The notes under the pieces are model-generated. The model made no database searches and was not told the DNA's origin. It saw only the letters and a program-made list of their open reading frames with translations. 64,000 nt of DNA from positions 124,001 through 188,000 of the forward strand of contig MVIG01000006.1 of assembly GCA_002086835.1 (NCBI GenBank), read 5' to 3'. Positions 1 through 64,000 of the stretch are shown piece by piece. Each line of letters begins with the position of its first letter. Position 1 is the stretch's first letter. Source of the stretch: Mycolicibacterium porcinum. Lineage in GTDB: Bacteria > Actinomycetota > Actinomycetes > Mycobacteriales > Mycobacteriaceae. Both the position numbers and the translations under genes were made by a program.

Positions 1-597
1 GATCAGGATGTCCGGATGCCGGACCACCTGCTGCTCACCCGGCACGATGTCGTAGAGCAGGTGCGAATACACCGGCGCGCAGACCTCGTCGGCACCGGAT
101 TTCACCGCGGTGACGAACCGCATCAATCCACGCCGGTCGTAGCTCTCCGGGAATCCCTTGCGGTGCATGAGGTTCCGACGGTTGAGTTCCTTGTTCGGGT
201 AGAGGAATCCGTCGGTGGTCACCAGGTCGACCCGGGGATGGTGACCCCAGCGGGCCAACAGGGCTTGCAGCACACGGGCCGTGGTCGATTTCCCGACCGC
301 CACGCTGCCCGCGACACCGATGACGAACGGCACCGGCCGGTCCGGATTCTGCTGCGGCTCACCGAGGAACTCCGCCGTCGCGGCGAACAAACGCTGACGC
401 GCGGCGACCTGAAGGTGGATCAACCGGGCCAGCGGCAGGTAGACCTCTTCGACTTCGAGGATGTCGAGTTTCTCGCCCATACCCCGCAGGCGCAGCAGCT
501 CGTCCTCGGTGAGTTTCAGCGGTGTCGACATGCGCAGTGCACGCCATTGACTTCGGTCGAACTCCACATAGGGGCTCGGCTCGCTCGGCCGCGGCAT
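1..597 (-). CDS. coaA: Pantothenate kinase CoaA, C-terminus beyond window
   Basis: Phosphorylates pantothenate with ATP, the first and committed step of coenzyme A synthesis in the cytoplasm. The reading frame runs on the minus strand from an ATG at 597 and leaves the window after 199 codons, so about the last third (family length about 312 residues) is missing. The protein opens [20 protein letters not shown], almost the same as M. tuberculosis CoaA (Rv1092c), and has the type I pantothenate kinase P-loop GSVAVGKS at residues 97-104 followed by the [12 protein letters not shown] segment. It is divergent from the DUF885 gene, with only 30 bases between the starts. The gene order coaA then glyA matches M. 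tuberculosis. Identification is very secure. Confidence 0.96.
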
Positions 598-627
598 TCG
601 GTCAGTCTTACATCTACGGTTGTGGGC

Positions 628-1845
628 ATGGCTAACGGGATGGGGAAAACAACAGACTCAGCGGGACTGATCCGCGAGTATCTGCTTCTCGGACTGCGCT
701 TCGACCGTGTCGAGGACGGCTACGTCGACTCCTTCACGGGCGACCCGCAACTGCGCCGCACGGTCGAGAACGAGCCGCCGCCGGACCCGGCCGATCTGGC
801 CCGGCAGGCCGACCGGTTGCTCACCCAGATTCCCGACGACCTCGACCGCGACCGCGCCGAATACATCGCCGCGCACCTACGTGCGCTCAACTGCGCGGGC
901 CGCAAGTTCGCCGGTGAGCAGGTCGGTTTCGTCGACGAGGTGCAGGCCTACTTCGACGTGCGGATCAGCAAGGGCGACCCCGAGAAGTATCACCAGGCCC
1001 ACGCCAAACTGGACGATGCCCTCGGCGGCAGCGGCTCGCTCGCCGAGCGGATCCAGGCGCACCGCAGCGGGGACGAGATCCCGCCGGCCCGGCTGGAGGA
1101 GTGCATCCACGCCTTCTCGTCAGCCCTGCGCGACAAAGTGCGTGCCGCGTACCCGCTGCCCGAGACCGAGACCATCACCTACGAGGTGGTCACCGACAAA
1201 CCGTGGTCGGGGTTCAACTACTACCTGGGCGACTACAAGTCCACGGTCGCGGTCAACGCCGACCTCAAACAACAGATGGCGAACCTGCCGCGGCTGGTGG
1301 CCCACGAGTCCTACCCGGGCCACCACACCGAGCACTGCCGCAAGGAAGCCGGCCTGGTGGCCCGGGACGGCGAACTGGAACAGACGATCTTCCTCGTCAA
1401 CACCCCGCAATGCCTGATGGCCGAGGGGCTGGCCGACCTGGCGTTGCACGCCATCGTCGGGCCCGGCTGGGGCGCGTGGGCCGCCGACATCTACGCCGAC
1501 CTCGGGCTGCGATTCGACGGGGAGCGCGCCGAGGCCATCTCGGAGGCCATGGCCGGGCTGGCCGATGTGCGCCAGGACGCGGCGTTGATGCTGCACGACG
1601 AGCATCGCGACGTCGACGAGGTCGTCGAGTTCCTCAAACGATGGCTGCTGGTCGGCGAGGACCGGGCCAGGCAGACCCTGCGATTCCTGTCCTCGCCGCT
1701 GTGGCGTGCCTACACCAGCACCTACATCGAGGGCTACCGGTTGTTGCGCGGATGGTTGGACGACCGGCCCGAGGGGGTCACGCTGACCCAGCGCTTCGGC
1801 CGGCTGCTCGATGAACCGCTGATCCCGTCGACGCTGCGGGCTTAG
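628..1845 (+). CDS. DUF885-family metallopeptidase-like protein
   Basis: A 405-residue cytoplasmic protein of the DUF885 type (gluzincin-like zinc peptidase family). The key motif is [11 protein letters not shown] in the middle of the protein, which fits the HExxPGH signature that supplies zinc ligands and the catalytic Glu. No signal peptide or membrane segment is seen. The frame stays open upstream to base 16, but that part is antisense to coaA, so I take the ATG at 628; an ATG at 640 and a GTG at 622 are alternatives. The substrate is unknown. Similar actinobacterial proteins are annotated only by the domain. Family membership is seen from the motif; peptidase activity is inferred. Confidence 0.8.
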
Positions 1846-1977
1846 GTCGTGGGCCGGCGGGCCTGTGCAGCAAACTAAATGGCTGGATTTGGGGGTTGTT
1901 CAGATGGCCTGTTTGGCATTTGCCCGACAGTGTCGCGCGTTGCACTTGGTCCCGAGTATGACCCCGGTCTCAAGCGC

Positions 1978-2007
1978 TTGAATCGCCTGGTTACTCGTCA
2001 GTAATGT
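1978..2007 (+). promoter_or_regulatory. Predicted promoter of first Gly/Trp-rich secreted protein gene
   Basis: -35 TTGAAT (1978-1983), an 18-base spacer and -10 TAATGT (2002-2007). The same layout (TTGA-type -35, exactly 18 bases, TA-rich -10 ending GT) precedes the two downstream paralogues. It also argues against the ATG at 2004, which lies inside the -10, as the translation start. Confidence 0.55.
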
Positions 2008-2057
2008 TGTTGCCAGTGGGTCCGGCGGCCGTGCCGGGTCGGGCAAAGGGAATGATC

Positions 2058-2465
2058 ATGGCAGCAATGGGAAGTCTGGACAAGATCAAACGAATCGCCG
2101 GCGTGAGCGTGGCCGCGGGTGCGATAGCGCTCGCCGGCATTCTCGGCTCGGCCGCGGCGGCCAACGCTGAACCCGTCACGAAGGTCGGTAGCGATCCGGT
2201 GGCGCCGGCCAAGCCTGGCGGCAACAAAGCCCCGTCCTCCAAGGTCGGTAGCGATCCGGTGACATCCGCCATCTCGGGCATCGCCGGCGTTCCCAGCCTG
2301 CCCGGTGGGGCCAAGCTCCCGCCCCTCGTCAGCCCGTGGCCCGGCGGCGCGTGGGCCGGTCACGACTGGAGCAAGGGGTATCCCGGCGGCGGTTTCGCCA
2401 ACGGCAAGGGCGGCGGCGCTGCCATTCACGGCAAGGCCGGCGGTGCGTGGAACCACCGCGACTGA
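2058..2465 (+). CDS. Secreted Gly/Trp-rich repeat protein, paralogue 1
   Basis: A 135-residue secreted protein of unknown function and the first of three tandem paralogues. The start ATG at 2058 follows AAAGGG and aligns with the starts of the other two copies (all begin MAA). A basic N-terminus and hydrophobic stretch end in AAANA-EP, a typical signal peptidase I site. The mature part has two copies of KVGSDPV from a 60-base tandem duplication, a Pro-rich linker, then the family block WPGGAWAGHDWSKG, YPGGGFANGKGGG and GKAGGAWNHRD. There are no cysteines and no known domain. I do not recognise the family; the aromatic-glycine repeats suggest a cell-envelope or surface role, which is inference only. 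Confidence 0.8.
   Translation: MAAMGSLDKIKRIAGVSVAAGAIALAGILGSAAAANAEPVTKVGSDPVAPAKPGGNKAPSSKVGSDPVTSAISGIAGVPSLPGGAKLPPLVSPWPGGAWAGHDWSKGYPGGGFANGKGGGAAIHGKAGGAWNHRD
2181..2261 (+). repeat. Direct repeat of 21 bases inside paralogue 1
   Basis: The same 21 bases, starting AAGGTCGGTAGCGATCC, occur at 2181-2201 and 2241-2261, exactly 60 bases apart. They encode the two KVGSDPV motifs, so a 20-codon unit was duplicated in frame. The other two paralogues lack this duplication. Confidence 0.85.
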
Positions 2466-2623
2466 TCTGAAGAAATATTTGCTGCCGAATCCGAAATTCA
2501 TCGCTCGGGTCAGCTGAGCCCGTTTCTGGGCCGCTGGTTCCTTCGTGAGACCGGCAGTTGAAAGCGCAAGTACTGACCTTGATTTGCGGTACCCGGGTGT
2601 GCAGCCGGGTGCCGCTCTGTTGC

Positions 2624-2653
2624 TTGAGCGGCTTCGTCGCCGAAGAGTAGAGT
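2624..2653 (+). promoter_or_regulatory. Predicted promoter of second Gly/Trp-rich gene
   Basis: -35 TTGAGC (2624-2629), 18-base spacer, -10 TAGAGT (2648-2653), followed by GTTTGCTGA. The block GCTTGA...TAG(A/G)GTGTTTGCTGA is shared almost base for base with the promoter of the third copy, so the promoter was duplicated with the gene. Confidence 0.6.
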
Positions 2654-2703
2654 GTTTGCTGAACATCACGGCGATGAAACCGGGTGGCAGCAAGGGAGTC
2701 GAC

Positions 2704-3027
2704 ATGGCTGCAACAGGGACGAAGTCGAACCGGGCCAGGTTGATGGCCGGCGTGATCGTTGCGGCGGGCTCGATGGGGCTGGCCGCAATTGTCGGCCCCG
2801 CGGCGGTGGCCAACGCCGATCCGGTCGTGAGTGTGAACGGCGAAACGGTGGACCCGCCGACGCCTCCACCTCTCACGATCCCGTGGCCCGGCGGCGCGTG
2901 GGCCGGCTGGGACTGGAGCAAGGGCTGGCCCGGCGGTGCCTGGGCCGGTCACGACTGGAGCAAGGGCTGGCCGGGCGGCGGTTTCGCCAACGGCAAGGCC
3001 GGCGGCGCCTGGAACCACAAGAAGTGA
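2704..3027 (+). CDS. Secreted Gly/Trp-rich repeat protein, paralogue 2
   Basis: A 107-residue secreted protein, second of the tandem family. The ATG at 2704 follows CAAGGGAG at good distance; the upstream in-frame ATG at 2545 would overlap the promoter and is not conserved. The signal peptide ends AVANA-DP. The mature protein is VVSVNGETVD, a Pro-rich linker, then two direct copies of WPGGAWAG(W/H)DWSKG, WPGGGFANGKAGG and AWNHKK. It shares the VVSVNGE start with paralogue 3 and the C-terminal block with both others. The 238 bases upstream are homologous to those before paralogue 3, showing segmental duplication. Function unknown. Confidence 0.8.
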   Translation: MAATGTKSNRARLMAGVIVAAGSMGLAAIVGPAAVANADPVVSVNGETVDPPTPPPLTIPWPGGAWAGWDWSKGWPGGAWAGHDWSKGWPGGGFANGKAGGAWNHKK

Positions 3028-3202
3028 TCTGACCGCCGCTGAAGCCTCGCGGAAAACATTTGCTGTCCGCTCCGAGATTCGGCGCTGGTACCAGCTGAGC
3101 GCTTGTCTGAACCGTCAATACCTTCGCGGAGATGGCCCTGAAAGCGTAAGTAATGCCTCGAATTCGGCCGCCGCGAGGCATAGATGGGCGCCGCTTGGCT
3201 GC

Positions 3203-3232
3203 TTGATCCGGCTCGCCGCCGACGGGTAGGGT
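3203..3232 (+). promoter_or_regulatory. Predicted promoter of third Gly/Trp-rich gene
   Basis: -35 TTGATC (3203-3208), 18-base spacer, -10 TAGGGT (3227-3232), then GTTTGCTGACCAT as in the second copy. Confidence 0.6.
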
Positions 3233-3288
3233 GTTTGCTGACCATTGCGACGACGTAGCCGGGAGACAACAGGGCGAGGGGAGCCGAC

Positions 3289-3606
3289 ATGGCTGCAGAA
3301 GGCACGAAACCGAAGTGGGTCACGCTGATGGCCGGTATGGCCGTGGTGGCGGGCGCCTCGGCAGGACTCGTCGGAGCCGCGGGAGTGGCCACTGCCGATC
3401 CTGTCGTCAGTGTGAATGGCGAGCAGGTGGATACACCGGCGCCCGTCACGATTCCGTGGCCCGGCGGCGCGTGGGCCGGCAAGGACTTGAGCGAGGGGTG
3501 GCCCGGCGGCGCCTGGGCCAGTCACGACTGGAGCAAGGGATATCCCGGCGGCGGTTATGCCAACGGCAAGGGTGGCGGCGCTTGGAGCCACAGCGACGAC
3601 GAGTGA
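3289..3606 (+). CDS. Secreted Gly/Trp-rich repeat protein, paralogue 3
   Basis: A 105-residue secreted protein, third of the tandem family. The ATG at 3289 follows GAGGGGAG. The signal peptide ends GVATA-DP. The mature part repeats the family plan: VVSVNGEQVD, a short Pro-rich linker, WPGGAWAGKDLSEG, WPGGAWASHDWSKG, YPGGGYANGKGGG, AWSHSDDE. One repeat is degenerate (KDLSEG for HDWSKG). The mature chains of all three carry a pattern of Trp spaced about 14 residues within Gly-rich turns. No homologous gene is known to me at this position in M. tuberculosis. Function unknown. Confidence 0.8.
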   Translation: MAAEGTKPKWVTLMAGMAVVAGASAGLVGAAGVATADPVVSVNGEQVDTPAPVTIPWPGGAWAGKDLSEGWPGGAWASHDWSKGYPGGGYANGKGGGAWSHSDDE

Positions 3607-3660
3607 TCGCCAAATGAACTGCCGCTGATCCCGACGCGATCGCGGGCTTAGGCTCGGAGA

Positions 3661-4164
3661 GTGTCTGAGGCTCGGCTCTACATCCCAGCGCTGGCGATGC
3701 CGCTCAACATGCTGTTGCTGCTCTGGATGGTGATCGGGCGGGGACTGTTCACACAGCTCGGATGGATGGTCGTGTTCGGCGTCCTCGCGTCACCCGTCCT
3801 CGCACTCTGCCTGGTGATGACGAGCCGGATGATGCGCAAGCCGCCGGACCGAGAGCTCACCTCCGGGCAGGCCTGGGCACAGATCGTCTTGTGGTCGTCG
3901 ATGTTCGTGTTCGGACTGGCTTGTGTCGACGGCGGAGACAGCGGCACCTTCCCGTCGATCCTGATGAAACTGGTCGGCGAGGGGCCCGCCATGGAAACCG
4001 TCAGCAATCTGCTGTGGGCCGCATCGGTGCTCACCGGGGTAGCCGCTTGGTTCGTGCTGCTCACCAAGCTCACCCGAAGCGTCGCGGTCGCTCCGCCAGC
4101 TCAACAGCCATATCCGTATCCCGGCTACCCGCCGGCTCAACCCGGCCCCGGACCGTCGACCTGA
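3661..4164 (+). CDS. Four-helix membrane protein with Pro/Tyr-rich tail, unknown function
   Basis: A 167-residue integral membrane protein starting at a GTG (3661). Four hydrophobic segments are visible (about residues 7-26, 32-54, 70-88 and 114-133), followed by a soluble tail rich in Pro, Gln and Tyr (QPYPYPGYPPAQPGP), a kind of tail common in mycobacterial envelope proteins. It lies 24 bases upstream of glyA in the same direction and may be cotranscribed with it. I do not recognise the family. Confidence 0.65.
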   Translation: MSEARLYIPALAMPLNMLLLLWMVIGRGLFTQLGWMVVFGVLASPVLALCLVMTSRMMRKPPDRELTSGQAWAQIVLWSSMFVFGLACVDGGDSGTFPSILMKLVGEGPAMETVSNLLWAASVLTGVAAWFVLLTKLTRSVAVAPPAQQPYPYPGYPPAQPGPGPST

Positions 4165-4188
4165 CCCGCCCCGACTAGGCTAAACGGC

Positions 4189-5652
4189 ATGGCAGCAGAC
4201 TCGTCATCCACTTTGCCCGCGGCTTCCGGCGCTGATTACGCCGACACCTCAAGCGCCGCCTACCAGGCCGCTTTGCAGGTCATCGAATCCGTCGAGCCGC
4301 GGGTCGCCGCAGCCACCCGCAAAGAGCTTGCCGATCAACGTGATTCGCTCAAGCTGATCGCCAGCGAGAACTACGCCTCTCCGGCCGTGCTGCTCACCAT
4401 GGGCACCTGGTTCTCCGACAAGTACGCCGAGGGCACCGTCGGGCACCGCTTCTACGCGGGCTGCCAGAACGTCGACACTGTCGAGGCACTGGCCGCGGAG
4501 CACGCGCGTGAACTGTTCGGCGCCCCCTACGCCTACGTCCAGCCGCACTCGGGCATCGACGCCAATCTCGTTGCCTACTGGGCCATCCTGGCCACCAAGG
4601 TGGAGGCCCCCGGCCTGGCCGAGCTCGGCGCCAAGCACGTCAACGACCTGTCCGAGGCGGACTGGGAGACCCTGCGCAACAAGCTGGGCAACCAGCGTCT
4701 GCTCGGTATGTCGCTGGATGCCGGCGGACACCTGACGCACGGCTTCCGGCCCAACATCTCGGGCAAGATGTTCCATCAGCACAGCTACGGGACCAACCCC
4801 GAGACGGGTTTCCTGGACTACGACGCGGTGGCCGCGGCGGCCCGTGAGTTCAAGCCGTTGGTGCTGGTCGCCGGTTACTCCGCCTACCCACGCCGGGTGA
4901 ACTTCGCCAAGATGCGCGAGATCGCCGACGAGGTCGGTGCCACCCTGATGGTTGACATGGCGCACTTCGCCGGCCTGGTCGCGGGCAAGGTGTTCACCGG
5001 TGACGAGAACCCGGTGCCGTACGCCCACGTCACCACGACCACCACCCACAAGTCGCTGCGGGGCCCGCGCGGCGGCATGGTGCTGGCCACCGAGGAATTC
5101 GCCCCGGCCGTGGACAAGGGCTGCCCGATGGTGCTCGGCGGGCCGCTGAGCCACGTGATGGCGGCCAAGGCCGTCGCGCTGGCCGAGGCGCGCCAGCCGG
5201 CGTTCCAGACCTACGCCCAGCAGGTCGCCGACAACGCCCAGGCGCTGGCCGACGGCTTCGTCAAGCGTGATGCGGGCCTGGTCACCGGTGGCACCGACAA
5301 CCACCTGGTGCTCCTGGACGTGCGCTCGTTCGGTCTGACCGGACGTCAGGCGGAGTCGGCCCTGCTGGACGCGGGCGTCGTCACCAACCGCAACGCCATC
5401 CCGGCCGACCCCAACGGGGCCTGGTACACCAGCGGCATCCGGCTGGGCACCCCGGCGCTGACCAGCCGCGGCTTCGGCGCCGACGACTTCGACCGGGTGG
5501 CCGAGCTGATCGTCGACGTGCTGTCCAACACGCAGCCCGAGGGAAGCTCGAAGGCCAAGTACAAGCTGGCCGACGGAACCGCCGAGCGCGTGCACGCGGC
5601 GTCCGCCGAGTTGCTCGACGCCAACCCGCTGTACCCGGGTCTCACCCTCTGA
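4189..5652 (+). CDS. glyA: Serine hydroxymethyltransferase, long variant
   Basis: PLP enzyme that interconverts serine and glycine while loading one carbon onto tetrahydrofolate. It is 487 residues long; M. tuberculosis GlyA1 at this locus (Rv1093) is 426. The extra length is an N-terminal extension of roughly 30 residues and an insertion at about 137-170 ([20 protein letters not shown] onward) between the [15 protein letters not shown] and [15 protein letters not shown] segments. The PLP lysine is K288 in [15 protein letters not shown]; the folate and substrate motifs ([20 protein letters not shown]) are intact. The start ATG gives an Ala/Ser-rich leader with no targeting features. A hairpin follows the stop. 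The enzyme assignment is firm; the long subtype is notable at this locus. Confidence 0.95.
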
Positions 5653-5663
5653 TCGCCGTGTGA

Positions 5664-5697
5664 GTCGGGCCGCTGTGACATACGGCGGTCCGACTTT
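5664..5697 (+). terminator. Probable terminator hairpin after glyA
   Basis: GTCGGGCCGC (5664-5673) pairs with GCGGTCCGAC (5685-5694), nine Watson-Crick pairs plus one G-U, with an 11-base loop and a short TTT tail. It starts 12 bases after the glyA stop. Confidence 0.55.
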
Positions 5698-5718
5698 CAG
5701 AAACATGTGAATTCGGGT

Positions 5719-5724
5719 TACAGT
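5719..5724 (+). promoter_or_regulatory. -10 element of desA2, leaderless layout
   Basis: TACAGT lies so that the expected transcription start falls on the A of the desA2 ATG at 5731. There is no Shine-Dalgarno sequence before that ATG. Together these suggest a leaderless mRNA, common in mycobacteria. No clear -35 is seen. Confidence 0.45.
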
Positions 5725-5730
5725 TACCTC

Positions 5731-6558
5731 ATGGCACAGAAACCTGTAGCTAATGCGCTGACCTTGGAGCTCGAGCCGGTCGTCGAGGCCGAGCTGCGTC
5801 GACACTTGGATACCGAAGATCTCTGGTACGCGCACGATTACGTGCCGTTCGACCAGGGCGAGAACTTCGCCTTCCTCGGTGGCCAGGACTGGGATCCGTC
5901 ACAGGTGACGCTGCCCAAGAACGTCACCGACGCCTTGGAGATCCTGCTGATCACCAAGGACAACCTGTCCGGCTACCACCGCGAGCTCGTCGAGCACTTC
6001 ATCCTCGAGGACAAGTGGGGCCGCTTCCTGGGTCGCTGGACCGCCGAGGAGCACCTGCACGCCGTCGCGCTGCGCAACTACCTCGTCGTCACGCGCGAGA
6101 TCGACCCGACGGCCAACGAGGACGTCCGCGTCGAGCATGTGATGAAGGGCTACCGCGCCGACAGCTACAGCCAGGTCGAGACGCTGGTGTTCATGGCGTT
6201 CTTCGAGCGGGCGCACGCGGTGTACACCCGCAACCTGCGGGCACAGATCACCGAGCCGGTGCTGGCCTCGATGATCGACCGCATCGTTCTCGACGAGGAG
6301 CGCCACGAGCTGTTCTTCGCCAACCTGGTGTCGCACCTGCTGGGCACCCACCGCGACGAGACCGTCGAGGCCATCGCGGCCCGGGCCCGCGAACTTGACG
6401 TGATCGGCGCCGACATCGACGCCTACCAGGACAAGGTCGCGCTGGTCGCCGAGGCCGGCATCTTCGACAAGGCCGCATTGGCGCAGGTCATCTCCGACCG
6501 GATCGCCGCCTGGGGACTGGCCGACGAGCCGCGGCTCCAGGAGTTCATCAACACGTAA
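5731..6558 (+). CDS. desA2: Acyl-ACP desaturase DesA2
   Basis: Soluble di-iron fatty acyl-ACP desaturase family, linked to mycolic acid precursor synthesis. It is 275 residues, the same as M. tuberculosis DesA2 (Rv1094). Two di-iron ligand motifs are visible: EEHLH in the centre and DEERHE about 80 residues later, within a helical bundle. The ATG at 5731 is chosen over an upstream in-frame ATG at 5707 because the -10 element sits between them and the protein then aligns with the family start. Its neighbours glyA and phoH2 match the M. tuberculosis order. Confidence 0.93.
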   Translation: MAQKPVANALTLELEPVVEAELRRHLDTEDLWYAHDYVPFDQGENFAFLGGQDWDPSQVTLPKNVTDALEILLITKDNLSGYHRELVEHFILEDKWGRFLGRWTAEEHLHAVALRNYLVVTREIDPTANEDVRVEHVMKGYRADSYSQVETLVFMAFFERAHAVYTRNLRAQITEPVLASMIDRIVLDEERHELFFANLVSHLLGTHRDETVEAIAARARELDVIGADIDAYQDKVALVAEAGIFDKAALAQVISDRIAAWGLADEPRLQEFINT

Positions 6559-6627
6559 CGCACCGGGCGTCATTCACGCGGCGCGCCAGCCAGCAACCCC
6601 GCCACCGCGGGAGTAGCGTCGAATCCG

Positions 6628-6762
6628 ATGGCTAGCGACATGCTCTGCTGTCCGGACGGTACCGATCGGGTTTTCGACGAAAGGACCGGCTCCGGTCCTG
6701 GTGCCGCAGTGTCCACCGAGCAACTCGTGTGGGGCCGCGCGGGTTCTAGGAGCGCCACGTGA
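6628..6762 (+). CDS. phoAT: PhoAT, small antitoxin-like protein upstream of PhoH2
   Basis: A 44-residue reading frame ([20 protein letters not shown]...) that ends in TGA overlapping the GTG start of phoH2 by four bases (GTGA), so translation of the two is probably coupled. A small gene called phoAT is known in mycobacteria upstream of and overlapping phoH2, with antitoxin-like behaviour; position, size and overlap fit that gene. The peptide has two adjacent Cys and is rich in Gly, Ser and Asp. An internal ATG at 6640 is a possible alternative start. Only the four-base overlap and the open frame are direct evidence; the name rests on known mycobacterial gene order. Confidence 0.7.
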
Positions 6763-8072
6763 CTGATACTCCTGTCCGTACCTATGTGCTCGACACATCC
6801 GTGCTGCTGTCCGATCCATGGGCATGCACGCGGTTCGCCGAGCATGAAGTGGTGGTCCCGCTGGTCGTGATCAGCGAGCTGGAGGCCAAACGGCACCACC
6901 ATGAGCTGGGCTGGTTCGCCCGGCAGGCGCTACGGATGTTCGATGATCTGCGGCTTGAGCACGGTCGGCTGGATCAGCCGATTCCTGTTGGCGCAGAAGG
7001 CGGTACGTTGCAGGTCGAGTTGAATCACATCGACCCGTCGGTGTTGCCCGCAGGGTTCCGCACCGAGACCAACGACACCCGGATCCTCGCATGCGCGGCG
7101 AACCTCGCCGCGGAGGGCAGGCACGTCACGCTGGTGAGCAAGGACATTCCGCTGCGCGTCAAAGCCGGTGCGGTGGGTCTGGCCGCCGACGAGTACCACG
7201 CGCAGGATGTCGTCGTGTCCGGCTGGACCGGCATGACCGAATTCGACGTGGCGGCAGAAGATATCGACAGCCTCTTCGCCGACGGTGAGATCGACCTGGC
7301 CGAGGCTCGGGATCTGCCCTGCCACACCGGAATTCGGTTGCTCGGCGGCAGTTCGTCGGCGCTCGGTCGGGTCAACGCCGAGAAGCGGGTTCAGCTGGTG
7401 CGTGGCGATCGCGAAGTGTTCGGCCTCCGGGGAAGGTCGGCCGAACAACGCGTCGCTCTCGATCTGCTGCTCGATGAATCCGTCGGCATCGTGTCGCTCG
7501 GCGGCAAGGCCGGCACCGGAAAATCCGCGCTGGCTCTGTGCGCCGGCCTGGAAGCGGTGCTGGAACGCCGAACTCAGCGCAAGGTCGTGGTGTTCCGTCC
7601 GCTGTATGCGGTCGGTGGACAGGATCTCGGCTACCTGCCGGGCAGCGAGAGCGAGAAGATGGGCCCGTGGGCCCAGGCCGTCTTCGACACCCTCGAAGGG
7701 TTGGCCAGCCCGGCGGTGCTGGAGGAGGTGCTCGCCCGCGGAATGCTGGAAGTGCTTCCACTGACCCACATTCGGGGCCGGTCCCTGCACGACTCGTTCG
7801 TCATCGTCGACGAGGCGCAATCGCTGGAGCGCAACGTCCTGCTGACGGTGCTGTCGCGGCTGGGCGCGGGCTCGCGCGTGGTGCTGACCCACGACGTGGC
7901 TCAGCGCGACAACCTGCGGGTCGGCCGCCATGACGGGGTCGCGGCGGTGATCGAGAAGTTGAAGGGGCACCCGCTGTTCGCCCACATCACGTTGCAGCGC
8001 AGTGAGCGCTCGCCGATCGCCGCGCTGGTCACCGAGATGCTGGAGGAGTTCAGCCCCGGCGCACTGCCCTGA
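6759..8072 (+). CDS. phoH2: PhoH2: PIN ribonuclease fused to PhoH ATPase
   Basis: A 437-residue fusion that acts as an ATP-driven RNA helicase and ribonuclease. Residues 1 to about 145 form a PIN domain ([12 protein letters not shown] with acidic D12, then ISELEAKR and NDTRIL). The C-terminal PhoH domain has Walker [10 protein letters not shown] at 248-256 and Walker B VIVDEAQ, and ends with RSERSPIA. M. tuberculosis Rv1095 is the orthologue. The GTG start at 6759 overlaps the phoAT stop. A large hairpin follows the stop. The role in mycobacteria is described as toxin-antitoxin-like growth control; I infer the same here. Confidence 0.94.
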
Positions 8073-8081
8073 GCGCTGAGT

Positions 8082-8130
8082 GATGTGGGTGCGGTTACCG
8101 GTGCTCGCCGCCGGCAACCGCACCCACATC
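8082..8130 (+). terminator. Long perfect hairpin after phoH2
   Basis: GATGTGGGTGCGGTT (8082-8096) pairs perfectly with AACCGCACCCACATC (8116-8130); four more CCGG pairs continue inward after one mismatch. No U tract follows. It separates phoH2 from the deacetylase gene 23 bases later, and probably ends transcription or stabilises the phoH2 message. Confidence 0.6.
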
Positions 8131-8152
8131 GCGGGGCCGGTAGGCTGCCGGG

Positions 8153-9037
8153 GTGGCGAGGCTCCCCAACAGTCAGGCATGGCGGTGGACCGCAGTCGGC
8201 GTCAGCGCCGCCGTCGTGGTCCTGGTGGTGGGGGTGCTCACCGGGCACATCCGCCGGGACGACCCGGATGACGTGGACTGTTCCAAGGAGCGGTGCATCG
8301 CGCTGACCTTCGACGACGGGCCCGGCCCGTACACCGACCGGCTGCTGCAGATCCTCAAGGACAACGACGCCAAGGCCACGTTCTTCGAGATCGGCAACAA
8401 GGTCGCCGCCAATCCCGACGGAGCCAAGCGGGTGGTCGAGGCCGGGATGGAACTGGGCAGCCACACCTGGGAACACCCCAACATGACGACCATCCCGCCC
8501 GAGGCGATCCCAGCCCAGTTCAGCAAGGCCAGTGACGCCATCGAGGCCGCGACGGGCCAGCGGCCGAAGCTGGTGCGCACCGCCGGCGGGCTGATCAACG
8601 ACCAGGTGCTGGCCGAGGCCGGCAAGCAGGGACTGGCCGACATCAACTGGGACGTCATCCCGTTCGACTGGGCCAACGACGCTAACATCGCCGCGACCCG
8701 CTACATGCTGATGACGCAGATCAAGCCCAACAGCGTGGTCCTGTTCCACGACACCTACTCGTCGACCGTGGACCTGGTGTACCAGTTCATCCCGGTGCTC
8801 AAGGCCAACGGCTACCACCTGGTGACCGTCAGCCACATGCTGGGTGAGCGCGAGCCCGGCACCAGCTACGGCAGCCGCGAGAACGGTCCGCCCGTGCCGC
8901 CGGCCGAGGCGCTCAAGGACATCCCGCCCGAGGAGATCCCGTCGCTGCCCGCGACGCCGTCACCCGCGCCGATGCCGAATTTCCCGATCACCGACATCCC
9001 CGGCGCGAATTCGGGGGGCCCCAACAACGGGGCGTGA
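8153..9037 (+). CDS. Membrane-anchored polysaccharide deacetylase (Rv1096-like)
   Basis: Carbohydrate esterase family 4 enzyme that removes acetyl groups from cell-wall sugars; M. tuberculosis Rv1096 is a reported peptidoglycan deacetylase. It is 294 residues from a GTG start. One N-terminal membrane segment (about residues 11-29) anchors it outside the membrane. The NodB domain shows motif 1 TFDDGP, motif 2 SHTWEHPNMT (the His pair for metal), a motif 3 region RTAGG, and motif 5 LFHDTYSST. The C-terminal 60 residues are a Pro-rich low-complexity tail. The order phoH2 then deacetylase is as in M. tuberculosis. Confidence 0.9.
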   Translation: MARLPNSQAWRWTAVGVSAAVVVLVVGVLTGHIRRDDPDDVDCSKERCIALTFDDGPGPYTDRLLQILKDNDAKATFFEIGNKVAANPDGAKRVVEAGMELGSHTWEHPNMTTIPPEAIPAQFSKASDAIEAATGQRPKLVRTAGGLINDQVLAEAGKQGLADINWDVIPFDWANDANIAATRYMLMTQIKPNSVVLFHDTYSSTVDLVYQFIPVLKANGYHLVTVSHMLGEREPGTSYGSRENGPPVPPAEALKDIPPEEIPSLPATPSPAPMPNFPITDIPGANSGGPNNGA

Positions 9038-9055
9038 GACGTACATCGCGCCGGT

Positions 9056-9075
9056 TTGAGGACCAAAGACCCTAA
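9056..9075 (+). promoter_or_regulatory. DosR-like box upstream of the nitroreductase
   Basis: TTGAGGACCAAAGACCCTAA matches 16 of 20 positions of the DosR consensus TTSGGGACTWWAGTCCCSAA. It lies 33 bases before the nitroreductase ATG, next to the devR gene, so regulation by DevR is likely. Confidence 0.65.
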
Positions 9076-9107
9076 CCGGCGGGCCCGGGCGCGACGAGGC
9101 TTGAAGC

Positions 9108-10088
9108 ATGCCCGACACGATGTTCGATACAGCGACCCTCACCCGTGCGGTGCAGCTGGCATCGCGTGCGCCCTCCCTTCACAACACCCAACCGTGGCGG
9201 TTGGTGGCCGAGGGCGACTGTCTGCACCTGTACCTCGACCCCAACCGGGTGGTGACCGCGACGGACCGATCCGCGCGTGAAGCCGTCATCAGCTGCGGTG
9301 TGCTGCTCGATCACCTACGGGTCGCCATGGCCGCGGCCGGGTGGGCCACCACCGTCGACCGCTTCCCCAACCCCAATGACCTGGATCATCTGGCGACGCT
9401 GCAGTTCTCGCTGATGGACTTCGTCACCGATGCCCACCGCCGGCGGGCCGACGCGATCCTGGCGCGGCGCACCGATCGCCTGCCGATGACCGCGTATGCG
9501 GACTGGGACGCCTTCGAGGCCCTGCTGCGGGCGCGGCTGGCCGAGGGGCCGGTGCACCTGGACGTGCTGGCCGACGACATGCGCTCGACCGTGGCCGAGG
9601 CTGCTGAGCTGACCGAGTCGTTACGCCTCTACGATTCCGGTTACCACGCCGAACTGGCCTGGTGGACAACACCGTTCGCGACCGAAGACGGTATCCCACA
9701 GAGCTCGCTGGTGTCGGCCGCCGAAAGCGAGCGCGTCGCGGTGGCGCGCACCTTCCCGGTCACCGTGCACACCGACCGGCGTCCCACCGTCGGTGACGAC
9801 TCGGCCACCCTGGTCGTGCTGTCCACCGACGGGTACAGCCGGGCCGATGCACTCGACGCGGGGGAGGCCCTGTCGGCGCTGCTGCTGGAATGCACCCTCT
9901 CGGGCCTGAGCACCTGCCCAGTGAGCCATGTGACCGAACTGCACGCCAGCCGCGACATCATCGGCACCCTGATCGGCCGTGACGCCTGCCCACAGCTGCT
10001 GATCCGGATCGGTATCGCACCGACGATCACCGATGCGCCGCCGCCCACCCCTCGTCGCGCCGTCGACACCTTCCTGACCGTCGAATAG
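9108..10088 (+). CDS. Acg-family nitroreductase-like dormancy protein
   Basis: A 326-residue protein of the Acg/Rv3131 type: two fused nitroreductase-fold halves, probably flavin-binding, strongly induced in the M. tuberculosis DosR regulon. The hallmark N-terminus ASRAPSLHNTQPWRL is present, as is the second-half pattern LSGLSTCPVSHVTEL. The lid region typical of active nitroreductases seems absent in this family, so true reductase activity is uncertain. The gene is followed after three bases by the USP-like gene and then devR. A DosR-like box precedes it. In M. tuberculosis the equivalent gene (Rv3131) also adjoins devRS. Confidence 0.85.
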   Translation: MPDTMFDTATLTRAVQLASRAPSLHNTQPWRLVAEGDCLHLYLDPNRVVTATDRSAREAVISCGVLLDHLRVAMAAAGWATTVDRFPNPNDLDHLATLQFSLMDFVTDAHRRRADAILARRTDRLPMTAYADWDAFEALLRARLAEGPVHLDVLADDMRSTVAEAAELTESLRLYDSGYHAELAWWTTPFATEDGIPQSSLVSAAESERVAVARTFPVTVHTDRRPTVGDDSATLVVLSTDGYSRADALDAGEALSALLLECTLSGLSTCPVSHVTELHASRDIIGTLIGRDACPQLLIRIGIAPTITDAPPPTPRRAVDTFLTVE

Positions 10089-10091
10089 GAG

Positions 10092-10544
10092 ATGACCATG
10101 ACCGACACCCTGATCGATCCCGCCTCCGTGACCACCGCCGCTGGTGCGGCCGTCGTTGTCGAAGCCGACGGCCGCACCGCCAGCAACGACGCGTTGCACA
10201 CCGCGATCGAGGAGGCCCTGCGGCGCGGGGCACCGCTGCGGGTGCTGACCACCTGGGGTGCCCGGCACCGCGAGATGTACGACGCGAGCGCCGTCGCCGA
10301 ACGCGACCGGTTGTCCGAGGCGCAGCTGCAGCGGCGCCTGGCCCGTGCCATGAAACGTTCCCCCGAGCTCGATGTGCAGAGCATCGACGGCTACGACAGC
10401 GTGGCGGAATACCTGGAGACACACCCGGAGTCGGCCCAGGTGCTGGTGCTCGGTGCCGATCACCCGGGTTCGGCCGAGTTGCAGACGGCGTTGGCGGGCT
10501 CGGGTTGCGCGGTGCTCACTTGCGATCGGCGCCACCGGTTGTGA
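10092..10544 (+). CDS. USP-like single-domain protein, degenerate nucleotide site
   Basis: A 150-residue protein in the place that the universal stress protein gene (Rv3134c) takes next to devR in M. tuberculosis, where the protein has two USP domains in 268 residues. Here a single alpha/beta domain is left: [20 protein letters not shown] at the N-terminus and [18 protein letters not shown] near the end. The usual USP ATP loop (G-x2-G-x9-GS) is not clearly present, so it may not bind ATP. It sits 3 bases after the nitroreductase and 10 bases before devR, most likely in one operon. Confidence 0.65.
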
Positions 10545-10554
10545 GACTCAGGGA

Positions 10555-11202
10555 ATGATCAGAGTTTTTCTGGTCGACGACCATGAGGTGGTTCGGCGCG
10601 GGCTGATCGACCTGCTCAGCGCCGACCCGGAGTTGGACGTCATCGGCGAGGCCGACTCGGTGGCCCAGGCGCTCGCCCGGGTGCCTGTCCTGGCTCCCGA
10701 TGTCGCGGTGCTCGACGTGCGGTTGCCCGACGGCAACGGCATCGAGCTGTGCCGGGAGTTGTTGTCGCGCATGCCCGATCTGCGCTGCTTGATGCTGACG
10801 TCGTTCACCTCCGACGAAGCCATGCTGGACGCCATTCTGGCCGGCGCCAGCGGCTACGTCGTCAAGGACATCAAGGGGATGGAACTGGCCCGGGCGATCA
10901 AGGACGTCGGGGCCGGAAAGTCGTTGCTGGACAACCGCGCCGCCACGGCGCTGATGGCCAAACTCCGCGGCGACGCCGAGCGTTCCGACCCGTTGGCCGG
11001 GCTGACCCAGCAGGAGCGGGTACTGCTCGACCTGCTGGGGGAGGGGCTGACCAACCGGCAGATCGCGGCCCGGATGTTCCTCGCCGAGAAGACCGTCAAG
11101 AACTACGTGTCGCGGCTGCTGGCCAAGCTGGGCATGGAACGCCGCACGCAGGCCGCGGTCTTCGCTTCCACCCTGGACCGTCGCAATCAATCGCAATCAT
11201 GA
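10555..11202 (+). CDS. devR: Dormancy response regulator DevR/DosR
   Basis: NarL-type response regulator that switches on dormancy genes in hypoxia, NO and CO. It is 215 residues (M. tuberculosis DevR 217) and keeps every key site at identical numbering: phosphoacceptor D54 ([12 protein letters not shown]), T82 and K104 ([11 protein letters not shown]). The C-terminal LuxR helix-turn-helix contains [20 protein letters not shown], including the linker and recognition helix residues of DosR. The ATG at 10555 is chosen because everything upstream in frame is antisense-like noise from the USP gene. The cognate kinase devS lies 550 bases downstream, after a PNPOx-like gene. Confidence 0.95.
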
Positions 11203-11211
11203 GTGATGCCA

Positions 11212-11247
11212 GAGTCTTTGGTCCCTGACTGATGGGGCTTTCGCCCA
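11212..11247 (+). promoter_or_regulatory. Tandem DosR-like boxes before the PNPOx-like gene
   Basis: GAGTCTTTGGTCCC (11212-11225) and GGGGCTTTCGCCCA (11234-11247) each fit 12 of 14 positions of the core GGGACTTTNGNCCC. Their centres are 22 bases apart, two helical turns, as expected for paired DosR sites. They may drive the PNPOx-like gene and devS. Confidence 0.55.
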
Positions 11248-11283
11248 TGGTGCACAGATCGGCGTGGCACTAGCGTCATCACT

Positions 11284-11718
11284 ATGGGAGCCGAATTATC
11301 AACGCGCAGTGAGCCGGTCGAGATTCTCTCGGAGCCGGAAAGCTGGGAGCTGCTGGGCGGCGTTTCGTTGGGCCGCCTGGTCACCGCGGTGGATGACGAG
11401 GCGCACATCTTCCCGGTGAACTTCGTGGTGCAGAACCGCACCATCCTGTTCCGGACGGCGGCGGGGACGAAGCTGATCAGCGCGGCCATCAACAACCAGG
11501 TGTTGTTCGAAGCCGACGACCACGAGGCGGCCGAGGGCTGGAGCGTGATCGTGCGCGGCATCGCCCGCACCCTGCGTACCGACGAGGAACTCGAAGACGC
11601 GCAGCGCGCGCAGCTGCTGCCGTGGACGGCGACGTCGAAGACGCACTATGTCCGGGTGTCACCGGTCCGGGTCACCGGCCGTCGGTTCCGGTTCGGACCC
11701 GAACCGGACGCGAAGTGA
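11284..11718 (+). CDS. Pyridoxamine 5'-phosphate oxidase-like FMN/F420 protein
   Basis: A 144-residue split-barrel flavin-binding protein. The pattern SWELLGGVSLGRLVTAVDDE, followed by PVNFVVQNRTILFRTAAGTK and ADDHEAAEGWSVIVRG, is typical of the PNPOx-like family common in mycobacteria. The substrate and cofactor (FMN or F420) cannot be told. It is placed between devR and devS with two DosR-like boxes ahead of it, so it is probably a member of the dormancy regulon. It is 36 bases from the devS start, which suggests cotranscription with the kinase. Confidence 0.75.
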   Translation: MGAELSTRSEPVEILSEPESWELLGGVSLGRLVTAVDDEAHIFPVNFVVQNRTILFRTAAGTKLISAAINNQVLFEADDHEAAEGWSVIVRGIARTLRTDEELEDAQRAQLLPWTATSKTHYVRVSPVRVTGRRFRFGPEPDAK

Positions 11719-13479
<1,761 letters not shown>

Positions 13480-13490
13480 CGTGCAAATGA

Positions 13491-13526
13491 AAGCGCCCCG
13501 AGAACCTTGGTGGTCTCGGGGCGCTT
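13491..13526. terminator. Bidirectional terminator between devS and fumC
   Basis: AAGCGCCCCGAGA (13491-13503) and TCTCGGGGCGCTT (13514-13526) form a perfect 13-bp stem with a 10-base loop between two convergent genes. On the minus strand it is followed by TTTCATTT, a fair U tract for ending fumC transcripts. Confidence 0.85.
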
Positions 13527-13545
13527 CCGCAATCGAACGTGAGGG

Positions 13546-14961
13546 CTACTCGCCGGGCTTGACTTTCGCCATGGCCAGCACGTCGAGGCGCTTGTCCAGC
13601 TCGGCCTCCGACAGCTTGTCGCCGATCAGGCCGCGGTCGATGACCGTCTGGCGGATGGTCTTCTTCTCCTTGAGGGCCTGCTTGGCGACCTTGGCGGCCT
13701 CCTCGTAGCCGATCGCCGAGTTCAGCGGCGTCACGATCGACGGCGACGACTCGGCCAGGGTGCGCAGGTGCTCCTCGTTGGCGACCAGGCCGTCGATGCA
13801 CTTCTCGGCGAACAGCCGAGACACATTGCTCAGCAGGGTGAACGACTCGAGCAGGTTGCGCGCCATCATCGGGATGTACACGTTGAGCTCGAACGCGCCG
13901 GACAGGCCGCCGACGGTGACGGCGGCGTCGTTGCCGATGACCTGTGCGGCCACCTGGGTAACCGCCTCGGGCAGAACCGGATTGACCTTGCCCGGCATGA
14001 TCGAGCTGCCCGGCTGCAGGTCCGGCAGCTGGATCTCGCCGAGGCCGGTCAGCGGGCCGGAGCCCATCCAGCGCACATCGTTGGCGATCTTGGTCAGCGA
14101 GGCGGCGATGGTCTTCAGTGCACCCGACGCCTCGACCAGCCCGTCGCGGGCCGCCTGGGCCTCGAACGAGTCTGAGGCGGTACGCAGTTCGGCCAGGCCG
14201 GTCTGGTTGACCAGCACCTCGACCACCTTGGCGCCGAAGCCATCGGGGGCGTTCAGCCCCGTGCCGACGGCGGTGCCGCCGATGGCGAGCTCACCGAGGC
14301 GGGGCAGCGTGGCCTTGACCCGCTCGATGCCTGCCTCGATCTGGCGCGCATAGCCGCCGAACTCCTGGCCCAGCGTCACCGGCACCGCGTCCATCAGGTG
14401 GGTGCGGCCGGACTTCACCACGGTCTTCCACTGCTTTGCCTTGGCGGCCAGCGATGCGTGCAGCACCTCGAGTGCCGGAATCAGGTGGCGCACAGCGGCT
14501 TCGGTGGCCGCGATGTGGGTGGCCGTCGGGAAGGTGTCGTTGGAGCTCTGCGACATGTTCACGTCGTCGTTCGGGTGAACGGTCACGCCGTTGCGGGCGG
14601 CGATCGAGGCGATGACCTCGTTGGCATTCATGTTGGAGCTGGTGCCCGAGCCGGTCTGGAACACGTCGATCGGGAACTGGTCGTCGTGCAGGCCGTCGGC
14701 GATCTCGCCGGCGGCGGCGATGATGGCGTCGGCCTTGTCGGCGGCCAGCAGGCCCAGGTCCTTGTTGACCTGCGCGCAGGCCGCCTTCAGCAGACCGAGC
14801 GCGCGGATCTGGGTGCGCTCCAGCCCGCGGAAGGAGATCGGGAAGTTCTCCACGGCGCGCTGGGTCTGTGCCCGCCACAGGGCGTTGACCGGCACCCGGA
14901 CCTCGCCCATGGTGTCGTGCTCGATGCGGTATTCGGTCTCGACAGCGTTGTCGGTGCTCAT
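13546..14961 (-). CDS. fumC: Fumarate hydratase class II
   Basis: Converts fumarate and malate in the TCA cycle. It is a 471-residue iron-free class II fumarase, homotetrameric in the family; orthologue of M. tuberculosis Fum (Rv1098c, 474 residues). Visible signatures are [24 protein letters not shown] with the catalytic His-region loop, [11 protein letters not shown], and the superfamily SS-loop [11 protein letters not shown]. The ATG at 14961 follows AAAGG. It lies 27 bases downstream of glpX in the same direction, forming a two-gene operon that ends in the hairpin at 13491-13526. Confidence 0.97.
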
Positions 14962-14988
14962 GCGTGCCTTTCTCGGAGAACTAACCAG

Positions 14989-16017
14989 TTACGGGAGCGG
15001 GTAGGCGGCGGTCTTGTCGCCGGTGAAGTCGATCGCGGAGTACTCGTTGAGCTTGGCCAGGCGGTGGTAGGCCTCGATCATCCGGACGGTGCCGGACTTG
15101 GACCGCATCACGATGGACTGGGTGGTGCAGCCGCCGGGGTAGTACTGCACGCCCTTGAGGAGGTCACCGTCGGTGACACCCGTCGCGCAGAAGAAGACGT
15201 TCTCTCCCGACACCAGGTCCTCGGTGGACAGCACCTGGTCCAGGTCGTAGCCGGCGTCGATGGCCTTCTGGCGCTCGGCATCGTCGGTCGGGGCCAGCTG
15301 GGCCTGGATCGCGCCGCCCATACACCGGATCGCCGCGGCGGCGATGATGCCCTCGGGCGTGCCGCCGATGCCGGCCAGGATGTCGGTGCCCGAGTTGGGG
15401 CGGCAGGCCGAGATCGCGCCGGCGACGTCGCCGTCGGTGATCAGCCGGATGCGGGCGCCGGCGGCACGGGCGTCCTCGATGAGCTGGGCGTGCCGCGGCC
15501 GGTCCAGGATGCACACGGTCAGGTCGCTGACGGTGGCTCCGCGCACCTTGGCCACCCGACGGATGTTCTCGCCGATCGGAGCGGTGATGTCGATGGCATC
15601 GGCGCAGTCGGGGCCGACGGCGATCTTGTTCATGTAGAACACGGCCGACGGGTCGAACATGGCGCCGCGCTCGGAGACGGCCAGAACCGAGATGGCATTG
15701 GGCATGCCCTTGCTCATCAGGGTGGTGCCGTCGATCGGATCGACGGCGAAGTCGCACTCCGGCCCGTCGCCGTTGCCGACCTCTTCACCGTTGTAGAGCA
15801 TCGGTGCTTCGTCTTTTTCGCCCTCGCCGATCACCACGACGCCGCGCATCGACACCGAGTTGACCAGCTCACGCATGGCGTCGACGGCTGCCCCGTCGCC
15901 GCCTTCCTTGTCGCCGCGGCCGACCCAGCGGCCTGCGGCCATGGCGCCGGCCTCGGTCACCCGGACGAGTTCGAGGGCAAGGTTGCGATCCGGGGCTTCT
16001 CCCCGCGTGGGACTCAT
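14989..16017 (-). CDS. glpX: Fructose-1,6-bisphosphatase class II
   Basis: Dephosphorylates fructose 1,6-bisphosphate in gluconeogenesis, essential for growth on lipids in mycobacteria. It is 342 residues and orthologous to Rv1099c GlpX. The Li-sensitive phosphatase motifs are present: [10 protein letters not shown] for metal binding, DPIDGTT, then [13 protein letters not shown] for the sugar-phosphate site. It is the first gene of a glpX-fumC operon and is divergent from the DUF4245 gene. Confidence 0.96.
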
Positions 16018-16059
16018 GGCCCAGATTGTCCCAGAACGTGGTCAGCCTTTGGGAGCTGG

Positions 16060-16065
16060 GATACT
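16060..16065 (+). promoter_or_regulatory. -10 element of the DUF4245 gene, leaderless layout
   Basis: GATACT preceded by TGG. The predicted start point falls one base before the ATG at 16073, and no Shine-Dalgarno sequence is seen, so the message is probably leaderless. Confidence 0.4.
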
Positions 16066-16072
16066 GACGAGC

Positions 16073-16711
16073 ATGTCCTCAGAGCCGACCTCCCAGCCAA
16101 CCCCGGTCCCGAAGCCGGAGAAGTCGCGGTTGCTGCAGGACGGCCGGGATATGTTCTGGTCGATGGCTCCGCTGGTCGTGGCCTGCATCGTACTGGCCGG
16201 GATGCTGGGCATGTGCTCGTTCCAGGCGGGCGGGCCGGGGGTGGGTCCGCCGCCGGAATTCGATGCGCCGGCCGCCCTGCAGGCCGATGCCGACGTGCTG
16301 AAGATCCCCATCCGGCTGCCTCAGCTGCCCGAGGGCTGGCAGCCCAATTCGGGAAGTCGCCACGGTATCGACGGAGGATTGACCCTGCCCGACGGCCAGC
16401 ACGGCCGCGCGGTGTCCTCCCGCATCGGCTACCTGGCGCCCACCGGCAAGTACCTGAGCCTGACCCAGAGCAATGCCGACGAGGTCGCCCTGGTGGCCTC
16501 GATCAAGCCGGATTCGTATCCGGCGGGCACGCAGGACGTCGACGGGGTGACCTGGGTGGTGTACGAGAGCAGCGACCCGGAACCGGTGTGGACGACGAAG
16601 CTGAGCGGACCGGCGCAGGTCGCGATTACGGGTGCCGGTGGTACTGAGGAGTACCGTACGCTTGCGAGTGCGACGCAGAAGCAGTCGCCGCTGCCGATCA
16701 AGAGGCCGTGA
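16073..16711 (+). CDS. DUF4245 single-pass membrane protein (Rv1100-like)
   Basis: A 212-residue protein with a cytoplasmic Pro/Glu N-terminus, one membrane segment (about residues 26-46, SMAPLVVACIVLAGMLGMC) and a C-terminal extracytoplasmic DUF4245 domain (VLKIPIRLPQLPEGWQPNSG, then WVVYESSD and ITGAGGTEEYRTLA). The function is unknown; the family is nearly always found beside glpX and fum in actinobacteria, as here. The frame is open further upstream to 15860, but that part is antisense to glpX, so the ATG at 16073 is chosen. Confidence 0.85.
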   Translation: MSSEPTSQPTPVPKPEKSRLLQDGRDMFWSMAPLVVACIVLAGMLGMCSFQAGGPGVGPPPEFDAPAALQADADVLKIPIRLPQLPEGWQPNSGSRHGIDGGLTLPDGQHGRAVSSRIGYLAPTGKYLSLTQSNADEVALVASIKPDSYPAGTQDVDGVTWVVYESSDPEPVWTTKLSGPAQVAITGAGGTEEYRTLASATQKQSPLPIKRP

Positions 16712-16722
16712 CGCACTAACGG

Positions 16723-17538
16723 ATGGAGCCCGTGTTGTCGTCGCCAGTTGCAGATCTCACCGGGTGGACCGCCACCCCCTTCACCGCAGCCGATCAGACC
16801 TACGACGTGTACCGCAAGGGCGAAGGCCCCGGCGTGGTCTTGATCCCCGAGATTCCCGGCATTCACCCCGGCGTGCTGGCGCTGGGCAACCATCTGGTGG
16901 ACAACGGCTTCACAGTGGCCGCCCCGTCACTGTTCGGCACCCCCGGCGCCGCCGCGGTACGTCCGGGCGCCATCCCGGTCATGCTGAAAGCTTGCGTGAC
17001 AAAGGAATTCGCGGCATTCGCGACGAACGCCGACCGCCCCGTCGCCCATTACCTCCGGGCTTTGGCCCGCGATCTCAACGCCAACACCCCGGGTAAGGGC
17101 GTCGGCGTCATCGGGCAGTGCTTCACCGGCGGTTTCGCACTGGCCGCCGCGGTGGACGACAGTGTGCTGGCCCCGGTGCTGAGCCAGCCGTCGGTGCCGA
17201 TCGCCCTGACCGCGGCGCAGAAGCGCGATCCAGGCCTGTCGGAGGCCGAGCTGAAGATCGTCGAACAGCGCGCGGCCAACGACGGCCTGTGCGCGCTGGC
17301 CCTGCGCTTCAGCCAGGACCGGATGGCTCCGGGGGAGCGGTTCGCCACGCTCAAGGCCCGGCTCGGCGACGCGTTCGAGGTCATCGAGATCAACTCCAAG
17401 AAGGGCAACCCCGACGGCCTGTCACCGTCGGCGCATTCGGTGCTCACCGATCAGGTGCGCGAGGTGGACGGGCATCCCGCGTACGAGGCCCGCAAGCGGG
17501 TGGTGGCGTTCCTGACCGAGCGGCTGAGCGCGAACTAG
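16723..17538 (+). CDS. Dienelactone hydrolase-family protein
   Basis: A 271-residue alpha/beta hydrolase of the dienelactone hydrolase type. The nucleophile is the Cys in IGQCFTGG (GxCxGG), which distinguishes DLH from serine hydrolases; the acid and His probably lie in the C-terminal third (SPSAHSVL near residue 240). Residues 38-52 (VVLIPEIPGIHPGVL) form the oxyanion strand-turn. It starts 11 bases after the DUF4245 gene and may be cotranscribed. Its stop overlaps the stop of the convergent AI-2E gene by four bases (CTAG). The substrate is unknown. Confidence 0.8.
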   Translation: MEPVLSSPVADLTGWTATPFTAADQTYDVYRKGEGPGVVLIPEIPGIHPGVLALGNHLVDNGFTVAAPSLFGTPGAAAVRPGAIPVMLKACVTKEFAAFATNADRPVAHYLRALARDLNANTPGKGVGVIGQCFTGGFALAAAVDDSVLAPVLSQPSVPIALTAAQKRDPGLSEAELKIVEQRAANDGLCALALRFSQDRMAPGERFATLKARLGDAFEVIEINSKKGNPDGLSPSAHSVLTDQVREVDGHPAYEARKRVVAFLTERLSAN

Positions 17539-18725
17539 GTAGCGGCGCGTCCTTCCGACTCGGACTCCGGTTCTGAGTCGGCGTCGGCCTCCGGTTCGGG
17601 GGCGGTGTCCTTCTGCCGCCGTGGCCACCAATTCCTGCGAGGTGCGTCGGGCTCGTCGGTTTCGAGCTCGACGCCCTTGTAGACGGCCAGGTACACGCTC
17701 ACCGTGGTGACGATGATGATCATCAGGACCGGCCCGATCACCAGACCGAAGAACCCGAACATCGAGATGCCGGCGAACACCGCCAGCAGCATCAGCGCGG
17801 GGTCCAGCCGGGCCGCCTTGGGCACCAGCCACGGCCGCAGCACATTGTCGATGTTGGTGACCACCAACAGGTGGAACACCACCACGAACAGGCCGCCGAT
17901 GATGTTGCCGAAGAACATCATTCCGATGCCGAACGGGATCGTGACGATGCCGCCACCGAGCGGGATCACCGACAGCGCGGTCAACAGGATCGCGAAGACG
18001 AAGAACCCGTTGTGGAAGCCGGCGATGTAGATCGAGATGGCCCCGGCCACGCCCTGGCAGAACGCGATCACGAACTGGCCCTTGACCGTTCCCTTCACCA
18101 TGGCGCCCGTCTTGGCCAGGTACAGGTCGGTGATCTCCTCGCCGAGCGGGTTCAGCCGGCGGATCAGGGTGGCCAGCTCGTCCTTGTTGACCAGCATCGA
18201 GATGAACACGTACAGGAAGATGATTGACGACGTGATCGCCCCGACCATGCCGCCGACCGCGCCTTGGAGGACGCCCAGCAGCCATTCGCCGAGGTGCTGC
18301 GAGAGCTTGACCACGGTGTCGCGCAACGAATCCGCGGTCAGGTGAATGTCGAGGAACGGCACCCGGCCGAGCAGTGAGTTGACCAGCTGCAGGGCCCGGT
18401 CACCGAGCGTGCTGAGATCGGTGTCCGCGATCCAGGTGCTGACCATGTTGACGAGCTGGGTGACCTGGACGATGGCCATGAACACAATGAGGGACACCGG
18501 GATGATCACCATGAGGATGGCGACCAACAGTGTCAGGGTGGCTGACAGGCCGGTGCCGAATCTGCGCTGAAACCGTTGGTAGAGCGGGGTAAACAGGTAT
18601 GCGCCGACCGCGGCCATCACGATCAGGACGAAGAAGCTGCGCAGGAAGTAGGCCCCGAGAAACAGGGCGAGCACGGTGAAGACCGCCAGCGCCCGCTTCT
18701 GGGTGAGGGTGAACTGGTCTTTCAT
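17535..18725 (-). CDS. AI-2E family permease (Rv1101c-like)
   Basis: A polytopic membrane protein of 396 residues, a member of the AI-2E exporter/PerM superfamily. About eight hydrophobic segments come in the usual pattern: two at the N-terminus, a central soluble stretch (residues 95-160), then five to six helices including PLGGGIVTIPFGIGMMF and FGLVIGPVLMIIIVTTVSVY. The C-terminal 45 residues are acidic and low-complexity. ATG 18725 is chosen because GGAAGGGG lies 6 bases upstream; the longer frame begins 13 codons earlier without such a site. The transported substrate is unknown; orthologues sit beside glpX-fum in M. tuberculosis. Confidence 0.88.
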   Translation of the reverse strand: MKDQFTLTQKRALAVFTVLALFLGAYFLRSFFVLIVMAAVGAYLFTPLYQRFQRRFGTGLSATLTLLVAILMVIIPVSLIVFMAIVQVTQLVNMVSTWIADTDLSTLGDRALQLVNSLLGRVPFLDIHLTADSLRDTVVKLSQHLGEWLLGVLQGAVGGMVGAITSSIIFLYVFISMLVNKDELATLIRRLNPLGEEITDLYLAKTGAMVKGTVKGQFVIAFCQGVAGAISIYIAGFHNGFFVFAILLTALSVIPLGGGIVTIPFGIGMMFFGNIIGGLFVVVFHLLVVTNIDNVLRPWLVPKAARLDPALMLLAVFAGISMFGFFGLVIGPVLMIIIVTTVSVYLAVYKGVELETDEPDAPRRNWWPRRQKDTAPEPEADADSEPESESEGRAAT

Positions 18726-18790
18726 CGAGCCCCTTCCCGGCTGTTGCGCTGACCCTATCGCCACCCCGCGGGAACAGTCGGTATTGAGCG

Positions 18791-18853
18791 TCAGTCCCGA
18801 TTGACGACGGAGCCCGCGCCGGTGACGATCGCCTGCTTACCGGCGAAGGTCAC
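18791..18853 (-). pseudogene. 20-codon N-terminal stub of a short-chain dehydrogenase
   Basis: Immediately after the SDR gene, a GTG overlapping its stop by four bases (GTGA) opens the frame VTFAGKQAIVTGAGSVVNRD and then stops. This is the beta1-turn-alpha1 start of a Rossmann SDR (TGAGSG-type NAD loop), cut off right after the glycine motif. The rest of the gene is gone; the AI-2E gene lies just beyond. The start context shows that it was once the third, coupled gene of the epimerase-SDR operon. Confidence 0.65.
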
Positions 18854-19614
18854 GCCTGGGCCAGCTTCATCACATGGCTCAGGATGTCCGGATACCGCTT
18901 GAGGTGCGCGCCGCCGTTGAGGTCGAGCACCTCGCCGGTCAGCCATGACGCCTGCGGCGAACACAGGAACACCACTGCGGCGGCGATGTCCTCGGGCGTT
19001 CCGCTGCGGCCCAGCGCCGTGTTCTCGACGTACTCCTCGACCACACCCGGAATCATCGCCGCGGGATCGGTCAGCGGGGTCTTCACGAATCCCGGCGCGA
19101 TCGCGTTGACGCGGATGCCGCGCGGTCCCATTTCGAGGGCGGCCACCTGCGTCAGCATCGACAGCCCGGCCTTGGCGGCACAGTAGGCGCTCATACCGGC
19201 CGCGGGCTGGCGCCCGTTGAGCGATGAGATCGACACCAGCACACCGCCTTCGGGCAGATTGCGCCCGGCGTGCTTGGCGACGATGAACCCGCCGTTGAGG
19301 CAGACGTCGACGACGGAGCGGAAGTCGTCGACCGCGAGATCGGTGATCAGGCCGACGTTGCTGAACCCGGCGCAGTTGAGCACGATGTCGACGGCGCCGG
19401 TGGCGGCGAAGAGCTTTTCCACCGCATCCTCGTCGGTGACGTCGACGTAGTGGCTCGTGTGCGGTGCGCCGAGCTGAGCGGCCCGGGCTGCTGCGCCATC
19501 GGCGTCTCGATCGGCGACAACGATGCGGCAGCCGTCGGCGGCCAGGGCCCGGGCGCTGGCCCATCCGATTCCCGAGGCTCCGCCGATGACGATCGCGACG
19601 CGTTCCGTGGTCAT
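18850..19614 (-). CDS. Short-chain dehydrogenase/reductase
   Basis: A classical SDR of 254 residues using NAD(P)(H). Cofactor loop GGASGIGWASA at about 11-21, an NCAG motif (VLNCAGFSNV) and the catalytic Ser-Tyr-Lys (SISSLNG and YCAAKAG) are all intact. The sequence resembles hydroxysteroid dehydrogenases of the 3-alpha/20-beta type, but the substrate cannot be fixed. Its ATG overlaps the stop of the upstream epimerase by four bases (ATGA), so both are one operon, preceded by a KstR-like box. This points to steroid or related lipid catabolism. Confidence 0.85.
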   Translation of the reverse strand: MTTERVAIVIGGASGIGWASARALAADGCRIVVADRDADGAAARAAQLGAPHTSHYVDVTDEDAVEKLFAATGAVDIVLNCAGFSNVGLITDLAVDDFRSVVDVCLNGGFIVAKHAGRNLPEGGVLVSISSLNGRQPAAGMSAYCAAKAGLSMLTQVAALEMGPRGIRVNAIAPGFVKTPLTDPAAMIPGVVEEYVENTALGRSGTPEDIAAAVVFLCSPQASWLTGEVLDLNGGAHLKRYPDILSHVMKLAQA

Positions 19615-20690
19615 GCTTTACTCCCGTCTGGTCTGTGGTCGCCCCACTTCTTGTCGATCGCGTTCCACGGGTCGGCCAACTGCCCCGGGTAGTCCTTGTA
19701 TGCGGACTTCGATCGCAGGAAGGCGCGGATCAGGGGCGCCGCCAATCCGATCGGAAAACGCTTCAGCCCGGCGTTGGCCCTCGTGTCCGCCAGCAGTTGC
19801 GGCCAGGAGTGATGCTGGAACCCGAGCACCTCCTGCGAGCGGGCGGTGTCCATCCAGTCGGTGGCGAACCAGGCGGCGTCGTCGTCGGGGTTGCCGGGCC
19901 GGCCGATCGGCAGGCCACCCTTGATGCCCATCGCGGACGCGGCTTCGGAACCGACCGCGGACTGGATGTGCCGGTGCGTTGCGGCATCGCCGCCGATCAG
20001 CAGAACCTCGTGGTTGACGGTTTCGGTCGGGACCGTGGTGGCCGCGACGAACGCCGCCGCCACATCACGCACGTCGACGGTCTGCAACCGCCCGTCGGCG
20101 GGCAGCACGCTCTCGAACGAGATGAGGTCGACGTCGATGTCGAGGCTGAACTCGCAGCTCATCACCCCGCCGAGACGCAGGATCAGCCAATCCAGCTTCG
20201 AGGCGCGGACCAGGGCTTCGGCCTCGACCTTGTGTGCGCCGTAGATGTCCGACGGGTTGACCGGGGTGTCAGGCCTCAGCACGTCGTCGGTGTGGTGCGG
20301 ATTGCGGGCGCCGTAGACGGCGATGCTGGATGCCTGGATGAACCGCGGCGGAGTGGGCTGGGCCTCGGCAGCACGCAGCAGCGACGCGGTGGCCTCGACG
20401 TTCACCTTCCGGGCCAGTCCGCGTCGCATGTAGCAGAAGGGCGGGATGATCGCGGCGAGGTGGATGATCGCGGCCGGCGCGACGGCGGAGATCAGCGTGT
20501 CGACGGCGGCGGAATCGGTGAGATCCGCCCAACGCACCTCGACGGATGGCGGGAGGGCGGGGGCGGCCTTGCGGTTCGCGGGGACGTCGAGATCCGTCGC
20601 GACCACCGTGCGGCCATCGCCGGCCAGCGTCTTCACGACGGCTGACCCCACCAAACCGAACGCGCCGGTAACCAAAACAGCGTCGGACAT
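19611..20690 (-). CDS. NAD-dependent epimerase/dehydratase (extended SDR)
   Basis: A 359-residue extended SDR. The N-terminal Rossmann loop is VTGAFGLVGSAV, the acidic D in VATDLDVP selects NAD, and the active site has SSIAVYG and YGAHK (YxxxK). The ATG at 20690 follows GAGGAGG; a frame extension to 20720 would read through the operator. It is the first gene of an operon with the SDR downstream. A perfect TNNAACNNGTTNNA site 12 bases upstream suggests control by the cholesterol-catabolism repressor KstR. The substrate is unknown; a steroid or sterol-derived alcohol is a reasonable guess. Confidence 0.82.
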   Translation of the reverse strand: MSDAVLVTGAFGLVGSAVVKTLAGDGRTVVATDLDVPANRKAAPALPPSVEVRWADLTDSAAVDTLISAVAPAAIIHLAAIIPPFCYMRRGLARKVNVEATASLLRAAEAQPTPPRFIQASSIAVYGARNPHHTDDVLRPDTPVNPSDIYGAHKVEAEALVRASKLDWLILRLGGVMSCEFSLDIDVDLISFESVLPADGRLQTVDVRDVAAAFVAATTVPTETVNHEVLLIGGDAATHRHIQSAVGSEAASAMGIKGGLPIGRPGNPDDDAAWFATDWMDTARSQEVLGFQHHSWPQLLADTRANAGLKRFPIGLAAPLIRAFLRSKSAYKDYPGQLADPWNAIDKKWGDHRPDGSKA

Positions 20691-20702
20691 AGGCCTCCTC
20701 GC

Positions 20703-20716
20703 TAGAACGTGTTGCA
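20703..20716 (-). promoter_or_regulatory. KstR-like operator before the epimerase-SDR operon
   Basis: TAGAACGTGTTGCA fits the KstR consensus TNNAACNNGTTNNA at every fixed position. A 12-bp perfect palindrome GTGTTGCAACAC (20709-20720) overlaps it. Confidence 0.65.
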
Positions 20717-21089
20717 ACACTAGCGAACGCGAGTGTGGTGTGTGTCACCGCGATCCGGACCGGGTTCGGGTGTTGGCGGCAGGCTGTTCGCCCCGGAGCG
20801 CTCAGCAAAAAGAACCTCGCCGTCGTACCGGGGGTGTTGCGGAGAAGGCGAATGTTGCTGCGGTTGCCTCAAAAGCATTGGTCGATGGCATCGTCAATAA
20901 ATACCTGTGACTGGGGTCACCTCGCGGACCGCTATGTGATCCATTTGCCGGAACGGTCGTCGTACCCGGATTTGGAAATTTGCCGGAGACCTATGCAAGG
21001 TGTGTGCTGTAGGTATCGGCGAAAGTGAGCCAATCGCAGGCGTTTGTGATGTACTCGGTTGCACGCGTCAGCAATTGGGGAGGTGTGGG
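20717..21089 (+). other. Intergenic region of 373 bases with a CRP-like site
   Basis: No convincing gene is seen. It holds the promoter of the epimerase operon on the left and that of the 91-residue protein on the right. TGTGA-CTGGGG-TCACC at 20906-20921 fits the CRP/Rv3676 pattern TGTGA-N6-TCACA at nine of ten fixed positions. Confidence 0.4.
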
Positions 21090-21365
21090 ATGTCCGAAGA
21101 AGTCGTGACGGGGGTTAACGACAGTGACTCCGGCGAAATTGCCGAAGAAGTTGCTGTGGGGTCCTCGGTGATCGTGTATCCGGGAACTGACGAAGAACTG
21201 CACGGCACTGTCGTCGAAGATTTCGCCGACTTGGCTGGGACCGCGGTTGAGGTCGCCGGCGAGCGAATCGTCGAACCGGCACGGCGCTGGGCAGTCAATC
21301 TCGACGACGGCGGCCTGGTGTTCGTCGACGACGACAGCATCGCGCTGGCCGCGGAAGCTGCCTGA
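21090..21365 (+). CDS. Small acidic protein with SH3-like core, unknown function
   Basis: A 91-residue acidic protein. The ATG at 21090 follows GGGGAGG. After an acidic N-terminal tail (MSEEVVTGVNDSDSGEIAEE) comes a beta-rich core: VGSSVIVYPGTDEELHGTVVEDFADL, then VEVAGERIVEPARRWAVNLDDGGLVFVDDDS. The pattern of a short strand with a Gly turn and DDG loops resembles KOW/SH3-type small barrels, but I do not recognise a named family. It is monocistronic and convergent with the P450 gene 12 bases away. Confidence 0.7.
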   Translation: MSEEVVTGVNDSDSGEIAEEVAVGSSVIVYPGTDEELHGTVVEDFADLAGTAVEVAGERIVEPARRWAVNLDDGGLVFVDDDSIALAAEAA

Positions 21366-21377
21366 GTTCCCGGTAGG

Positions 21378-22577
21378 TCACCGCACGCTCAGCGGCAGGT
21401 GACGTAACCGGCGCACCAGCATGCTGGGCTGCCATTCGGCGTCGCCTGCTGGCCGAATTGTGCTGCTGGCTGACAGCAGCGCCGATATCACGATGCGGGC
21501 CTCCAGGCGTGCCAATGCAGCGCCGATGCAGAAGTGCCCGCCCTTTCCAAAAGCGACATGGTTCTTGATGTTCGGCCGTTGCAGCCGGAACTCGTTCGGA
21601 GCCTCGAACACTGCCTCATCGCGGTTGGCCGCGCCCCACAACAGCAGTAGGTGGCTGTCCGCGGGTACCGCGACCCCTGCCAGTTCGGCATCGGCCAGCA
21701 CATGCCGGTAGTGCCCCCGGAACGGGGACTCGAACCGCAACACCTCCTCCAGGAACGGCGCGATCAGGGCTGGATCGCGGCGCAGCCGCTCGGCGAGTTC
21801 GGGCCGGCGGCTCAGAATCCATACCGCGCTGCCGATCAACGAGGCCGTCGATTCCGCGCCCGCGCCGACCAGCTGGATCAGGATGAATACCGCGACGTCC
21901 GGGGAGACCCGCTCAGCCGCGCAGTAGGTGGCCAGGTCTCCCAGCAGGTTTTCCCGTGGGTTTGCCGAAGCTGCACCGAACTGTTCGGTCAGGTACCCAC
22001 CGAGCTCGACGGCGGCGATGCCTGACGCGGTGAGTTGTTCGGAGTCGACCAGCCCGTCGAGCAGTTGGGTGCTGGCATAGGCCCACGCGACCAGCCGATC
22101 GACGTCTGCGGCCGGCAGTCCCAGCAGGTGCGCGACCACCAGCATGGGCAGCCGGTCGGCCAGCGTGGACATCCACTCGAACTCTCCGCTCGCGCCGGTC
22201 AACAACTCGGCGGTGAGGTCGGCGATGAACGGTTCGAGTTCGGCTATCCGCCTGACCGCCATCCGAGGCAGCACCAACTTGCGATGAGCGGCGTGCGCCG
22301 GGTCGTCGGCGGTGGCCAACACGTGGATGGGACTGCCGGGCTCGGCCATGCCGAATGCCGAGACGGTGCCGTCGGGCTGCGACCACATGGTCGCCGTGAG
22401 ATTCGAGGAGAAGTCCTGGGACCGTGCGGTGGCCTCGATGACCGCGTCGAATGACGTCACCACGAAGAACGGCGAGTCGCCGACCTGTGCCACCGGTGCG
22501 GCGGCGCGCAACCGGTCGTAGAGCGGATACGGATCCTGCAGGCAGGCCGGTTCGAACAGTTCGTGTGCCAGGAGCAT
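21378..22577 (-). CDS. Cytochrome P450
   Basis: A haem monooxygenase of about 399 residues. The haem Cys motif FGKGGHFCIGAALARLEA, the ExxR motif (EEVLRFESP) and an I-helix VGAGAESTASL (normally AGxET; here the acidic residue and Ser-Thr are kept) are all present. I choose the ATG at 22577 (MLLAHELFEPACLQDPYPLY), which gives normal length; a TTG at 22694 would add 39 low-complexity residues and reach the divergent TetR promoter. Substrate unknown. The redox partner is not encoded nearby. The divergent TetR gene is the likely regulator. Confidence 0.9.
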   Translation of the reverse strand: MLLAHELFEPACLQDPYPLYDRLRAAAPVAQVGDSPFFVVTSFDAVIEATARSQDFSSNLTATMWSQPDGTVSAFGMAEPGSPIHVLATADDPAHAAHRKLVLPRMAVRRIAELEPFIADLTAELLTGASGEFEWMSTLADRLPMLVVAHLLGLPAADVDRLVAWAYASTQLLDGLVDSEQLTASGIAAVELGGYLTEQFGAASANPRENLLGDLATYCAAERVSPDVAVFILIQLVGAGAESTASLIGSAVWILSRRPELAERLRRDPALIAPFLEEVLRFESPFRGHYRHVLADAELAGVAVPADSHLLLLWGAANRDEAVFEAPNEFRLQRPNIKNHVAFGKGGHFCIGAALARLEARIVISALLSASSTIRPAGDAEWQPSMLVRRLRHLPLSVR

Positions 22578-22729
22578 TTGGCCAGGTTGGCTGGCGATCG
22601 TGGGCTGGTCAATGAAGCCGGGACATGTTGATATCGACCGCTCTGGCGCGGGGCGCCGGGGTGTCTCAGCGGGCAGGGTTGACCTGCGATTCAAGTGAGA
22701 AAACTACGAGATTCTGTCTCAAATTGCGA

Positions 22730-22735
22730 TAAATT
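22730..22735 (+). promoter_or_regulatory. -10 element of the TetR gene, leaderless layout
   Basis: TAAATT in the AT-rich stretch between P450 and tetR. The predicted start lies next to the ATG at 22743. Small inverted repeats GAGA-N5-TCTC (22709-22721) and GCGA-N5-TCGC (22726-22738) flank it and are candidate operator halves. Confidence 0.4.
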
Positions 22736-22742
22736 CGCTTTC

Positions 22743-23309
22743 ATGTCTCCCAAGCGCGCGGACTGGTTGGTCGGCGGTGACCGTCGTGTCGAGGCGGCCG
22801 AGCGTATCTACACCGCGGCGGCCGCAATGGTGGCGCGCGACGGGATCGACGCGCTGGACATCGACGCCCTGGCGGCACGGGTGCACTGCTCGCGCGCCAC
22901 GATCTACCGGCATGCGGGTGGCAAGGCGCAGATCCGCGACGCCGTGCTGGCCCGGTTGGCCGCGTCGATCGTCGGGGAGGTGCGACGCGCGGTCGTCGGG
23001 CTGACCGGGGCGCAACGGGTACTGACTGCCATTACCGTTGCCTTGCAACGCATTCGGGCCGATCAGATGTTCGATCTGCTCCTCGGCTCACTGCGCAGCG
23101 AGGGTGGGATGGCGGACCTGGCGCAATCGCCGGTGCTTGCCACGTTCGCGGCGGAACTCACCGGTCTGGACGAGGACGACCCGGCGGCCGCGGCATGGAT
23201 CGTGCGGTTGGTGCTGTCGTTGTTGGTGTGGCCGGGTGCCGACGACGCGGCCGAGGGGGAGATGTTGGAGCGCTTCGTCGCCCCGGCGTTCGGCGCGGCC
23301 CGGGCCTAG
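22743..23309 (+). CDS. TetR-family regulator, probably of the P450
   Basis: A 188-residue repressor. The N-terminal helix-turn-helix reads ALDIDALAARVHCSRATIYRHAGGKAQIRDAVL (helices 2-4 at about 36-66), with Tyr-Arg-His in the recognition helix. The ligand-binding half is all-helical. ATG 22743 is preferred over a GTG at 22695 because the -10 element sits between them. It is divergent from the P450 gene, the usual arrangement for a regulator of that gene. Its stop overlaps the FGE stop in a shared CTAG (23306-23309). The ligand is unknown. Confidence 0.85.
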   Translation: MSPKRADWLVGGDRRVEAAERIYTAAAAMVARDGIDALDIDALAARVHCSRATIYRHAGGKAQIRDAVLARLAASIVGEVRRAVVGLTGAQRVLTAITVALQRIRADQMFDLLLGSLRSEGGMADLAQSPVLATFAAELTGLDEDDPAAAAWIVRLVLSLLVWPGADDAAEGEMLERFVAPAFGAARA

Positions 23310-24193
23310 TCGCCGCGGCGCACACATCGAAAACCGATGTGGCTCATACCCGTATCCACCATCTGCGGCCGTCGGGACGCCGGCCGGTAGCGCATGCAGT
23401 AGCTGTCGGCACACAGGAACGAGCCACCTTTGATCACCCTGCGCCCGATCTGGAACTGCGGCTGGTTCGGGTCGTAGGTGTCCGCGGCGCAACACGGTGT
23501 GGTCGCCCGGTCCTCGCCGTACCAGTCCGTGGTCCACTCCCAGACATTGCCCGCCATGTCGAACAGGCCGTAACCGTTGGGCTCGAAGCTGCCCACCGGT
23601 TTCGTTGTGCCGTAACCGGTATCGGGCAGATACGGGAACTCGCCGTGCCAGTAGTTCGCCAGCCGCTGGCCGGGCTGCTCCGGCTCGTCACCCCAGGTGT
23701 ATGCCGTACCGGAGATCCCACCGCGGGCCGCGGTCTCCCACTCGGCCTCAGTGGGCAGCTGCAGGCCGGCCCACTCCGCGTACGCCGCGGCATCGTCAAA
23801 GGCGATGTGCACCACGGGATGCTGTTCACGCCCCTTCAGCGACGACCTTGGTCCACGGGGATGATCCCAGCACGCACCCGGAGTCCATACCCACCACTGG
23901 TTGATGTGGCGCAGGTCCACCGGGCCGGTGGTGCGCTGGAACACCATCGAGCCGGGTACCAGATTCTCCGGTGGCGCGCCGGGGAAGTCATCCGGGTTCA
24001 CCGGTCGTTCGGCGACAGTGACGTAGCCGGTGGCGTGCACGAACTCGGCGTAGTCGGCGTTGGTCACCTGGTGACGTTGGATCCAGAACCCGGCGGTCGA
24101 GACCTCGCGTGCCGGTGCCTCTTCCGGATAGTGCGTGTCGGAGCCGAGGATCGTCGTCTGCGCCGGAATCCAGACCAGATCAGTTGCTGTCAT
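23306..24193 (-). CDS. Formylglycine-generating enzyme (sulfatase activator)
   Basis: Oxidises the active-site Cys of sulfatases to formylglycine using copper and O2. It is 295 residues. The FGE fold is recognisable from GFWIQRHQVTNADYAEFV, LPTEAEWETAARGG, GLFDMAGNVWEWTTDWY and the catalytic segment GGSFLCADSYCMRYRP with the redox pair C261 and C266. It lies downstream of two arylsulfatase genes that both carry the target CTAGR motif, so the operon encodes both enzymes and their activator. The gap to the HAD gene is 78 bases, same strand. Confidence 0.93.
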   Translation of the reverse strand: MTATDLVWIPAQTTILGSDTHYPEEAPAREVSTAGFWIQRHQVTNADYAEFVHATGYVTVAERPVNPDDFPGAPPENLVPGSMVFQRTTGPVDLRHINQWWVWTPGACWDHPRGPRSSLKGREQHPVVHIAFDDAAAYAEWAGLQLPTEAEWETAARGGISGTAYTWGDEPEQPGQRLANYWHGEFPYLPDTGYGTTKPVGSFEPNGYGLFDMAGNVWEWTTDWYGEDRATTPCCAADTYDPNQPQFQIGRRVIKGGSFLCADSYCMRYRPASRRPQMVDTGMSHIGFRCVRRGD

Positions 24194-24271
24194 ACATCGA
24201 CTCTGCGGTGAGAGTGAGGGTTACTCGCACTTGTGCGCCCTGGACGCAGAGTCGATGACCTCGGTGCACGC

Positions 24272-25165
24272 TCAGTCAAAGACCGCGGTCCAATCGTCAC
24301 GCATGCTGGCCACGGCCCAGCCCTGTTCGGTGGCGAGCCCCAGCGCCTTCTCCGCTCCTGCGGTGTAATCGAATTCGCGGTCGGGGTCGTCGTGGCGCAC
24401 CAGCAATCCCATCGACGGGCCGGGCCCGCCGGCGGTGTACTCGAGCATCTGGATGTCACCGTTGGAGTTGCCTGCCGCGAAGATCGGCCGACGGCCCACC
24501 CGGCCCCAGATGCGGACCGCCTTGACCGGGCCGTCGTTCAGGAATTCCGGGGTGGCTGTCGTCTTGAGTTGCCCGTCGACGAAGTCCAGCCCCACCGAAC
24601 TGCCGATCACCCGCTCCGGTGGCACGCCGTACATCGACGATGTCACCGGGCGCATGAAATCGCGGCCACCGCCGGAGACGATGTAGTTGGTGAAACCGTT
24701 GGTCTCCAGGTAGCGCAGCAACTCGATCATCGGCAGGTAGCCGCACGTTGTGTACGGGCGGCCCAGGGTCGGGTGCTGCGCTTCGGCGAAGAACGCCTTG
24801 ATCCGCTCGGCGTGCTCGTCGACCGTCAGTCCGGCGTAGGCCGAAAGTATGCCACCGGCAAGGACTTTCAGCGCCGAATCGTCACCGTTGTAGTGCCTGG
24901 TGACCGCGTCGCCGAACCAGGCCAGGTCGCCTGCGGCGGCAGCGGTGTAGGGCTGCTTGGCAGCCAGGGCCGGGTCGGCCGCTGCCTGCTCGGCCAACCG
25001 GCGCACCAGGAAGTCCAACTGGATGTAGGCCGGCTTCTCGCACCACAGCGTGCCGTCGTTGTCGAACACGGCGACGCGCTCTTCGGGTGCGAACTCTGCG
25101 GTGGCCGCGCCTACGAAGTCGACGATGGCCGACTTCGTAGGCCCGTCATTCCAGGAGTCCAGCAT
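24272..25165 (-). CDS. HAD-superfamily hydrolase in sulfatase operon
   Basis: A 297-residue HAD phosphatase-like protein of the phosphoserine phosphatase branch. Motif I is VFDNDGTLWC (nucleophile Asp and DxD), motif II VSGGGRDF, and motif IV AAGNSNGDIQML. A helical cap lies between motifs I and II (about residues 45-145). Its ATG follows the sulfatase stop with no gap (TAGATG), so translation is coupled. The substrate is unknown; the position suggests action on a phosphorylated product of, or competitor to, the sulfate ester pathway. Confidence 0.85.
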   Translation of the reverse strand: MLDSWNDGPTKSAIVDFVGAATAEFAPEERVAVFDNDGTLWCEKPAYIQLDFLVRRLAEQAAADPALAAKQPYTAAAAGDLAWFGDAVTRHYNGDDSALKVLAGGILSAYAGLTVDEHAERIKAFFAEAQHPTLGRPYTTCGYLPMIELLRYLETNGFTNYIVSGGGRDFMRPVTSSMYGVPPERVIGSSVGLDFVDGQLKTTATPEFLNDGPVKAVRIWGRVGRRPIFAAGNSNGDIQMLEYTAGGPGPSMGLLVRHDDPDREFDYTAGAEKALGLATEQGWAVASMRDDWTAVFD

Positions 25166-26707
25166 CTAGTCGGCCGCCAGGAATGCGTGCAGCTTTTCCA
25201 CCGCGTGGTTGATCGTGAACGACGCCGCTTCCTGTCGAGGCGGGAATTCCTTGAAGGTCTCCAGGAACTGCGTCACGATGGCCCCGGCGTAGAACGCGAT
25301 GTAGTCGTGGTCGAGCCACCAGTCGTAATAGGTGTTCGACGTGATGTCGCCGCGCTCGTAGGGGTCGGTGCGCAGATTGAAGATCTTCGGGGCCCGCAGT
25401 GGGGTGAACGGTTCGGCCCAGATCTGCAGCGTGCCCTGGCAGCGCTGCTCCTGGAACACCACTTTCCAGTTGTGGAAACGCAATCCGAGCACGTCGCAGT
25501 CATCGGAGAAGTAGATGAAGCCTTTGCGTGGGCTCTCTTCGACCTCGCCGGTCAGGTAAGGCAGCAGATTGAATGCGTCCAGGTGAACCTTGAAGTTCTT
25601 GTCACCCACCTGGTGGCCGGCCTTGAGCTTTTCGACGATATCCGGCTCCCCTGCAGCCGCCAGGAAGGTGGGGAACCAGTCGTGGTGCTGGATGATCTCG
25701 TTGGAGATGGTGCCCGCCTTGATCTTTCCGGGCCAGCGGATCAGCTCGGGGATGCGGAAGGCGCCCTCCCAGTTGGTGTTCTTCTCGCTGCGGAACGGTG
25801 TGGTGGCACCGTCGGGCCAGGTGTTGGCGTGTGGTCCGTTGTCGGTCGAGTAGATCACGATGGTGTCGTCGGCGATGCCCAGTTCATCGACCAGATCGAG
25901 CAACTTACCGACGTGCCGGTCGTGGTCGATCATCGTGTCGTGGTAGGGCGACTGCCAAACACCTGCCTGGCCAACAGATTCCGGTTTGGTGTGGGTGCGC
26001 AGGTGCATGTGGGTGGTGTTCATCCACACGAAGAACGGCGTCTCGGCGGCGACCTGGCGTCGGATGAAATCCACGCAGGCATCGGTGGTCTCGTCGTCGA
26101 TGGTCTCCATGCGTTTCTTGGTCAGCGGACCGGTGTCCTCGATGCGCTGCTTGCCGACAGGTCCGTACTTCGGATCGTCAGGTTCTGTCGAGACCTCGTC
26201 GGTGGCCCAGGAATGGATGACGCCGCGCGGACGCTGCAGGTCGGCCAGGACCGGGAACTGTTCCTTCTTCGGATAGTCCGGTAGCTCGGGTTCCTCTTCC
26301 ACGTTGAGGTGGTAGAGATTTCCGAAGAACTCGTCGAAGCCGTGCGCGGTCGGCAGGTACTTGTTGAGGTCGCCGAGGTGGTTCTTGCCGAACTGGCCGG
26401 TGGCGTAGCCCAGCGGTTTGAGGCATTCGGCGATCGTCGGGTCCTCGGCCTGCAGCCCCACGTCGGCGCCGGGGAAGCCCACCTTGCTCAGGCCGGTGCG
26501 GTAGACGCTCTGCCCGGTGATGAATGCCGAGCGGCCCGCCGTGCAGCTCTGCTCGCCGTACGCGTCGGTGAACAGCATGCCTTCCTTGGCGATGCGGTCG
26601 ATGTTGGGCGTCTGGTATCCCATCAGCCCCATGCTGTAACACGACAGATTGCTGATGCCGATGTCGTCACCCCAGATGACCAGGATGTTGGGTTTCCCGT
26701 TGGGCAT
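25166..26707 (-). CDS. Arylsulfatase, paralogue B
   Basis: Type I sulfatase of 513 residues that hydrolyses sulfate esters with a formylglycine. The modified Cys is C55 in EQSCTAGRS (C-x-A-x-R). Metal ligands are visible: IWGDDIGISN at 11-20 and the later STDNGPH. Its start MPNGKPNILVIWGDDIGISN is identical to that of paralogue A, which supports ATG 26707 over the TTG two codons earlier. No signal peptide, so it is cytoplasmic. It is followed directly by the HAD gene and the FGE. A stretch at 25683-25825 is nearly identical in DNA to paralogue A. Confidence 0.92.
   Translation of the reverse strand: MPNGKPNILVIWGDDIGISNLSCYSMGLMGYQTPNIDRIAKEGMLFTDAYGEQSCTAGRSAFITGQSVYRTGLSKVGFPGADVGLQAEDPTIAECLKPLGYATGQFGKNHLGDLNKYLPTAHGFDEFFGNLYHLNVEEEPELPDYPKKEQFPVLADLQRPRGVIHSWATDEVSTEPDDPKYGPVGKQRIEDTGPLTKKRMETIDDETTDACVDFIRRQVAAETPFFVWMNTTHMHLRTHTKPESVGQAGVWQSPYHDTMIDHDRHVGKLLDLVDELGIADDTIVIYSTDNGPHANTWPDGATTPFRSEKNTNWEGAFRIPELIRWPGKIKAGTISNEIIQHHDWFPTFLAAAGEPDIVEKLKAGHQVGDKNFKVHLDAFNLLPYLTGEVEESPRKGFIYFSDDCDVLGLRFHNWKVVFQEQRCQGTLQIWAEPFTPLRAPKIFNLRTDPYERGDITSNTYYDWWLDHDYIAFYAGAIVTQFLETFKEFPPRQEAASFTINHAVEKLHAFLAAD
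25683..25825 (-). repeat. Near-identical tract shared by the two sulfatase genes, copy in B
   Basis: These 143 bases differ from 27363-27505 at only three positions (25763, 25766, 25806), the first 80 being identical, whereas the 60 bases just before differ at about 13. This is the mark of recent gene conversion. Confidence 0.75.
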
Positions 26708-26760
26708 GGCCAAGACCTCGCTCCCGTATCAGATTTGGTTGTCGCACTACCGCGAGCCGT

Positions 26761-26791
26761 CCCGCCCCCGACGCTGGGCGCGGGAGGCGGG
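26761..26791 (-). other. GC hairpin between the two sulfatase genes
   Basis: CCCGCCCCCG (26761-26770) can pair with CGGGAGGCGGG (26781-26791) with one bulge. It lies in the 129-base gap between the sulfatases and may attenuate or process the transcript. No U tract. Confidence 0.4.
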
Positions 26792-26836
26792 GTGACGAGC
26801 TCGCGCGTCTCAGGGAGAACTCAAGCCTGAACCCGC

Positions 26837-28387
<1,551 letters not shown>

Positions 28388-28674
28388 GTTGGCTCCTCGC
28401 CTCGACAGGTCCACCCCGACCCGGTTCCGACCCTATGCGCTGGGTGCCGTACTCGGCGCCGCTTCGCGCGCCTGTCGCCGGATATTTACGCATTCGTCTG
28501 GCGATGCGGTGGTAAGACCAGAGTCACGAGTGAGCCGACAATCCACGAGGCAGTGCGCACCATTGCGGCTGTGTCCTCGGTGTCCGCTACCTAGGCTTCG
28601 TCACCTGTTCCTCACGCTTCGGCCTGGTGTCAGGGACGTATCCGGCGCACCCTTAGAGGTGGAGGGTGATTGAG

Positions 28675-28950
28675 ATGTACGACAAGGATCTGACCAACAA
28701 ATGGCTCGTCGAGATCGAGTTCTCCGAAGACGACGTCCACACCCACGCCACGGCGCGGGCGCAGGTGCGCGACGACACGATGTCCACCACCGGTGATGCC
28801 TACCGCAACCCCAGGGATCCCGGGGCGCCGATGATCGGCGAGGAGATCGCCGCGGCCCGCGCGCTCATCGCGCTGGGCAGCGACCTACTGCATGCCGCGT
28901 CGGCACGCATCGAGCAGTCGACGCACCATCCGGTGCACCTGTACCGCTGA
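28675..28950 (+). CDS. DUF1876 small protein (Rv1738/Rv2632c-like)
   Basis: A 91-residue protein of the DUF1876 family, which includes the dormancy proteins Rv1738 and Rv2632c with a ribosome hibernation factor-like fold. The family pattern is visible: W-x-V-x-I-x-F-x-E near the N-terminus (KWLVEIEFSEDD), THATARAQVRD, an RNPxDPGAPMIGEEIAAARAL core and STHHPVHLY at the end. ATG 28675 follows GGAGGG at eight bases, so the upstream GTG at 28666 is less likely. No clear DosR box is seen upstream. It is convergent with the 3-beta-HSD gene, 4 bases apart. Confidence 0.85.
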   Translation: MYDKDLTNKWLVEIEFSEDDVHTHATARAQVRDDTMSTTGDAYRNPRDPGAPMIGEEIAAARALIALGSDLLHAASARIEQSTHHPVHLYR

Positions 28951-28954
28951 GCGG

Positions 28955-30040
28955 CTACGCGGTGACGGGCTGCTTGGGCCCGGACTCCATCTGGTGGAAC
29001 AGGTCGACGTAGTAGGGCATGCACTCGGCCATGGCCTGCTCGGTGGTGAACAGCGGCTGGTAGCCCAGGTCGCGCTTGGCCTTGGCGATCGAGAAGTAGT
29101 TGTTGAGGTAAAGCCGTTCCACCGCAAGGGGTTCGATCAGTGGCTCGGGCAGGGCGAACCTGAAGTGCAGCCACTGCCAGGCCATCATGACCTTGTGCAC
29201 CAGCTTGCCCGACACATAGAACGTCGGCAGCTTGCGGCCACACGCGGCGATCACCGGGCGGGCGAACTCGAACATGTTGATCGGCTCACCGTCGTTGATG
29301 AAGTAGGCCTGACCGGGCGCGGTACCACCCGGCACCAGATGCTGGCCGGCCAGGATGAAACCGTGAATCAGGTTGTGTACGTATGAGTTGTCGAGCTTGA
29401 TGTTCTTGTTGCCGACGAGGACCTTGACGTGACCCGCGAGCACGTTTTCGAACACCTTGCGGAACATGGTCTGGTCGCCACGGCCCCAGATGCCGCTGGG
29501 CCGGATCGAACACGTCAGCATGTCGTGCTTGCCGTTCTCGCCAAGTACGAACTTCTCGGCCACCACCTTGGTCTCGGTGTAGAGGTCGTTGAATCGGGCG
29601 GTGTAGGGCATGGTCTCGTCACCGTTGACGATGTCCTGCCCACCCATCACCACACTGTTGGACGCGGTGTAGACGAAACGCTTGACGCCGGCCTCCTGGG
29701 CCGCGTGCACGAGGTTCTTGGTGCCTTCCACGTTCACGGCGAAGCTGCGCTGCCGGTACTCCTCGGTGACCGAGGCGCCGCCCATCAGGTCGATGATGGC
29801 GGCGGTGTGGATGACGGTGTCGATGTCCTTCACGGCCGCAGCCACGGTCTGCTTGTCGCAGATGTCGCCCTCGATGACCTCGAGGCCGGCGTGGTCGCCC
29901 AGCGGGGACGGTGCCCGGTCGAAAGACCGGACCGAATATCCGCGATCGAGCAGCTCGGTCACCAGGTTGGCGCCGACGAAGCCGGAGCCACCGGTCACCA
30001 GGACGCGGCCGAGTTCAGTGGTCAGAGATGCGTCTCCCAT
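28955..30040 (-). CDS. 3-beta-hydroxysteroid dehydrogenase (Rv1106c-like)
   Basis: NAD-dependent 3-beta-HSD/delta5-4 isomerase that starts cholesterol breakdown by oxidising cholesterol to cholestenone. It is 361 residues; M. tuberculosis Rv1106c (370 residues) is the orthologue and lies in the same place, upstream of xseB. Rossmann loop VTGGSGFVGANL, active site TASNSVVMGG and YTETK (YxxxK). Like the family it has a hydrophobic C-terminal region (MMAWQWLHFRF) that may touch membranes. A near-perfect palindromic KstR-like site lies 16 bases upstream of the start, consistent with cholesterol control. Confidence 0.92.
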   Translation of the reverse strand: MGDASLTTELGRVLVTGGSGFVGANLVTELLDRGYSVRSFDRAPSPLGDHAGLEVIEGDICDKQTVAAAVKDIDTVIHTAAIIDLMGGASVTEEYRQRSFAVNVEGTKNLVHAAQEAGVKRFVYTASNSVVMGGQDIVNGDETMPYTARFNDLYTETKVVAEKFVLGENGKHDMLTCSIRPSGIWGRGDQTMFRKVFENVLAGHVKVLVGNKNIKLDNSYVHNLIHGFILAGQHLVPGGTAPGQAYFINDGEPINMFEFARPVIAACGRKLPTFYVSGKLVHKVMMAWQWLHFRFALPEPLIEPLAVERLYLNNYFSIAKAKRDLGYQPLFTTEQAMAECMPYYVDLFHQMESGPKQPVTA

Positions 30041-30055
30041 GCCCGGCAGCTTAAC

Positions 30056-30069
30056 TGAAACAGGTTCCA
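30056..30069 (-). promoter_or_regulatory. KstR-like operator before 3-beta-HSD
   Basis: TGAAACAGGTTCCA fits TNNAACNNGTTNNA fully. The symmetry extends to 20 bases (30053-30072) with outer arms AACTG and CAGTT. Confidence 0.7.
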
Positions 30070-30103
30070 GTTTCGAGCGTGATCGGCGAAAATGGTTGCT
30101 GGA

Positions 30104-30331
30104 TCAACTTTCGTCGGCCTCGCGCGCGGCCAGCGCCTGCTCGACCCGCTGCCGCGCTCCGGCTAAGTGTTCTTCGCAACGTTGTGCCAGCTTCTCGCCG
30201 CGTTCCCAGAGGTTGAGCGAAGCATCGAGGTCCAGGCCGCCCTGCTCTAGCTGCTGCACGACGGCGATCAGTTCGTCGCGGGCCTCTTCATAGCCCAGTT
30301 CACTAATAGGCTTAATACTCACGATGCTCAC
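30104..30331 (-). CDS. xseB: Exodeoxyribonuclease VII small subunit
   Basis: Small helical subunit of exonuclease VII, which degrades single-stranded DNA to oligonucleotides. It is 75 residues (M. tuberculosis 85). The family core [20 protein letters not shown], then [24 protein letters not shown], is intact. The GTG start at 30331 overlaps the xseA stop by four bases (GTGA), so the two subunits are translated together; a second GTG three codons later is possible. Confidence 0.95.
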
Positions 30332-31593
30332 GCCCCTTCTTCGCTGCTGTCAGTGACAGCCGCAGCCTCATTGCCGTCGCTGACGGCGGTGATCACTCCG
30401 TCGGACACCCGCACCCGCAACCGGGTGCCTTCCGGGGCGTCGGCCACTGAACGTAGAACCGTCGGCGCACCTGACGCCGGGACCGCCTGGACCACCGCGT
30501 AACCGCGGGCCAGCGTCGCCGCCGGGCCGAGCGCGGTCAGCCGCGCCGACAGATGGCCGACGGTGTCGGCCTCCGCAGCGATCCTGCGGGTGATGTCGCG
30601 TTGGGCGGTGGCCCGGGCGCGCGCGATCTCGTCGGCCCGCGCGGTGAGTCCTGCCAACGGCTGCGCCAGCACCGGGCGGCTGCGCAACTGGTCCAGGTGG
30701 TGCTGCTCGCGGTGCACCCAGTTGCGTAGTGCGCGGGCGCTGCGCCGGTGCAGATCGGTGATCAACGCCTGCTCGGCGGCCGCGTCGGGCACGATCCGCT
30801 TGGCGGCGTCGGTCGGGGTGGCCGCGCGCATGTCGGCGACCAGGTCGGACAGGGGAGTGTCGGGTTCGTGACCGATCGCGCTGACCACCGGGGTGCGGCA
30901 GGCCGCGATGGCCCGGCACAGCGTCTCGTCGGAGAACGGCAGCAGGTCCTCGACGCTGCCGCCACCGCGCGCGAGGACGATCACATCCACCTCGGGCATA
31001 GCGTCAAGTGCTGCCAGAGCGTCGACGATCTGCGGCACCGCGTTGGGCCCCTGGACGATGGTGTTGCGGATCGCGAACCGCACCGCGGGCCAGCGCGCAC
31101 CGGCAACGGTGGTGACGTCGTGCTCGGCGGCCGACGCGCGGCCGGTGATGAGTCCGATGGTGGTGGGCAGGAACGGGATCGGCCGTTTGAGCCGCGGATC
31201 GAACAGTCCTTCTGCCTCTAGCAGACGGCGCAGCCGTTCGATGCGGGCCAAGAGCTCACCGATGCCGACCGCGCGAATCTCGCTGACCCGCAACGAGAAT
31301 GTGCCGCGACCGGTGTAGAAATTGGGCTTGCCGCAGATGATCACCTGGGTGCCCTCGGTCAGCTTGACCGGGGCGTTGCGCACCAGATCACGCGGGCAGG
31401 TCAGGGTCAGCGACATGTCGGCCGCGGGGTCCCGCAGGACCATGAAGACGGTTTTCGAATCCGGGCGGATCTTGAGCTCGGTCAGCTGCCCCTCGACCCA
31501 CACCGTGCCGAGCCGGTCGATCCATTTGGCGACGCGGGTCGCCACCGCGCGGACCGGCCAGGGATTCTCCGGTGATTGACCCGGTTCGGTCAC
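30328..31593 (-). CDS. xseA: Exodeoxyribonuclease VII large subunit
   Basis: Catalytic subunit of exonuclease VII, 421 residues. The N-terminal OB-fold (about 10-105) starts [20 protein letters not shown]; the exonuclease core has the family signature [15 protein letters not shown]; a coiled-coil region follows (residues 260-340, rich in Arg, Ala and Glu) and binds XseB. The GTG start at 31593 overlaps the stop of the upstream Rv1109c-like gene by four bases. The order Rv1109c-xseA-xseB is conserved with M. tuberculosis. Confidence 0.96.
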
Positions 31594-32168
31594 TTCGCGG
31601 TCGCGCGGGTGATCCTGTTGGCGAGCAGCGTGACGAACGGTGCGCGGGCCCGGCCGGCCTCTTCGTAGGCCAGCAGCGCCTCAAGGTCGGCCACCCGCAG
31701 GGAGGTCAACCGGGCGCGCAGCTGTGCCAGCGTCAGCGCGTCGTACCCGAGTTCGGCGGCGATGGCCGGCGCTGCGCCCGCGGCGGCGGTGCCGGTGGCC
31801 TTGCCGTTCGTCGAGGCAGCCGATTCGGGCTCCCCGGTGCTGTAGAGGGCGAACCGGCCCTCGGTGCGTCGCTCACCGTCACCGGCGGCGTCGACGTCGT
31901 CCTCGGTGTCGGCGTCAGAGTCGAGGTCCTCGTCGAAGGTGGCCCACTCCGGCTGCTCGTCCTTGGGCGGAAACAGCTGCTCGAGGGTCTCGTCGCCCTT
32001 GACCACCAGCTCAGCGAGGTTCTGCTGGACATGCATGACGAGGTTGGCCGCCTGACTGGCCACCGTCATGGGATAGGTCAGGATCGTCTGGGGCAGCTTG
32101 CGGGTTTCTTCCAGGGCGGTTGCTGCCGCACCCACCAGCAGCCGGACCCCGTACGGTGCAGTTCCCAT
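31590..32168 (-). CDS. Lipid droplet-associated protein-like (Rv1109c homologue)
   Basis: A 192-residue protein (ATG 32168; a GTG two codons upstream is possible). The N-terminal 60 residues form an amphipathic, hydrophobic region ([20 protein letters not shown] and [19 protein letters not shown]), the middle is acidic and disordered, and the C-terminus is a helical domain ([20 protein letters not shown]). Homologues such as Rv1109c are annotated as lipid droplet-associated. It is the first gene of the operon with xseA and xseB and is divergent from ispH; the link with exonuclease VII is positional only. Confidence 0.8.
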
Positions 32169-32230
32169 GTGCACAGACTAGCCACAGCCACGGTTGGCTC
32201 CGGTGTGTTGTCGCCCCGTACCCTGGAGAC

Positions 32231-33244
32231 ATGCCGCCGACAATCAACATGGGTATCCCGGGTGCCACCAGCTCGGTGAGGTCAGGCGGCGGTTCGCAAG
32301 CCTCCGGCAAGCGCGTCCTGCTGGCTGAGCCCCGCGGGTACTGCGCCGGTGTGGACCGCGCCGTCGAGACGGTGGAGCGTGCCCTGGAGAAGCACGGCGC
32401 CCCGGTTTACGTGCGCCACGAGATCGTCCACAACAAGCATGTGGTGGAGACGCTGGCCAAGGCCGGCGCGGTGTTCGTCGACGAGACCGACGAGGTGCCT
32501 GAAGGGGCGATCGTGGTGTTCTCGGCCCATGGCGTGGCGCCGACCGTGCACGAGACCGCCGCTGAGCGCAGCCTGCAGGTGATCGACGCGACCTGCCCGC
32601 TGGTGACCAAGGTGCACAACGAGGCCAAGCGGTTCGCCCGCGACGATTTCGACATTCTGCTGATCGGTCACGAGGGCCACGAAGAGGTCGTCGGCACCGC
32701 CGGCGAGGCACCCGACCACGTCCAGGTCGTCGACAACCCGGACGCGGTGGACAAGGTCACCGTGCGTGATCCGGAGAAGGTCATCTGGTTGTCGCAGACC
32801 ACCTTGAGCGTCGACGAGACGATGGAGACGGTGCGCCGGCTCCGCGAGAAGTTCCCGACGCTGCAGGATCCGCCGAGCGACGACATCTGCTACGCGACCC
32901 AGAACCGTCAGGTGGCCGTCAAGGCGATGGCACCCGAATGCGAACTGGTGATCGTGGTGGGGTCACGCAATTCGTCGAACTCGGTGCGGTTGGTCGAGGT
33001 GGCCCTGGGCGCCGGCTCGCGGGCCGCTCATCTGGTGGACTACGCCGAGGACATCGACCCGGCCTGGCTGGAGGGCGTCACCACCGTGGGCGTCACCTCC
33101 GGCGCTTCGGTGCCCGAGGTGCTGGTGCGCGGCGTGCTCGAACGGCTGGCCGAATACGGCTACGGGACCGTGCAGCCCGTCACCACCGCCAACGAGACGT
33201 TGGTGTTCGCCCTGCCGCGTGAGATCCGCCCACCGCGCTCCTGA
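32231..33244 (+). CDS. ispH: 4-hydroxy-3-methylbut-2-enyl diphosphate reductase
   Basis: Last enzyme of the MEP isoprenoid pathway; makes IPP and DMAPP with a 4Fe-4S cluster. It is 337 residues and orthologous to Rv1110 (LytB2/IspH2). The three cluster cysteines are C38 (GYCAGV), C122 (DATCPLV) and C220 ([10 protein letters not shown]); substrate-binding FSAHGV and SSNSVRL are present. The ATG at 32231 follows CTGGAGAC; the N-terminal 25 residues are low-complexity, as in other mycobacteria. Confidence 0.97.
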
Positions 33245-33271
33245 TCGGTGTGCGGTCGACCTAGGCGTCGA

Positions 33272-34474
33272 TCAGTCGTCGTAGTCCCAGGAGTGACGGC
33301 CCCTGGCGGCTGCGCCCTTCGATGAGCGGGGCCGTGTGCGGTGCTCCACGCGGCGGTCCTCGTCGTCAGATCCGCGGTAGCGGACGCGCGACACCGGATG
33401 GTGCGTGGAGCGACCCGACCCGGTCGGCGGGTCGAACGATTCCTCGAACGGCTGATAGTCATCGAATCGGCGGCGCTGCCGCTGGGGGCGCTCCCGCGGG
33501 GTATCGAACGAGGCCTCCCGCTCACGCCGCTCCGGTGGCGGCTGCTTGCGCGGTTCGCGCGGCTGGGTCCGCACCCGTCGGCGGGGTTCGCCGGCTCCGG
33601 GTTCCGCCGCACGCGGGGGCCTGGGCCGCCGTGGCCGCTCGGGAATCGCGCCGTCGAGTTCGCTGCCGAGATCTCCGTCGGCGGCACGGCTCGGGCGGGG
33701 GCGTGGCGCCGTGGAACGCTTGGTCGGCCTGCGCTCGCCGCGAGGCCGCCCGGATGCCGTTGCGGCTGCCGCTGCTGCCCCTGCGCCGGGCTCTGCGCCG
33801 GCCGGACGCCTGCGGGGTGGCCGTTCGGATCGTTCGGATGAGCGCCGGCGCGGCGGGGCATCCGCGGCCTCTTCCGGCCGGGCCTTCCGGTCCCGGCGCG
33901 CCGACGTGGTGGCGGGTTTGCGGAGGACGAGTCCGGAAAGTTTCTCTGTGACAGATGACACAATCCCCGCGACGGGCGTTGCCTTCGCTGTTTTGGTCGT
34001 TGCGGACTCAGCCGATCCGGCTGCGTCGGCGCCGCGACGTGATGTCAGGCCGACGTACCACCGGCCCAGTCCGATCAGCAGCACCGCCGCCGAGAGGAAG
34101 AGCATCAGCGGAAAACGTTCGATCAACGGATAACCGCAGTTGATCGCGAGGTCCTTCACGCCACCCAGCTGGCCGCCGTGGAACAGGAAATAGGACCCGG
34201 GAACCGCGACGAAAAGTATTAGTGGGGGCTGGATCACAGCGGTGAACAGACCGGCCTGCTGGACCAGCAGAACAGCCACGATGCAACCGAGCGAATAGCA
34301 GACCGCGAATACCGCGCTGAGCTCGCGATCGCCCGAGCCGGCATCGAAAGCAAAGCCGATGGCGGTAGCCGTGATCGCGATCAGCACGGCGCCCCACCAC
34401 GGCACACCGGCGAATCGCGGGTGTACAGAGCGATGGTCAGCCGGCACTGCCGACTGTGCGCGCTGTCCTGACAC
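33272..34474 (-). CDS. DUF6542 membrane protein with long basic disordered tail (Rv1111c-like)
   Basis: A 400-residue protein. The N-terminal third holds four membrane segments (AVLIAITATAIGFAFDA, LSAVFAVCYSLGCIVAVLLV, AVIQPPLILFVAVPGSYFLF and FPLMLFLSAAVLLIGLGRWY), the DUF6542 domain. The last 230 residues are extremely rich in Arg, Pro, Ala and Glu and surely disordered, ending HSWDYDD. A GTG at 34474 is chosen; the frame stays open far upstream but is antisense to ychF there. Homologues stand between ispH and ychF in M. tuberculosis too. Function unknown. Confidence 0.8.
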   Translation of the reverse strand: MSGQRAQSAVPADHRSVHPRFAGVPWWGAVLIAITATAIGFAFDAGSGDRELSAVFAVCYSLGCIVAVLLVQQAGLFTAVIQPPLILFVAVPGSYFLFHGGQLGGVKDLAINCGYPLIERFPLMLFLSAAVLLIGLGRWYVGLTSRRGADAAGSAESATTKTAKATPVAGIVSSVTEKLSGLVLRKPATTSARRDRKARPEEAADAPPRRRSSERSERPPRRRPAGAEPGAGAAAAAATASGRPRGERRPTKRSTAPRPRPSRAADGDLGSELDGAIPERPRRPRPPRAAEPGAGEPRRRVRTQPREPRKQPPPERREREASFDTPRERPQRQRRRFDDYQPFEESFDPPTGSGRSTHHPVSRVRYRGSDDEDRRVEHRTRPRSSKGAAARGRHSWDYDD

Positions 34475-34543
34475 ACGTAGACCGTACCGGCTCAGTCTGG
34501 CCGCGTGCTGCCAGCTCGCGCTGGCGTGCCCGTCACACCGGCT

Positions 34544-34549
34544 TAGACT
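34544..34549 (+). promoter_or_regulatory. -10 element of ychF, near-leaderless layout
   Basis: TAGACT, with the predicted start three bases before the GTG at 34559. No Shine-Dalgarno sequence is visible. Confidence 0.4.
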
Positions 34550-34558
34550 GTGGTCCCT

Positions 34559-35650
34559 GTGAGCCTGAACCTGGGAATCGTCGGTTTGCCGAACGTCGGA
34601 AAGTCGACTCTGTTCAATGCCCTGACACGTAACGACGTGTTGGCGGCCAACTACCCGTTTGCGACCATCGAGCCCAACGAGGGCGTGGTCCCGCTGCCCG
34701 ATCCCCGGCTCGACAAGCTCGCCGAGATCTTCGGGTCGGAGAAGACCGTGCCGGCCCCGGTGACGTTCGTCGACATCGCGGGCATCGTGAAAGGCGCCTC
34801 GGAGGGCGCCGGACTCGGCAACAAGTTCCTCGCCAACATCCGCGAGTGCGACGCCATCTGTCAGGTCGTGCGGGTGTTCGCCGATGACGACGTGGTGCAC
34901 GTCGACGGGCGGGTGGATCCGCGCTCGGACATCGAGGTGATCGAGACCGAGCTGATCCTCGCCGACATGCAGACGCTGGAGAAGGCGGTGCCGCGGCTGG
35001 AGAAGGAAGCCCGCAACAACAAGGAGCGCAAGCCGGTCCTGGACGCGGCGGTCGCGGCCCAGGCGGTGTTCGACGACGGCAAGACGCTCTTCTCGACCGG
35101 CAAGGATTGGTCGATCCTGCGCGAGCTGAACCTGATGACCACCAAGCCGTTCCTCTACGTGTTCAACGCCGACGAGTCGGTGCTCACGGATCCGGCCAAA
35201 CAGGCCGAGCTGCGCGAGCTGGTGGCCCCGGCGGACGCGGTATTCCTGGACGCCAAGATCGAGTCGGAGCTGATCGAGCTCGACGACGAGTCGGCCCAGG
35301 AGCTGCTGGAGTCGATCGGGCAGACCGAACGCGGTCTCGACGCACTGGCCCGGGCCGGCTTCCACACGCTGCGGCTGCAGACCTACCTGACGGCCGGACC
35401 GAAGGAATCGCGCGCCTGGACCATCCATCAGGGCGACACCGCCCCCAAGGCGGCCGGCGTGATCCACACCGACTTCGAGAAAGGCTTCATCAAGGCCGAG
35501 GTGGTGTCGTTCGACGACCTCGTCGAAGCCGGTTCGATGGCCGCTGCCAAGGCCGCGGGCAAGGTCCGGATGGAAGGCAAGGACTACGTGATGGCCGACG
35601 GCGACGTGGTGGAGTTCCGCTTCGGATCAGCGTCCACATCCAAGGGCTAG
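34559..35650 (+). CDS. ychF: Redox-responsive ATPase/GTPase YchF with a replaced C-terminus
   Basis: Obg-family P-loop NTPase YchF (OLA1), 363 residues, orthologue of Rv1112. G1 GLPNVGKSTLFNAL, G3 DIAGIVKGASEG, G4 NADE, a coiled-coil insertion and the C-terminal TGS domain (residues 280-360, HQGDTAPKAAGVIHTDFEKG) are intact. The GTG at 34559 is the family start MSLNLGIVG. Most YchF proteins end in FxFNV-stop (EFRFNV in M. tuberculosis). Here the end reads EFRFGSASTSKG, and copies of the normal end lie further downstream, so the tail was swapped by an insertion. The function is probably intact because the change is only the last few residues. Confidence 0.95.
   Translation: MSLNLGIVGLPNVGKSTLFNALTRNDVLAANYPFATIEPNEGVVPLPDPRLDKLAEIFGSEKTVPAPVTFVDIAGIVKGASEGAGLGNKFLANIRECDAICQVVRVFADDDVVHVDGRVDPRSDIEVIETELILADMQTLEKAVPRLEKEARNNKERKPVLDAAVAAQAVFDDGKTLFSTGKDWSILRELNLMTTKPFLYVFNADESVLTDPAKQAELRELVAPADAVFLDAKIESELIELDDESAQELLESIGQTERGLDALARAGFHTLRLQTYLTAGPKESRAWTIHQGDTAPKAAGVIHTDFEKGFIKAEVVSFDDLVEAGSMAAAKAAGKVRMEGKDYVMADGDVVEFRFGSASTSKG
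35601..35650 (+). repeat. ychF 3'-end repeat R0 (in use as the gene end)
   Basis: GCGACGTGGTGGAGTTCCGC and on to TAG. The stretch TTCGGATCAGCGTCCACATC after it replaces the usual TTCAACGTGTAG, and is shared with the end of the first cassette gene (R1). Confidence 0.75.
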
Positions 35651-35651
35651 C

Positions 35652-36512
35652 GTGCACCTAGAACGGCCTGCGGAGGCGATTACGGGTGACCGCGAGCCCG
35701 ATTCGGCTGCGGCAGGAAGCGCGGGTGGAGTCGGAAATGACGGGATCGCAGAGCTTGAGGTGTATCTCTTGGGCTGGGATGCGGTGTCGTTTAACGGCGG
35801 TGCAAAAACTGCGTTCGCACGCGTGTACATGGCGGTGCACTCGTTGTGGTCCGCGAGGCGGTCCGCGAGAATGTGCGGCGAGCGCGAGACTGCCTTAGTT
35901 GAGGAAGGGACTCCGCGACTTGATCCCGGGCACAGGGCCGATGCAATTAATGCAGTCGTCTCTTCGGTGATGTTTCTGGAGGGTTTCGTCAACGAGCTAT
36001 TCTCCGATGTGGCGGATAAGCCACGCGGAACCCCGCGTACTCGAGGCTTGTCGGAAACGGCGCGCGAACAGATGCGTGAACTATGGAAGGGAGGCGCGGT
36101 TCCTAGCGATCGAATCTCGATCATTCACAAGTATCAGCTCGCTTTGCTTTGTGCGGGCAAGCGGACGTTTGATCCGGGGCGCGCACCGTTGCAGGACGTA
36201 GTCGCATTGATCCAGCTCCGGAATTACCTGATTCACTACAACTCTGAAAGTCCGAACACGGTCGAACTGCAGAAGGCGTTCGTTGGAGTCATCCAGCGAG
36301 CTGGCGAGAATCGGCAGCCCGTTGGGCCGCCTCTATTTCCAAACAAGGTATTGGGGGCGGGCTGTGCAAACTGGGCTTGTGACAGCGCGGCTAGCTTCGT
36401 CGACGAGTGGCAAGAGCGCCTTGGGCTCGATCACGACTATCGCAGCGAGTTAGACGTCTACCCGGTGGAGTTCCCGTTCGGAACAACGTCTACGTCCAAA
36501 GCCAAGGCTTAG
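35652..36512 (+). CDS. HEPN-like protein 1, first cassette gene
   Basis: A 286-residue protein starting at a GTG one base after the ychF stop. No membrane segments. Residues 96-118 (ADAINAVVSSVMFLEGFVNELF) and 181-200 fit the long helices of a HEPN bundle, and QLRNYLIHYNSE has the RNxxxH motif (R190, H195) typical of HEPN ribonucleases. Codon use is less GC-rich than in neighbours. The last 15 residues (VEFPFGTTSTSKAKA) mirror the altered ychF tail (VEFRFGSASTSKG), showing that the gene end itself contains the repeat. The specific HEPN family is not recognised; an RNase toxin or defence effector role is inference. Confidence 0.6.
   Translation: MHLERPAEAITGDREPDSAAAGSAGGVGNDGIAELEVYLLGWDAVSFNGGAKTAFARVYMAVHSLWSARRSARMCGERETALVEEGTPRLDPGHRADAINAVVSSVMFLEGFVNELFSDVADKPRGTPRTRGLSETAREQMRELWKGGAVPSDRISIIHKYQLALLCAGKRTFDPGRAPLQDVVALIQLRNYLIHYNSESPNTVELQKAFVGVIQRAGENRQPVGPPLFPNKVLGAGCANWACDSAASFVDEWQERLGLDHDYRSELDVYPVEFPFGTTSTSKAKA
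36465..36512 (+). repeat. ychF 3'-end repeat R1 (end of first cassette)
   Basis: GGTGGAGTTCCCGTTCGGAA and on to TTAG, aligned with R0 over about 45 bases with scattered changes and a 6-base insertion near the stop. Confidence 0.65.
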
Positions 36513-36537
36513 CGGCGTCACCGGGTGGGCGACTTAA

Positions 36538-36999
36538 GTGCAATTTGACGAGTACCCAACTGAGTTGGTGCGTGCCGTAGGACTGGTAGTGATGTCGGCG
36601 GCGTGGACGGAGGACAAGGCCGGGGAATTGGTGCAGCTGATGCACCAGATTGCCAACGGTCACGAAGTGGCCGCGAAGGGCTGGGCGGCATCTGGGCAGC
36701 AGTTAATCGAGGCGGTCGGGAAGGTCGTTACGGCCGACTTGGCCGCCCGACTCACTCGCGCCTTGGAGCTTCGCAACGAGGTCGTCCACGGGGTCTTTCT
36801 GGATAGTAAAGGCACACCCCCGTTCTGGGTCACGATGAAGCGTCAGTTCAGCAAGAGAGACCCGGCGGCCTATGGCATGGCTGCGCAATGGACGGTGGCC
36901 AGTCTCCTGGATCTCGCGCAAGAGTTCACCGACCTTGAGCACTTGATTGACGACGAAATCAGTTACGCGATGGGGCTGAAGACTCGACCGACGGCCTAG
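36538..36999 (+). CDS. HEPN-like protein 2
   Basis: A 153-residue helical protein from a GTG start. ELRNEVVHGVFL carries RNxxxH (R79, H84) at the end of a long helix, and DLEHLIDDEISYAMG closes the bundle. It resembles small HEPN proteins that often work next to an NTPase or a nucleotidyltransferase; no MNT partner is seen. It lies upstream of the AAA ATPase-TOPRIM gene in the same direction, separated by 318 bases. RNase activity is inferred from the motif only. Confidence 0.6.
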   Translation: MQFDEYPTELVRAVGLVVMSAAWTEDKAGELVQLMHQIANGHEVAAKGWAASGQQLIEAVGKVVTADLAARLTRALELRNEVVHGVFLDSKGTPPFWVTMKRQFSKRDPAAYGMAAQWTVASLLDLAQEFTDLEHLIDDEISYAMGLKTRPTA

Positions 37000-37317
37000 C
37001 TGCGGAGATGCAGCAGAGTCCTCGACTATCAGTGGAGTCTCGACATGAAGCCAAAATGGGTGCTAGGCCGCTGATCCGCTAATAGGGTGCGCTCTGTGGA
37101 CGATCCCGCCACCCGACTGCGAAAGGTTGGGATCGTCATGCGTATTACAGACCGGGCGGTATCCGCTGAATGAATGGGCCTACGGCGGCGCGTCGACCCT
37201 GACGGAGGGAACACGAAGGTCGGCGTGGGACGGAGGATGCCGGACAAGGGAAGCAGTCTTGGCTTCGTACCAATGAGTTGTGAACTAGCCCGACGCGTAT
37301 GCCCAGTCTGATGGAAT
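37000..37317 (+). other. Intergenic region of 318 bases before the ATPase gene
   Basis: No supported gene. It contains an inverted repeat GACGATCCC (37099-37107) and GGGATCGTC (37129-37137), and an upstream TAGGGT (37083-37088) that could be a -10. This is probably the control region of the ATPase gene. Confidence 0.4.
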
Positions 37318-39042
37318 GTGCCTGTGCAGGAGCTTCCCGGGTTTGGGTTCACTGGTTTTCGTAGCTTTTTCGGCGGCGTTCAGTACATGGATCCGCTTGC
37401 CAAGGTCAACCTGATCGCTGGGCAGAATAACAGCGGTAAGTCGAACGTACTGCGCGTAATTCGTGACATGTCAGAGATGATTGGCAAGCAGCCAGAGGGG
37501 CTCGACATCCCGCAGACGTCCAACCCCCCGACGTTCGAATTAGCAGTGCGTATCGGCGATGCAGCGTCCGTGCATGCGGAATTCTGTGCCGCGCAGAACA
37601 TTACGCAGGGGCAACAGGTCGAGTTCTTCCGGCAGATTCTGAAGAGCCCGGCGATTGACCTTCGCGGCGACGGCGGTGTGTGGATCCGCGCGAAAATCGA
37701 TGGAAATGCACCGGCCCACTACTGGCAATCGGTGGCACTGGGCGACTCCGATGCGCGGCAGGCAGTTGCCGCCTACATACAGTCACGAATGTCAAGTTAT
37801 TCCAGCGATCCGCGAGAGAACGCAGCCGAAGTGCTGAGGCAACTGCAGTCGCTGCTTACGTTCCCTAGGGTCCGGTTCGTCCAGGCGTCTCGTCGAATCG
37901 AAGACGCTCTCGACGGCGCAGCGATCATTGAGAAGCTTGCTGCACTCAGTCGGCCAGAATGGCACCAAGACGATGATCGTAAGAGGTTCTCTGCCATCAC
38001 GGACTTTTTGCGCTGGGTAATCGACGATGACGACGCAACCTTAGAGATTCCGCATACGCGGACTCAGCTGAATGTTCGTCGTGGTGATCTTCTCCTGCCC
38101 CTCGAACACCTGGGCAGCGGCATCTCGCAGGTAATCATGCTGGCCGCTTATGCCTCGATTGAACAGAAAACCGTGTTGTGCATTGAGGAGCCAGAAGTGC
38201 ATCTGCATCCCCTCCTGCAGCGAAAGCTGCTTCGGTACCTGCACGATGAGACTGACAACCAGTACATAATCGCTACTCACTCAGCGAACATGCTGGATTC
38301 ATCAATCGCGACCGTCTTTCATGCCACATATACACAGAATGGAACGGAACTCGCCTTCGCGGGGACGCCGCAAAACCTGAGCGACCTCTGCTATGACCTA
38401 GGCTATCGGCCAAGCGACTTACTTCAAACGAACTGCGCTGTGTGGGTTGAGGGTCCCTCTGATCGAGTCTACATTTCTCATTGGCTGGAGCTGTTAAATC
38501 CTGAACTGCGCGAGGGCATCGATTACACCATCATGTTTTACGGCGGCCGACTGCTCAACCACCTCACATCGACGGACCCCGAAGTCAGTGAGTTCATCAA
38601 ACTACGGCGGTTGAACCGGCATCTGGCTATCGTGATCGACAGCGATAAAGCCTCCGCGCAGAGCGCGCTTAATGCCACCAAGCGGCGTGTGCGAGACGAG
38701 ATGGAAGAGCCTGGGCTGGTCTGGATAACGCAAGGCCGGACCATCGAGAACTACGTTCCGCAGGAGTTATTGTCGGCTGTTCTCGGGCAGCTGTACCCCA
38801 AAAAGAAACTGACAGCGAACACAGATCGCTGGTCTGATGGATTGAGGCCCGTCGCCTCGAAGGACAGCTGGCCCGACAAGATCAAGGTTGCCAGAGCGGT
38901 AGTTCGGCGATGGGATTCCGGTTTGAATCACCTTGACTTACATCCGAAGATGACTGCACTTGCCCAGCTCATCGAGGCCGCGAATGGTCACAATGGTTCA
39001 GCCGTCGTACGCAAACCGAAGTCCGTCCCGGTGTTCCGTTAG
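37318..39042 (+). CDS. OLD-like AAA ATPase fused to TOPRIM nuclease
   Basis: A 574-residue protein of the AAA15/OLD type. Walker A GQNNSGKS at 35-42, an ABC-like signature LGSGISQVIML at 265-275, Walker B CIEEPEVHLHP at 288-298 and the H-loop ATHS at 319-322 make a complete ATPase. The C-terminal TOPRIM domain has VEGPSD at 377-382, DSD at 441-443 and an IENY motif at 476-479. This architecture is that of OLD family nucleases, related to Gabija GajA; the IENY element also recalls the TOPRIM partner AriB of PARIS, here fused to the ATPase. No helicase (GajB) is present. It probably senses phage or damaged DNA and acts with the adjacent HEPN proteins; that is inference. Confidence 0.85.
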   Translation: MPVQELPGFGFTGFRSFFGGVQYMDPLAKVNLIAGQNNSGKSNVLRVIRDMSEMIGKQPEGLDIPQTSNPPTFELAVRIGDAASVHAEFCAAQNITQGQQVEFFRQILKSPAIDLRGDGGVWIRAKIDGNAPAHYWQSVALGDSDARQAVAAYIQSRMSSYSSDPRENAAEVLRQLQSLLTFPRVRFVQASRRIEDALDGAAIIEKLAALSRPEWHQDDDRKRFSAITDFLRWVIDDDDATLEIPHTRTQLNVRRGDLLLPLEHLGSGISQVIMLAAYASIEQKTVLCIEEPEVHLHPLLQRKLLRYLHDETDNQYIIATHSANMLDSSIATVFHATYTQNGTELAFAGTPQNLSDLCYDLGYRPSDLLQTNCAVWVEGPSDRVYISHWLELLNPELREGIDYTIMFYGGRLLNHLTSTDPEVSEFIKLRRLNRHLAIVIDSDKASAQSALNATKRRVRDEMEEPGLVWITQGRTIENYVPQELLSAVLGQLYPKKKLTANTDRWSDGLRPVASKDSWPDKIKVARAVVRRWDSGLNHLDLHPKMTALAQLIEAANGHNGSAVVRKPKSVPVFR

Positions 39043-39090
39043 GCGTACGCCCTTCCGGCTGGCGACGTTGTTTGGCCACAAATGTGGAGA

Positions 39091-39111
39091 AAGTTCCGCT
39101 TCGACGTGTAG
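39091..39111 (+). repeat. ychF 3'-end repeat R2
   Basis: AGTTCCGCTTCGACGTGTAG at 39092-39111, which would read FRFDV-stop, preceded by TGTGGAGA. It lies between the ATPase gene and the reversed HEPN gene, outside any coding sequence. Confidence 0.7.
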
Positions 39112-39155
39112 TCCTGGGCTGGGCTCCAAAGCAACCCAAGCAATGACGCGAGCGT

Positions 39156-40013
39156 TCAATCGGACGGCGACCCATCTACGTCCTGCTGGACTGTTGACCA
39201 CGGGCCACGGAATGCTGTCAGAACCTCTTCGTGTCTGCCGTCCCACAGAAACGACCGCGTCAGTTTCGTTAGCGCGGCACAGGTCGCCTCACACTCTTCG
39301 ACCGCAACGGCATATCGATCCTTGCTCCCAGACCCAGGTGGGTCGACTGGGGCCGCCGTCCACTTGTAGTGAACAAACTCATTTCGAAGTGCGGCGATAC
39401 GTCGGATGGACCGAACCAGTTCGGTCTCTATCGGCGGGATATCTGCGACCTCCCAAAGTGCAGTAATCTTTGGATCTAGGTTGACTGCTCGCAACAATGC
39501 TCGAATATTTTCGTCGGAAACATCCTTCCGTTCGAACGCTCGCGACAAAACCGCGTTCAATTCGTGTTCAATCCACGTTGCGTACAGGACTAGCGCAGTC
39601 TGATGCTCGCCAGTTGCGGCATGTCCACTGGCCTGCGAGAGAAGTTCTTGGCGGTGGTCTGTAATCAACCTGACGTCCTCTTTATCCGGGTGCGGCGGGG
39701 GAGTGTGGGCCCAGTTGCGGGCCCATGAAGTGAACTCGGCAAATATTTCCTCGACCGGTCTGTCACCGATGCGCAACGCCCCTGATTCGACTCTCGTGAC
39801 AAAAATGGCTTCGGCAATCCTGTCGGCTATACGTGCAAAGTCGACCTCATTCTCGATCGGGTCCCGCTTGCCAATATCATTCACGCTGGTCAGATTAGTC
39901 AATGCGTGCCTAATCGCGCTGGGTCGCCTCGATGATGTGGCGAGGGCTTTGACTCTGCTTACTATGTGGAACTGAGACCGGGCCGGCTGGTCGGGCAGTT
40001 GATGCTGTTCCAT
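39156..40013 (-). CDS. HEPN-like protein 3 (opposite strand)
   Basis: A 285-residue protein from an ATG at 40013. Its C-terminal half is a helical bundle: EHQTALVLYATWIEHELNAV (long helix with acidic residues) and IRRIAALRNEFVHYKW with RNxxxH (R210, H215), the HEPN catalytic pattern. The N-terminal 100 residues are unlike any family I know. It is convergent with the ATPase gene and bracketed by ychF-end repeats R2 and R3, as if it were a separate cassette inserted in reverse. Function inferred only from the motif and context. Confidence 0.6.
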   Translation of the reverse strand: MEQHQLPDQPARSQFHIVSRVKALATSSRRPSAIRHALTNLTSVNDIGKRDPIENEVDFARIADRIAEAIFVTRVESGALRIGDRPVEEIFAEFTSWARNWAHTPPPHPDKEDVRLITDHRQELLSQASGHAATGEHQTALVLYATWIEHELNAVLSRAFERKDVSDENIRALLRAVNLDPKITALWEVADIPPIETELVRSIRRIAALRNEFVHYKWTAAPVDPPGSGSKDRYAVAVEECEATCAALTKLTRSFLWDGRHEEVLTAFRGPWSTVQQDVDGSPSD

Positions 40014-40027
40014 GACGTGATCCTGTG

Positions 40028-40048
40028 CAGTTCCGGTTCAACGTGTAG
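40028..40048 (+). repeat. ychF 3'-end repeat R3
   Basis: AGTTCCGGTTCAACGTGTAG at 40029-40048, exactly the normal mycobacterial ychF end (FRFNV-stop), with GACGTG 15 bases upstream, as in ychF. It differs from R2 at two of 20 bases. Confidence 0.75.
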
Positions 40049-40085
40049 ACCTCTGGCCGGCAGCCAAAGGAATAGGGCCTTCCGA

Positions 40086-40101
40086 CTGGACAAGTGTCCA
40101 G
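40086..40101 (+). promoter_or_regulatory. Palindrome upstream of the SnoaL-like gene
   Basis: CTGGACA-AG-TGTCCAG, perfect 7-bp arms, 42 bases before the ATG at 40144. A candidate operator overlapping the promoter. Confidence 0.5.
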
Positions 40102-40143
40102 CTATCGTGGCCATCACCTAGATGGGAACGGAGATGGGCAGTG

Positions 40144-40572
40144 ATGAGCAAGGTTCCGAGCCGGAAGGCTCGCTTGGCGCATGCCTCCAAGCACGCTGAT
40201 CTGTGGAACGCGGGCAAGAAGGACGAATGGGTGGAATCGTGGCGCACGATCTGCCCTGGCGAGGTTCGCATGTTCGACCCGGTAGGCACCGAGGAGAAGC
40301 ACGGTTTCGCCGCCGCCACCTCGGACGCCTTCGACATGTTCCAGTCGATCTTGAAGATCAAGATGATCACGGTTCAGGTCAATGGGAACGAGATGGCATG
40401 GGTGTGCGAGAACCACTTCGGCACCGAACCGAACGTCGGCGTTGCGCACAGTATCGAGACGTTCGCCTGGGATGACGACGGGAACCTGCTCATCAAGACC
40501 TACTATCCGATGCCGGAATCCGTTGGTGGCGAGGCTGACCCGTACGCCCACCTGCTGGAAGGGCAGAAATAG
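40144..40572 (+). CDS. SnoaL/NTF2-like protein
   Basis: A 142-residue protein with the SnoaL-like cone fold pattern: an N-terminal helix (ARLAHASKHADLWNAGKKDEWVESW), then strands TICPGEVRMFDPVGTEEK and, near the end, ETFAWDDDGNLLIKTYYPMPE. Members are ketosteroid isomerases, dehydratases or ligand-binding proteins of unknown role; Trp-rich and Asp residues in the pocket cannot define the activity. The ATG at 40144 follows GGAGATGGGCAGTG. It lies between repeats R3 and R4, so it may be part of the cassette array, though its base composition is closer to the core genome. Confidence 0.65.
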   Translation: MSKVPSRKARLAHASKHADLWNAGKKDEWVESWRTICPGEVRMFDPVGTEEKHGFAAATSDAFDMFQSILKIKMITVQVNGNEMAWVCENHFGTEPNVGVAHSIETFAWDDDGNLLIKTYYPMPESVGGEADPYAHLLEGQK

Positions 40573-40584
40573 TCAACGTGGACC

Positions 40585-40615
40585 GCGACGTGGTGGAGTC
40601 CGCTTCAACGTGTGA
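40585..40615 (+). repeat. ychF 3'-end repeat R4, likely displaced native end
   Basis: GCGACGTGGTGGAGTCCGCT and on through TTCAACGTGTGA. It equals the present ychF end over its first 23 positions except for one missing T, then gives the canonical RFNV-stop. It is the longest match to ychF outside the gene. Confidence 0.8.
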
Positions 40616-40677
40616 GTTCGGTACTGGCTGACGATCTCACCAACCTGGGTCGGCGGGTGTCGGTGCCGAACTGCTCC

Positions 40678-40696
40678 GGAGTTCCGGTTTGACGTG
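40678..40696 (+). repeat. ychF 3'-end repeat R5, degenerate
   Basis: GGAGTTCCGGTTTGACGTG, again the EFRFDV-type end but without a stop codon. It is the last copy seen going away from ychF. Confidence 0.55.
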
Positions 40697-40885
40697 GGAG
40701 CGGCGTGTTAACGTGCCCGATGTGGCGACGATGTCTGCCGCCACATTCTGCGCTTCCAGGTGAACGATCACCTGAATCATTGCGGAGAGGCCTGAGCTCA
40801 TCAGGACATGTCCGAATGGGGTGCTGCGCCTGCTGGCGCGCGAATTCCATTGTGCCGGTTGATCGATACCGGCAGGCGAAAGGAC

Positions 40886-41245
40886 ATGGCAGTGGTTAAC
40901 AAGGACGACAAGAACCTCAAGCAGGTGCTCGACAAGATCGCGAAAATGGATGAGCCTGCGCGGGCTGTGATGCGACGCATGCACGACGTGATCGTTGCCG
41001 CTGCGCCGGAACTCAAGCCGCGCATCTGGTACGGCATGCCGGGCTATGCAAAGTCGGCGAGTAGTCCCGTGCTCGTCTTTTTCCGGAATGACGACCTGAT
41101 GAGCCTTGGGGTGAGCGAGAAGGCCACGCTGAAGCCTGCCGGGGGCAAGGACGGACTGCTGATTCCGGCGGCCTGGTACTTCGATGGCCTGGACGATGTC
41201 ACCGAGCAGCGTGTTGCCGAGATCGTCCGCGCCGCCATCGAGTAA
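40886..41245 (+). CDS. DUF1801 domain protein
   Basis: A 119-residue protein of the DUF1801/YdhG type (SufE-like small alpha-beta fold). Typical segments are MRRMHDVIVAAAPELKPRIW, YGMPGYAK, VLVFFRNDDLMSLGVSEKA and the C-terminal helix. ATG 40886 follows AAAGGAC; a longer frame from 40808 has no such signal and would cover the operator region. Function unknown; members are often near stress genes. Confidence 0.8.
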   Translation: MAVVNKDDKNLKQVLDKIAKMDEPARAVMRRMHDVIVAAAPELKPRIWYGMPGYAKSASSPVLVFFRNDDLMSLGVSEKATLKPAGGKDGLLIPAAWYFDGLDDVTEQRVAEIVRAAIE

Positions 41246-41272
41246 GGACTGCAGCGGAGGCGAGGTCCGTAC

Positions 41273-41653
41273 TCATACCAGCGGTTCGACCCACTGAGCA
41301 CGCGATGGCCCGGGGCTGAACGGATCGGCGAAGTACTGCGTCTCACGGACAACTTCGTCGTCGACGAACTCCATGACGCTCACCACATAGGACGGTTGCC
41401 CGTCGTAGGTCAGGACGAGTTCGCTGATCCACAGATCACCGCCACCGAGGATGCGACGGACCGTGAAGCGTTTGGCATTCGGCTGGGCTTCGCGTGACGC
41501 TTGAATGCCGGCGCGGCCGCGGATCCGTTCACCTGATTGGGGGTATTCGAGGACCGCGTCGGCCCGGTAGATCTGATGTTCAGCGTCGAAGTCATTCACA
41601 TCGGATGACGCCCAGTGCGCGTCAAGTTTGGCCCTCACGTTGTCGTCCGCCAT
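41273..41653 (-). CDS. SnoaL-like nuclear transport factor 2 fold protein
   Basis: A 126-residue SnoaL-like protein. The pattern RAKLDAHWASSDVNDFDAEH, YRADAVLEYPQSGERIRGRAG and the strand pairs QPSYVVSVMEFVDDEVVRET and QYFADPF are characteristic, with the terminal WVEPLV. ATG 41653 is chosen; the longer frame covers the divergent promoter. It is divergent from the VOC gene 61 bases away. The ligand is unknown. Confidence 0.75.
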   Translation of the reverse strand: MADDNVRAKLDAHWASSDVNDFDAEHQIYRADAVLEYPQSGERIRGRAGIQASREAQPNAKRFTVRRILGGGDLWISELVLTYDGQPSYVVSVMEFVDDEVVRETQYFADPFSPGPSRAQWVEPLV

Positions 41654-41714
41654 GGCCACGACGCTATCGGAGAAGCGGTCGACCGTGTCGGTGGTCGGGC
41701 CTACCGTGCACGGC

Positions 41715-42113
41715 ATGAAGCTCGTTTCGATCCGCATCATCACCGCCGACGTGAAACGCCTCGTCTCGTTCTACGAGACGGTCACCGGAGCCGAGGCAGT
41801 CTGGGCCAACGAATTGTTCGCCGAGATTCCCACGGCCGTAGGCACGCTGGCCATCGGCAGCGATAAGACGGTCCCGCTCTTCGGCGTCGGGTCCGCCGAG
41901 CCCGCAGCCAACCGGAGCGTGATCGTCGAGTACATCGTCGACGATGTGGACGCCGAGTACGAGCGCCTGCGCGAGCGATTGCTTGACGTTGTCACGGAGC
42001 CGACAACGATGCCGTGGGGCAATCGGGCCTTGCTGTTTCGCGATCCCGACGGAAACCTGGTCAACCTGTTCACACCGGTCACTGAGGAGGCCCGGGCCAA
42101 ATTCGGGGTGTAG
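41715..42113 (+). CDS. VOC-superfamily (glyoxalase-like) protein
   Basis: A 132-residue vicinal-oxygen-chelate protein with two beta-alpha-beta-beta-beta modules: MKLVSIRIITADVKRLVSFY at the start and the usual end RALLFRDPDGNLVNLFTPV. The final metal-ligand position is the region DPDGNLVNLF (Asn instead of the usual Glu), so metal binding is doubtful. Could be a glyoxalase, dioxygenase or resistance-like binder; not resolvable. Divergent from a SnoaL-like gene and followed by a strong palindrome and the YCII gene. Confidence 0.8.
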   Translation: MKLVSIRIITADVKRLVSFYETVTGAEAVWANELFAEIPTAVGTLAIGSDKTVPLFGVGSAEPAANRSVIVEYIVDDVDAEYERLRERLLDVVTEPTTMPWGNRALLFRDPDGNLVNLFTPVTEEARAKFGV

Positions 42114-42128
42114 GGGTTGTCCACGCCG

Positions 42129-42159
42129 ACCATAGTGGCCAGTGGCTGGCCACTATGGT
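42129..42159 (+). promoter_or_regulatory. Perfect 13-bp palindrome just before the YCII gene
   Basis: ACCATAGTGGCCA (42129-42141), 5-base loop, TGGCCACTATGGT (42147-42159). The hairpin ends 6 bases before the ATG at 42166. It could be a repressor operator, a terminator for the VOC gene (no U tract), or an RNA fold that hides the start codon. Confidence 0.65.
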
Positions 42160-42165
42160 TCGGCT

Positions 42166-42498
42166 ATGGGCAGATTCCTCGCGATCTTCAACGGCGCGGC
42201 AGATGAAGCGGACAAGGCCGAAATCACCGCGCAACAGCAGTCGGAATTCATCAGCGCGTGGGGCTCATGGGCGCAGGCACACCAGAGCGCCATTGTCGAC
42301 CCAGGTGCACCGCTGAACGCCAAGAAGTTGGTGACCGCGCACGGCGTCGAAGACTTCACCGACAGCAAGACCGGTTACACGATCGTGGAAGCGGACTCAC
42401 ATGACGAGGCGGTGAAGATTTTCGCCGAACATCCGCATCTCCGGTTGTTTCCCGGCAACTCGATCGCGGTCCTCGAATGTCCACTCCCGCCGAGTTAG
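42166..42498 (+). CDS. YCII-related protein
   Basis: A 110-residue protein of the YCII/DGPF-like dimeric alpha-beta barrel type: MGRFLAIFNGAADEADKAEI, then WGSWAQAHQSAIVDPGAPL, GYTIVEADSHDEAVKIFAEHPHL and a final IAVLECP. The His-Asp pair in ADSHDEAV is commonly conserved. ATG 42166 is chosen; an upstream GTG lies inside the palindrome loop. Enzymatic role unknown. It is followed by a large hairpin. Confidence 0.8.
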   Translation: MGRFLAIFNGAADEADKAEITAQQQSEFISAWGSWAQAHQSAIVDPGAPLNAKKLVTAHGVEDFTDSKTGYTIVEADSHDEAVKIFAEHPHLRLFPGNSIAVLECPLPPS

Positions 42499-42561
42499 CG
42501 TCGAACGTGAGCAAGATGGCGAGATTTCAGCGAAAACTCGCCATCTTCTTCACTTTCGACG
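42499..42561 (+). terminator. Very long imperfect hairpin after the YCII gene
   Basis: 25-base arms (42499-42523 and 42537-42561) match at 22 positions, with AAGATGGCGAG and CTCGCCATCTT at the base of a 13-base loop ATTTCAGCGAAAA. No U tract. The loop resembles that of the hairpin at 55231-55276. Confidence 0.6.
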
Positions 42562-42683
42562 ACGGGAAGTCCGGACAGGGCAATCAGTGTCGGCACGGGC
42601 TCTTGGGTGGACACAGTCTCGATGGTATGAGTCCGGGGCCGTATTGGTCCTAACAGTGAATGCCGGCGACGTAGCATTTTCCG

Positions 42684-43430
42684 GTGGGCTTTGTCGTCTC
42701 GCCGGATGCTTACACGCGCTTCATGGGCCGGTATGCAGATCCTCTGGCGCAGTCTTTCGTGGCGTTCTCCGGGGTGGGCGCCGGTGACTCGGTGCTCGAC
42801 GTGGGATGTGGCCCCGGTGCGCTGACGGCGCAGTTGCTGTCGGTGGGAGCCCGGGTGGCGGCGATCGATCCGTCACCGCCCTTCGTCGACGCGATCCGCG
42901 CACGCTTTCCCGGCACCGATGTGCGTCGGGCGACGGCCGAGGAATTACCTTACGAAGCAGCCACTTTCGATGCGGCCCTGGCGCAGTTGGTGGTGCACTT
43001 CATGGCGGATCCCGTGGTCGGCGTCGCGCAGATGTCCCGGGTGACGCGTCGTGGCGGTGTCATCGCCGCATGCGTGTGGGACGGGCCGACGGGCGCGCTG
43101 GCACCGTTCTGGGAAGCCGTTCACCGGATCGACCCGGACGCCGAGGATGAGGCGCTGCTCTCCGGGGCGCATCGGGGGCACCTGACCGAGATCTTCGAAG
43201 CGGCCGGTCTGCGCGATGTGGACGAACGCGCCCTGACGGTCGATCTGGCGCATCCCACCTTCGAAGACTGGTGGGAACCATACACATTCGGCGTCGGCCC
43301 CGCGGGGGACTACGTTCAGGGCCTCGACGACGCCGGTCGTGCACGCCTCGAATCGGTGGCTCGCGACCACCTGGGACCCGGGCCTTTCACCGTCAGCGCC
43401 ACCGCGTGGGCCGCCCGCGGAAAAGTCTGA
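42684..43430 (+). CDS. Class I SAM-dependent methyltransferase
   Basis: A 248-residue methyltransferase from a GTG start. SAM-binding motif I VLDVGCGPGAL, motif II region AAIDPSPPFVDAIRARF, and the acidic post-I residue are present, with post-motif AELPYEAATFDAALAQLVVHF typical of Methyltransf_11 (UbiE-like). The C-terminus DWWEPYTFGVGPAGDYVQGL is shared with mycobacterial members of unknown substrate. A monocistronic unit. Confidence 0.85.
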   Translation: MGFVVSPDAYTRFMGRYADPLAQSFVAFSGVGAGDSVLDVGCGPGALTAQLLSVGARVAAIDPSPPFVDAIRARFPGTDVRRATAEELPYEAATFDAALAQLVVHFMADPVVGVAQMSRVTRRGGVIAACVWDGPTGALAPFWEAVHRIDPDAEDEALLSGAHRGHLTEIFEAAGLRDVDERALTVDLAHPTFEDWWEPYTFGVGPAGDYVQGLDDAGRARLESVARDHLGPGPFTVSATAWAARGKV

Positions 43431-43457
43431 CAACAGGCGGTTGCAGCGCCGACGTCG

Positions 43458-43868
43458 TTGAACTTCGTGCTTGTGGCATCGAACTCCCGTCGGTCGGCCG
43501 GGACGCAGACCTTCGCCGACGTATTGAAGATCTGGTTCGCCGGCAAGCGGCCGAACCCTGCCGCAGATCTCGCGGACTTTCAGTCCGGCGTGACGTTGCA
43601 GGTCAGCTGCTTCCTCCGCGCCCAGGGCGAGACATCGAGGGGCACGTTCGGCACCCTCTCATTGACCCGCGGTGAGCCGGTCTCCTGGCGGGGTCGGGAC
43701 AAGAAGGTCGTCACCCTCAACCCGCCGTCAACGCTGACGGAATTGCGCGAGAAGGCAGTCGGTCCGAAGTTCACCGCGTTCGATCTCGCTTGTGCCGCAG
43801 GGTCATTCGGTGCTCAGATTCCTACGCTCGACGTTCAGTTGGTCAAGACTGCGCTTGGCACTTCCTGA
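43458..43868 (+). CDS. Hypothetical protein of 136 residues
   Basis: An open frame from a TTG at 43458 (a GTG at 43467 is an alternative). It contains FADVLKIWFAGKRPNPAADL near the N-terminus and strand-rich VSCFLRAQGETSRGTFGTLS and RGEPVSWRGRDKKVVTLN further on; no signal peptide. I do not recognise it. It ends 8 bases from the aldehyde dehydrogenase relic, and the 27 bases before it leave little room for a promoter. Confidence 0.5.
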   Translation: MNFVLVASNSRRSAGTQTFADVLKIWFAGKRPNPAADLADFQSGVTLQVSCFLRAQGETSRGTFGTLSLTRGEPVSWRGRDKKVVTLNPPSTLTELREKAVGPKFTAFDLACAAGSFGAQIPTLDVQLVKTALGTS

Positions 43869-43876
43869 TCAGGCGG

Positions 43877-44159
43877 TCAGAACAGCTTGCGCGCCAACCT
43901 CCACGCCCTGTTGCTGTAGGGCGGGTACAGCATCTTGGACAGGTCGGGCCGGGTGGGTTTGGTGAGCACCGTCTTGGCGTGGCTGAACTCCTGGAAGCCC
44001 CATCGCCCGTGGTAGGCGCCCATCCCGGAGTTGCCCACGCCGCCGAACGGCAGCCGTGTGGTCGACGCCTGGAACGCCACATGATTGATCAGCATTCCGC
44101 CGGCCGACACCTCGGAGACCACGCGGTTGCGCACCGAAGATCTCTTCGGTCAGCGGGCG
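43877..44159 (-). pseudogene. C-terminal relic of an aldehyde dehydrogenase
   Basis: The minus-strand frame RVVSEVSAGGMLINHVAFQA, LPFGGVGNSGMGAYHGRWGF, then SKMLYPPYSNRAWRLARKLF is the end of a class 3-type aldehyde dehydrogenase. The catalytic Cys and NAD domain are missing. Just upstream, in another frame, PLTEEIFG matches the conserved EEIFGPxLP site that normally lies about 65-75 residues before this point, so an internal deletion with frameshift is likely, and the 5' part is lost at the stop of the next gene (44160). The remaining 85 codons cannot make an enzyme. Confidence 0.75.
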
Positions 44160-44567
44160 CTACAGCCCACCGCAGCGCGACGGGGCCAGGATCGGGGACC
44201 AGGGCGGGCAATCGGCCGGCAGCGGCTGTGGGGGAGCGGGCGGTGGCGGAGGACCGAGAACCGGAGGCGGCGGCGCCTCGTGCGGAACGCCGTGCCACGG
44301 ATAAATGGTGTTGGAGGCGATGTCCACCACGCCTTCTGAATTCCAGTACCAATCGTGGCAGATGCCGGCGTCCCAGGTGATGACCTGACTACCAGGTATC
44401 GGGGGATCACCCGGACACCAGTGGGTGCAGGTGATCCCGCCCGGGCAGTTCCCGCCCTGATAGCTCGGCCCGAAGGCCGGGTCGGCCTGGGCGACGGCCA
44501 ATCCCAGGCCGGCCAGGGTCAATCCGCCAGATAGTGCTATGGCTGCCAATCGTGCAATGCGATCCAT
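44160..44567 (-). CDS. Small secreted Cys/Pro-rich protein
   Basis: A 135-residue secreted protein. ATG 44567 follows AAGGGGAG. A signal peptide (ARLAAIALSGGLTLAGLGLA) ends AVAQA-DP. The mature part contains about six Cys (GGNCPGGITCTHWCPGD, DAGICHDWYW), a Trp-Tyr motif, HGVPHEAPPPP and a Pro-rich stretch, ending SRCGGL. Resembles small mycobacterial secreted proteins of unknown role; disulfide-bonded by the look. Its stop abuts the aldehyde dehydrogenase relic. Confidence 0.75.
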   Translation of the reverse strand: MDRIARLAAIALSGGLTLAGLGLAVAQADPAFGPSYQGGNCPGGITCTHWCPGDPPIPGSQVITWDAGICHDWYWNSEGVVDIASNTIYPWHGVPHEAPPPPVLGPPPPPAPPQPLPADCPPWSPILAPSRCGGL

Positions 44568-44708
44568 GGTGGCTCCCCTTCGCTGAGGTGCCATGTCTCC
44601 AAGTAATTGGACATCGATCGTGGTGTGTGGGCCGGGTTTCGGCACAACGCCTCGGATTGCTGCTCAATGCTGACCGCGATCCGCCGCGTAAGTACCTTGG
44701 ACGCGCGA

Positions 44709-45404
44709 TCAGTCGATGATCACGGCGATCTCATCCCCCAGTCCGTAACCGGGTGCCAGCGGCAATTCGTCGCCGCTCCAGAACGAGCCGGGGTCGAACC
44801 AGTTGTGGTGCTTCTCGGTGGTCAGCAGGCCCATCTCCTCGTACGTAATGGCCACAGTTTCTGCGCAATACGCGGTCTCCAACCCGACCTGCCGGGTGAG
44901 CGCCTTCTTGCGTTCGGCGGACTCGCGAACCTTCTTGTGGACGAAAGGAATTCCTCGCGTGAAATCGCTGACGATCGGGATCCGCCCGCGAAGCCACCGT
45001 CCGGTCAGCCGCGCGGTGGTGGGGAATGCGGTGCCGTTCATGCGCGCGATCACCTTGAGCAGCTGGTCCTCCTGCTCGCGCGACGCGTAAGGGGTGAGCT
45101 GACGCAACCAGCAGCGCTGCCCGTAGCTGTGCGACCAGCGTTCGACGACCTGGCGGGCATCGTTGAGTTGCACGCCGCGGTGGTTGGTGCCCGTCCACAT
45201 GTCGAGCAGCTTGTCGCCGAGTTCGGCGTGCCATATCAGCGGCGGCAGGTCGTCGATCGCGACCGTCATGCCGACGTGATTGACCGGGCTGTTCGTGAGG
45301 GTCTGGATCGCCCGGTCCGGCCCGGAGCCACCGCGAAACAGCCAGATATCACCCGTGCGGGTCTCCTCCAGCGCCTTGGTCAACGACACCGTGTTCGCTT
45401 TCAC
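44709..45404 (-). CDS. Permuted papain-fold (YiiX/NlpC-like) hydrolase
   Basis: A 231-residue protein with the layout of permuted NlpC/P60 (YiiX/YebB) enzymes: LEETRTGDIWLFRG at the N-terminus, SPVNHVGMTVAIDD with the catalytic His, an acidic site WHAELG, and ETAYCAETVAITYEEMGL with the Cys near the C-terminus. No signal peptide. These proteins act as amidases or thioesterases on lipids or peptides; the exact substrate is unknown. It is divergent from the small membrane gene at 45431. Confidence 0.8.
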   Translation of the reverse strand: MKANTVSLTKALEETRTGDIWLFRGGSGPDRAIQTLTNSPVNHVGMTVAIDDLPPLIWHAELGDKLLDMWTGTNHRGVQLNDARQVVERWSHSYGQRCWLRQLTPYASREQEDQLLKVIARMNGTAFPTTARLTGRWLRGRIPIVSDFTRGIPFVHKKVRESAERKKALTRQVGLETAYCAETVAITYEEMGLLTTEKHHNWFDPGSFWSGDELPLAPGYGLGDEIAVIID

Positions 45405-45430
45405 AAGCGCAGCTTAGGCACACTGAGTGC

Positions 45431-45601
45431 ATGCGGAGTATCTGGAAGTGGGTCGGGCTGGCCGGTGTGGCCGGTGTCGTCGCGGGCGGCGTCATGGTGG
45501 CCCGGGACCAACGCCGCCGCAACGCCTACACCCCGGACGACATCCGGGAGCGGCTCCACCAGCGGTTGGCCGAGGCCGAACGGACTGAACCCACCACGTA
45601 G
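45431..45601 (+). CDS. Small single-pass membrane protein, 56 residues
   Basis: ATG 45431 to TAG 45601. The protein opens MRSIWKWVGLAGVAGVVAGG, a single membrane anchor, followed by the cytoplasmic basic stretch ARDQRRRNAYTPDDIRERLH and a helix. The composition (positive-inside, helix with Arg/Leu heptads) and codon use look real. It is divergent from the papain-like gene with only 26 bases between starts. Function unknown. Confidence 0.7.
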   Translation: MRSIWKWVGLAGVAGVVAGGVMVARDQRRRNAYTPDDIRERLHQRLAEAERTEPTT

Positions 45602-45765
45602 GCCCGAGCCTCTTCGGTCAGGTCGAGGGCATCGGCGTAGAAAACGGCCGCCCCGATGTGAATGCACAACGGCGGCTTGGTTTTCAGGTTGTTCTGGTTA
45701 CCGCGGTGAGCCTTGTCGTCGCGCAGATAGCAGATAGTCGAAGCCGGCGGTATCGCGCTCGGCGC

Positions 45766-46644
45766 TCACCGTTCGACGAACTCCACGACGACTTCAGAGA
45801 ACGCGTCGTTGTCGTCGCCTGCGGCGGTGTGCCCGGCATCGGACAACTCGACGAACTCGGCGGCGGGCACCTTGTCCAGGAAGTCCTGTACGCCTTCGGG
45901 ACTGACGACATCGGACAGCTTGCCGCGGATCAGCAGGATCGGGATGGTCAGGTTCATCGCGGCCCGTTCGAGCTTCTCCACCCGCATGAACGGATCGTCC
46001 TCGGGTTTGGTGAGGAAGGCCGGATCCCAGTGCCAGTACCAGCGCCCGTCGCGTTCGCGCAGATTCTTCTTGAGGCCTTCCGGGCTACGTGGCTTGGTGC
46101 GGTGGGGCAGGTAGGCCGCGACCGCCTCGGCGGCCTCGTCCAAGGAGTCGAAGCCGTCCACGTTGGTGAACATGAACTCGCGGATGCGGGCGCTGCCGCT
46201 CTTCTCGAACCGGGGAACCACGTCGACCAGGATCAGCTTGGTGACCAGCTCGGGGCCGGCCTCGTGCGCGGCGAGGATGCTGGTCAGCCCACCCATGCTG
46301 GCGCCGATGAGCACCACCGGTCGTCCGATCTGGTACAGCACGTGCTGCACGTCCGCAGAGAGTGCTTCCACCGAGTAGTTCGCGCTGGGTGAGCGGTCGC
46401 TGTCGCCGTGACCGCGGGCGTCGAGCGCGATGACGTGCAAACCGCGATCGGCCAGGATCTGCCCGGTGTTCTTCCAGGAATACCGGTTCTGCCCGCCGCC
46501 GTGCAGCAGCAGCATCGTGGGGCGGTCGGCAGCGGACGTGGCATCTCGGTTCCATTCGTCGCCGACCAGGTTCAAGTCATCGACCCCCCGGAACGTGACG
46601 ATGCGCGATTCGCTGTGCTCGGTTTTCCCGGTGCTCACGGACAT
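45766..46644 (-). CDS. Alpha/beta hydrolase
   Basis: A 292-residue serine hydrolase. LLLHGGGQNRYSW gives the oxyanion hole (HGGG), the nucleophile elbow is IGASMGG, an acidic residue follows in IRGKLSDVVS, and the catalytic His is in LSDAGHTAAGD. Residues 150-220 form the cap. No signal peptide. Could be a lipase/esterase or an epoxide-hydrolase-like enzyme; the substrate is unknown. It is divergent from a TetR regulator 70 bases away that may control it. Confidence 0.85.
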   Translation of the reverse strand: MSVSTGKTEHSESRIVTFRGVDDLNLVGDEWNRDATSAADRPTMLLLHGGGQNRYSWKNTGQILADRGLHVIALDARGHGDSDRSPSANYSVEALSADVQHVLYQIGRPVVLIGASMGGLTSILAAHEAGPELVTKLILVDVVPRFEKSGSARIREFMFTNVDGFDSLDEAAEAVAAYLPHRTKPRSPEGLKKNLRERDGRWYWHWDPAFLTKPEDDPFMRVEKLERAAMNLTIPILLIRGKLSDVVSPEGVQDFLDKVPAAEFVELSDAGHTAAGDDNDAFSEVVVEFVER

Positions 46645-46714
46645 TCCTCTCGGCAGGCCCCCGTGAGGTCACGTTACCCAGGAGGGTTTTCGCCGCATCT
46701 GCGACCCGCAGGCC

Positions 46715-47374
46715 ATGCCGTTTCTAGAATCGGCAATCGTGCAGAGCGAGCCGGGTTTCGAGGCGGGTGAAGCGACGGCCGCTGAGCGCCGCGCAATCAT
46801 CAAAGCCGCCTTCAGCTGCCTGTCCGAGCCCCATACCGGTGCGGTCCCGCTGGCTGCCGTGCTGGCCAGAGCCGGATTGTCCACCCGCGCGTTCTACCGA
46901 CACTTCGAATCGAAGGACGCGTTGTTCCTGGCCATGCAGGAGAGTTCGGGCAAGTCGTTGGGCCGGCGGCTCGACCAGATCGCCGACGACACCGACGGTG
47001 CGCCCGCAGAGCAATTGGCGCTGTGGATCAGGGTCTCGTTCGACGTGATCCACGACGCGCGCTTGCGCGGCCGGGCGATGGTCCTGGACCTGGAGGAGGT
47101 TCGCTCGGCCAAGGGCTACCAGTCCGTGCAGGAACAGTGGCGCCTGGACCGCGAACGGTCGCTGGCGGCCCTGCTGCGCCGCGGCCGGGCCGACGGATCG
47201 TTCCCGCTGACCAGGCCGGACAGGGATGCCGCGGCCATCCGCGCGGTGGTCAGCCATGAGTTGTCGCGGCTGAGTGCCGACGGGGATTGGGGGTGCGCGT
47301 GTGCCGCGGCGGTGGACTTCGCGCTGCGCGCGGTCGGGGCGGACACCAGGTGCCGGGAGCCCGGCGGCACCTAG
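46715..47374 (+). CDS. TetR-family regulator
   Basis: A 219-residue repressor; the helix-turn-helix AVLARAGLSTRAFYRHFESKDALFLAM is at about 48-74. ATG 46715 is chosen; a GTG at 46739 (VQSEPGF) is also possible. The C-terminal helical ligand domain includes EEVRSAKGYQSVQEQW. Divergent from the alpha/beta hydrolase and upstream of the Mce-associated operon, so it may control either. The ligand is unknown. Confidence 0.85.
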   Translation: MPFLESAIVQSEPGFEAGEATAAERRAIIKAAFSCLSEPHTGAVPLAAVLARAGLSTRAFYRHFESKDALFLAMQESSGKSLGRRLDQIADDTDGAPAEQLALWIRVSFDVIHDARLRGRAMVLDLEEVRSAKGYQSVQEQWRLDRERSLAALLRRGRADGSFPLTRPDRDAAAIRAVVSHELSRLSADGDWGCACAAAVDFALRAVGADTRCREPGGT

Positions 47375-47478
47375 CGGGGACTGCCGGTACCGCTGATGAC
47401 GGTGTGACCGGTGCCACGTACTTTGGACCGAACGCGTGCCGCTGCACGCACCTAGTAGTGCCACCGAGGAGCAGATGT

Positions 47479-48126
47479 ATGGCAGACGACAGCGTCGACG
47501 CCGAGACGGTCGAACCGACCGAGGTCGAGGAGTCGAGCCAGTCCGCCCCTGAAGCCGAGGTCCCGAAACCCGCGGCAGAAACCGAGTCAACCGAGGCCCC
47601 CGAACCCGAGTCGATCGACGATTTGGCACCGAAGCGGCGTGGTTTCCTGCGCTCGACATCCGCGGGGATCGTCGGCGGATTGCTCGTCGTCGCGCTGCTG
47701 GCGCTGACCGGGTGGCTGGGCTACGGCTACTACCAGGTCCATCACGAACAGCAGCGACGGGCGATGTTCGTCGACACCGCGCGGGTGGGCGCGACGAACC
47801 TCACCACCATCGACTGGGAGCACGCCGAAGACGACGTCCAACGAGTGCTCGACGTTTCGACCGGGAAGTTCTACGACGACTTCGAGCGGCGTTCGAAGTC
47901 GTTCCTCGAGGTGGTCAAGCAGATCAAGTCGAAATCGGTGGGCACGGTGACCTCGTCGGGGCTGGAGTCCTACTCGAACGACAAGGCGGATGTCCTCGTG
48001 TCGGTCACGGTTCGGTCGACGAATGCGGGTGTGCCGGAACAGAAGCCCCAGGTGTGGCGAATGGTGGTGTCGGTGCAGGACATTGAAGGCAAGGCGAAGG
48101 TGTCGAACGTGGAGTTCATCCAGTGA
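47479..48126 (+). CDS. Mce-associated membrane protein 1
   Basis: A 215-residue protein: acidic disordered N-terminus (residues 1-50, Glu/Pro-rich), one membrane helix (STSAGIVGGLLVVALLALTGW at 60-80) and a periplasmic domain with SnoaL/NTF2-like fold (STGKFYDDFERRSKSFLEVV and AKVSNVEFIQ). This is the pattern of Mce-associated (Mas) proteins, which help stabilise Mce lipid transporters. The frame is open far upstream, but ATG 47479 follows AGGAGCAG. It overlaps the next gene by four bases. Confidence 0.85.
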   Translation: MADDSVDAETVEPTEVEESSQSAPEAEVPKPAAETESTEAPEPESIDDLAPKRRGFLRSTSAGIVGGLLVVALLALTGWLGYGYYQVHHEQQRRAMFVDTARVGATNLTTIDWEHAEDDVQRVLDVSTGKFYDDFERRSKSFLEVVKQIKSKSVGTVTSSGLESYSNDKADVLVSVTVRSTNAGVPEQKPQVWRMVVSVQDIEGKAKVSNVEFIQ

Positions 48127-48920
48127 GCGGCCGGCACAAGATGCCGCCGGCCGGGCGTCGTAAGGCCGCAGCGCAATCGGCGGAGACCACCGAGCAGACG
48201 ACGAGCCCCGAGCCGGAGATCGTCGAGGACACGAGCGCCGCGGAAACGACTGGAACCGAGGAGACTGCCGCGGTCGAGGCGGCGGCCGAGGACACCGAAG
48301 ACACCGCCGACGCAGTTGCGGTTGAGCCAGGCCCCGAGCCAGAGCCGGCCGGCTCGGATGAGCCCGCTGAGTCTGCCGCTGCCGACGACGAGCCGGACGA
48401 GCCTGTGGATGCACCTGCCGAAACCGAACCGGCGCGTGGCCGGTCGCGGGTCAGCGTGCCGGTCGTATTGGCGGCGGTCGCGCTGGTATTGGCCGTGACC
48501 TGCGCGGTGCTGCGCTGGCTGATCGTGGCGCAGGATCAAAGCGACACCGCACGGGACGAGGCGGTTCAGGCGGCCAAAGAGATCACCGCAGAGATGCTGT
48601 CGTACGAGACGGAGACGGTTGATCAGCAGCTCACCGCGGCCCGCGACCGGATGACCGGGGAGTTCCTCGGGAAGTATTCCGCGATGATCAACGAGGTCGT
48701 CCCGGCGGCGCATGCGCAGCAGATCGCAGCCGTCGCCGAGGTGTTGCGGGCGGGAGTGGTGAGCGCGAAGCCCGACAGCGCGGAACTGGTGCTGTTCGTC
48801 AACCAGAGCGTTCAGGTCGGAAACAACATGCCGCAGAAGACGGCGTCGGTGGCGCGCGCCACGCTGGTGAAAGAGGGGGACCGCTGGATGCTGTCGAAGT
48901 ACGAGCCGGTGCCGCTGTGA
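48123..48920 (+). CDS. Mce-associated membrane protein 2
   Basis: A 265-residue protein of the same plan: a long acidic N-terminus (about 105 residues of Glu/Ala/Pro), a membrane helix (VVLAAVALVLAVTCAVLRWL) and a periplasmic domain (SYETETVDQQLTAARDRMTG, EFLGKYSAMINEVVPAAHAQ). GTG start overlaps the upstream stop by four bases; its own stop overlaps the next start in the same way. No mce genes are in the window, so the pair is an orphan Mas set. Confidence 0.85.
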   Translation: MSGRHKMPPAGRRKAAAQSAETTEQTTSPEPEIVEDTSAAETTGTEETAAVEAAAEDTEDTADAVAVEPGPEPEPAGSDEPAESAAADDEPDEPVDAPAETEPARGRSRVSVPVVLAAVALVLAVTCAVLRWLIVAQDQSDTARDEAVQAAKEITAEMLSYETETVDQQLTAARDRMTGEFLGKYSAMINEVVPAAHAQQIAAVAEVLRAGVVSAKPDSAELVLFVNQSVQVGNNMPQKTASVARATLVKEGDRWMLSKYEPVPL

Positions 48921-49828
48921 CCGAGCCGCGCTGGATCGATATCGCTACTCCCGCAGTGCAGCTGCGGGCGCTGGTCTGGGGGCCGGAGGACGGCCCAGTT
49001 GCGTTGTGCCTCCACGGTTTTCCCGACACGGCCTACGGCTGGCGCAAGGTGGCACCGGTGCTGGCCGAGGCCGGCTGGAAAGTGGTGGCGCCGTTCATGC
49101 GCGGCTACGTGCCCTCCTCCATCCCCACCGACGGGAGCTATCACGTCGGCGCCCTGATGGACGATGCGCTGCACGTACTGCAGGCCGTGAAGCCGACCGG
49201 GCGCGACGTGCTCGTCGGGCACGACTGGGGTGCGATCGCGGCAGCGGGTCTGGCCGCGATGCCGGACAACGCGTTCACCAAGACGGTGATCATGTCAGTG
49301 CCGCCGCCCGCGTCGTTCCAGCCGCTGGGCCGGGTGCCCGAGGCCGGCAAGCTGATGGCCAAGTTGCCGCGCCAGATGCTACGCAGCTGGTACATGATGT
49401 ACTTCCAATTGCCCTGGTTCCCTGAGCGTTCCGCGTCCTGGGTGGTGCCGAGGCTGTGGAAGCTGTGGTCGCCGGGATACGACGCGGCCGAGGACGTACG
49501 CCACGTCGACGCCGCGATCGGTGCGCCGGATCGGTGGCGCGCCGCGTTGGGGTACTACCGGGCCACGATCCGACTGAGCAAGCCGCCGCCGCAGTACGCC
49601 GAGTTGCACCAACACTGGCTGGAGCCGCCGTCGGTGCCGACGCTGTACCTGCACGGTGCCGACGACGGCTGTGCGACACCGGATTACACGCTATGGGTGC
49701 AGAGGGTTCTGCCGCCGGGCAGCGCAGCGCACATCGTCGATCACGCCGGTCACTTCCTTCAGCTCGAGCAGCCAGATGTGGTGGGGAAGCACGTCCTCGA
49801 TTTCATCGGCAGCCCCGGGAGGAGTTGA
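48917..49828 (+). CDS. Alpha/beta hydrolase, epoxide-hydrolase type
   Basis: A 303-residue hydrolase. LCLHGFPDTAYGWRK gives the oxyanion HGFP, the nucleophile is Asp in VGHDWGAIAA (GHDWG, epoxide hydrolase-like), the acid lies around YLHGADDGCATP, and the His in VDHAGHFLQLEQPD. So it is more like an epoxide hydrolase or haloalkane dehalogenase than a lipase. The start overlaps the Mce-associated gene by four bases and the next gene follows after 3 bases. Substrate unknown. Confidence 0.85.
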   Translation: MTEPRWIDIATPAVQLRALVWGPEDGPVALCLHGFPDTAYGWRKVAPVLAEAGWKVVAPFMRGYVPSSIPTDGSYHVGALMDDALHVLQAVKPTGRDVLVGHDWGAIAAAGLAAMPDNAFTKTVIMSVPPPASFQPLGRVPEAGKLMAKLPRQMLRSWYMMYFQLPWFPERSASWVVPRLWKLWSPGYDAAEDVRHVDAAIGAPDRWRAALGYYRATIRLSKPPPQYAELHQHWLEPPSVPTLYLHGADDGCATPDYTLWVQRVLPPGSAAHIVDHAGHFLQLEQPDVVGKHVLDFIGSPGRS

Positions 49829-49831
49829 CCG

Positions 49832-51088
49832 GTGCGCCGGATGGCCGCAATCGATGCCCAGAACTGGTGGATGTCGGCCAAACTTCCCAACGATCAGTTC
49901 CTGCTGTACGGATTCGACGGTGTGGCTGACGATGTAGGCGCTGCGGTAGCCGAGATCAGACAGCGTGCGCGGCGCTGTCCGGACCTGGCTGTGAGTGTCC
50001 GTGACGACTGTCGCCTGACATATCCGGCCTGGGCGCCGCGGGCGGTGGGCGACGACCAGTTCATCCGATACGACGGCGTACTCGGGTGGAACGACTGCCT
50101 GGATGTCGTGGCCGGGTTGGCCGACCATCAAGTCGACGCCACCGTCTCGCCCTGGCGCCTGCACGTTTTCGCCTGCGTCCGTGGGATTCCCGGCGCCACT
50201 GCCGCGACCGGAACGGTGGCGGTGCTCCAGGTCTCCCATGCGCTCGCCGACGGCACCCGCGCTTCGGCCCTGGCCGCCTGGCTGTTCGGACGCCCCGGCG
50301 AGATCGTCCCGGTTCAGCCGCAACGTTTCGCGGCCGCTCGCCTGCCGTGGCGCGCGGTGCGGGCGTCACGAACCCATCGGGAGTTGGTGCGAGACGCCGA
50401 GTCGGGAGCGGTACCGCCGCAGGCGCCGTCGCGGCCAGTGATGCACAGCAATGCCGAGCCGGCGGGGGATCGCTGGGTACGCACCATCGTTCGGCGTCGC
50501 ACCGAGATCCCCGGACCCACCGTCACCATCGGAGTGCTTGCCGCCATCTCCTCGGCACTGGCCGAACACCTACGGGACTACGGTGACGATACGGCCGCTC
50601 TCGGCGCCGAGGTACCGATGGCGAAGCCGGGTGTTCGGTTGGCGCACAACCACTTCGGCAATGTCGGCATCGGTCTGTATCCCGAACTCGTCATACCTGA
50701 GCGCATCACGCGCATTGCGGCAGACTTCGCGGACCGGCGACGCCGCGCGGCGCATCCGGCGCTGATCGCGTCCAGTCGCGCGTTCGCCGCGACGCCAGCA
50801 CCGCTGTTGCGTTGGGGTGTAGCGCAGTTCGATCCGACGGTGCGGGCGCCGATGGTGACCGGCAACACCGTGGTGTCGAGCGTGAATCGGGGTGCGGCCG
50901 ACCTCAGGTTCGGCACCGCGGGGGTGGTGGTGACGGCCGGGTACCCGTCGTTGTCGTTGATGATGGGACTCACCCACGGGGTGCACGGCATCGGTGACAC
51001 CGTCGCGGTCAGCGTGCATGCCGCGGAGTCCGCGGTCGGCGACATCGACGCCTACCTGACCCGGCTGGATGCCGCGCTGGCCGGTTGA
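49832..51088 (+). CDS. WS/DGAT-like acyltransferase with degenerate motif
   Basis: A 418-residue protein of the wax ester synthase/diacylglycerol acyltransferase (condensation-like) superfamily. The catalytic HHxxxDG is present as SHALADG: the second His and the DG are kept, the first His is Ser. The C-terminal half has NHFGNVGIGLYPEL and TAGYPSLSLMMGLTHG, as in family members. It may make or hydrolyse an acyl ester, or act as a transferase for a lipid exported with the Mce-associated proteins; not known. The last 37 bases overlap the convergent TetR gene. Confidence 0.75.
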   Translation: MRRMAAIDAQNWWMSAKLPNDQFLLYGFDGVADDVGAAVAEIRQRARRCPDLAVSVRDDCRLTYPAWAPRAVGDDQFIRYDGVLGWNDCLDVVAGLADHQVDATVSPWRLHVFACVRGIPGATAATGTVAVLQVSHALADGTRASALAAWLFGRPGEIVPVQPQRFAAARLPWRAVRASRTHRELVRDAESGAVPPQAPSRPVMHSNAEPAGDRWVRTIVRRRTEIPGPTVTIGVLAAISSALAEHLRDYGDDTAALGAEVPMAKPGVRLAHNHFGNVGIGLYPELVIPERITRIAADFADRRRRAAHPALIASSRAFAATPAPLLRWGVAQFDPTVRAPMVTGNTVVSSVNRGAADLRFGTAGVVVTAGYPSLSLMMGLTHGVHGIGDTVAVSVHAAESAVGDIDAYLTRLDAALAG

Positions 51089-51687
51089 CCGCGGCGCAGC
51101 ATCGCGATGCCGACATCCAGTGCCGATTCGAGGTAGCTCAGATCACCGGAGGCCAGCATCACGCTGACCCCGCCCTGGATGCCGGCCAGCAGCGCCGCGC
51201 CGACGCGGTCGGCATCCAGGTCCGCGGCCATCTTGCCCTGGGACTGCATGTGCCGGATGCCTGCGGCGATCTCGTCATGCCATTGACGCAGCAGGGCCTT
51301 GGTGACCGCCTGCGCTCCTGGCGTGGTGCGACCGATCTCGGACATCAGCAGGCTCAGCGGACAGCTCTGCCCCTGGCGACGGTAGCGATCGACCACGGCG
51401 TCGCGCCAGCGATGCCAGGCGGCCCAGGAGGTCAACTCGCCCAGGTAGGGCTGCTGATCCTCCAGCACCATCTGGGCCTCGCGCTCGGCCACCGCGAGCA
51501 GCAGTTGGTCCTTGCCGTCGGGGAAGTAATGGAACAGCTGGCTTTTGGAGGTCTGGGTCTGGGCACGGATATCGTCGAGCGTGGTAGCGGCAACGCCGTT
51601 GCTGCGGATCACCGTGGCGGCGCCCTCGATGATGCGGCGCCGGGTGGCCTCGCCTTTCGCCGTCAATTTATGGACTTGCAGGTCCAT
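51052..51687 (-). CDS. TetR-family regulator of the adjacent SDR
   Basis: A 211-residue TetR protein. The helix-turn-helix reads GVAATTLDDIRAQTQTSKSQ, then LFHYFPDGKDQLLLAVAE, at residues 31-69. The rest follows TetR ligand domain style with ELTSWAAWHRWRDAVVDRYR. ATG 51687 is used; the much longer frame upstream is antisense to the SDR gene. It is divergent from the SDR and both share the TGGAC-N6-GTCCA palindromes, so it most likely represses that gene and itself. It overlaps the acyltransferase 3' end by 37 bases. Confidence 0.85.
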   Translation of the reverse strand: MDLQVHKLTAKGEATRRRIIEGAATVIRSNGVAATTLDDIRAQTQTSKSQLFHYFPDGKDQLLLAVAEREAQMVLEDQQPYLGELTSWAAWHRWRDAVVDRYRRQGQSCPLSLLMSEIGRTTPGAQAVTKALLRQWHDEIAAGIRHMQSQGKMAADLDADRVGAALLAGIQGGVSVMLASGDLSYLESALDVGIAMLRRGQPASAASSRVR

Positions 51688-51720
51688 TTTCAACTGCTTA
51701 TACCTGGACTCATGAGTCCA
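51671..51720 (+). promoter_or_regulatory. Twin TetR operators and leaderless SDR promoter
   Basis: TGGACTTGCAGGTCCA (51671-51686) and the perfect palindrome TGGACTCATGAGTCCA (51705-51720) share TGGAC-N6-GTCCA. Between them is -10 TATACC (51699-51704). The SDR start codon ATG (51712-51714) sits in the centre of the second site, at the predicted transcription start. Confidence 0.75.
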
Positions 51721-52476
51721 AACACTACGCGGCTGCAGGGCCGCACAGCACTTGTCACGGGTTCCACCGGAGGCCTCGGCGTCGCCATCGCCACGGCGTT
51801 GGCGGCCCAAGGCGCCCTCGTCGTCGTCAGTGGCAGAAACAAGGAACGCGGCGATGGTGTCGTCGCCCAGATTCGTGCCACCGGAGGGCAGGCCGAGTTC
51901 GTCGCCGCCGACCTCGGGGCTGGAGGGGACGAAGTCCGACGCCTGGCGCGCGAAGCCACGGCAGCAGCCGGCGGACGGCTGGACATCCTGGTGAACAATG
52001 CGGCCGTCTGGGGGATGCCGCAACCCACCGAAGAAGTGTCTGAGGCGGCCCTGCTGGAGTCCTATCAGGCCAACGTGATCGCGCCGTTCCTCTTGACCGG
52101 TGCGGTGGTCCCGGCAATGGCCGAGCGCGGTCACGGAGCCGTGATCAACGTCGGCTCGATCACCGGGTTGATCGGCGGGGACCGCTCGGCGCTGTACTCG
52201 TCGACCAAGGCGGCCGTCCACTCGCTGACCAAGTCGTGGGCGGTCGAGTACGGCCCGCGCGGGGTGCGGGTGAACGCCGTGGCACCTGGCCCTATCGCCA
52301 CCGAACGAGTCGCGGATATCGCGGACGAGCTGGCACCGGTGCTGGCCCGTGTCCCGTCTCGGCGGATGAGTACCCCGGAGGAGGTCGCCGCAGCGGTCGC
52401 ATTCCTGGCCGGTGAAGACGCCGGCAACATCCACGGTGTGATCCTCAGTGTGGATGGGGGCTGGGCGGCCGCTTAA
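51712..52476 (+). CDS. Short-chain dehydrogenase/reductase under TetR control
   Basis: A 254-residue classical SDR. VTGSTGGLGVAIA cofactor loop, NNAAVWG motif, Ser in NVGSITGL and YSSTK (YxxxK). It looks like a glucose/3-oxoacyl reductase-type member (FabG/YgfF-like), substrate unknown. No Shine-Dalgarno sequence is possible because the predicted transcript begins at or next to the ATG. Followed by a palindrome and the DoxX gene, whose start is 23 bases away. Confidence 0.88.
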   Translation: MSPNTTRLQGRTALVTGSTGGLGVAIATALAAQGALVVVSGRNKERGDGVVAQIRATGGQAEFVAADLGAGGDEVRRLAREATAAAGGRLDILVNNAAVWGMPQPTEEVSEAALLESYQANVIAPFLLTGAVVPAMAERGHGAVINVGSITGLIGGDRSALYSSTKAAVHSLTKSWAVEYGPRGVRVNAVAPGPIATERVADIADELAPVLARVPSRRMSTPEEVAAAVAFLAGEDAGNIHGVILSVDGGWAAA

Positions 52477-52496
52477 CAGATGTCCTACATTCTGTT
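52475..52496 (+). promoter_or_regulatory. Palindrome before the DoxX gene
   Basis: AACAGA-TGTCCTACAT-TCTGTT: 6-bp arms, with further imperfect symmetry (ATGT/ACAT) inside. It sits 3 bases before the ATG at 52499, a position suited to repression of a near-leaderless gene. Confidence 0.4.
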
Positions 52497-52498
52497 AC

Positions 52499-53020
52499 AT
52501 GGCTTCCTCTGCTTACGACACTGCGATCCTGCTCCTGCGCGTGGTGCTCGGCCTGACCATGGCCGCCCACGGCTACAACAAGTTCTTCGGTGGCGGGCGG
52601 ATCCCCGGCACCGCGGGATGGTTCGACAGCATCGGCATGAAGCCGGGCATGTTCCACGCCAGGGTCGCGGCCGGCACCGAGATCGCCGCCGGTCTCGGTT
52701 TGGCTCTCGGCCTGCTGACCCCGGTGCCCGCGGCAGGCTTCGTGGCGCTGATGCTGGTGGCGGCCTGGACCGTGCACCGTCACAACGGCTTCTTCATCGT
52801 CAAGGAAGGCTGGGAGTACAACCTGATCCTCGCGGTGGCGGCGGTGGCGATCGCCGGCACCGGGGCCGGTCGCTACAGCCTGGATCATCTGCTGTTCTCG
52901 AATTCGGGCTTCTATCACTACCTGCACGGCTGGTGCGGACTGGGCATCGCGGTGGTGCTCGGCCTGGCCGGTGGCATCGGTCAGCTGGTGATCTTCTACC
53001 GCCCGCCGGTGAAATCCTGA
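52499..53020 (+). CDS. DoxX-family membrane protein
   Basis: A 173-residue protein with four membrane helices: TAILLLRVVLGLTMAAHGYN, RVAAGTEIAAGLGLALGLL, AGFVALMLVAAWTVHRH and the final GLGIAVVLGLAGGIGQLVIF. The pattern AHGYNKFFGGG and GWEYNLIL fits the DoxX family (thiosulfate:quinone or redox-related, also linked to SseA/SodA complexes in M. tuberculosis). Role here unknown. Translation starts at ATG 52499. Confidence 0.8.
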   Translation: MASSAYDTAILLLRVVLGLTMAAHGYNKFFGGGRIPGTAGWFDSIGMKPGMFHARVAAGTEIAAGLGLALGLLTPVPAAGFVALMLVAAWTVHRHNGFFIVKEGWEYNLILAVAAVAIAGTGAGRYSLDHLLFSNSGFYHYLHGWCGLGIAVVLGLAGGIGQLVIFYRPPVKS

Positions 53021-53070
53021 GTCAGTTTCCTGCGCTTTCCGCTGACTGGCCAGAACGACTACCCCGTCAC

Positions 53071-53084
53071 TAGAACACGTTCTA
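53071..53084 (+). promoter_or_regulatory. KstR-like operator before the DUF3556 gene
   Basis: TAGAACACGTTCTA, a perfect 14-bp palindrome that fits TNNAACNNGTTNNA. It lies 11 bases before the ATG at 53096. Confidence 0.7.
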
Positions 53085-53095
53085 ATCTGACCGGC

Positions 53096-54829
53096 ATGGG
53101 TTTTCTCAAACAGGAATCTCCCCAGATCGACTTCGAGCAGTGGAGTAAGGGCACGCGCGCGCAGAAGATCCAACCGATGGCGCGACACTGGGCGGAGGTG
53201 GGGTTCGGTACCCCGGTGGCGCTGCACCTGTTCTACGTCGTCAAGATTCTGGCCTACATCCTCGGTGCCTGGCTGATCGCGCTGACCACCGAAGGTGTCG
53301 ACGGATTCACCAACGTCGCCTCCTGGTACGCCGAGCCGATCGTCTACCAGAAGGTCGTGTTCTACACGATGCTGTTCGAGGTCGTCGGCCTCGGCTGCGG
53401 TTTCGGCCCGCTCAACAACCGGTTCTTCCCGCCCATGGGCTCGATCCTGTACTGGTTGCGGCCCAGGACGATTCGGCTCCCACCGTGGCCGAACCGGGTG
53501 CCGCTGACCAAGGGCGACGACCGCACCATCATCGACGTCGCGCTGTACGGGGCGCTGCTGGTGGTGCTCGTCATCGCGCTGTTCTCGCAGGGCACCGGCC
53601 CCATCCCAGCGCTCGGCAGCGAGATCGGCGTGCTGCCGGTGTGGCAGACCGCGGCGATCGTCGGTCTACTCGCCGTGGCCGGCCTGCGCGACAAGGTGAT
53701 CTTCCTGGCCGCCCGTGGCGAGGTGTACGGCTCACTGGCGGTCTGCTTCCTGTTCAGCGGTGCCGACATCATCATCGCGGCCAAACTGATCTGTCTGACG
53801 ATCTGGATCGGTGCGGCCGCATCGAAGCTCACCAAACACTTCCCGTTCGTCATCTCGACGATGATGAGCAACAACCCGGTGTTCCGGCCGCGGTTCATCA
53901 AGCGAAAGTTCTTCGAGCACTTCCCGGATGACCTACGGCCCGGTTGGCCGTCCCGCTTCGTCGCGCACTTCTCCACTGCCATCGAGGGTTTGGTGCCGCT
54001 GGTGTTGTTCTTCTCCCACGGCGGCTGGGCGACGGCGATCGCTGCCTTCGTCATGCTGGTGTTCCACTTCGGCATCCTGAGCTCCATTCCGATGGGCGTG
54101 CCGCTGGAGTGGAACGTCTTCATGATGTTCTCGGTGCTGGCGCTGTTCGTCGGGCACGCCGACATCGGGCTGGGGGATCTGACCAGCCCGTGGCCCATCG
54201 TGTTGTTCGCGGTTGTCGCCGGCACCGTGGTGCTGGGAAACCTGTTCCCGCGCAAGATCTCTTTCCTGCCGGGGATGCGCTACTACGCGGGCAACTGGGA
54301 CACCTCGCTGTGGTGCGTCAAACCGTCAGCCGCGGAGAAGATCGAGAAGAACATCGTCGCGATCGCCAGCATGCCCGCCGCCCAGATGGAGCGGTACTAC
54401 GGCAGCCCCGAGGTCGCCCAGATGTACCTGTACATGGGATATGCGTTCCGCGGCTTCAACTCTCACGGCCGCGCCCTGTTCACCCTGGCGCACCGGGCGA
54501 TGGCCGGACAGAACGAGGACGACTACGTGCTGACCGATGGCGAGCGCATCGTCTCCACGGCCATCGGCTGGAACTTCGGCGACGGACACATGAGCAACGA
54601 GCAGCTCGTGGCCGCCCTGCAGAAGCGGTGCCATTTCGAGCCGGGGGAGGTGCGGATCGTCATGCTCGACGCACAGCCGATCCAGCGCCAGACCCAGCAG
54701 TACCGGCTCGTCGACGCGGCCACCGGAGAGTTCGAGCGGGGTTACGTCAATGTGGCCGACATGGTGACGCGCCAGCCCTGGGACGACGAGTTGCCGGTCC
54801 ATGTCCAGCGAGATGACGTCACCACCTGA
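53096..54829 (+). CDS. DUF3556 polytopic membrane protein, KstR-boxed
   Basis: A 577-residue protein with about nine to ten membrane segments in the first 400 residues (for example PVALHLFYVVKILAYILGAW, TIIDVALYGALLVVLVIALF, DIIIAAKLICLTIWIGAAAS) and a soluble C-terminal domain of about 160 residues starting RYYAGNWDTSLW and containing YYGSPEVAQMYLYMGYAFRG. This matches mycobacterial DUF3556 proteins of unknown function. The KstR-like operator upstream suggests that it is switched on with cholesterol or steroid catabolism, maybe in uptake or storage; this is inferred. A small gene overlaps its 3' end. Confidence 0.8.
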   Translation: MGFLKQESPQIDFEQWSKGTRAQKIQPMARHWAEVGFGTPVALHLFYVVKILAYILGAWLIALTTEGVDGFTNVASWYAEPIVYQKVVFYTMLFEVVGLGCGFGPLNNRFFPPMGSILYWLRPRTIRLPPWPNRVPLTKGDDRTIIDVALYGALLVVLVIALFSQGTGPIPALGSEIGVLPVWQTAAIVGLLAVAGLRDKVIFLAARGEVYGSLAVCFLFSGADIIIAAKLICLTIWIGAAASKLTKHFPFVISTMMSNNPVFRPRFIKRKFFEHFPDDLRPGWPSRFVAHFSTAIEGLVPLVLFFSHGGWATAIAAFVMLVFHFGILSSIPMGVPLEWNVFMMFSVLALFVGHADIGLGDLTSPWPIVLFAVVAGTVVLGNLFPRKISFLPGMRYYAGNWDTSLWCVKPSAAEKIEKNIVAIASMPAAQMERYYGSPEVAQMYLYMGYAFRGFNSHGRALFTLAHRAMAGQNEDDYVLTDGERIVSTAIGWNFGDGHMSNEQLVAALQKRCHFEPGEVRIVMLDAQPIQRQTQQYRLVDAATGEFERGYVNVADMVTRQPWDDELPVHVQRDDVTT

Positions 54830-55196
54830 GCCGGTCGCGGTATGGGTTGACGAGTCCGGGCGGTTGATGAGCGACCTGGGCGGTGTCGACACGCAGTGCC
54901 ACGCCACTGTCCGGGCCGGTCACTGCCCCGAGCGGGCGCAGTGCGTGCTGCTGCACCGCGCGCCGGGTCCGCGGTTGTTGTTCGGTGAGTTGATGTCGGA
55001 GCTCGACGACGAGGCCGGCATCTACCTGGAGACGCACGCCAAAAGGCTTGACGCCGACCTGATCTCGATCACGGTCGACCACGTCGGCCCGGACGGTCCG
55101 GCCGGCAGCTGGCGCTATCGGCTGCTGCCCATGCGATGGAAGACCGCCGACGGTTGGCGGGATACGGATGCGCGGTTGGCTGTGTGGCCGGACTAG
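54801..55196 (+). CDS. Hypothetical protein of 131 residues
   Basis: Starts at ATG 54801 (or 54813), inside the end of the DUF3556 gene, so it is translationally coupled. Sequence includes PVAVWVDESGRLMSDLGGVD, TQCHATVRAGHCPERAQCVL and LPMRWKTADGWRDTD. No membrane segment. I do not recognise the family. The coupling links its role to the DUF3556 protein. Its last bases are followed by a long hairpin. Confidence 0.55.
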   Translation: MSSEMTSPPEPVAVWVDESGRLMSDLGGVDTQCHATVRAGHCPERAQCVLLHRAPGPRLLFGELMSELDDEAGIYLETHAKRLDADLISITVDHVGPDGPAGSWRYRLLPMRWKTADGWRDTDARLAVWPD

Positions 55197-55230
55197 GTGT
55201 GTGCTCGACATTGCGCACCGATCCCCGAAA

Positions 55231-55276
55231 CTGCGTACAGATCGCAAATTCGCGGCGAAACGCGATCTGTGCGCAG
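55231..55276. terminator. Long hairpin between convergent genes
   Basis: CTGCGTACAGATCGC (55231-55245) pairs with GCGATCTGTGCGCAG (55262-55276) at 14 of 15 positions; loop AAATTCGCGGCGAAAC. Probably terminates both the 131-residue gene and the GntR gene. The loop recalls the hairpin at 42499-42561. Confidence 0.6.
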
Positions 55277-55297
55277 GCTCGGTGAGCAGTGGCCGGA

Positions 55298-56089
55298 CTA
55301 ACGCATCACGTCGCGGACCTTGACGCTCTCGATGTCCTGCAGCATCAGGATGCGTGCGGTATCGAGGTGTTTGCGCCAGTGCGCTTCGGCGGCGTCGCCG
55401 TCGCCGGAGCGGATGAGCTGGATCAGCTTGCGGTAGGACCGCATCAGCTTGTCGTAGTCGTTCTTGGAGACCGGCCTGCGCTCCTTGAACAGGAAGGCGT
55501 GATGGCGCACGGTGATCTCGTGCAGCATGCCGGCGATGATGCCCAGGGTGGCATTGCCGGAGAGTTCGACGACCCGGCGGTGAAAGTCGCCGGTGGTCGC
55601 GGCCAGTTGATCGGACTGATGGTCCTTCGGGATGTGCTCGTCGAGCATGCGTTCCAGTTCGGCGAACGCCGCCTCGTCGCCCTTCTCGGCGAGCAGACGG
55701 GCAGCCATCGGCTCGATCGCGGCACGGCCCACCAGGAGGTCGGCGATATCGGCGCCGGACAGCTCGAGCAGCAGCCCGGCCGGGCGGGCAACGATCTCGG
55801 GACCGGGGACCCGCACCCGGGCTCCGGTGCGCGAACCGCGCCGGACCTCGACCAGCCGCTCGGATTCCAGGACCCGCACGGCCTCGCGCAGCGTCGGCCT
55901 GCTGACCCCGAAATGCTCCATGAGCTCGGCTTCGTTGGGCAGGAAGTCGCCCTCTTTGAGTTGGCCGTCGACGACCATGCGCCGTAACGTGCCTGCCACG
56001 AGCTCGGCCGTCTTCGGGGAACGGACCGGTGCCTGCGGTGCTATCGCGTCAGGGCCGATCATCGGCGCCAGTGGTGTGGTTCGAGCCAC
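55298..56089 (-). CDS. GntR-family (FadR/FCD) regulator
   Basis: A 263-residue regulator. Winged helix with LPNEAELMEHFGVSRPTLREAVRVLESERL at about 50-80, the typical GntR recognition helix. FCD ligand domain with the metal-binding His/Asp pattern (DFHRRVVELSGN, HEITVRHH, EAHWRKHLDTARIL). GTG start at 56089. Divergent from the thiolase operon; two palindromes in the 202-base gap are its candidate operators. Likely a repressor relieved by an acyl-CoA or small acid. Confidence 0.88.
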   Translation of the reverse strand: MARTTPLAPMIGPDAIAPQAPVRSPKTAELVAGTLRRMVVDGQLKEGDFLPNEAELMEHFGVSRPTLREAVRVLESERLVEVRRGSRTGARVRVPGPEIVARPAGLLLELSGADIADLLVGRAAIEPMAARLLAEKGDEAAFAELERMLDEHIPKDHQSDQLAATTGDFHRRVVELSGNATLGIIAGMLHEITVRHHAFLFKERRPVSKNDYDKLMRSYRKLIQLIRSGDGDAAEAHWRKHLDTARILMLQDIESVKVRDVMR

Positions 56090-56116
56090 CAGACACTCCC
56101 AGGTAGGACAACTTTG

Positions 56117-56136
56117 AGCTGGCCGGATGGCCAGCT
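56117..56136 (+). promoter_or_regulatory. Palindromic operator 1 between gntR and fadA
   Basis: AGCTGGCC-GGAT-GGCCAGCT, perfect 8-bp arms. The core TGGCC-N4-GGCCA is of the kind bound by FCD-type GntR proteins. Confidence 0.6.
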
Positions 56137-56191
56137 GTACAACTCAGTAAACCATCTGTGCACCGCAGAAACGGAACATCGACCTCTACCA

Positions 56192-56222
56192 ACCAGTAGG
56201 TTGACCTAGTAAACCTACTGGT
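56192..56222 (+). promoter_or_regulatory. Palindromic operator 2 between gntR and fadA
   Basis: ACCAGTAGGTT (56192-56202) and AACCTACTGGT (56212-56222), perfect 11-bp arms separated by 9 bases, 70 bases before the thiolase ATG. Its half-site differs from operator 1, so it may bind a second regulator. Confidence 0.6.
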
Positions 56223-56291
56223 CTATTTTCACCTCGAGCGCCCCGTTGAGCTCCACTGGGGTCGCAACACCCACTCTTCAAAGGAGAAGTC

Positions 56292-57440
56292 ATGGCTGAA
56301 GCCGTCATCGTCGAGGCTGTCCGGTCACCCGTCGGGAAGCGCAACGGCGCCCTGTCAGGTGTGCATCCGTCGGAGCTGTCGGCCCAGGTGCTCAACGGCC
56401 TCGTGCAGCGCGCCGGGATCGACCCCGCACTCGTCGACGATGTCATCTGGGGCTGCGTCATGCAGGCGGGTGAGCAGGCGCTCGACATCGCCCGCACCGC
56501 GCTGCTGACCGCCGGGTGGCCCGAGACCGTCCCCGGTGTCACCGTCGACCGCCAGTGCGGCTCCAGCCAGCAGTCCCTGCACTTCGCCGTCGCCGGCGTG
56601 ATCGCCGGCCACTACGACGTCGTCGTCGCCGGTGGTGTCGAGTCGATGTCGCGCACCCCGATGGGGTCCTCGCTGGCCAGCGGCGGGCACCCGTACCCGG
56701 AGGCCTTCCGCGAGCGCTACAACGGCCAGACCCCCAACCAGGGCGTCGGCGCCGAGATGATCGCCGAGCAGTGGGGCCTGTCGCGCACCCAGCTCGACGA
56801 GTTCTCCCTGCGTTCGCACGAGAAGGCCGCTGCCGCACAGGATGCGGGTGCCTTCAAGGACCAGATCGTGGGTATCAAGGACCAGGATGGAAACGTCGTC
56901 CTGGAGGATGGCGGCATCCGCCGCGGCGGCACCGTCGAGTCCATGGCTGCCATCAAGCCGGCGTTCAAGGAGGACGGCGTGATCCACGCCGGTAACTCCA
57001 GCCAGATCTCCGACGGCTCGGCCGCACTGCTGGTGATGTCCGCGGAGAAGGCAAAAGACCTGGGGCTCAAGCCACTTGCCAAGGTGCACACCGCGGTGCT
57101 CGCCGGCGCCGACCCGGTCATCATGCTGACCGCGCCGATCCCCGCCACCCAGAAGGCACTGGCCAAGTCCGGCCTGAGTGTCGACCAGATCGGCGCGTTC
57201 GAGGTCAACGAGGCGTTCGCCCCGGTTCCGATGGCCTGGCTCAAGGACATCGGCGCCGACGAGGAGCGGCTCAACCCCAACGGCGGTGCGATCGCTCTGG
57301 GCCACCCGCTCGGCGGCTCCGGTGCCCGTATCCTGACCACCCTGCTTTACCACATGCGGGACAACAACATTCAGTACGGCCTGCAGACCATGTGCGAAGG
57401 TGGCGGCCAGGCCAACGCGACCATCCTGGAGCTCCTGTGA
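56292..57440 (+). CDS. Acetyl-CoA acetyltransferase/3-ketoacyl-CoA thiolase
   Basis: Thiolase of 382 residues that cleaves 3-ketoacyl-CoA with CoA. Active-site Cys C89 (DRQCGSSQQ), His in GHPLGGSG, second Cys near the end (CEGGGQAN), and NEAFAPVPMAW. ATG 56292 follows AAAGGAGAAGTC. First gene of an operon with an enoyl-CoA hydratase (4-base GTGA overlap) and an acyl-CoA dehydrogenase. The set makes a beta-oxidation module under the divergent GntR regulator. Chain length specificity not predictable. Confidence 0.93.
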   Translation: MAEAVIVEAVRSPVGKRNGALSGVHPSELSAQVLNGLVQRAGIDPALVDDVIWGCVMQAGEQALDIARTALLTAGWPETVPGVTVDRQCGSSQQSLHFAVAGVIAGHYDVVVAGGVESMSRTPMGSSLASGGHPYPEAFRERYNGQTPNQGVGAEMIAEQWGLSRTQLDEFSLRSHEKAAAAQDAGAFKDQIVGIKDQDGNVVLEDGGIRRGGTVESMAAIKPAFKEDGVIHAGNSSQISDGSAALLVMSAEKAKDLGLKPLAKVHTAVLAGADPVIMLTAPIPATQKALAKSGLSVDQIGAFEVNEAFAPVPMAWLKDIGADEERLNPNGGAIALGHPLGGSGARILTTLLYHMRDNNIQYGLQTMCEGGGQANATILELL

Positions 57441-58237
57441 CCGAAACCGACACCCAGCCCGGCGCGATTGTCGAAAAGCGCGGCAACGTACTGCTCATCA
57501 CGATCAACCGGCCCGAGGCGCGCAACGCGATCAACGGCTCGGTGAGCATCGCCGTCGGCGATGCGCTGGAGCAGGCCCAGAACGATCCGGAGATCCGGGT
57601 TGTCGTGATCACCGGATCGGGCGACAAGTCGTTCTGCGCCGGCGCCGACCTGAAGGCGATCTCCCGGGGCGAGAACCTCTTTCACCCCGAGCATCCCGAA
57701 TATGGATTCGCCGGCTACGTCAGCCATTTCATCGACAAGCCGACGATCGCCGCGGTCAACGGCACCGCGCTGGGCGGCGGCACCGAACTGGCCCTGGCCA
57801 GTGACCTGATCGTCGCCGAGGAGAGCGCCAAATTCGGCCTGCCCGAGGTGAAGCGGGGCCTGATCGCCGGCGCCGGTGGCGTGTTCCGCATCGCCGAGCA
57901 GCTGCCCCGCAAGGTGGCCAACGAGCTGCTGTTCACCGGTGAGCCGATGTCCTCGGCCGACGCGCTGCGGTGGGGCCTGATCAACCAGGTGGTGCCCGAC
58001 GGCACCGTCGTCGACGCGGCGCTCAAGTTGGCCGAAAGGATCACCGGCAACGCGCCGTTGGCCGTGCAGGCCAGCAAGCGGGTCGCCTATGGCGCCGATG
58101 AGGGCGTCATCACCGGCGACAAGGATGGCTGGAAGCGCACCAACCGCGAGTTCAGCACCCTGCTGCGGACCGAGGACGCCAAGGAAGGTCCGCTCGCCTT
58201 CGCCCAGAAGCGCGAGCCGGTCTGGAAGGCAAGGTAA
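57437..58237 (+). CDS. Enoyl-CoA hydratase/isomerase
   Basis: Crotonase-fold enzyme of 266 residues. Both catalytic Glu are present: GGGTELALASDL and LPEVKRGLIAGAGG; the CoA oxyanion loop SFCAGADLKAI is intact. So it should hydrate enoyl-CoA. GTG start overlaps the thiolase stop by four bases. Frame open upstream in the thiolase is not used. Followed after 3 bases by fadE. Confidence 0.92.
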   Translation: MTETDTQPGAIVEKRGNVLLITINRPEARNAINGSVSIAVGDALEQAQNDPEIRVVVITGSGDKSFCAGADLKAISRGENLFHPEHPEYGFAGYVSHFIDKPTIAAVNGTALGGGTELALASDLIVAEESAKFGLPEVKRGLIAGAGGVFRIAEQLPRKVANELLFTGEPMSSADALRWGLINQVVPDGTVVDAALKLAERITGNAPLAVQASKRVAYGADEGVITGDKDGWKRTNREFSTLLRTEDAKEGPLAFAQKREPVWKAR

Positions 58238-58240
58238 TCC

Positions 58241-59383
58241 ATGAAGCGACAGATCTACGGCCCGGAGCACGAGGCCTTCCGCGACACGGTCAAGGAGTAC
58301 ATCGAGCGCGAGCTCGTGCCCAACGCCGAGAAGTGGGAAACCGAGCGGATCGTCGACCGGTCGGCGTACACGGCAGCAGGCAAGTACGGCCTCATCGGTT
58401 TCAACATGCCCGAGGAGTACGGTGGCGGCGGCTCGGATGACTTCCGGTTCAACGCCATCATCGACGAGGAGCTCGCCAAGGCCGGCGTGCACGGCCCGGC
58501 CCTGAGCCTGCACAACGACGTCGTCGGCCCGTACTTCAAGGAGCTGGCCAACGACGAGCAGAAGCAGCGCTGGATGCCCGGGATCGCCAGTGGCGAACTG
58601 ATCATCGCGATCGCGATGACCGAACCGGGCGCTGGCAGCGACCTGGCCGGCATCCGGACCTCGGCGGTGCGCGACGGTGACGACTGGATCATCAACGGCT
58701 CCAAGACCTTCATCTCGTCGGGCATCAACTGCGACCTGTGTGTCGTGGTGGCCCGCACCGACCCCGAGGCCGGCCACAAGGGCTTCACGCTGTTCGTGGT
58801 GGAGCGGGGCATGGAGGGCTTCACCCGCGGCCGCAAGCTCGACAAGATGGGCCTGCACAGCCAGGACACCTCGGAGCTGCATTTCGAGAACGTGCGCGTG
58901 CCCAACGCCAACCTGCTCGGCAAGGAAGGTCGCGGTTTCTACCACCTGATGACCAACCTGCCCTCGGAGCGGCTCGGCATTGCCATCTCGGCGATCTACG
59001 GTGCCCGAGGGGTTTTCCAGGAGACGCTGCAATACGCCAAGGACCGCAAGGCTTTTGGTCAGCCGATCGGCAGCTTCCAGCACAACCGGTTCCTGCTCGC
59101 GGAGATGGAGACCGAGCTGGAGGTCACCGAGAACTACATCGACCGCTGCCTGCAGGGCGTCGTCGACGGTGAGCTGACCGCGGTCGAGGCGGCCAAGGCC
59201 AAGTGGTGGGCCACCGAGGTCGCCAAGAAGGTCGTCGACAACTGCGTGCAGCTGCACGGCGGCTACGGCTACATGATGGAGTACCGCGTCGCGCGCGCCT
59301 ACGTCGATGGACGTATCCAGACGATCTTCGGTGGCACCACCGAGATCATGAAGGAGATCATCGGTCGCGAGCTCGGCGTCTAG
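58241..59383 (+). CDS. Acyl-CoA dehydrogenase
   Basis: FAD flavoenzyme of 380 residues that introduces the 2,3 double bond. Motifs: IAMTEPGAGSDLAG, FISSGINCDLCVVVA, QLHGGYGYMMEYRVARAYVD, and the end IFGGTTEIMKEIIGRELG. The usual base Glu in YEGT is Gly here (IFGGT), while SERLGIA in helix G has a Glu, so the catalytic base is likely at the isovaleryl-CoA/long-chain position. That suggests branched or long substrates. Last gene of the operon; a strong terminator follows. Confidence 0.92.
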   Translation: MKRQIYGPEHEAFRDTVKEYIERELVPNAEKWETERIVDRSAYTAAGKYGLIGFNMPEEYGGGGSDDFRFNAIIDEELAKAGVHGPALSLHNDVVGPYFKELANDEQKQRWMPGIASGELIIAIAMTEPGAGSDLAGIRTSAVRDGDDWIINGSKTFISSGINCDLCVVVARTDPEAGHKGFTLFVVERGMEGFTRGRKLDKMGLHSQDTSELHFENVRVPNANLLGKEGRGFYHLMTNLPSERLGIAISAIYGARGVFQETLQYAKDRKAFGQPIGSFQHNRFLLAEMETELEVTENYIDRCLQGVVDGELTAVEAAKAKWWATEVAKKVVDNCVQLHGGYGYMMEYRVARAYVDGRIQTIFGGTTEIMKEIIGRELGV

Positions 59384-59427
59384 TTCTCTCGGCGAACAGT
59401 CCCCCGCAAGCGGGAGGGGCCCCCACC

Positions 59428-59463
59428 AAAACTGCCCATTTCCACACGGAAATGGGCAGTTTT
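59428..59463. terminator. Strong bidirectional terminator
   Basis: AAAACTGCCCATTTCC (59428-59443), loop ACAC, GGAAATGGGCAGTTTT (59448-59463): perfect 16-bp stem with A and T runs at both ends, between the convergent fadE and fasciclin genes. Confidence 0.92.
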
Positions 59464-59488
59464 GTGTCTGCTGGCGCAGAGGAAGAAA

Positions 59489-60178
59489 TCAGCCGATCGG
59501 GGCGTCGGCGGCCGGGGTCGCCTTGGTGGTGCTGGTGCCCGTGATCGTCGGCACCAGGGCCTCCGGCGGGGAGTTGGGATCCAGCACGGTGTCGATCAGG
59601 TAGATGCGGGCGTTCTGCGCCTGGATGGGGCCGCAGACCAGCTTGGCGGTGTCGTTCACCTTGATGTCGCCGCCCTTGCCGGTCACCTTGACCTCGGCGC
59701 CCTGCTGGGTGGGCCGCTGGCCCTTGACGTCATCGGGGCCGAGCAGGCCGAGGAACGCGTGGTAGTAGTCGAAGCTGGTCAGCGCGGCCGGGTCGGCCTT
59801 GAGCGCATCGAGCTTGCCGGGCTCCATCGCGGCGAACGCGTCGTTGGTCGGCGCGAAGATCACGTACGGGCCGTTGTCGAGCACCGGCACGATGTTGACG
59901 CCCGGGTTCAGCCCGCCCGACAGCGCGGAGTTGAAGGTGCTGATGTCGGGGATGCTGGCCAGAACCTTGCCTGCCGGCAGATCCGCGAAAGCCTTCCAAT
60001 CCGGCAGGGCCTTCTTGAAGTTGTCGCAGCCCGAGCCCTGCGGGTCGGGGATCTCCACCACCGGGGCGGCGGTCGTCGTCGGTGCCGGGTCGGCGTAGGC
60101 GGTGACAGCCAACGGCAGCGACGCCGTGATCGCGGCAACGGCCGCAGCAACGCCCAGTGTCTTGGTGCGAGTCTTCAT
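59489..60178 (-). CDS. Secreted fasciclin-domain protein (MPT70/MPT83-like)
   Basis: A 229-residue secreted protein with one fasciclin (FAS1) domain. Signal peptide AVAAITASLPLAVTAYA-DP; no lipobox Cys, so it is soluble like MPT70. The FAS1 H1 and H2 boxes are visible: YVIFAPTNDAFAAM and GGDIKVNDTAKLVCGPIQAQ with IYLIDTVLDP. Tail is Thr/Ala-rich. ATG 60178 is likely; MSGRKTHQ eight codons earlier is an alternative with a nearer GGGAGG. Role: adhesion or cell-envelope. Confidence 0.88.
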   Translation of the reverse strand: MKTRTKTLGVAAAVAAITASLPLAVTAYADPAPTTTAAPVVEIPDPQGSGCDNFKKALPDWKAFADLPAGKVLASIPDISTFNSALSGGLNPGVNIVPVLDNGPYVIFAPTNDAFAAMEPGKLDALKADPAALTSFDYYHAFLGLLGPDDVKGQRPTQQGAEVKVTGKGGDIKVNDTAKLVCGPIQAQNARIYLIDTVLDPNSPPEALVPTITGTSTTKATPAADAPIG

Positions 60179-60335
60179 TTGGTGGGTTTTCCTCCCGCTC
60201 ATGCCTAGCCTGGTATTCGTCGGCTGTCGGTGACGCGTTACGCGGTTATCCGCGCGACTATGGCGAGCGACCGCGAGCATGACAGCCTCAGCGTTCCCCG
60301 CGGCGCCGCATCGGATGGTAAGGGTAACGAAGCGG

Positions 60336-61640
60336 TTACGGCAAAGCCGAAGTGTCTACTCGTACCGGCTCGGGAGTGGTGACCTGGGCTTTTCGGATGC
60401 TGAGGCACAGCGCGGCGGCGACGAAACACAGTCCCGCGGCAACTCGGAAAGCCAGGTCGTAATTGCCGTTCAGATCCCGCAGCCACCCCGCACCGGCCGC
60501 GGCGATGGCCGCACCGATCTGGTGGGAGGCGAACACCCAGCCGAACACCACTGGCGAACGATCTCCGAAGTAGTCCCGGCACAGCACGATGGTCGGCGGC
60601 ACGGTGGCCACCCAGTCCAGGCCGTAGAAGATGACGAAGACCCAGGTGCTCGGTTCGGCGTGCGGGGACAGCAGTGACGGCAACAGCACCAGGGACAGGC
60701 CGCGGCCCGCGTAGTAGACGAGCAGCAGCAGCCGCGGGTCCACGCGGTCGGTCAGCCAGCCGGAGAACACCGTGCCCGCGACGTCGAGGATGCCGATGCT
60801 GGCGAGCAGACCGGCGGCCACCGTCGTCGGCATGCCGTGGTCGTTGGCGGCCGGGATGAAGTGCGTGCCGATCAGGCCGTTGGTGGTCATCCCGCAGATC
60901 GCGAAGCTCCCGGCCAGCAGCCAGAACACTCGGGTCCGGGCGCCGATGCGGAGGCCGTCGAAGGCGGTCTTGAAGCCGCCGGCCGGAGCCGGCGGCGGCG
61001 GGGCGAGGACATCCGCCCCGTAGGGGGCCAGACCCAGGTCGGCGGGGCGGTTGCGCATGAACACGGCCACCAGCGGGACGACGGCCAGTGAGGCCGTGGC
61101 GACGATCAAAGACGCCCAGCGCCAACCGTGTTGCGTCGTGACGGCCGCGACGACGGGCAGGAACAGCAGCTGGCCGGTGGCGCTGGCGGCGGTGAGCACA
61201 CCGGTGACCAGTCCGCGGCGCTGCTCGAACCAGCGGGTGGCGACGGTCGCCACGAAGCCCATCGAGATCGAACCGGTGCCGATGCCCACCAGGACGCCCC
61301 ACAGCAGGACCAGCTGCCAGCTGGCCGTCATCGCGACGCTGCAGGCTGAACCGGTGGCGATCAGCAGCAGCGACACGGTCAACACGGGCCGGACCCCGAA
61401 GCGATCCATGAGCGCCGCGGCGAACGGCGCGGTGAGCCCGTACAACATCATGTTCACGGACATCGCCAGCCCGACCGTGCCGTGCGACCAGCCGAACTCG
61501 TGGTGCAGCGGGTTCATCATCACGCCCGGAATGGACCGGAACCCCGCCGCGCCCAGGATCGCCACGAAGCTCACAGCGGCGACCACCCAGGCCCAGTGGA
61601 TGCGGACGCGCGGCGGGATCGCGTCGGTAGCGGTTGTCAC
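60336..61640 (-). CDS. MFS transporter (monocarboxylate/OFA type)
   Basis: A 12-helix major facilitator of about 434 residues from a GTG at 61640 (an ATG at 61682 is the alternative). Motif A-like ALMDRFGVRPVLTVSLLL and WLTDRVDPRLLLL are seen at the two half-loops, with a cytoplasmic Pro-rich loop between helices 6 and 7 (APPPPAPAGG). Looks like the monocarboxylate porter/oxalate-formate antiporter subgroup. Substrate unknown. Divergent from the AraC-type regulator, the likely controller. Confidence 0.85.
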   Translation of the reverse strand: MTTATDAIPPRVRIHWAWVVAAVSFVAILGAAGFRSIPGVMMNPLHHEFGWSHGTVGLAMSVNMMLYGLTAPFAAALMDRFGVRPVLTVSLLLIATGSACSVAMTASWQLVLLWGVLVGIGTGSISMGFVATVATRWFEQRRGLVTGVLTAASATGQLLFLPVVAAVTTQHGWRWASLIVATASLAVVPLVAVFMRNRPADLGLAPYGADVLAPPPPAPAGGFKTAFDGLRIGARTRVFWLLAGSFAICGMTTNGLIGTHFIPAANDHGMPTTVAAGLLASIGILDVAGTVFSGWLTDRVDPRLLLLVYYAGRGLSLVLLPSLLSPHAEPSTWVFVIFYGLDWVATVPPTIVLCRDYFGDRSPVVFGWVFASHQIGAAIAAAGAGWLRDLNGNYDLAFRVAAGLCFVAAALCLSIRKAQVTTPEPVRVDTSALP

Positions 61641-61721
61641 CCGACCACTGTTGCCGAGCAGAGCCGGCGGTACCAGTGGCATAAACGACAGCAATCATCA
61701 AAAACGTGCCACACTGGCGTT

Positions 61722-62678
61722 GTGCACCGTGTTGCCGTCCTGCTGCTGGCCCCGGTGGTCGGCTTCGACGCCACTATCGCGCCGCTGCTGTTCTCCAACG
61801 CCACCGACAGCGAGGGCCGTCCGCTCTACGAGGTGGTGACGTGTGGGCTCACCACCGATGCGGTGCCGTCGACGACGGGCTTCGCGATGGTGCCCGCCGC
61901 GGGGGCCGAGGCGCTGGAATCGGCCGACACCGTGGTGATCCCGGGCACCCGGTATGCGCCGGCCCGGGTTGACGGTGTGCTGGGCGCTGACGTGGCGGCG
62001 GCGCTGTCGCGGATCCGCCCCGGCACCCGGCTGGTGTCGATCTGTACGGGGGCTTTCGTGCTGGCCGCCGCGGGCCTGCTCGACGGGCGCCCCGCCACCA
62101 CGCATTGGCGCTTCGCCGCCGACATGCGCCGGTTGCACCCCGAGGTCCATCTCGACGAGGACATCCTGTTCGTTGATGACGGCGACGTGCTGACCTCGGC
62201 GGGCCTGGCTGCCGGAATCGACTTGTGTCTGCACATCATTCGCTCCGACCACGGCGTCCAGGTGGCCAACACGGTGGCCCGCTACTGCGTGGTGCCGCCG
62301 TGGCGCGAAGGCGGGCAGGCGCAATTCATCGAGCACGGGTTCGCGGTCACCGACCATGCCTCGACCGCGGCCACACGTGACTGGGCGCTGGAACACCTCG
62401 ACGAGGAACTCAGCGTGACCCGGCTGGCCACCCACGCCCACATGAGCGCTCGTACCTTCAATCGGCGCTTCCGTGAGGAGACCGGACAGGCTCCCGGTGC
62501 CTGGATCCGCAGCCGCAGGCTGGACCTGGCCCGCGAACTGCTGGAATCCGGGGACCTGTCGGTCGACGAGGTCGCCCGCCGGTCCGGACTGGGCACCGGC
62601 GGCAACCTGCGTCACCACCTGCGGCGCGGGCTCGGGATGTCCCCGTCGAGCTACCGCAAGGTGTACCAGGGCGCATAA
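61722..62678 (+). CDS. GlxA-type AraC regulator with DJ-1/PfpI domain
   Basis: A 318-residue regulator. Residues 1-170 are a DJ-1/PfpI-like domain with the Cys in SICTGAFVLAAAGLL at the nucleophile elbow; 200-318 form two AraC helix-turn-helix motifs (LSVTRLATHAHMSARTFNRR and SVDEVARRSGLGTGGNLRHH). GTG 61722 fits: -10 CACACT (61710-61715) would start transcription right at it, with no Shine-Dalgarno sequence. The longer upstream frame is antisense to the MFS gene. Divergent from MFS; probable activator of it. Confidence 0.88.
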   Translation: MHRVAVLLLAPVVGFDATIAPLLFSNATDSEGRPLYEVVTCGLTTDAVPSTTGFAMVPAAGAEALESADTVVIPGTRYAPARVDGVLGADVAAALSRIRPGTRLVSICTGAFVLAAAGLLDGRPATTHWRFAADMRRLHPEVHLDEDILFVDDGDVLTSAGLAAGIDLCLHIIRSDHGVQVANTVARYCVVPPWREGGQAQFIEHGFAVTDHASTAATRDWALEHLDEELSVTRLATHAHMSARTFNRRFREETGQAPGAWIRSRRLDLARELLESGDLSVDEVARRSGLGTGGNLRHHLRRGLGMSPSSYRKVYQGA

Positions 62679-62700
62679 CGCGGCCGGTCGGCTGTCTACC

Positions 62701-63231
62701 ATGACCGGCATGCCAGAGCCGCTGATCGTGTCCGTCGCCGGTCATACCCCGCAGATCGACCCGGATGCCTGGGTTGCCCCCAATGCCAGTGTGATCGGCC
62801 AGGTTTCGCTGGCCGCCGGTACCAGCGTCTGGTACGGCGCCACGCTGCGCGCCGAGGTGGAGCCCATCGAGATCGGGGCGGGCAGCAACATCCAGGACGG
62901 GGTGACCGTCCACGTCGACCCGGGTTTCCCATGTCGGGTCGCCACCGGGGTCACCGTGGGCCACAACGTGGTGCTGCACGGCTGCACTGTCGAGCAGGAC
63001 AGCCTGGTGGGGATGGGTGCCGTGGTGCTCAACGGTGCCGTGATCGGTGCCGGCTCGCTGGTAGCCGCCGGTGCGGTGGTGCCGCAGGGCATGGTGGTGC
63101 CGCCACGCTCGCTGGTGGCCGGCGTGCCCGCCAAGGTGCGCCGAGAGCTCAGCGACGACGAGGTCGGCCACAACCAGCTCAACGCGGCGGCCTACACCCA
63201 CCTCACCGGATTGCACCGAGAGGCGGATTGA
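62701..63231 (+). CDS. Gamma-carbonic anhydrase-like hexapeptide protein
   Basis: A 176-residue left-handed beta-helix protein, member of the gamma-carbonic anhydrase/YrdA family. Metal-ligand His are seen in DGVTVHVD and VGHNVVLHGC (HxxxxH), with Arg in ATLRAEVEPIEIG. Repeat units V-I-G-x-x-x-L run through the middle. ATG 62701; a second ATG three codons later. Activity as a carbonic anhydrase is probable but many family members are inactive. Its last 29 bases overlap the convergent aldo/keto reductase. Confidence 0.88.
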   Translation: MTGMPEPLIVSVAGHTPQIDPDAWVAPNASVIGQVSLAAGTSVWYGATLRAEVEPIEIGAGSNIQDGVTVHVDPGFPCRVATGVTVGHNVVLHGCTVEQDSLVGMGAVVLNGAVIGAGSLVAAGAVVPQGMVVPPRSLVAGVPAKVRRELSDDEVGHNQLNAAAYTHLTGLHREAD

Positions 63232-64000
63232 GTTTCGCGAACCCGTCCTGGCGGTAGTACGGGAAGTAGGGGTAAGGCGCGTCCCTGGTACTCGCGGCGT
63301 CCAGCCGCGCCATCTGATGGGCGTCCAACGCCCACCCGACCGCGCCGAGGTTGTCGCGTAGCTGCCGCTCGTCGCGGGCGCCGATGATGACCGAGGACAC
63401 CGTCGGCCTGCGCAGCAGCCAGTTGAGCGCGACCTGCGGGACTGTTCTGCCGGTTTCTGCGGCGATCGCGTCGAGTTCGTCGACGACAGCGTAGAGAAGG
63501 TCGTCGTCGACGGGCGGCCCGGCGTCCGCGGTGGCGTGCAGCCGGCTGTGTTCCGGCAGCGGACGGCCGCGACGGAGTTTCCCGGTGAGTCGGCCCCAGC
63601 CCAGTGGGCTCCACACGAGTGCGCCGACGCCCTCGGCGGTCGCCAACGGCATGAGCTCCCATTCGTAATCGCGCCCGATCAACGAGTAGTACACCTGGTG
63701 TGCGACATACCTTGGGCGATCGCCCTTTTCGGCGAGGCTCAGGGACTTCATCAGTTGCCAGCCGGAGAAGTTCGACACCCCGGTGTAACGCACCTTGCCG
63801 GCCTCGACGAGTGTGTCGAGAGCCTGCAGTACCTCGTCGATCGGGGTGAACGCGTCGTACGCGTGCAATTGGAACAGATCGATGCGGTCGGTCTGCAGAC
63901 GTGTCAGGGCGGAATCGACGGCGCGCAACAGCCGTGCCCGTGACGTTCCCCAGTCCTCGGGACCGGTCGGCAGTGCGGCCTTCGTGGAGATCAGGACGCT
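63203..64000 (-). CDS. Aldo/keto reductase, N-terminus beyond window
   Basis: NADPH-dependent (beta/alpha)8 oxidoreductase, C-terminal 265 residues in view; the frame is open to the window edge (64000), so the true start lies beyond. Seen: LQTDRIDLFQLHAYD, GVSNFSGWQLMKSL, VWSPLGWGRLTGKLRRG, and the cofactor-end VIIGARDERQLRDNLGAVGW. This is the KCNAB/YajO-like group. The catalytic Tyr and Asp are outside the window. The final residues overlap the carbonic anhydrase gene tail-to-tail. Confidence 0.9.
   Translation of the reverse strand, partial: SVLISTKAALPTGPEDWGTSRARLLRAVDSALTRLQTDRIDLFQLHAYDAFTPIDEVLQALDTLVEAGKVRYTGVSNFSGWQLMKSLSLAEKGDRPRYVAHQVYYSLIGRDYEWELMPLATAEGVGALVWSPLGWGRLTGKLRRGRPLPEHSRLHATADAGPPVDDDLLYAVVDELDAIAAETGRTVPQVALNWLLRRPTVSSVIIGARDERQLRDNLGAVGWALDAHQMARLDAASTRDAPYPYFPYYRQDGFAKLNPPLGAIR

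Follow-up and report, generated by a model that had tools for sequence, protein, structure and literature searches.

Why does the end of a conserved gene recur several times in the DNA behind it, with accessory genes between the copies? This question is raised by a stretch of 64,000 nucleotides from Mycolicibacterium porcinum (hereafter the window), in which ychF (34550..35650, + strand), a GTPase/ATPase gene with a Pfam YchF-GTPase_C match at 2.7e-38, is followed by five further copies of its own 3' end. A reading made from the sequence only had attributed the array to repeated site-specific or homologous insertion at the ychF end, each event bringing a new stop. Empty sites, insertions bounded by the copies and an integrase family now support repeated insertion. 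The site-specific part of that reading stands, and the new tail and stop correspond to the element half of a left junction; it falls short in that one copy (R4) is unlike the product of a single serine-integrase event, the window is without an integrase, and other species have some copies of tyrosine type. We consider it very probable that the ychF end is the attB of serine integrases and that the array in the window is a stack of insertions at one place.

Copies of the ychF end and empty sites

All five copies are on the + strand at the positions originally reported. R1 (36465-36512) lies within a 54-nt repeat with 76% identity to the ychF end. KFRFDV-stop is encoded by R2 (39091-39111), QFRFNV-stop by R3 (40028-40048) and EFRFDV, with no stop, by R5 (about 40679-40699). 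R4 (about 40581-40615) has the sequence GACGTGGTGGAGT-CCGCTTCAACGTGTGA and lacks one base, just as had been described. Two types of ending are thus present, the replaced one (FG..STSK) in R1 and the native one (F[ND]V) in R2-R5. The ychF gene itself ends in GSASTSKG-stop, which confirms that its native FNV end has been replaced; a near-identical tail, GSTSTSKG, was found in L025, L029 and L052.

Exact matches to GTTCCGNTTYRACGTG number three in the 6.96 Mb of the strain's own genome, and all are here (R2, R3 and R5). With one mismatch there are nine further matches elsewhere in this genome, and R1 and R4 do not match the pattern. Scoring with a weight matrix based on 49 intact ychF ends from other genomes gave values above 20 for R2, R3 and R5, a level reached in none of 60 simulated 64-kb windows; R4 scored 15.9, and two simulated matches above 16 occurred in the 60 windows. 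Another match in the window (58439, score 18.5) is probably an unrelated coding gene, and similar matches lie far behind ychF in L006, L008 and L049. The four main segments have a G+C content of 57-60%, ychF one of 66% and the flank one of 63%.

We extended the search to the window and 120 related genomes, 121 loci with 2.0 Mb of sequence downstream of ychF, where a score threshold of 19 gave 65 forward copies, no reverse copies and no mirrored ones; at a loose threshold of 10 in the first 61 loci, the numbers were 47, 4 and 6. The empty site that the sequence-only reading had called for was found in L054 and L047, in which FRFNV-stop is directly followed by the DUF1801 region. The DUF1801 gene (40886..41245, +) is the first gene behind ychF in these two loci and the first gene of the ancestral flank in the window. 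Insertions bounded by copies were also revealed, in comparisons across species, by setting L006 and L010 against the empty L004, and L043 against the empty L063. Homology of the window with L080 and L099 in blastn starts at R5 in the window and at a copy in each of those loci, while that with L054 and L047 starts about 70 bp beyond R5, which was reached only in the multiple alignment. The sequence behind R5 matches the empty-site flank, and R5 would be the oldest right end of the array.

The ychF tail is FNV in 101 of the 121 loci and replaced in 20, the window included. A replaced tail or copies occur in 52 loci, so that accessory genes seem to enter to a major extent through the region downstream of ychF. 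Downstream copies are present in 32 of the 101 loci with an FNV tail, even though ychF keeps FNV there.

A serine integrase family paired with the ychF end

An integrase whose elements end in the ychF repeat had been suggested as a thing to look for, and it exists: a large serine recombinase family, whose members (E <= 1e-90 in 198 genomes, up to seven candidates scored per genome) lie behind ychF, within about 17 kb, in all eight genus matches. Seven of the eight genes directly adjoin a native ychF-end copy, and the eighth (L095) adjoins a junction of two element halves (P+P'). Resolvase and Recombinase domains were present in all six integrases scanned. The ychF tail is replaced in 8/8 integrase loci, and an integrase gene was found in the fetched stretch of 0/101 loci with an FNV tail (Fisher 1.2e-6). 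The gene start adjoins a ychF-end copy in 12 of the 13 members that an independent collection contains at an identity of at least 45%, in five genera, and every visible ychF tail (seven of seven) is replaced; of this collection, L125 and L128 are apparently genomes already counted. The exception among these 13 close relatives, from M. neoaurum (L126), has a weak copy with a score of 14.5. The pairing extends to Lentzea, Sinomonas, Pseudonocardia and Jiangella. No ychF-end copy was found beside the integrase of the viral contig L205 (48% identity, score 0.3) or beside any of the 36 distant integrases scanned, out of 63.

Phage genes were detected in the two elements scanned, a terminase in L055 and a portal and a major head protein in L029, and the two integrases scanned match the phage integrase family phrog_95. 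Close phages as a source were rejected: a tblastn search with the L029 integrase matched 1,054 of 50,697 phage records, all below 60% identity, and the best matches listed had 31-36%. Terminal repeats were absent from the ends of the stretches fetched for viral contigs L201-L206, which in some cases covered a part of the contig.

The halves of the attachment site can be read. An AACGT motif lies 5 bp further out in the element halves P' and P than in the right half of the ychF site (B'), and a shift of 5 was the best or tied among shifts of 0-7 in 10/10 elements, with one tie for P' and two for P; L126 and L137 were left out of this test, as the script did not locate their ychF end. For serine integrases, PMC3783163 describes a zinc-domain motif that sits 5 bp nearer the centre of attB than that of attP, a spacing with which the AACGT shift agrees. 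P and P' are imperfect inverted copies of each other, and the viral contig L204 carries a P+P' junction. Across species, we observed attL (B+P'), attR (P+B'), attP (P+P') and, in empty strains, a restored attB.

These forms suggest how the insertions would proceed. The last 40-50 bp of ychF would serve as attB for large serine integrases on prophage- or satellite-like elements, with crossover probably at a GT in the codon preceding GAG-TTC. The left junction would join ychF to an element P' half encoding EFRF or EFRH, a new short tail and a stop, so that YchF stays whole and only its C-terminus changes; the right junction would join the element P half to a native ychF end. In the window, several such insertions probably occurred at the same place, their integrase and phage genes having been lost or never present.

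The junctions of the window can be set against this scheme. The end of ychF (35597..35650, +) is of attL type, a ychF half (B) followed by a P' half encoding FGSASTSKG, an assignment that also draws on the half-site geometry in relatives, and its crossover dinucleotide is likely the GT at 35609-35610. R1 (36453..36512, +) has an element-type P' half (score 32.1 of a maximum of 38.6) with the tail FGTTSTSKAKA-stop and would be a P' end. It matches the junction adjoining the L095 integrase at 87% over 56 nt; its left half is weakly ychF-like, with 11/15 identical positions, a level reached by 99 of 63000 window positions. R3 (39998..40048, +) is a right junction of attR type ending in FNV-stop, with a native B' half (26.3) and a P half whose score of 12.8 exceeds the 99.99% background level (5.9). 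R2 (39061..39111, +), ending in FDV-stop, is probably of attR type too; its B' half is native-type (20.2) and its P half weak, with a score of -7.2 that exceeds the 99% background level (-9.8) but not the 99.9% level (-0.9). R4 (40581..40615, +) is a near-complete copy of B and B' with one base missing, 95% identical to the ychF B half over 19 nt, and R5 occupies 40679..40699 (+); the P matrix found no P half in either of them.

Cargo and origin of the segments

The genes between the copies appear to be accessory and partly defence-like. The first (35652..36512, +), with an RNYLIH motif, ends in the residues FPFGTTSTSKAKA, which are the P'-type end R1. Its R190 and H195 are invariant in an alignment of eight members, HEPN entries are closest to its AlphaFold model, and the product is predicted to have a HEPN fold. 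One homologue sits within the integrase-bearing element of L097. The homologues have other ends and, when read to their stops, run 7-17 residues past the matched part, so that the left half of R1 may be the gene's own coding sequence; a previous statement that they end about 20 residues before the window protein was based on local matches only and was withdrawn. The next ORF (36538..36999, +; RNEVVH motif) is HEPN-like by eye only, with no Pfam or PADLOC match and no NCBIfam match near the cut-off. It is followed by an AAA_21 ATPase gene (37318..39042, +; Pfam 3.6e-23), which by its PADLOC matches (AriA 2.2e-26, GajA 1.7e-20) is related to the AriA/GajA/OLD-type defence ATPases. Another ORF, on the opposite strand (39156..40013, -; RNEFVH motif), is likewise HEPN-like by eye only and has one homologue outside its own genome among 198 genomes. 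The last cargo gene (40141..40572, +) encodes 143 residues, looks NTF2-like by eye and occurs behind ychF in 8 of 120 other loci. No packaging or capsid gene was found by Pfam among these five cargo genes (eight window proteins scanned), and an integrase gene is absent from the array and, at E <= 1e-90, from the strain's genome. The array therefore seems to be a stack of decayed or integrase-less insertions, probably descended from elements of this serine family.

R4, being a nearly full ychF end, was not left by one attP x attB event. It is quite possible, though short of an even chance, that complete copies of its type arose by one-sided homologous recombination or by aberrant excision that duplicated the ychF end with a neighbouring gene. 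A clear ychF B half is present in 10/74 right copies, and by eye the length of ychF sequence preceding the site ranges between about 11 and 48 bp, which would be expected of joins that have no fixed boundary. Against this, window positions 40062-40611 match positions -12..534 of L114 at 83%, spanning both ends of the R3-R4 segment, and a complete ychF end closes the segment in L114; two ends in common point to a unit with fixed ends. Such an origin would concern R4 only and can coexist with the serine-integrase explanation.

The copies behind ychF genes that keep FNV are not predicted by a simple serine model. One rather unlikely reading is that the ychF end is a reusable platform, at which resident or visiting elements supply the serine integrases that move short integrase-less gene cassettes in trans, and FNV is regained each time; attB would thereby be re-created and the next cassette would land before the previous one. 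Relics of an old tail directly behind FNV stops were found, at a score of at least 20, at 12/101 left ends, 5/65 right copies and 4/720 control windows, and at 16 or more at 24/101, 17/65 and 78/720, a modest enrichment at cut-offs picked with the data in view. The idea that a 5-bp deletion restores FNV in every case was dropped, because by eye the relics join the restored ends at varying points.

Some of the copies behind FNV-keeping genes come from a second family, of tyrosine recombinases. With elements of this kind the native FNV end can persist at either border, since about 20 bp of core sequence are common to attP and attB. A ychF end is immediately followed by the C-terminal part of a tyrosine integrase in L043, in L087 and on the right flank of L097, a broken integrase lies 0.9 kb further in in L062, and similar ends are found in L043, L087, L101 and L062; a purely serine-type reading of the FNV-flanked segments was rejected for these four loci. 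The integrase end has nine genus matches, of which, excluding G134 and G164, three are at ychF and four elsewhere. As an account of segments in the array, insertion by such elements is distinctly improbable: the pieces have no match in the window or, at E <= 1e-12, in its own genome, the ychF tail is replaced, and R3 and R1 carry serine-type P and P' halves. That chance or gene conversion spread the copies as selected 3'-end signals, such as RNA elements or terminators, is almost certainly wrong and largely refuted by the empty-site comparisons, for although they lie at gene ends and several cargo genes run in frame into them (by eye), the copies bound insertions and pair with an integrase family.

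With the preferred reading, stacked insertion by serine integrases, a class whose sites are hard to predict gains an attachment site together with its integrase family, and attB and attP halves that can be read. Replacement of the tail explains the varying YchF C-termini among mycobacterial species, and stacked junctions may preserve the order of past insertions. The pairs of integrase and attB could possibly yield new integration vectors for actinobacteria. If the platform reading were true, the ychF end would be a serine-integrase counterpart of the integron array for actinobacterial accessory and defence genes.

Comparison with known systems

Our search of the literature on ychF with attachment sites or integrases returned pneumococcal papers only, and no description of a site at the ychF 3' end was found. 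According to PMC6375853, PMC8637289 and PMC10383233, pneumococcal prophages lie beside ychF at an upstream intergenic site and affect the promoter. They are alike in adjoining ychF but differ in that their site is upstream and intergenic, whereas here it is the 3' end of the gene.

The site of SCC elements is at the 3' end of rlmH. PMC10581047 describes for SCC a serine recombinase that recognises a site in this housekeeping gene, borders marked by imperfect direct repeats, composite islands and pseudo-SCC without recombinase. The likeness lies in a serine recombinase at a conserved housekeeping gene, direct repeats at the borders, and composite and recombinase-less forms. SCC differs in its host phylum and its target, which here is ychF in 8/8 genus matches; moreover, the two integrases scanned here match phrog_95, the C-terminal tail of the protein is replaced, and many segments are 0.5-2 kb.

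Mycobacterium candidates for PICI, phiRv1/phiRv2-like with an integrase and a capsid gene and some with serine integrases, are reported in PMC10654092, whose main text does not contain the word ychF, describes a serine site in MAB_3702, and remarks that serine attachment sites are not readily predicted. Both relatives that we scanned resemble them in having an integrase and packaging or capsid genes within one element.

CIMEs, according to PMC7563491, are decayed segments of 1.2-13 kb flanked by att sites and lacking a recombinase, which accrete in tandem with ICEs and IMEs at the 3' ends of genes; gene-free microCIMEs also occur. The window is similar in its tandem att junctions (the ychF end, R1 and R3) without an integrase, with R2 weak and R4 and R5 of other kinds, but the parents here carry phage genes (L055 and L029 scanned). 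By analogy, the overall workings at the ychF end would be like those of SCC composite islands and CIMEs.

Copies of the ychF end and empty sites

The sequence-only reading had recognized five repeats of the ychF end behind the gene, and all five were recovered on the + strand at 36465-36512, 39091-39111, 40028-40048, 40585-40615 and 40678-40696 (R1-R5). The tight end pattern GTTCCGNTTYRACGTG occurs without mismatch at three places in the 6.96-Mb genome, all inside this array; allowing one mismatch adds nine, located elsewhere. With a weight matrix trained on 49 intact ychF ends from other genomes, R2, R3 and R5 each scored above 20, as nothing did in 60 simulated windows, and R4 scored 15.9. 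The G+C content of the four main array segments is 57-60%, compared to 66% in ychF and 63% in the flank. A weak match (18.5) was also seen at 58439 (+); because similar matches recur far behind ychF in three other genomes (L006, L008 and L049), it probably belongs to a conserved coding gene rather than being a ychF-end copy.

The empty site anticipated by the same reading does exist: two ychF loci of the genus, L054 and L047, carry FRFNV and a stop, and the DUF1801 region follows at once. Blastn homology between the window and these loci starts about 70 bp behind R5, and R5 itself is reached only in the multiple alignment; with two further loci, L080 and L099, homology starts from R5 in the window and from the copies that those loci carry themselves. 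Leftward of GAGTTCCG, the multiple alignment has ychF sequence in L054 and L047, and a different sequence in each of the window, L080 and L099. An all-against-all comparison of loci found insertions bounded by ychF-end copies. For instance, the sequence immediately following ychF in L004 starts at the copy at +1844 in L006 and at that at +693 in L010, and L063 matches L043 from the L043 copy at +2173.

We detected ychF in 193 of 198 genus genomes (E <= 1e-150) and compared, in 120 of them, the gene together with its downstream sequence to a length of about 18 kb at most. Contig ends truncate some of these stretches (L031 and L069 are examples), and any element exceeding the fetched length would escape detection. 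With the window included, the tail is FRFNV in 101 loci and another in 20 (examples being GSTSTSKG, GTTSTSKSKA, GQASKTKQ, QTTSGGKAAAK and HGATTKPTK). Replaced tails made up 5 of 20 in a third batch, picked mainly for odd frame lengths, versus 14 of 100 in the remaining loci, so that the rates are not strictly unbiased. At threshold 19, the 2.0 Mb behind ychF in the 121 loci held 65 forward copies, no reverse-strand copies and no matches of the mirrored matrix; at a loose threshold of 10, the first 61 loci gave 47, 4 and 6, respectively. A replaced tail or a copy was present in 52 of the 121 loci. Gene order behind ychF was very plastic throughout, with a VOC/glyoxalase gene at varying distance in 53 loci.

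A serine integrase family and its probable attachment site

The integrase sought by the sequence-only reading, with elements ending in the ychF-end repeat, was found in relatives as a family of large serine recombinases behind ychF. In four replaced-tail loci where the next copy is 10-16 kb away, such a gene sits at that copy, on the - strand. Overall, the gene occurs in 7 of 121 loci, all seven with a replaced tail, and in none of the 101 FNV loci within the fetched stretch. A profile search of the 198 genomes (E <= 1e-90) gave eight matches, all behind ychF; the eighth (genome G194) lies about 8 kb from a ychF with the tail HGATTKSK. A native-end copy stands directly beside the integrase gene start in seven of the eight, at 40 bp in G194; in L095 a P+P' junction stands there and the native-end copy lies about 0.85 kb further. 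Phage genes were found in the two elements scanned, a terminase in L055 and portal and major head proteins in L029. The L059 element carries a serine integrase divided between two frames, together with a tyrosine recombinase-like gene.

An independent genome collection held 76 integrase relatives. Thirteen of them reach at least 45% identity, and their sources are Mycobacterium/Mycolicibacterium, Lentzea, Sinomonas, Pseudonocardia, Jiangella and an unassigned actinobacterial bin; two loci of this collection (L125 and L128) appear to be already counted in the first set. A ychF-end copy lay beside the gene start in 12 of the 13, the exception being M. neoaurum with a copy score of only 14.5, and the visible ychF tails were replaced in seven of seven. 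No ychF-end copy was found in 36 scanned of 63 distant integrase loci (top score 6.2). This control is weak in one respect: the loci include many of other phyla, and ychF may end differently there. Among six viral contigs, L201-L203 have the right junction and L204 has a P+P' junction; L205 has no ychF-end copy (score 0.3), and in L206 the sequence ahead of the integrase gene is too short.

Counted from the GAG codon, AACGT lies at +12 in the native half of the site and at +17 in the element half. A shift of 5 was best or tied among shifts 0-7 in 10 elements with both ends (ties: one P', two P), and equals the attB/attP spacing difference reported for serine integrases (PMC3783163). In seven elements, the P half read outwards agrees with P' at 11-18 of 28 positions, which suggests that the site is centred on the GT three bases before GAG. 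An element's own P and P' are somewhat more alike than swapped pairs (permutation p 0.0097). On the reverse strand the P' matrix gave 11 matches, seven of them on known P halves, as expected of an inverted-repeat site.

Junctions in the arrays

Four junction types occur in the genus arrays: B+P' (attL), P+B' (attR), P+P' (L095, L113) and B+B', where B and B' are the left and right halves of the proposed ychF-end attB. Among 74 right copies, the P half exceeds the 99.9% background level in 27 (six of these are among the 19 training sites of the matrix), 10 have a clear ychF B half, and the remainder have neither.

In the window, the ychF end is a B+P' junction. The P half of R3 is clear, scoring 12.8 where the 99.99% background level is 5.9, and that of R2 is weak, its -7.2 falling between the 99% level of -9.8 and the 99.9% level of -0.9; P-half scoring found none in R4 or R5. 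R4 comes close to a full ychF end, and the R3-R4 segment matches, over its full length at 83%, the one that immediately follows ychF in L114. In R1, the end of the cargo gene HEPN1 (35652..36512, +), the P' half is clear, at 32.1 of a possible 38.6. The left half of R1 is identical to ychF at 11 of 15 positions, a level that 99 of 63000 window positions reach; because HEPN1 homologues extend 7-17 residues beyond the matched part, with other ends, this half may equally be the coding sequence of HEPN1 itself. One HEPN1 homologue (39%, one stop) lies within the integrase-bearing element of L097, and the remaining ones in the genus are away from ychF or have no assigned place.

Downstream copies despite a native tail, in 32 of the 101 FNV loci, do not fit the serine-integrase proposal. 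Part of these are, to judge by sequence, tyrosine-recombinase elements (L043, L087 and L062, and L101 on the evidence of its ends). This second family, also observed at the right flank of L097, seems to use the same ychF end with FNV kept on both sides, as seen in remnants or common ends only. In some other FNV loci, remains of element tails lie directly behind the FNV stop, which suggests that an insertion was followed by recovery of the native end. The B+B' copies require another event.

Cargo and comparison with known systems

The window cargo includes an AAA_21 ATPase related to AriA/GajA/OLD proteins, a small protein also present in L114, and three proteins in which an RNxxxH motif was noted by eye; a predicted HEPN fold is supported only for the first of the three, HEPN1. 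Of 90 frames listed from short arrays in other genomes, 79 were scanned; the families listed (25 of 81 Pfam, 25 of 64 PADLOC) include AbiTii, DarG, RmrA, a type II restriction enzyme, PIN, Phd/YefM and Macro, beside many metabolic matches. Defence is part of the cargo and not the whole. By eye, some cargo genes appear to continue in frame into an end of the ychF type that gives them their last residues and stop (L080 +409, L012 +643, L123 +641, L027 +562, window 36453-36512).

Open-access searches linking ychF to attachment sites or integrases gave pneumococcal papers only, most subscription papers lying outside this scope. As a 3'-end attachment site, ychF is named in none of the listings from wider open-access searches, nor in passages of PMC10654092 and PMC8092301. 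SCC composite islands and CIMEs, as described, work like the ychF array; the ychF system differs from both in its target gene and its phage-like parents.
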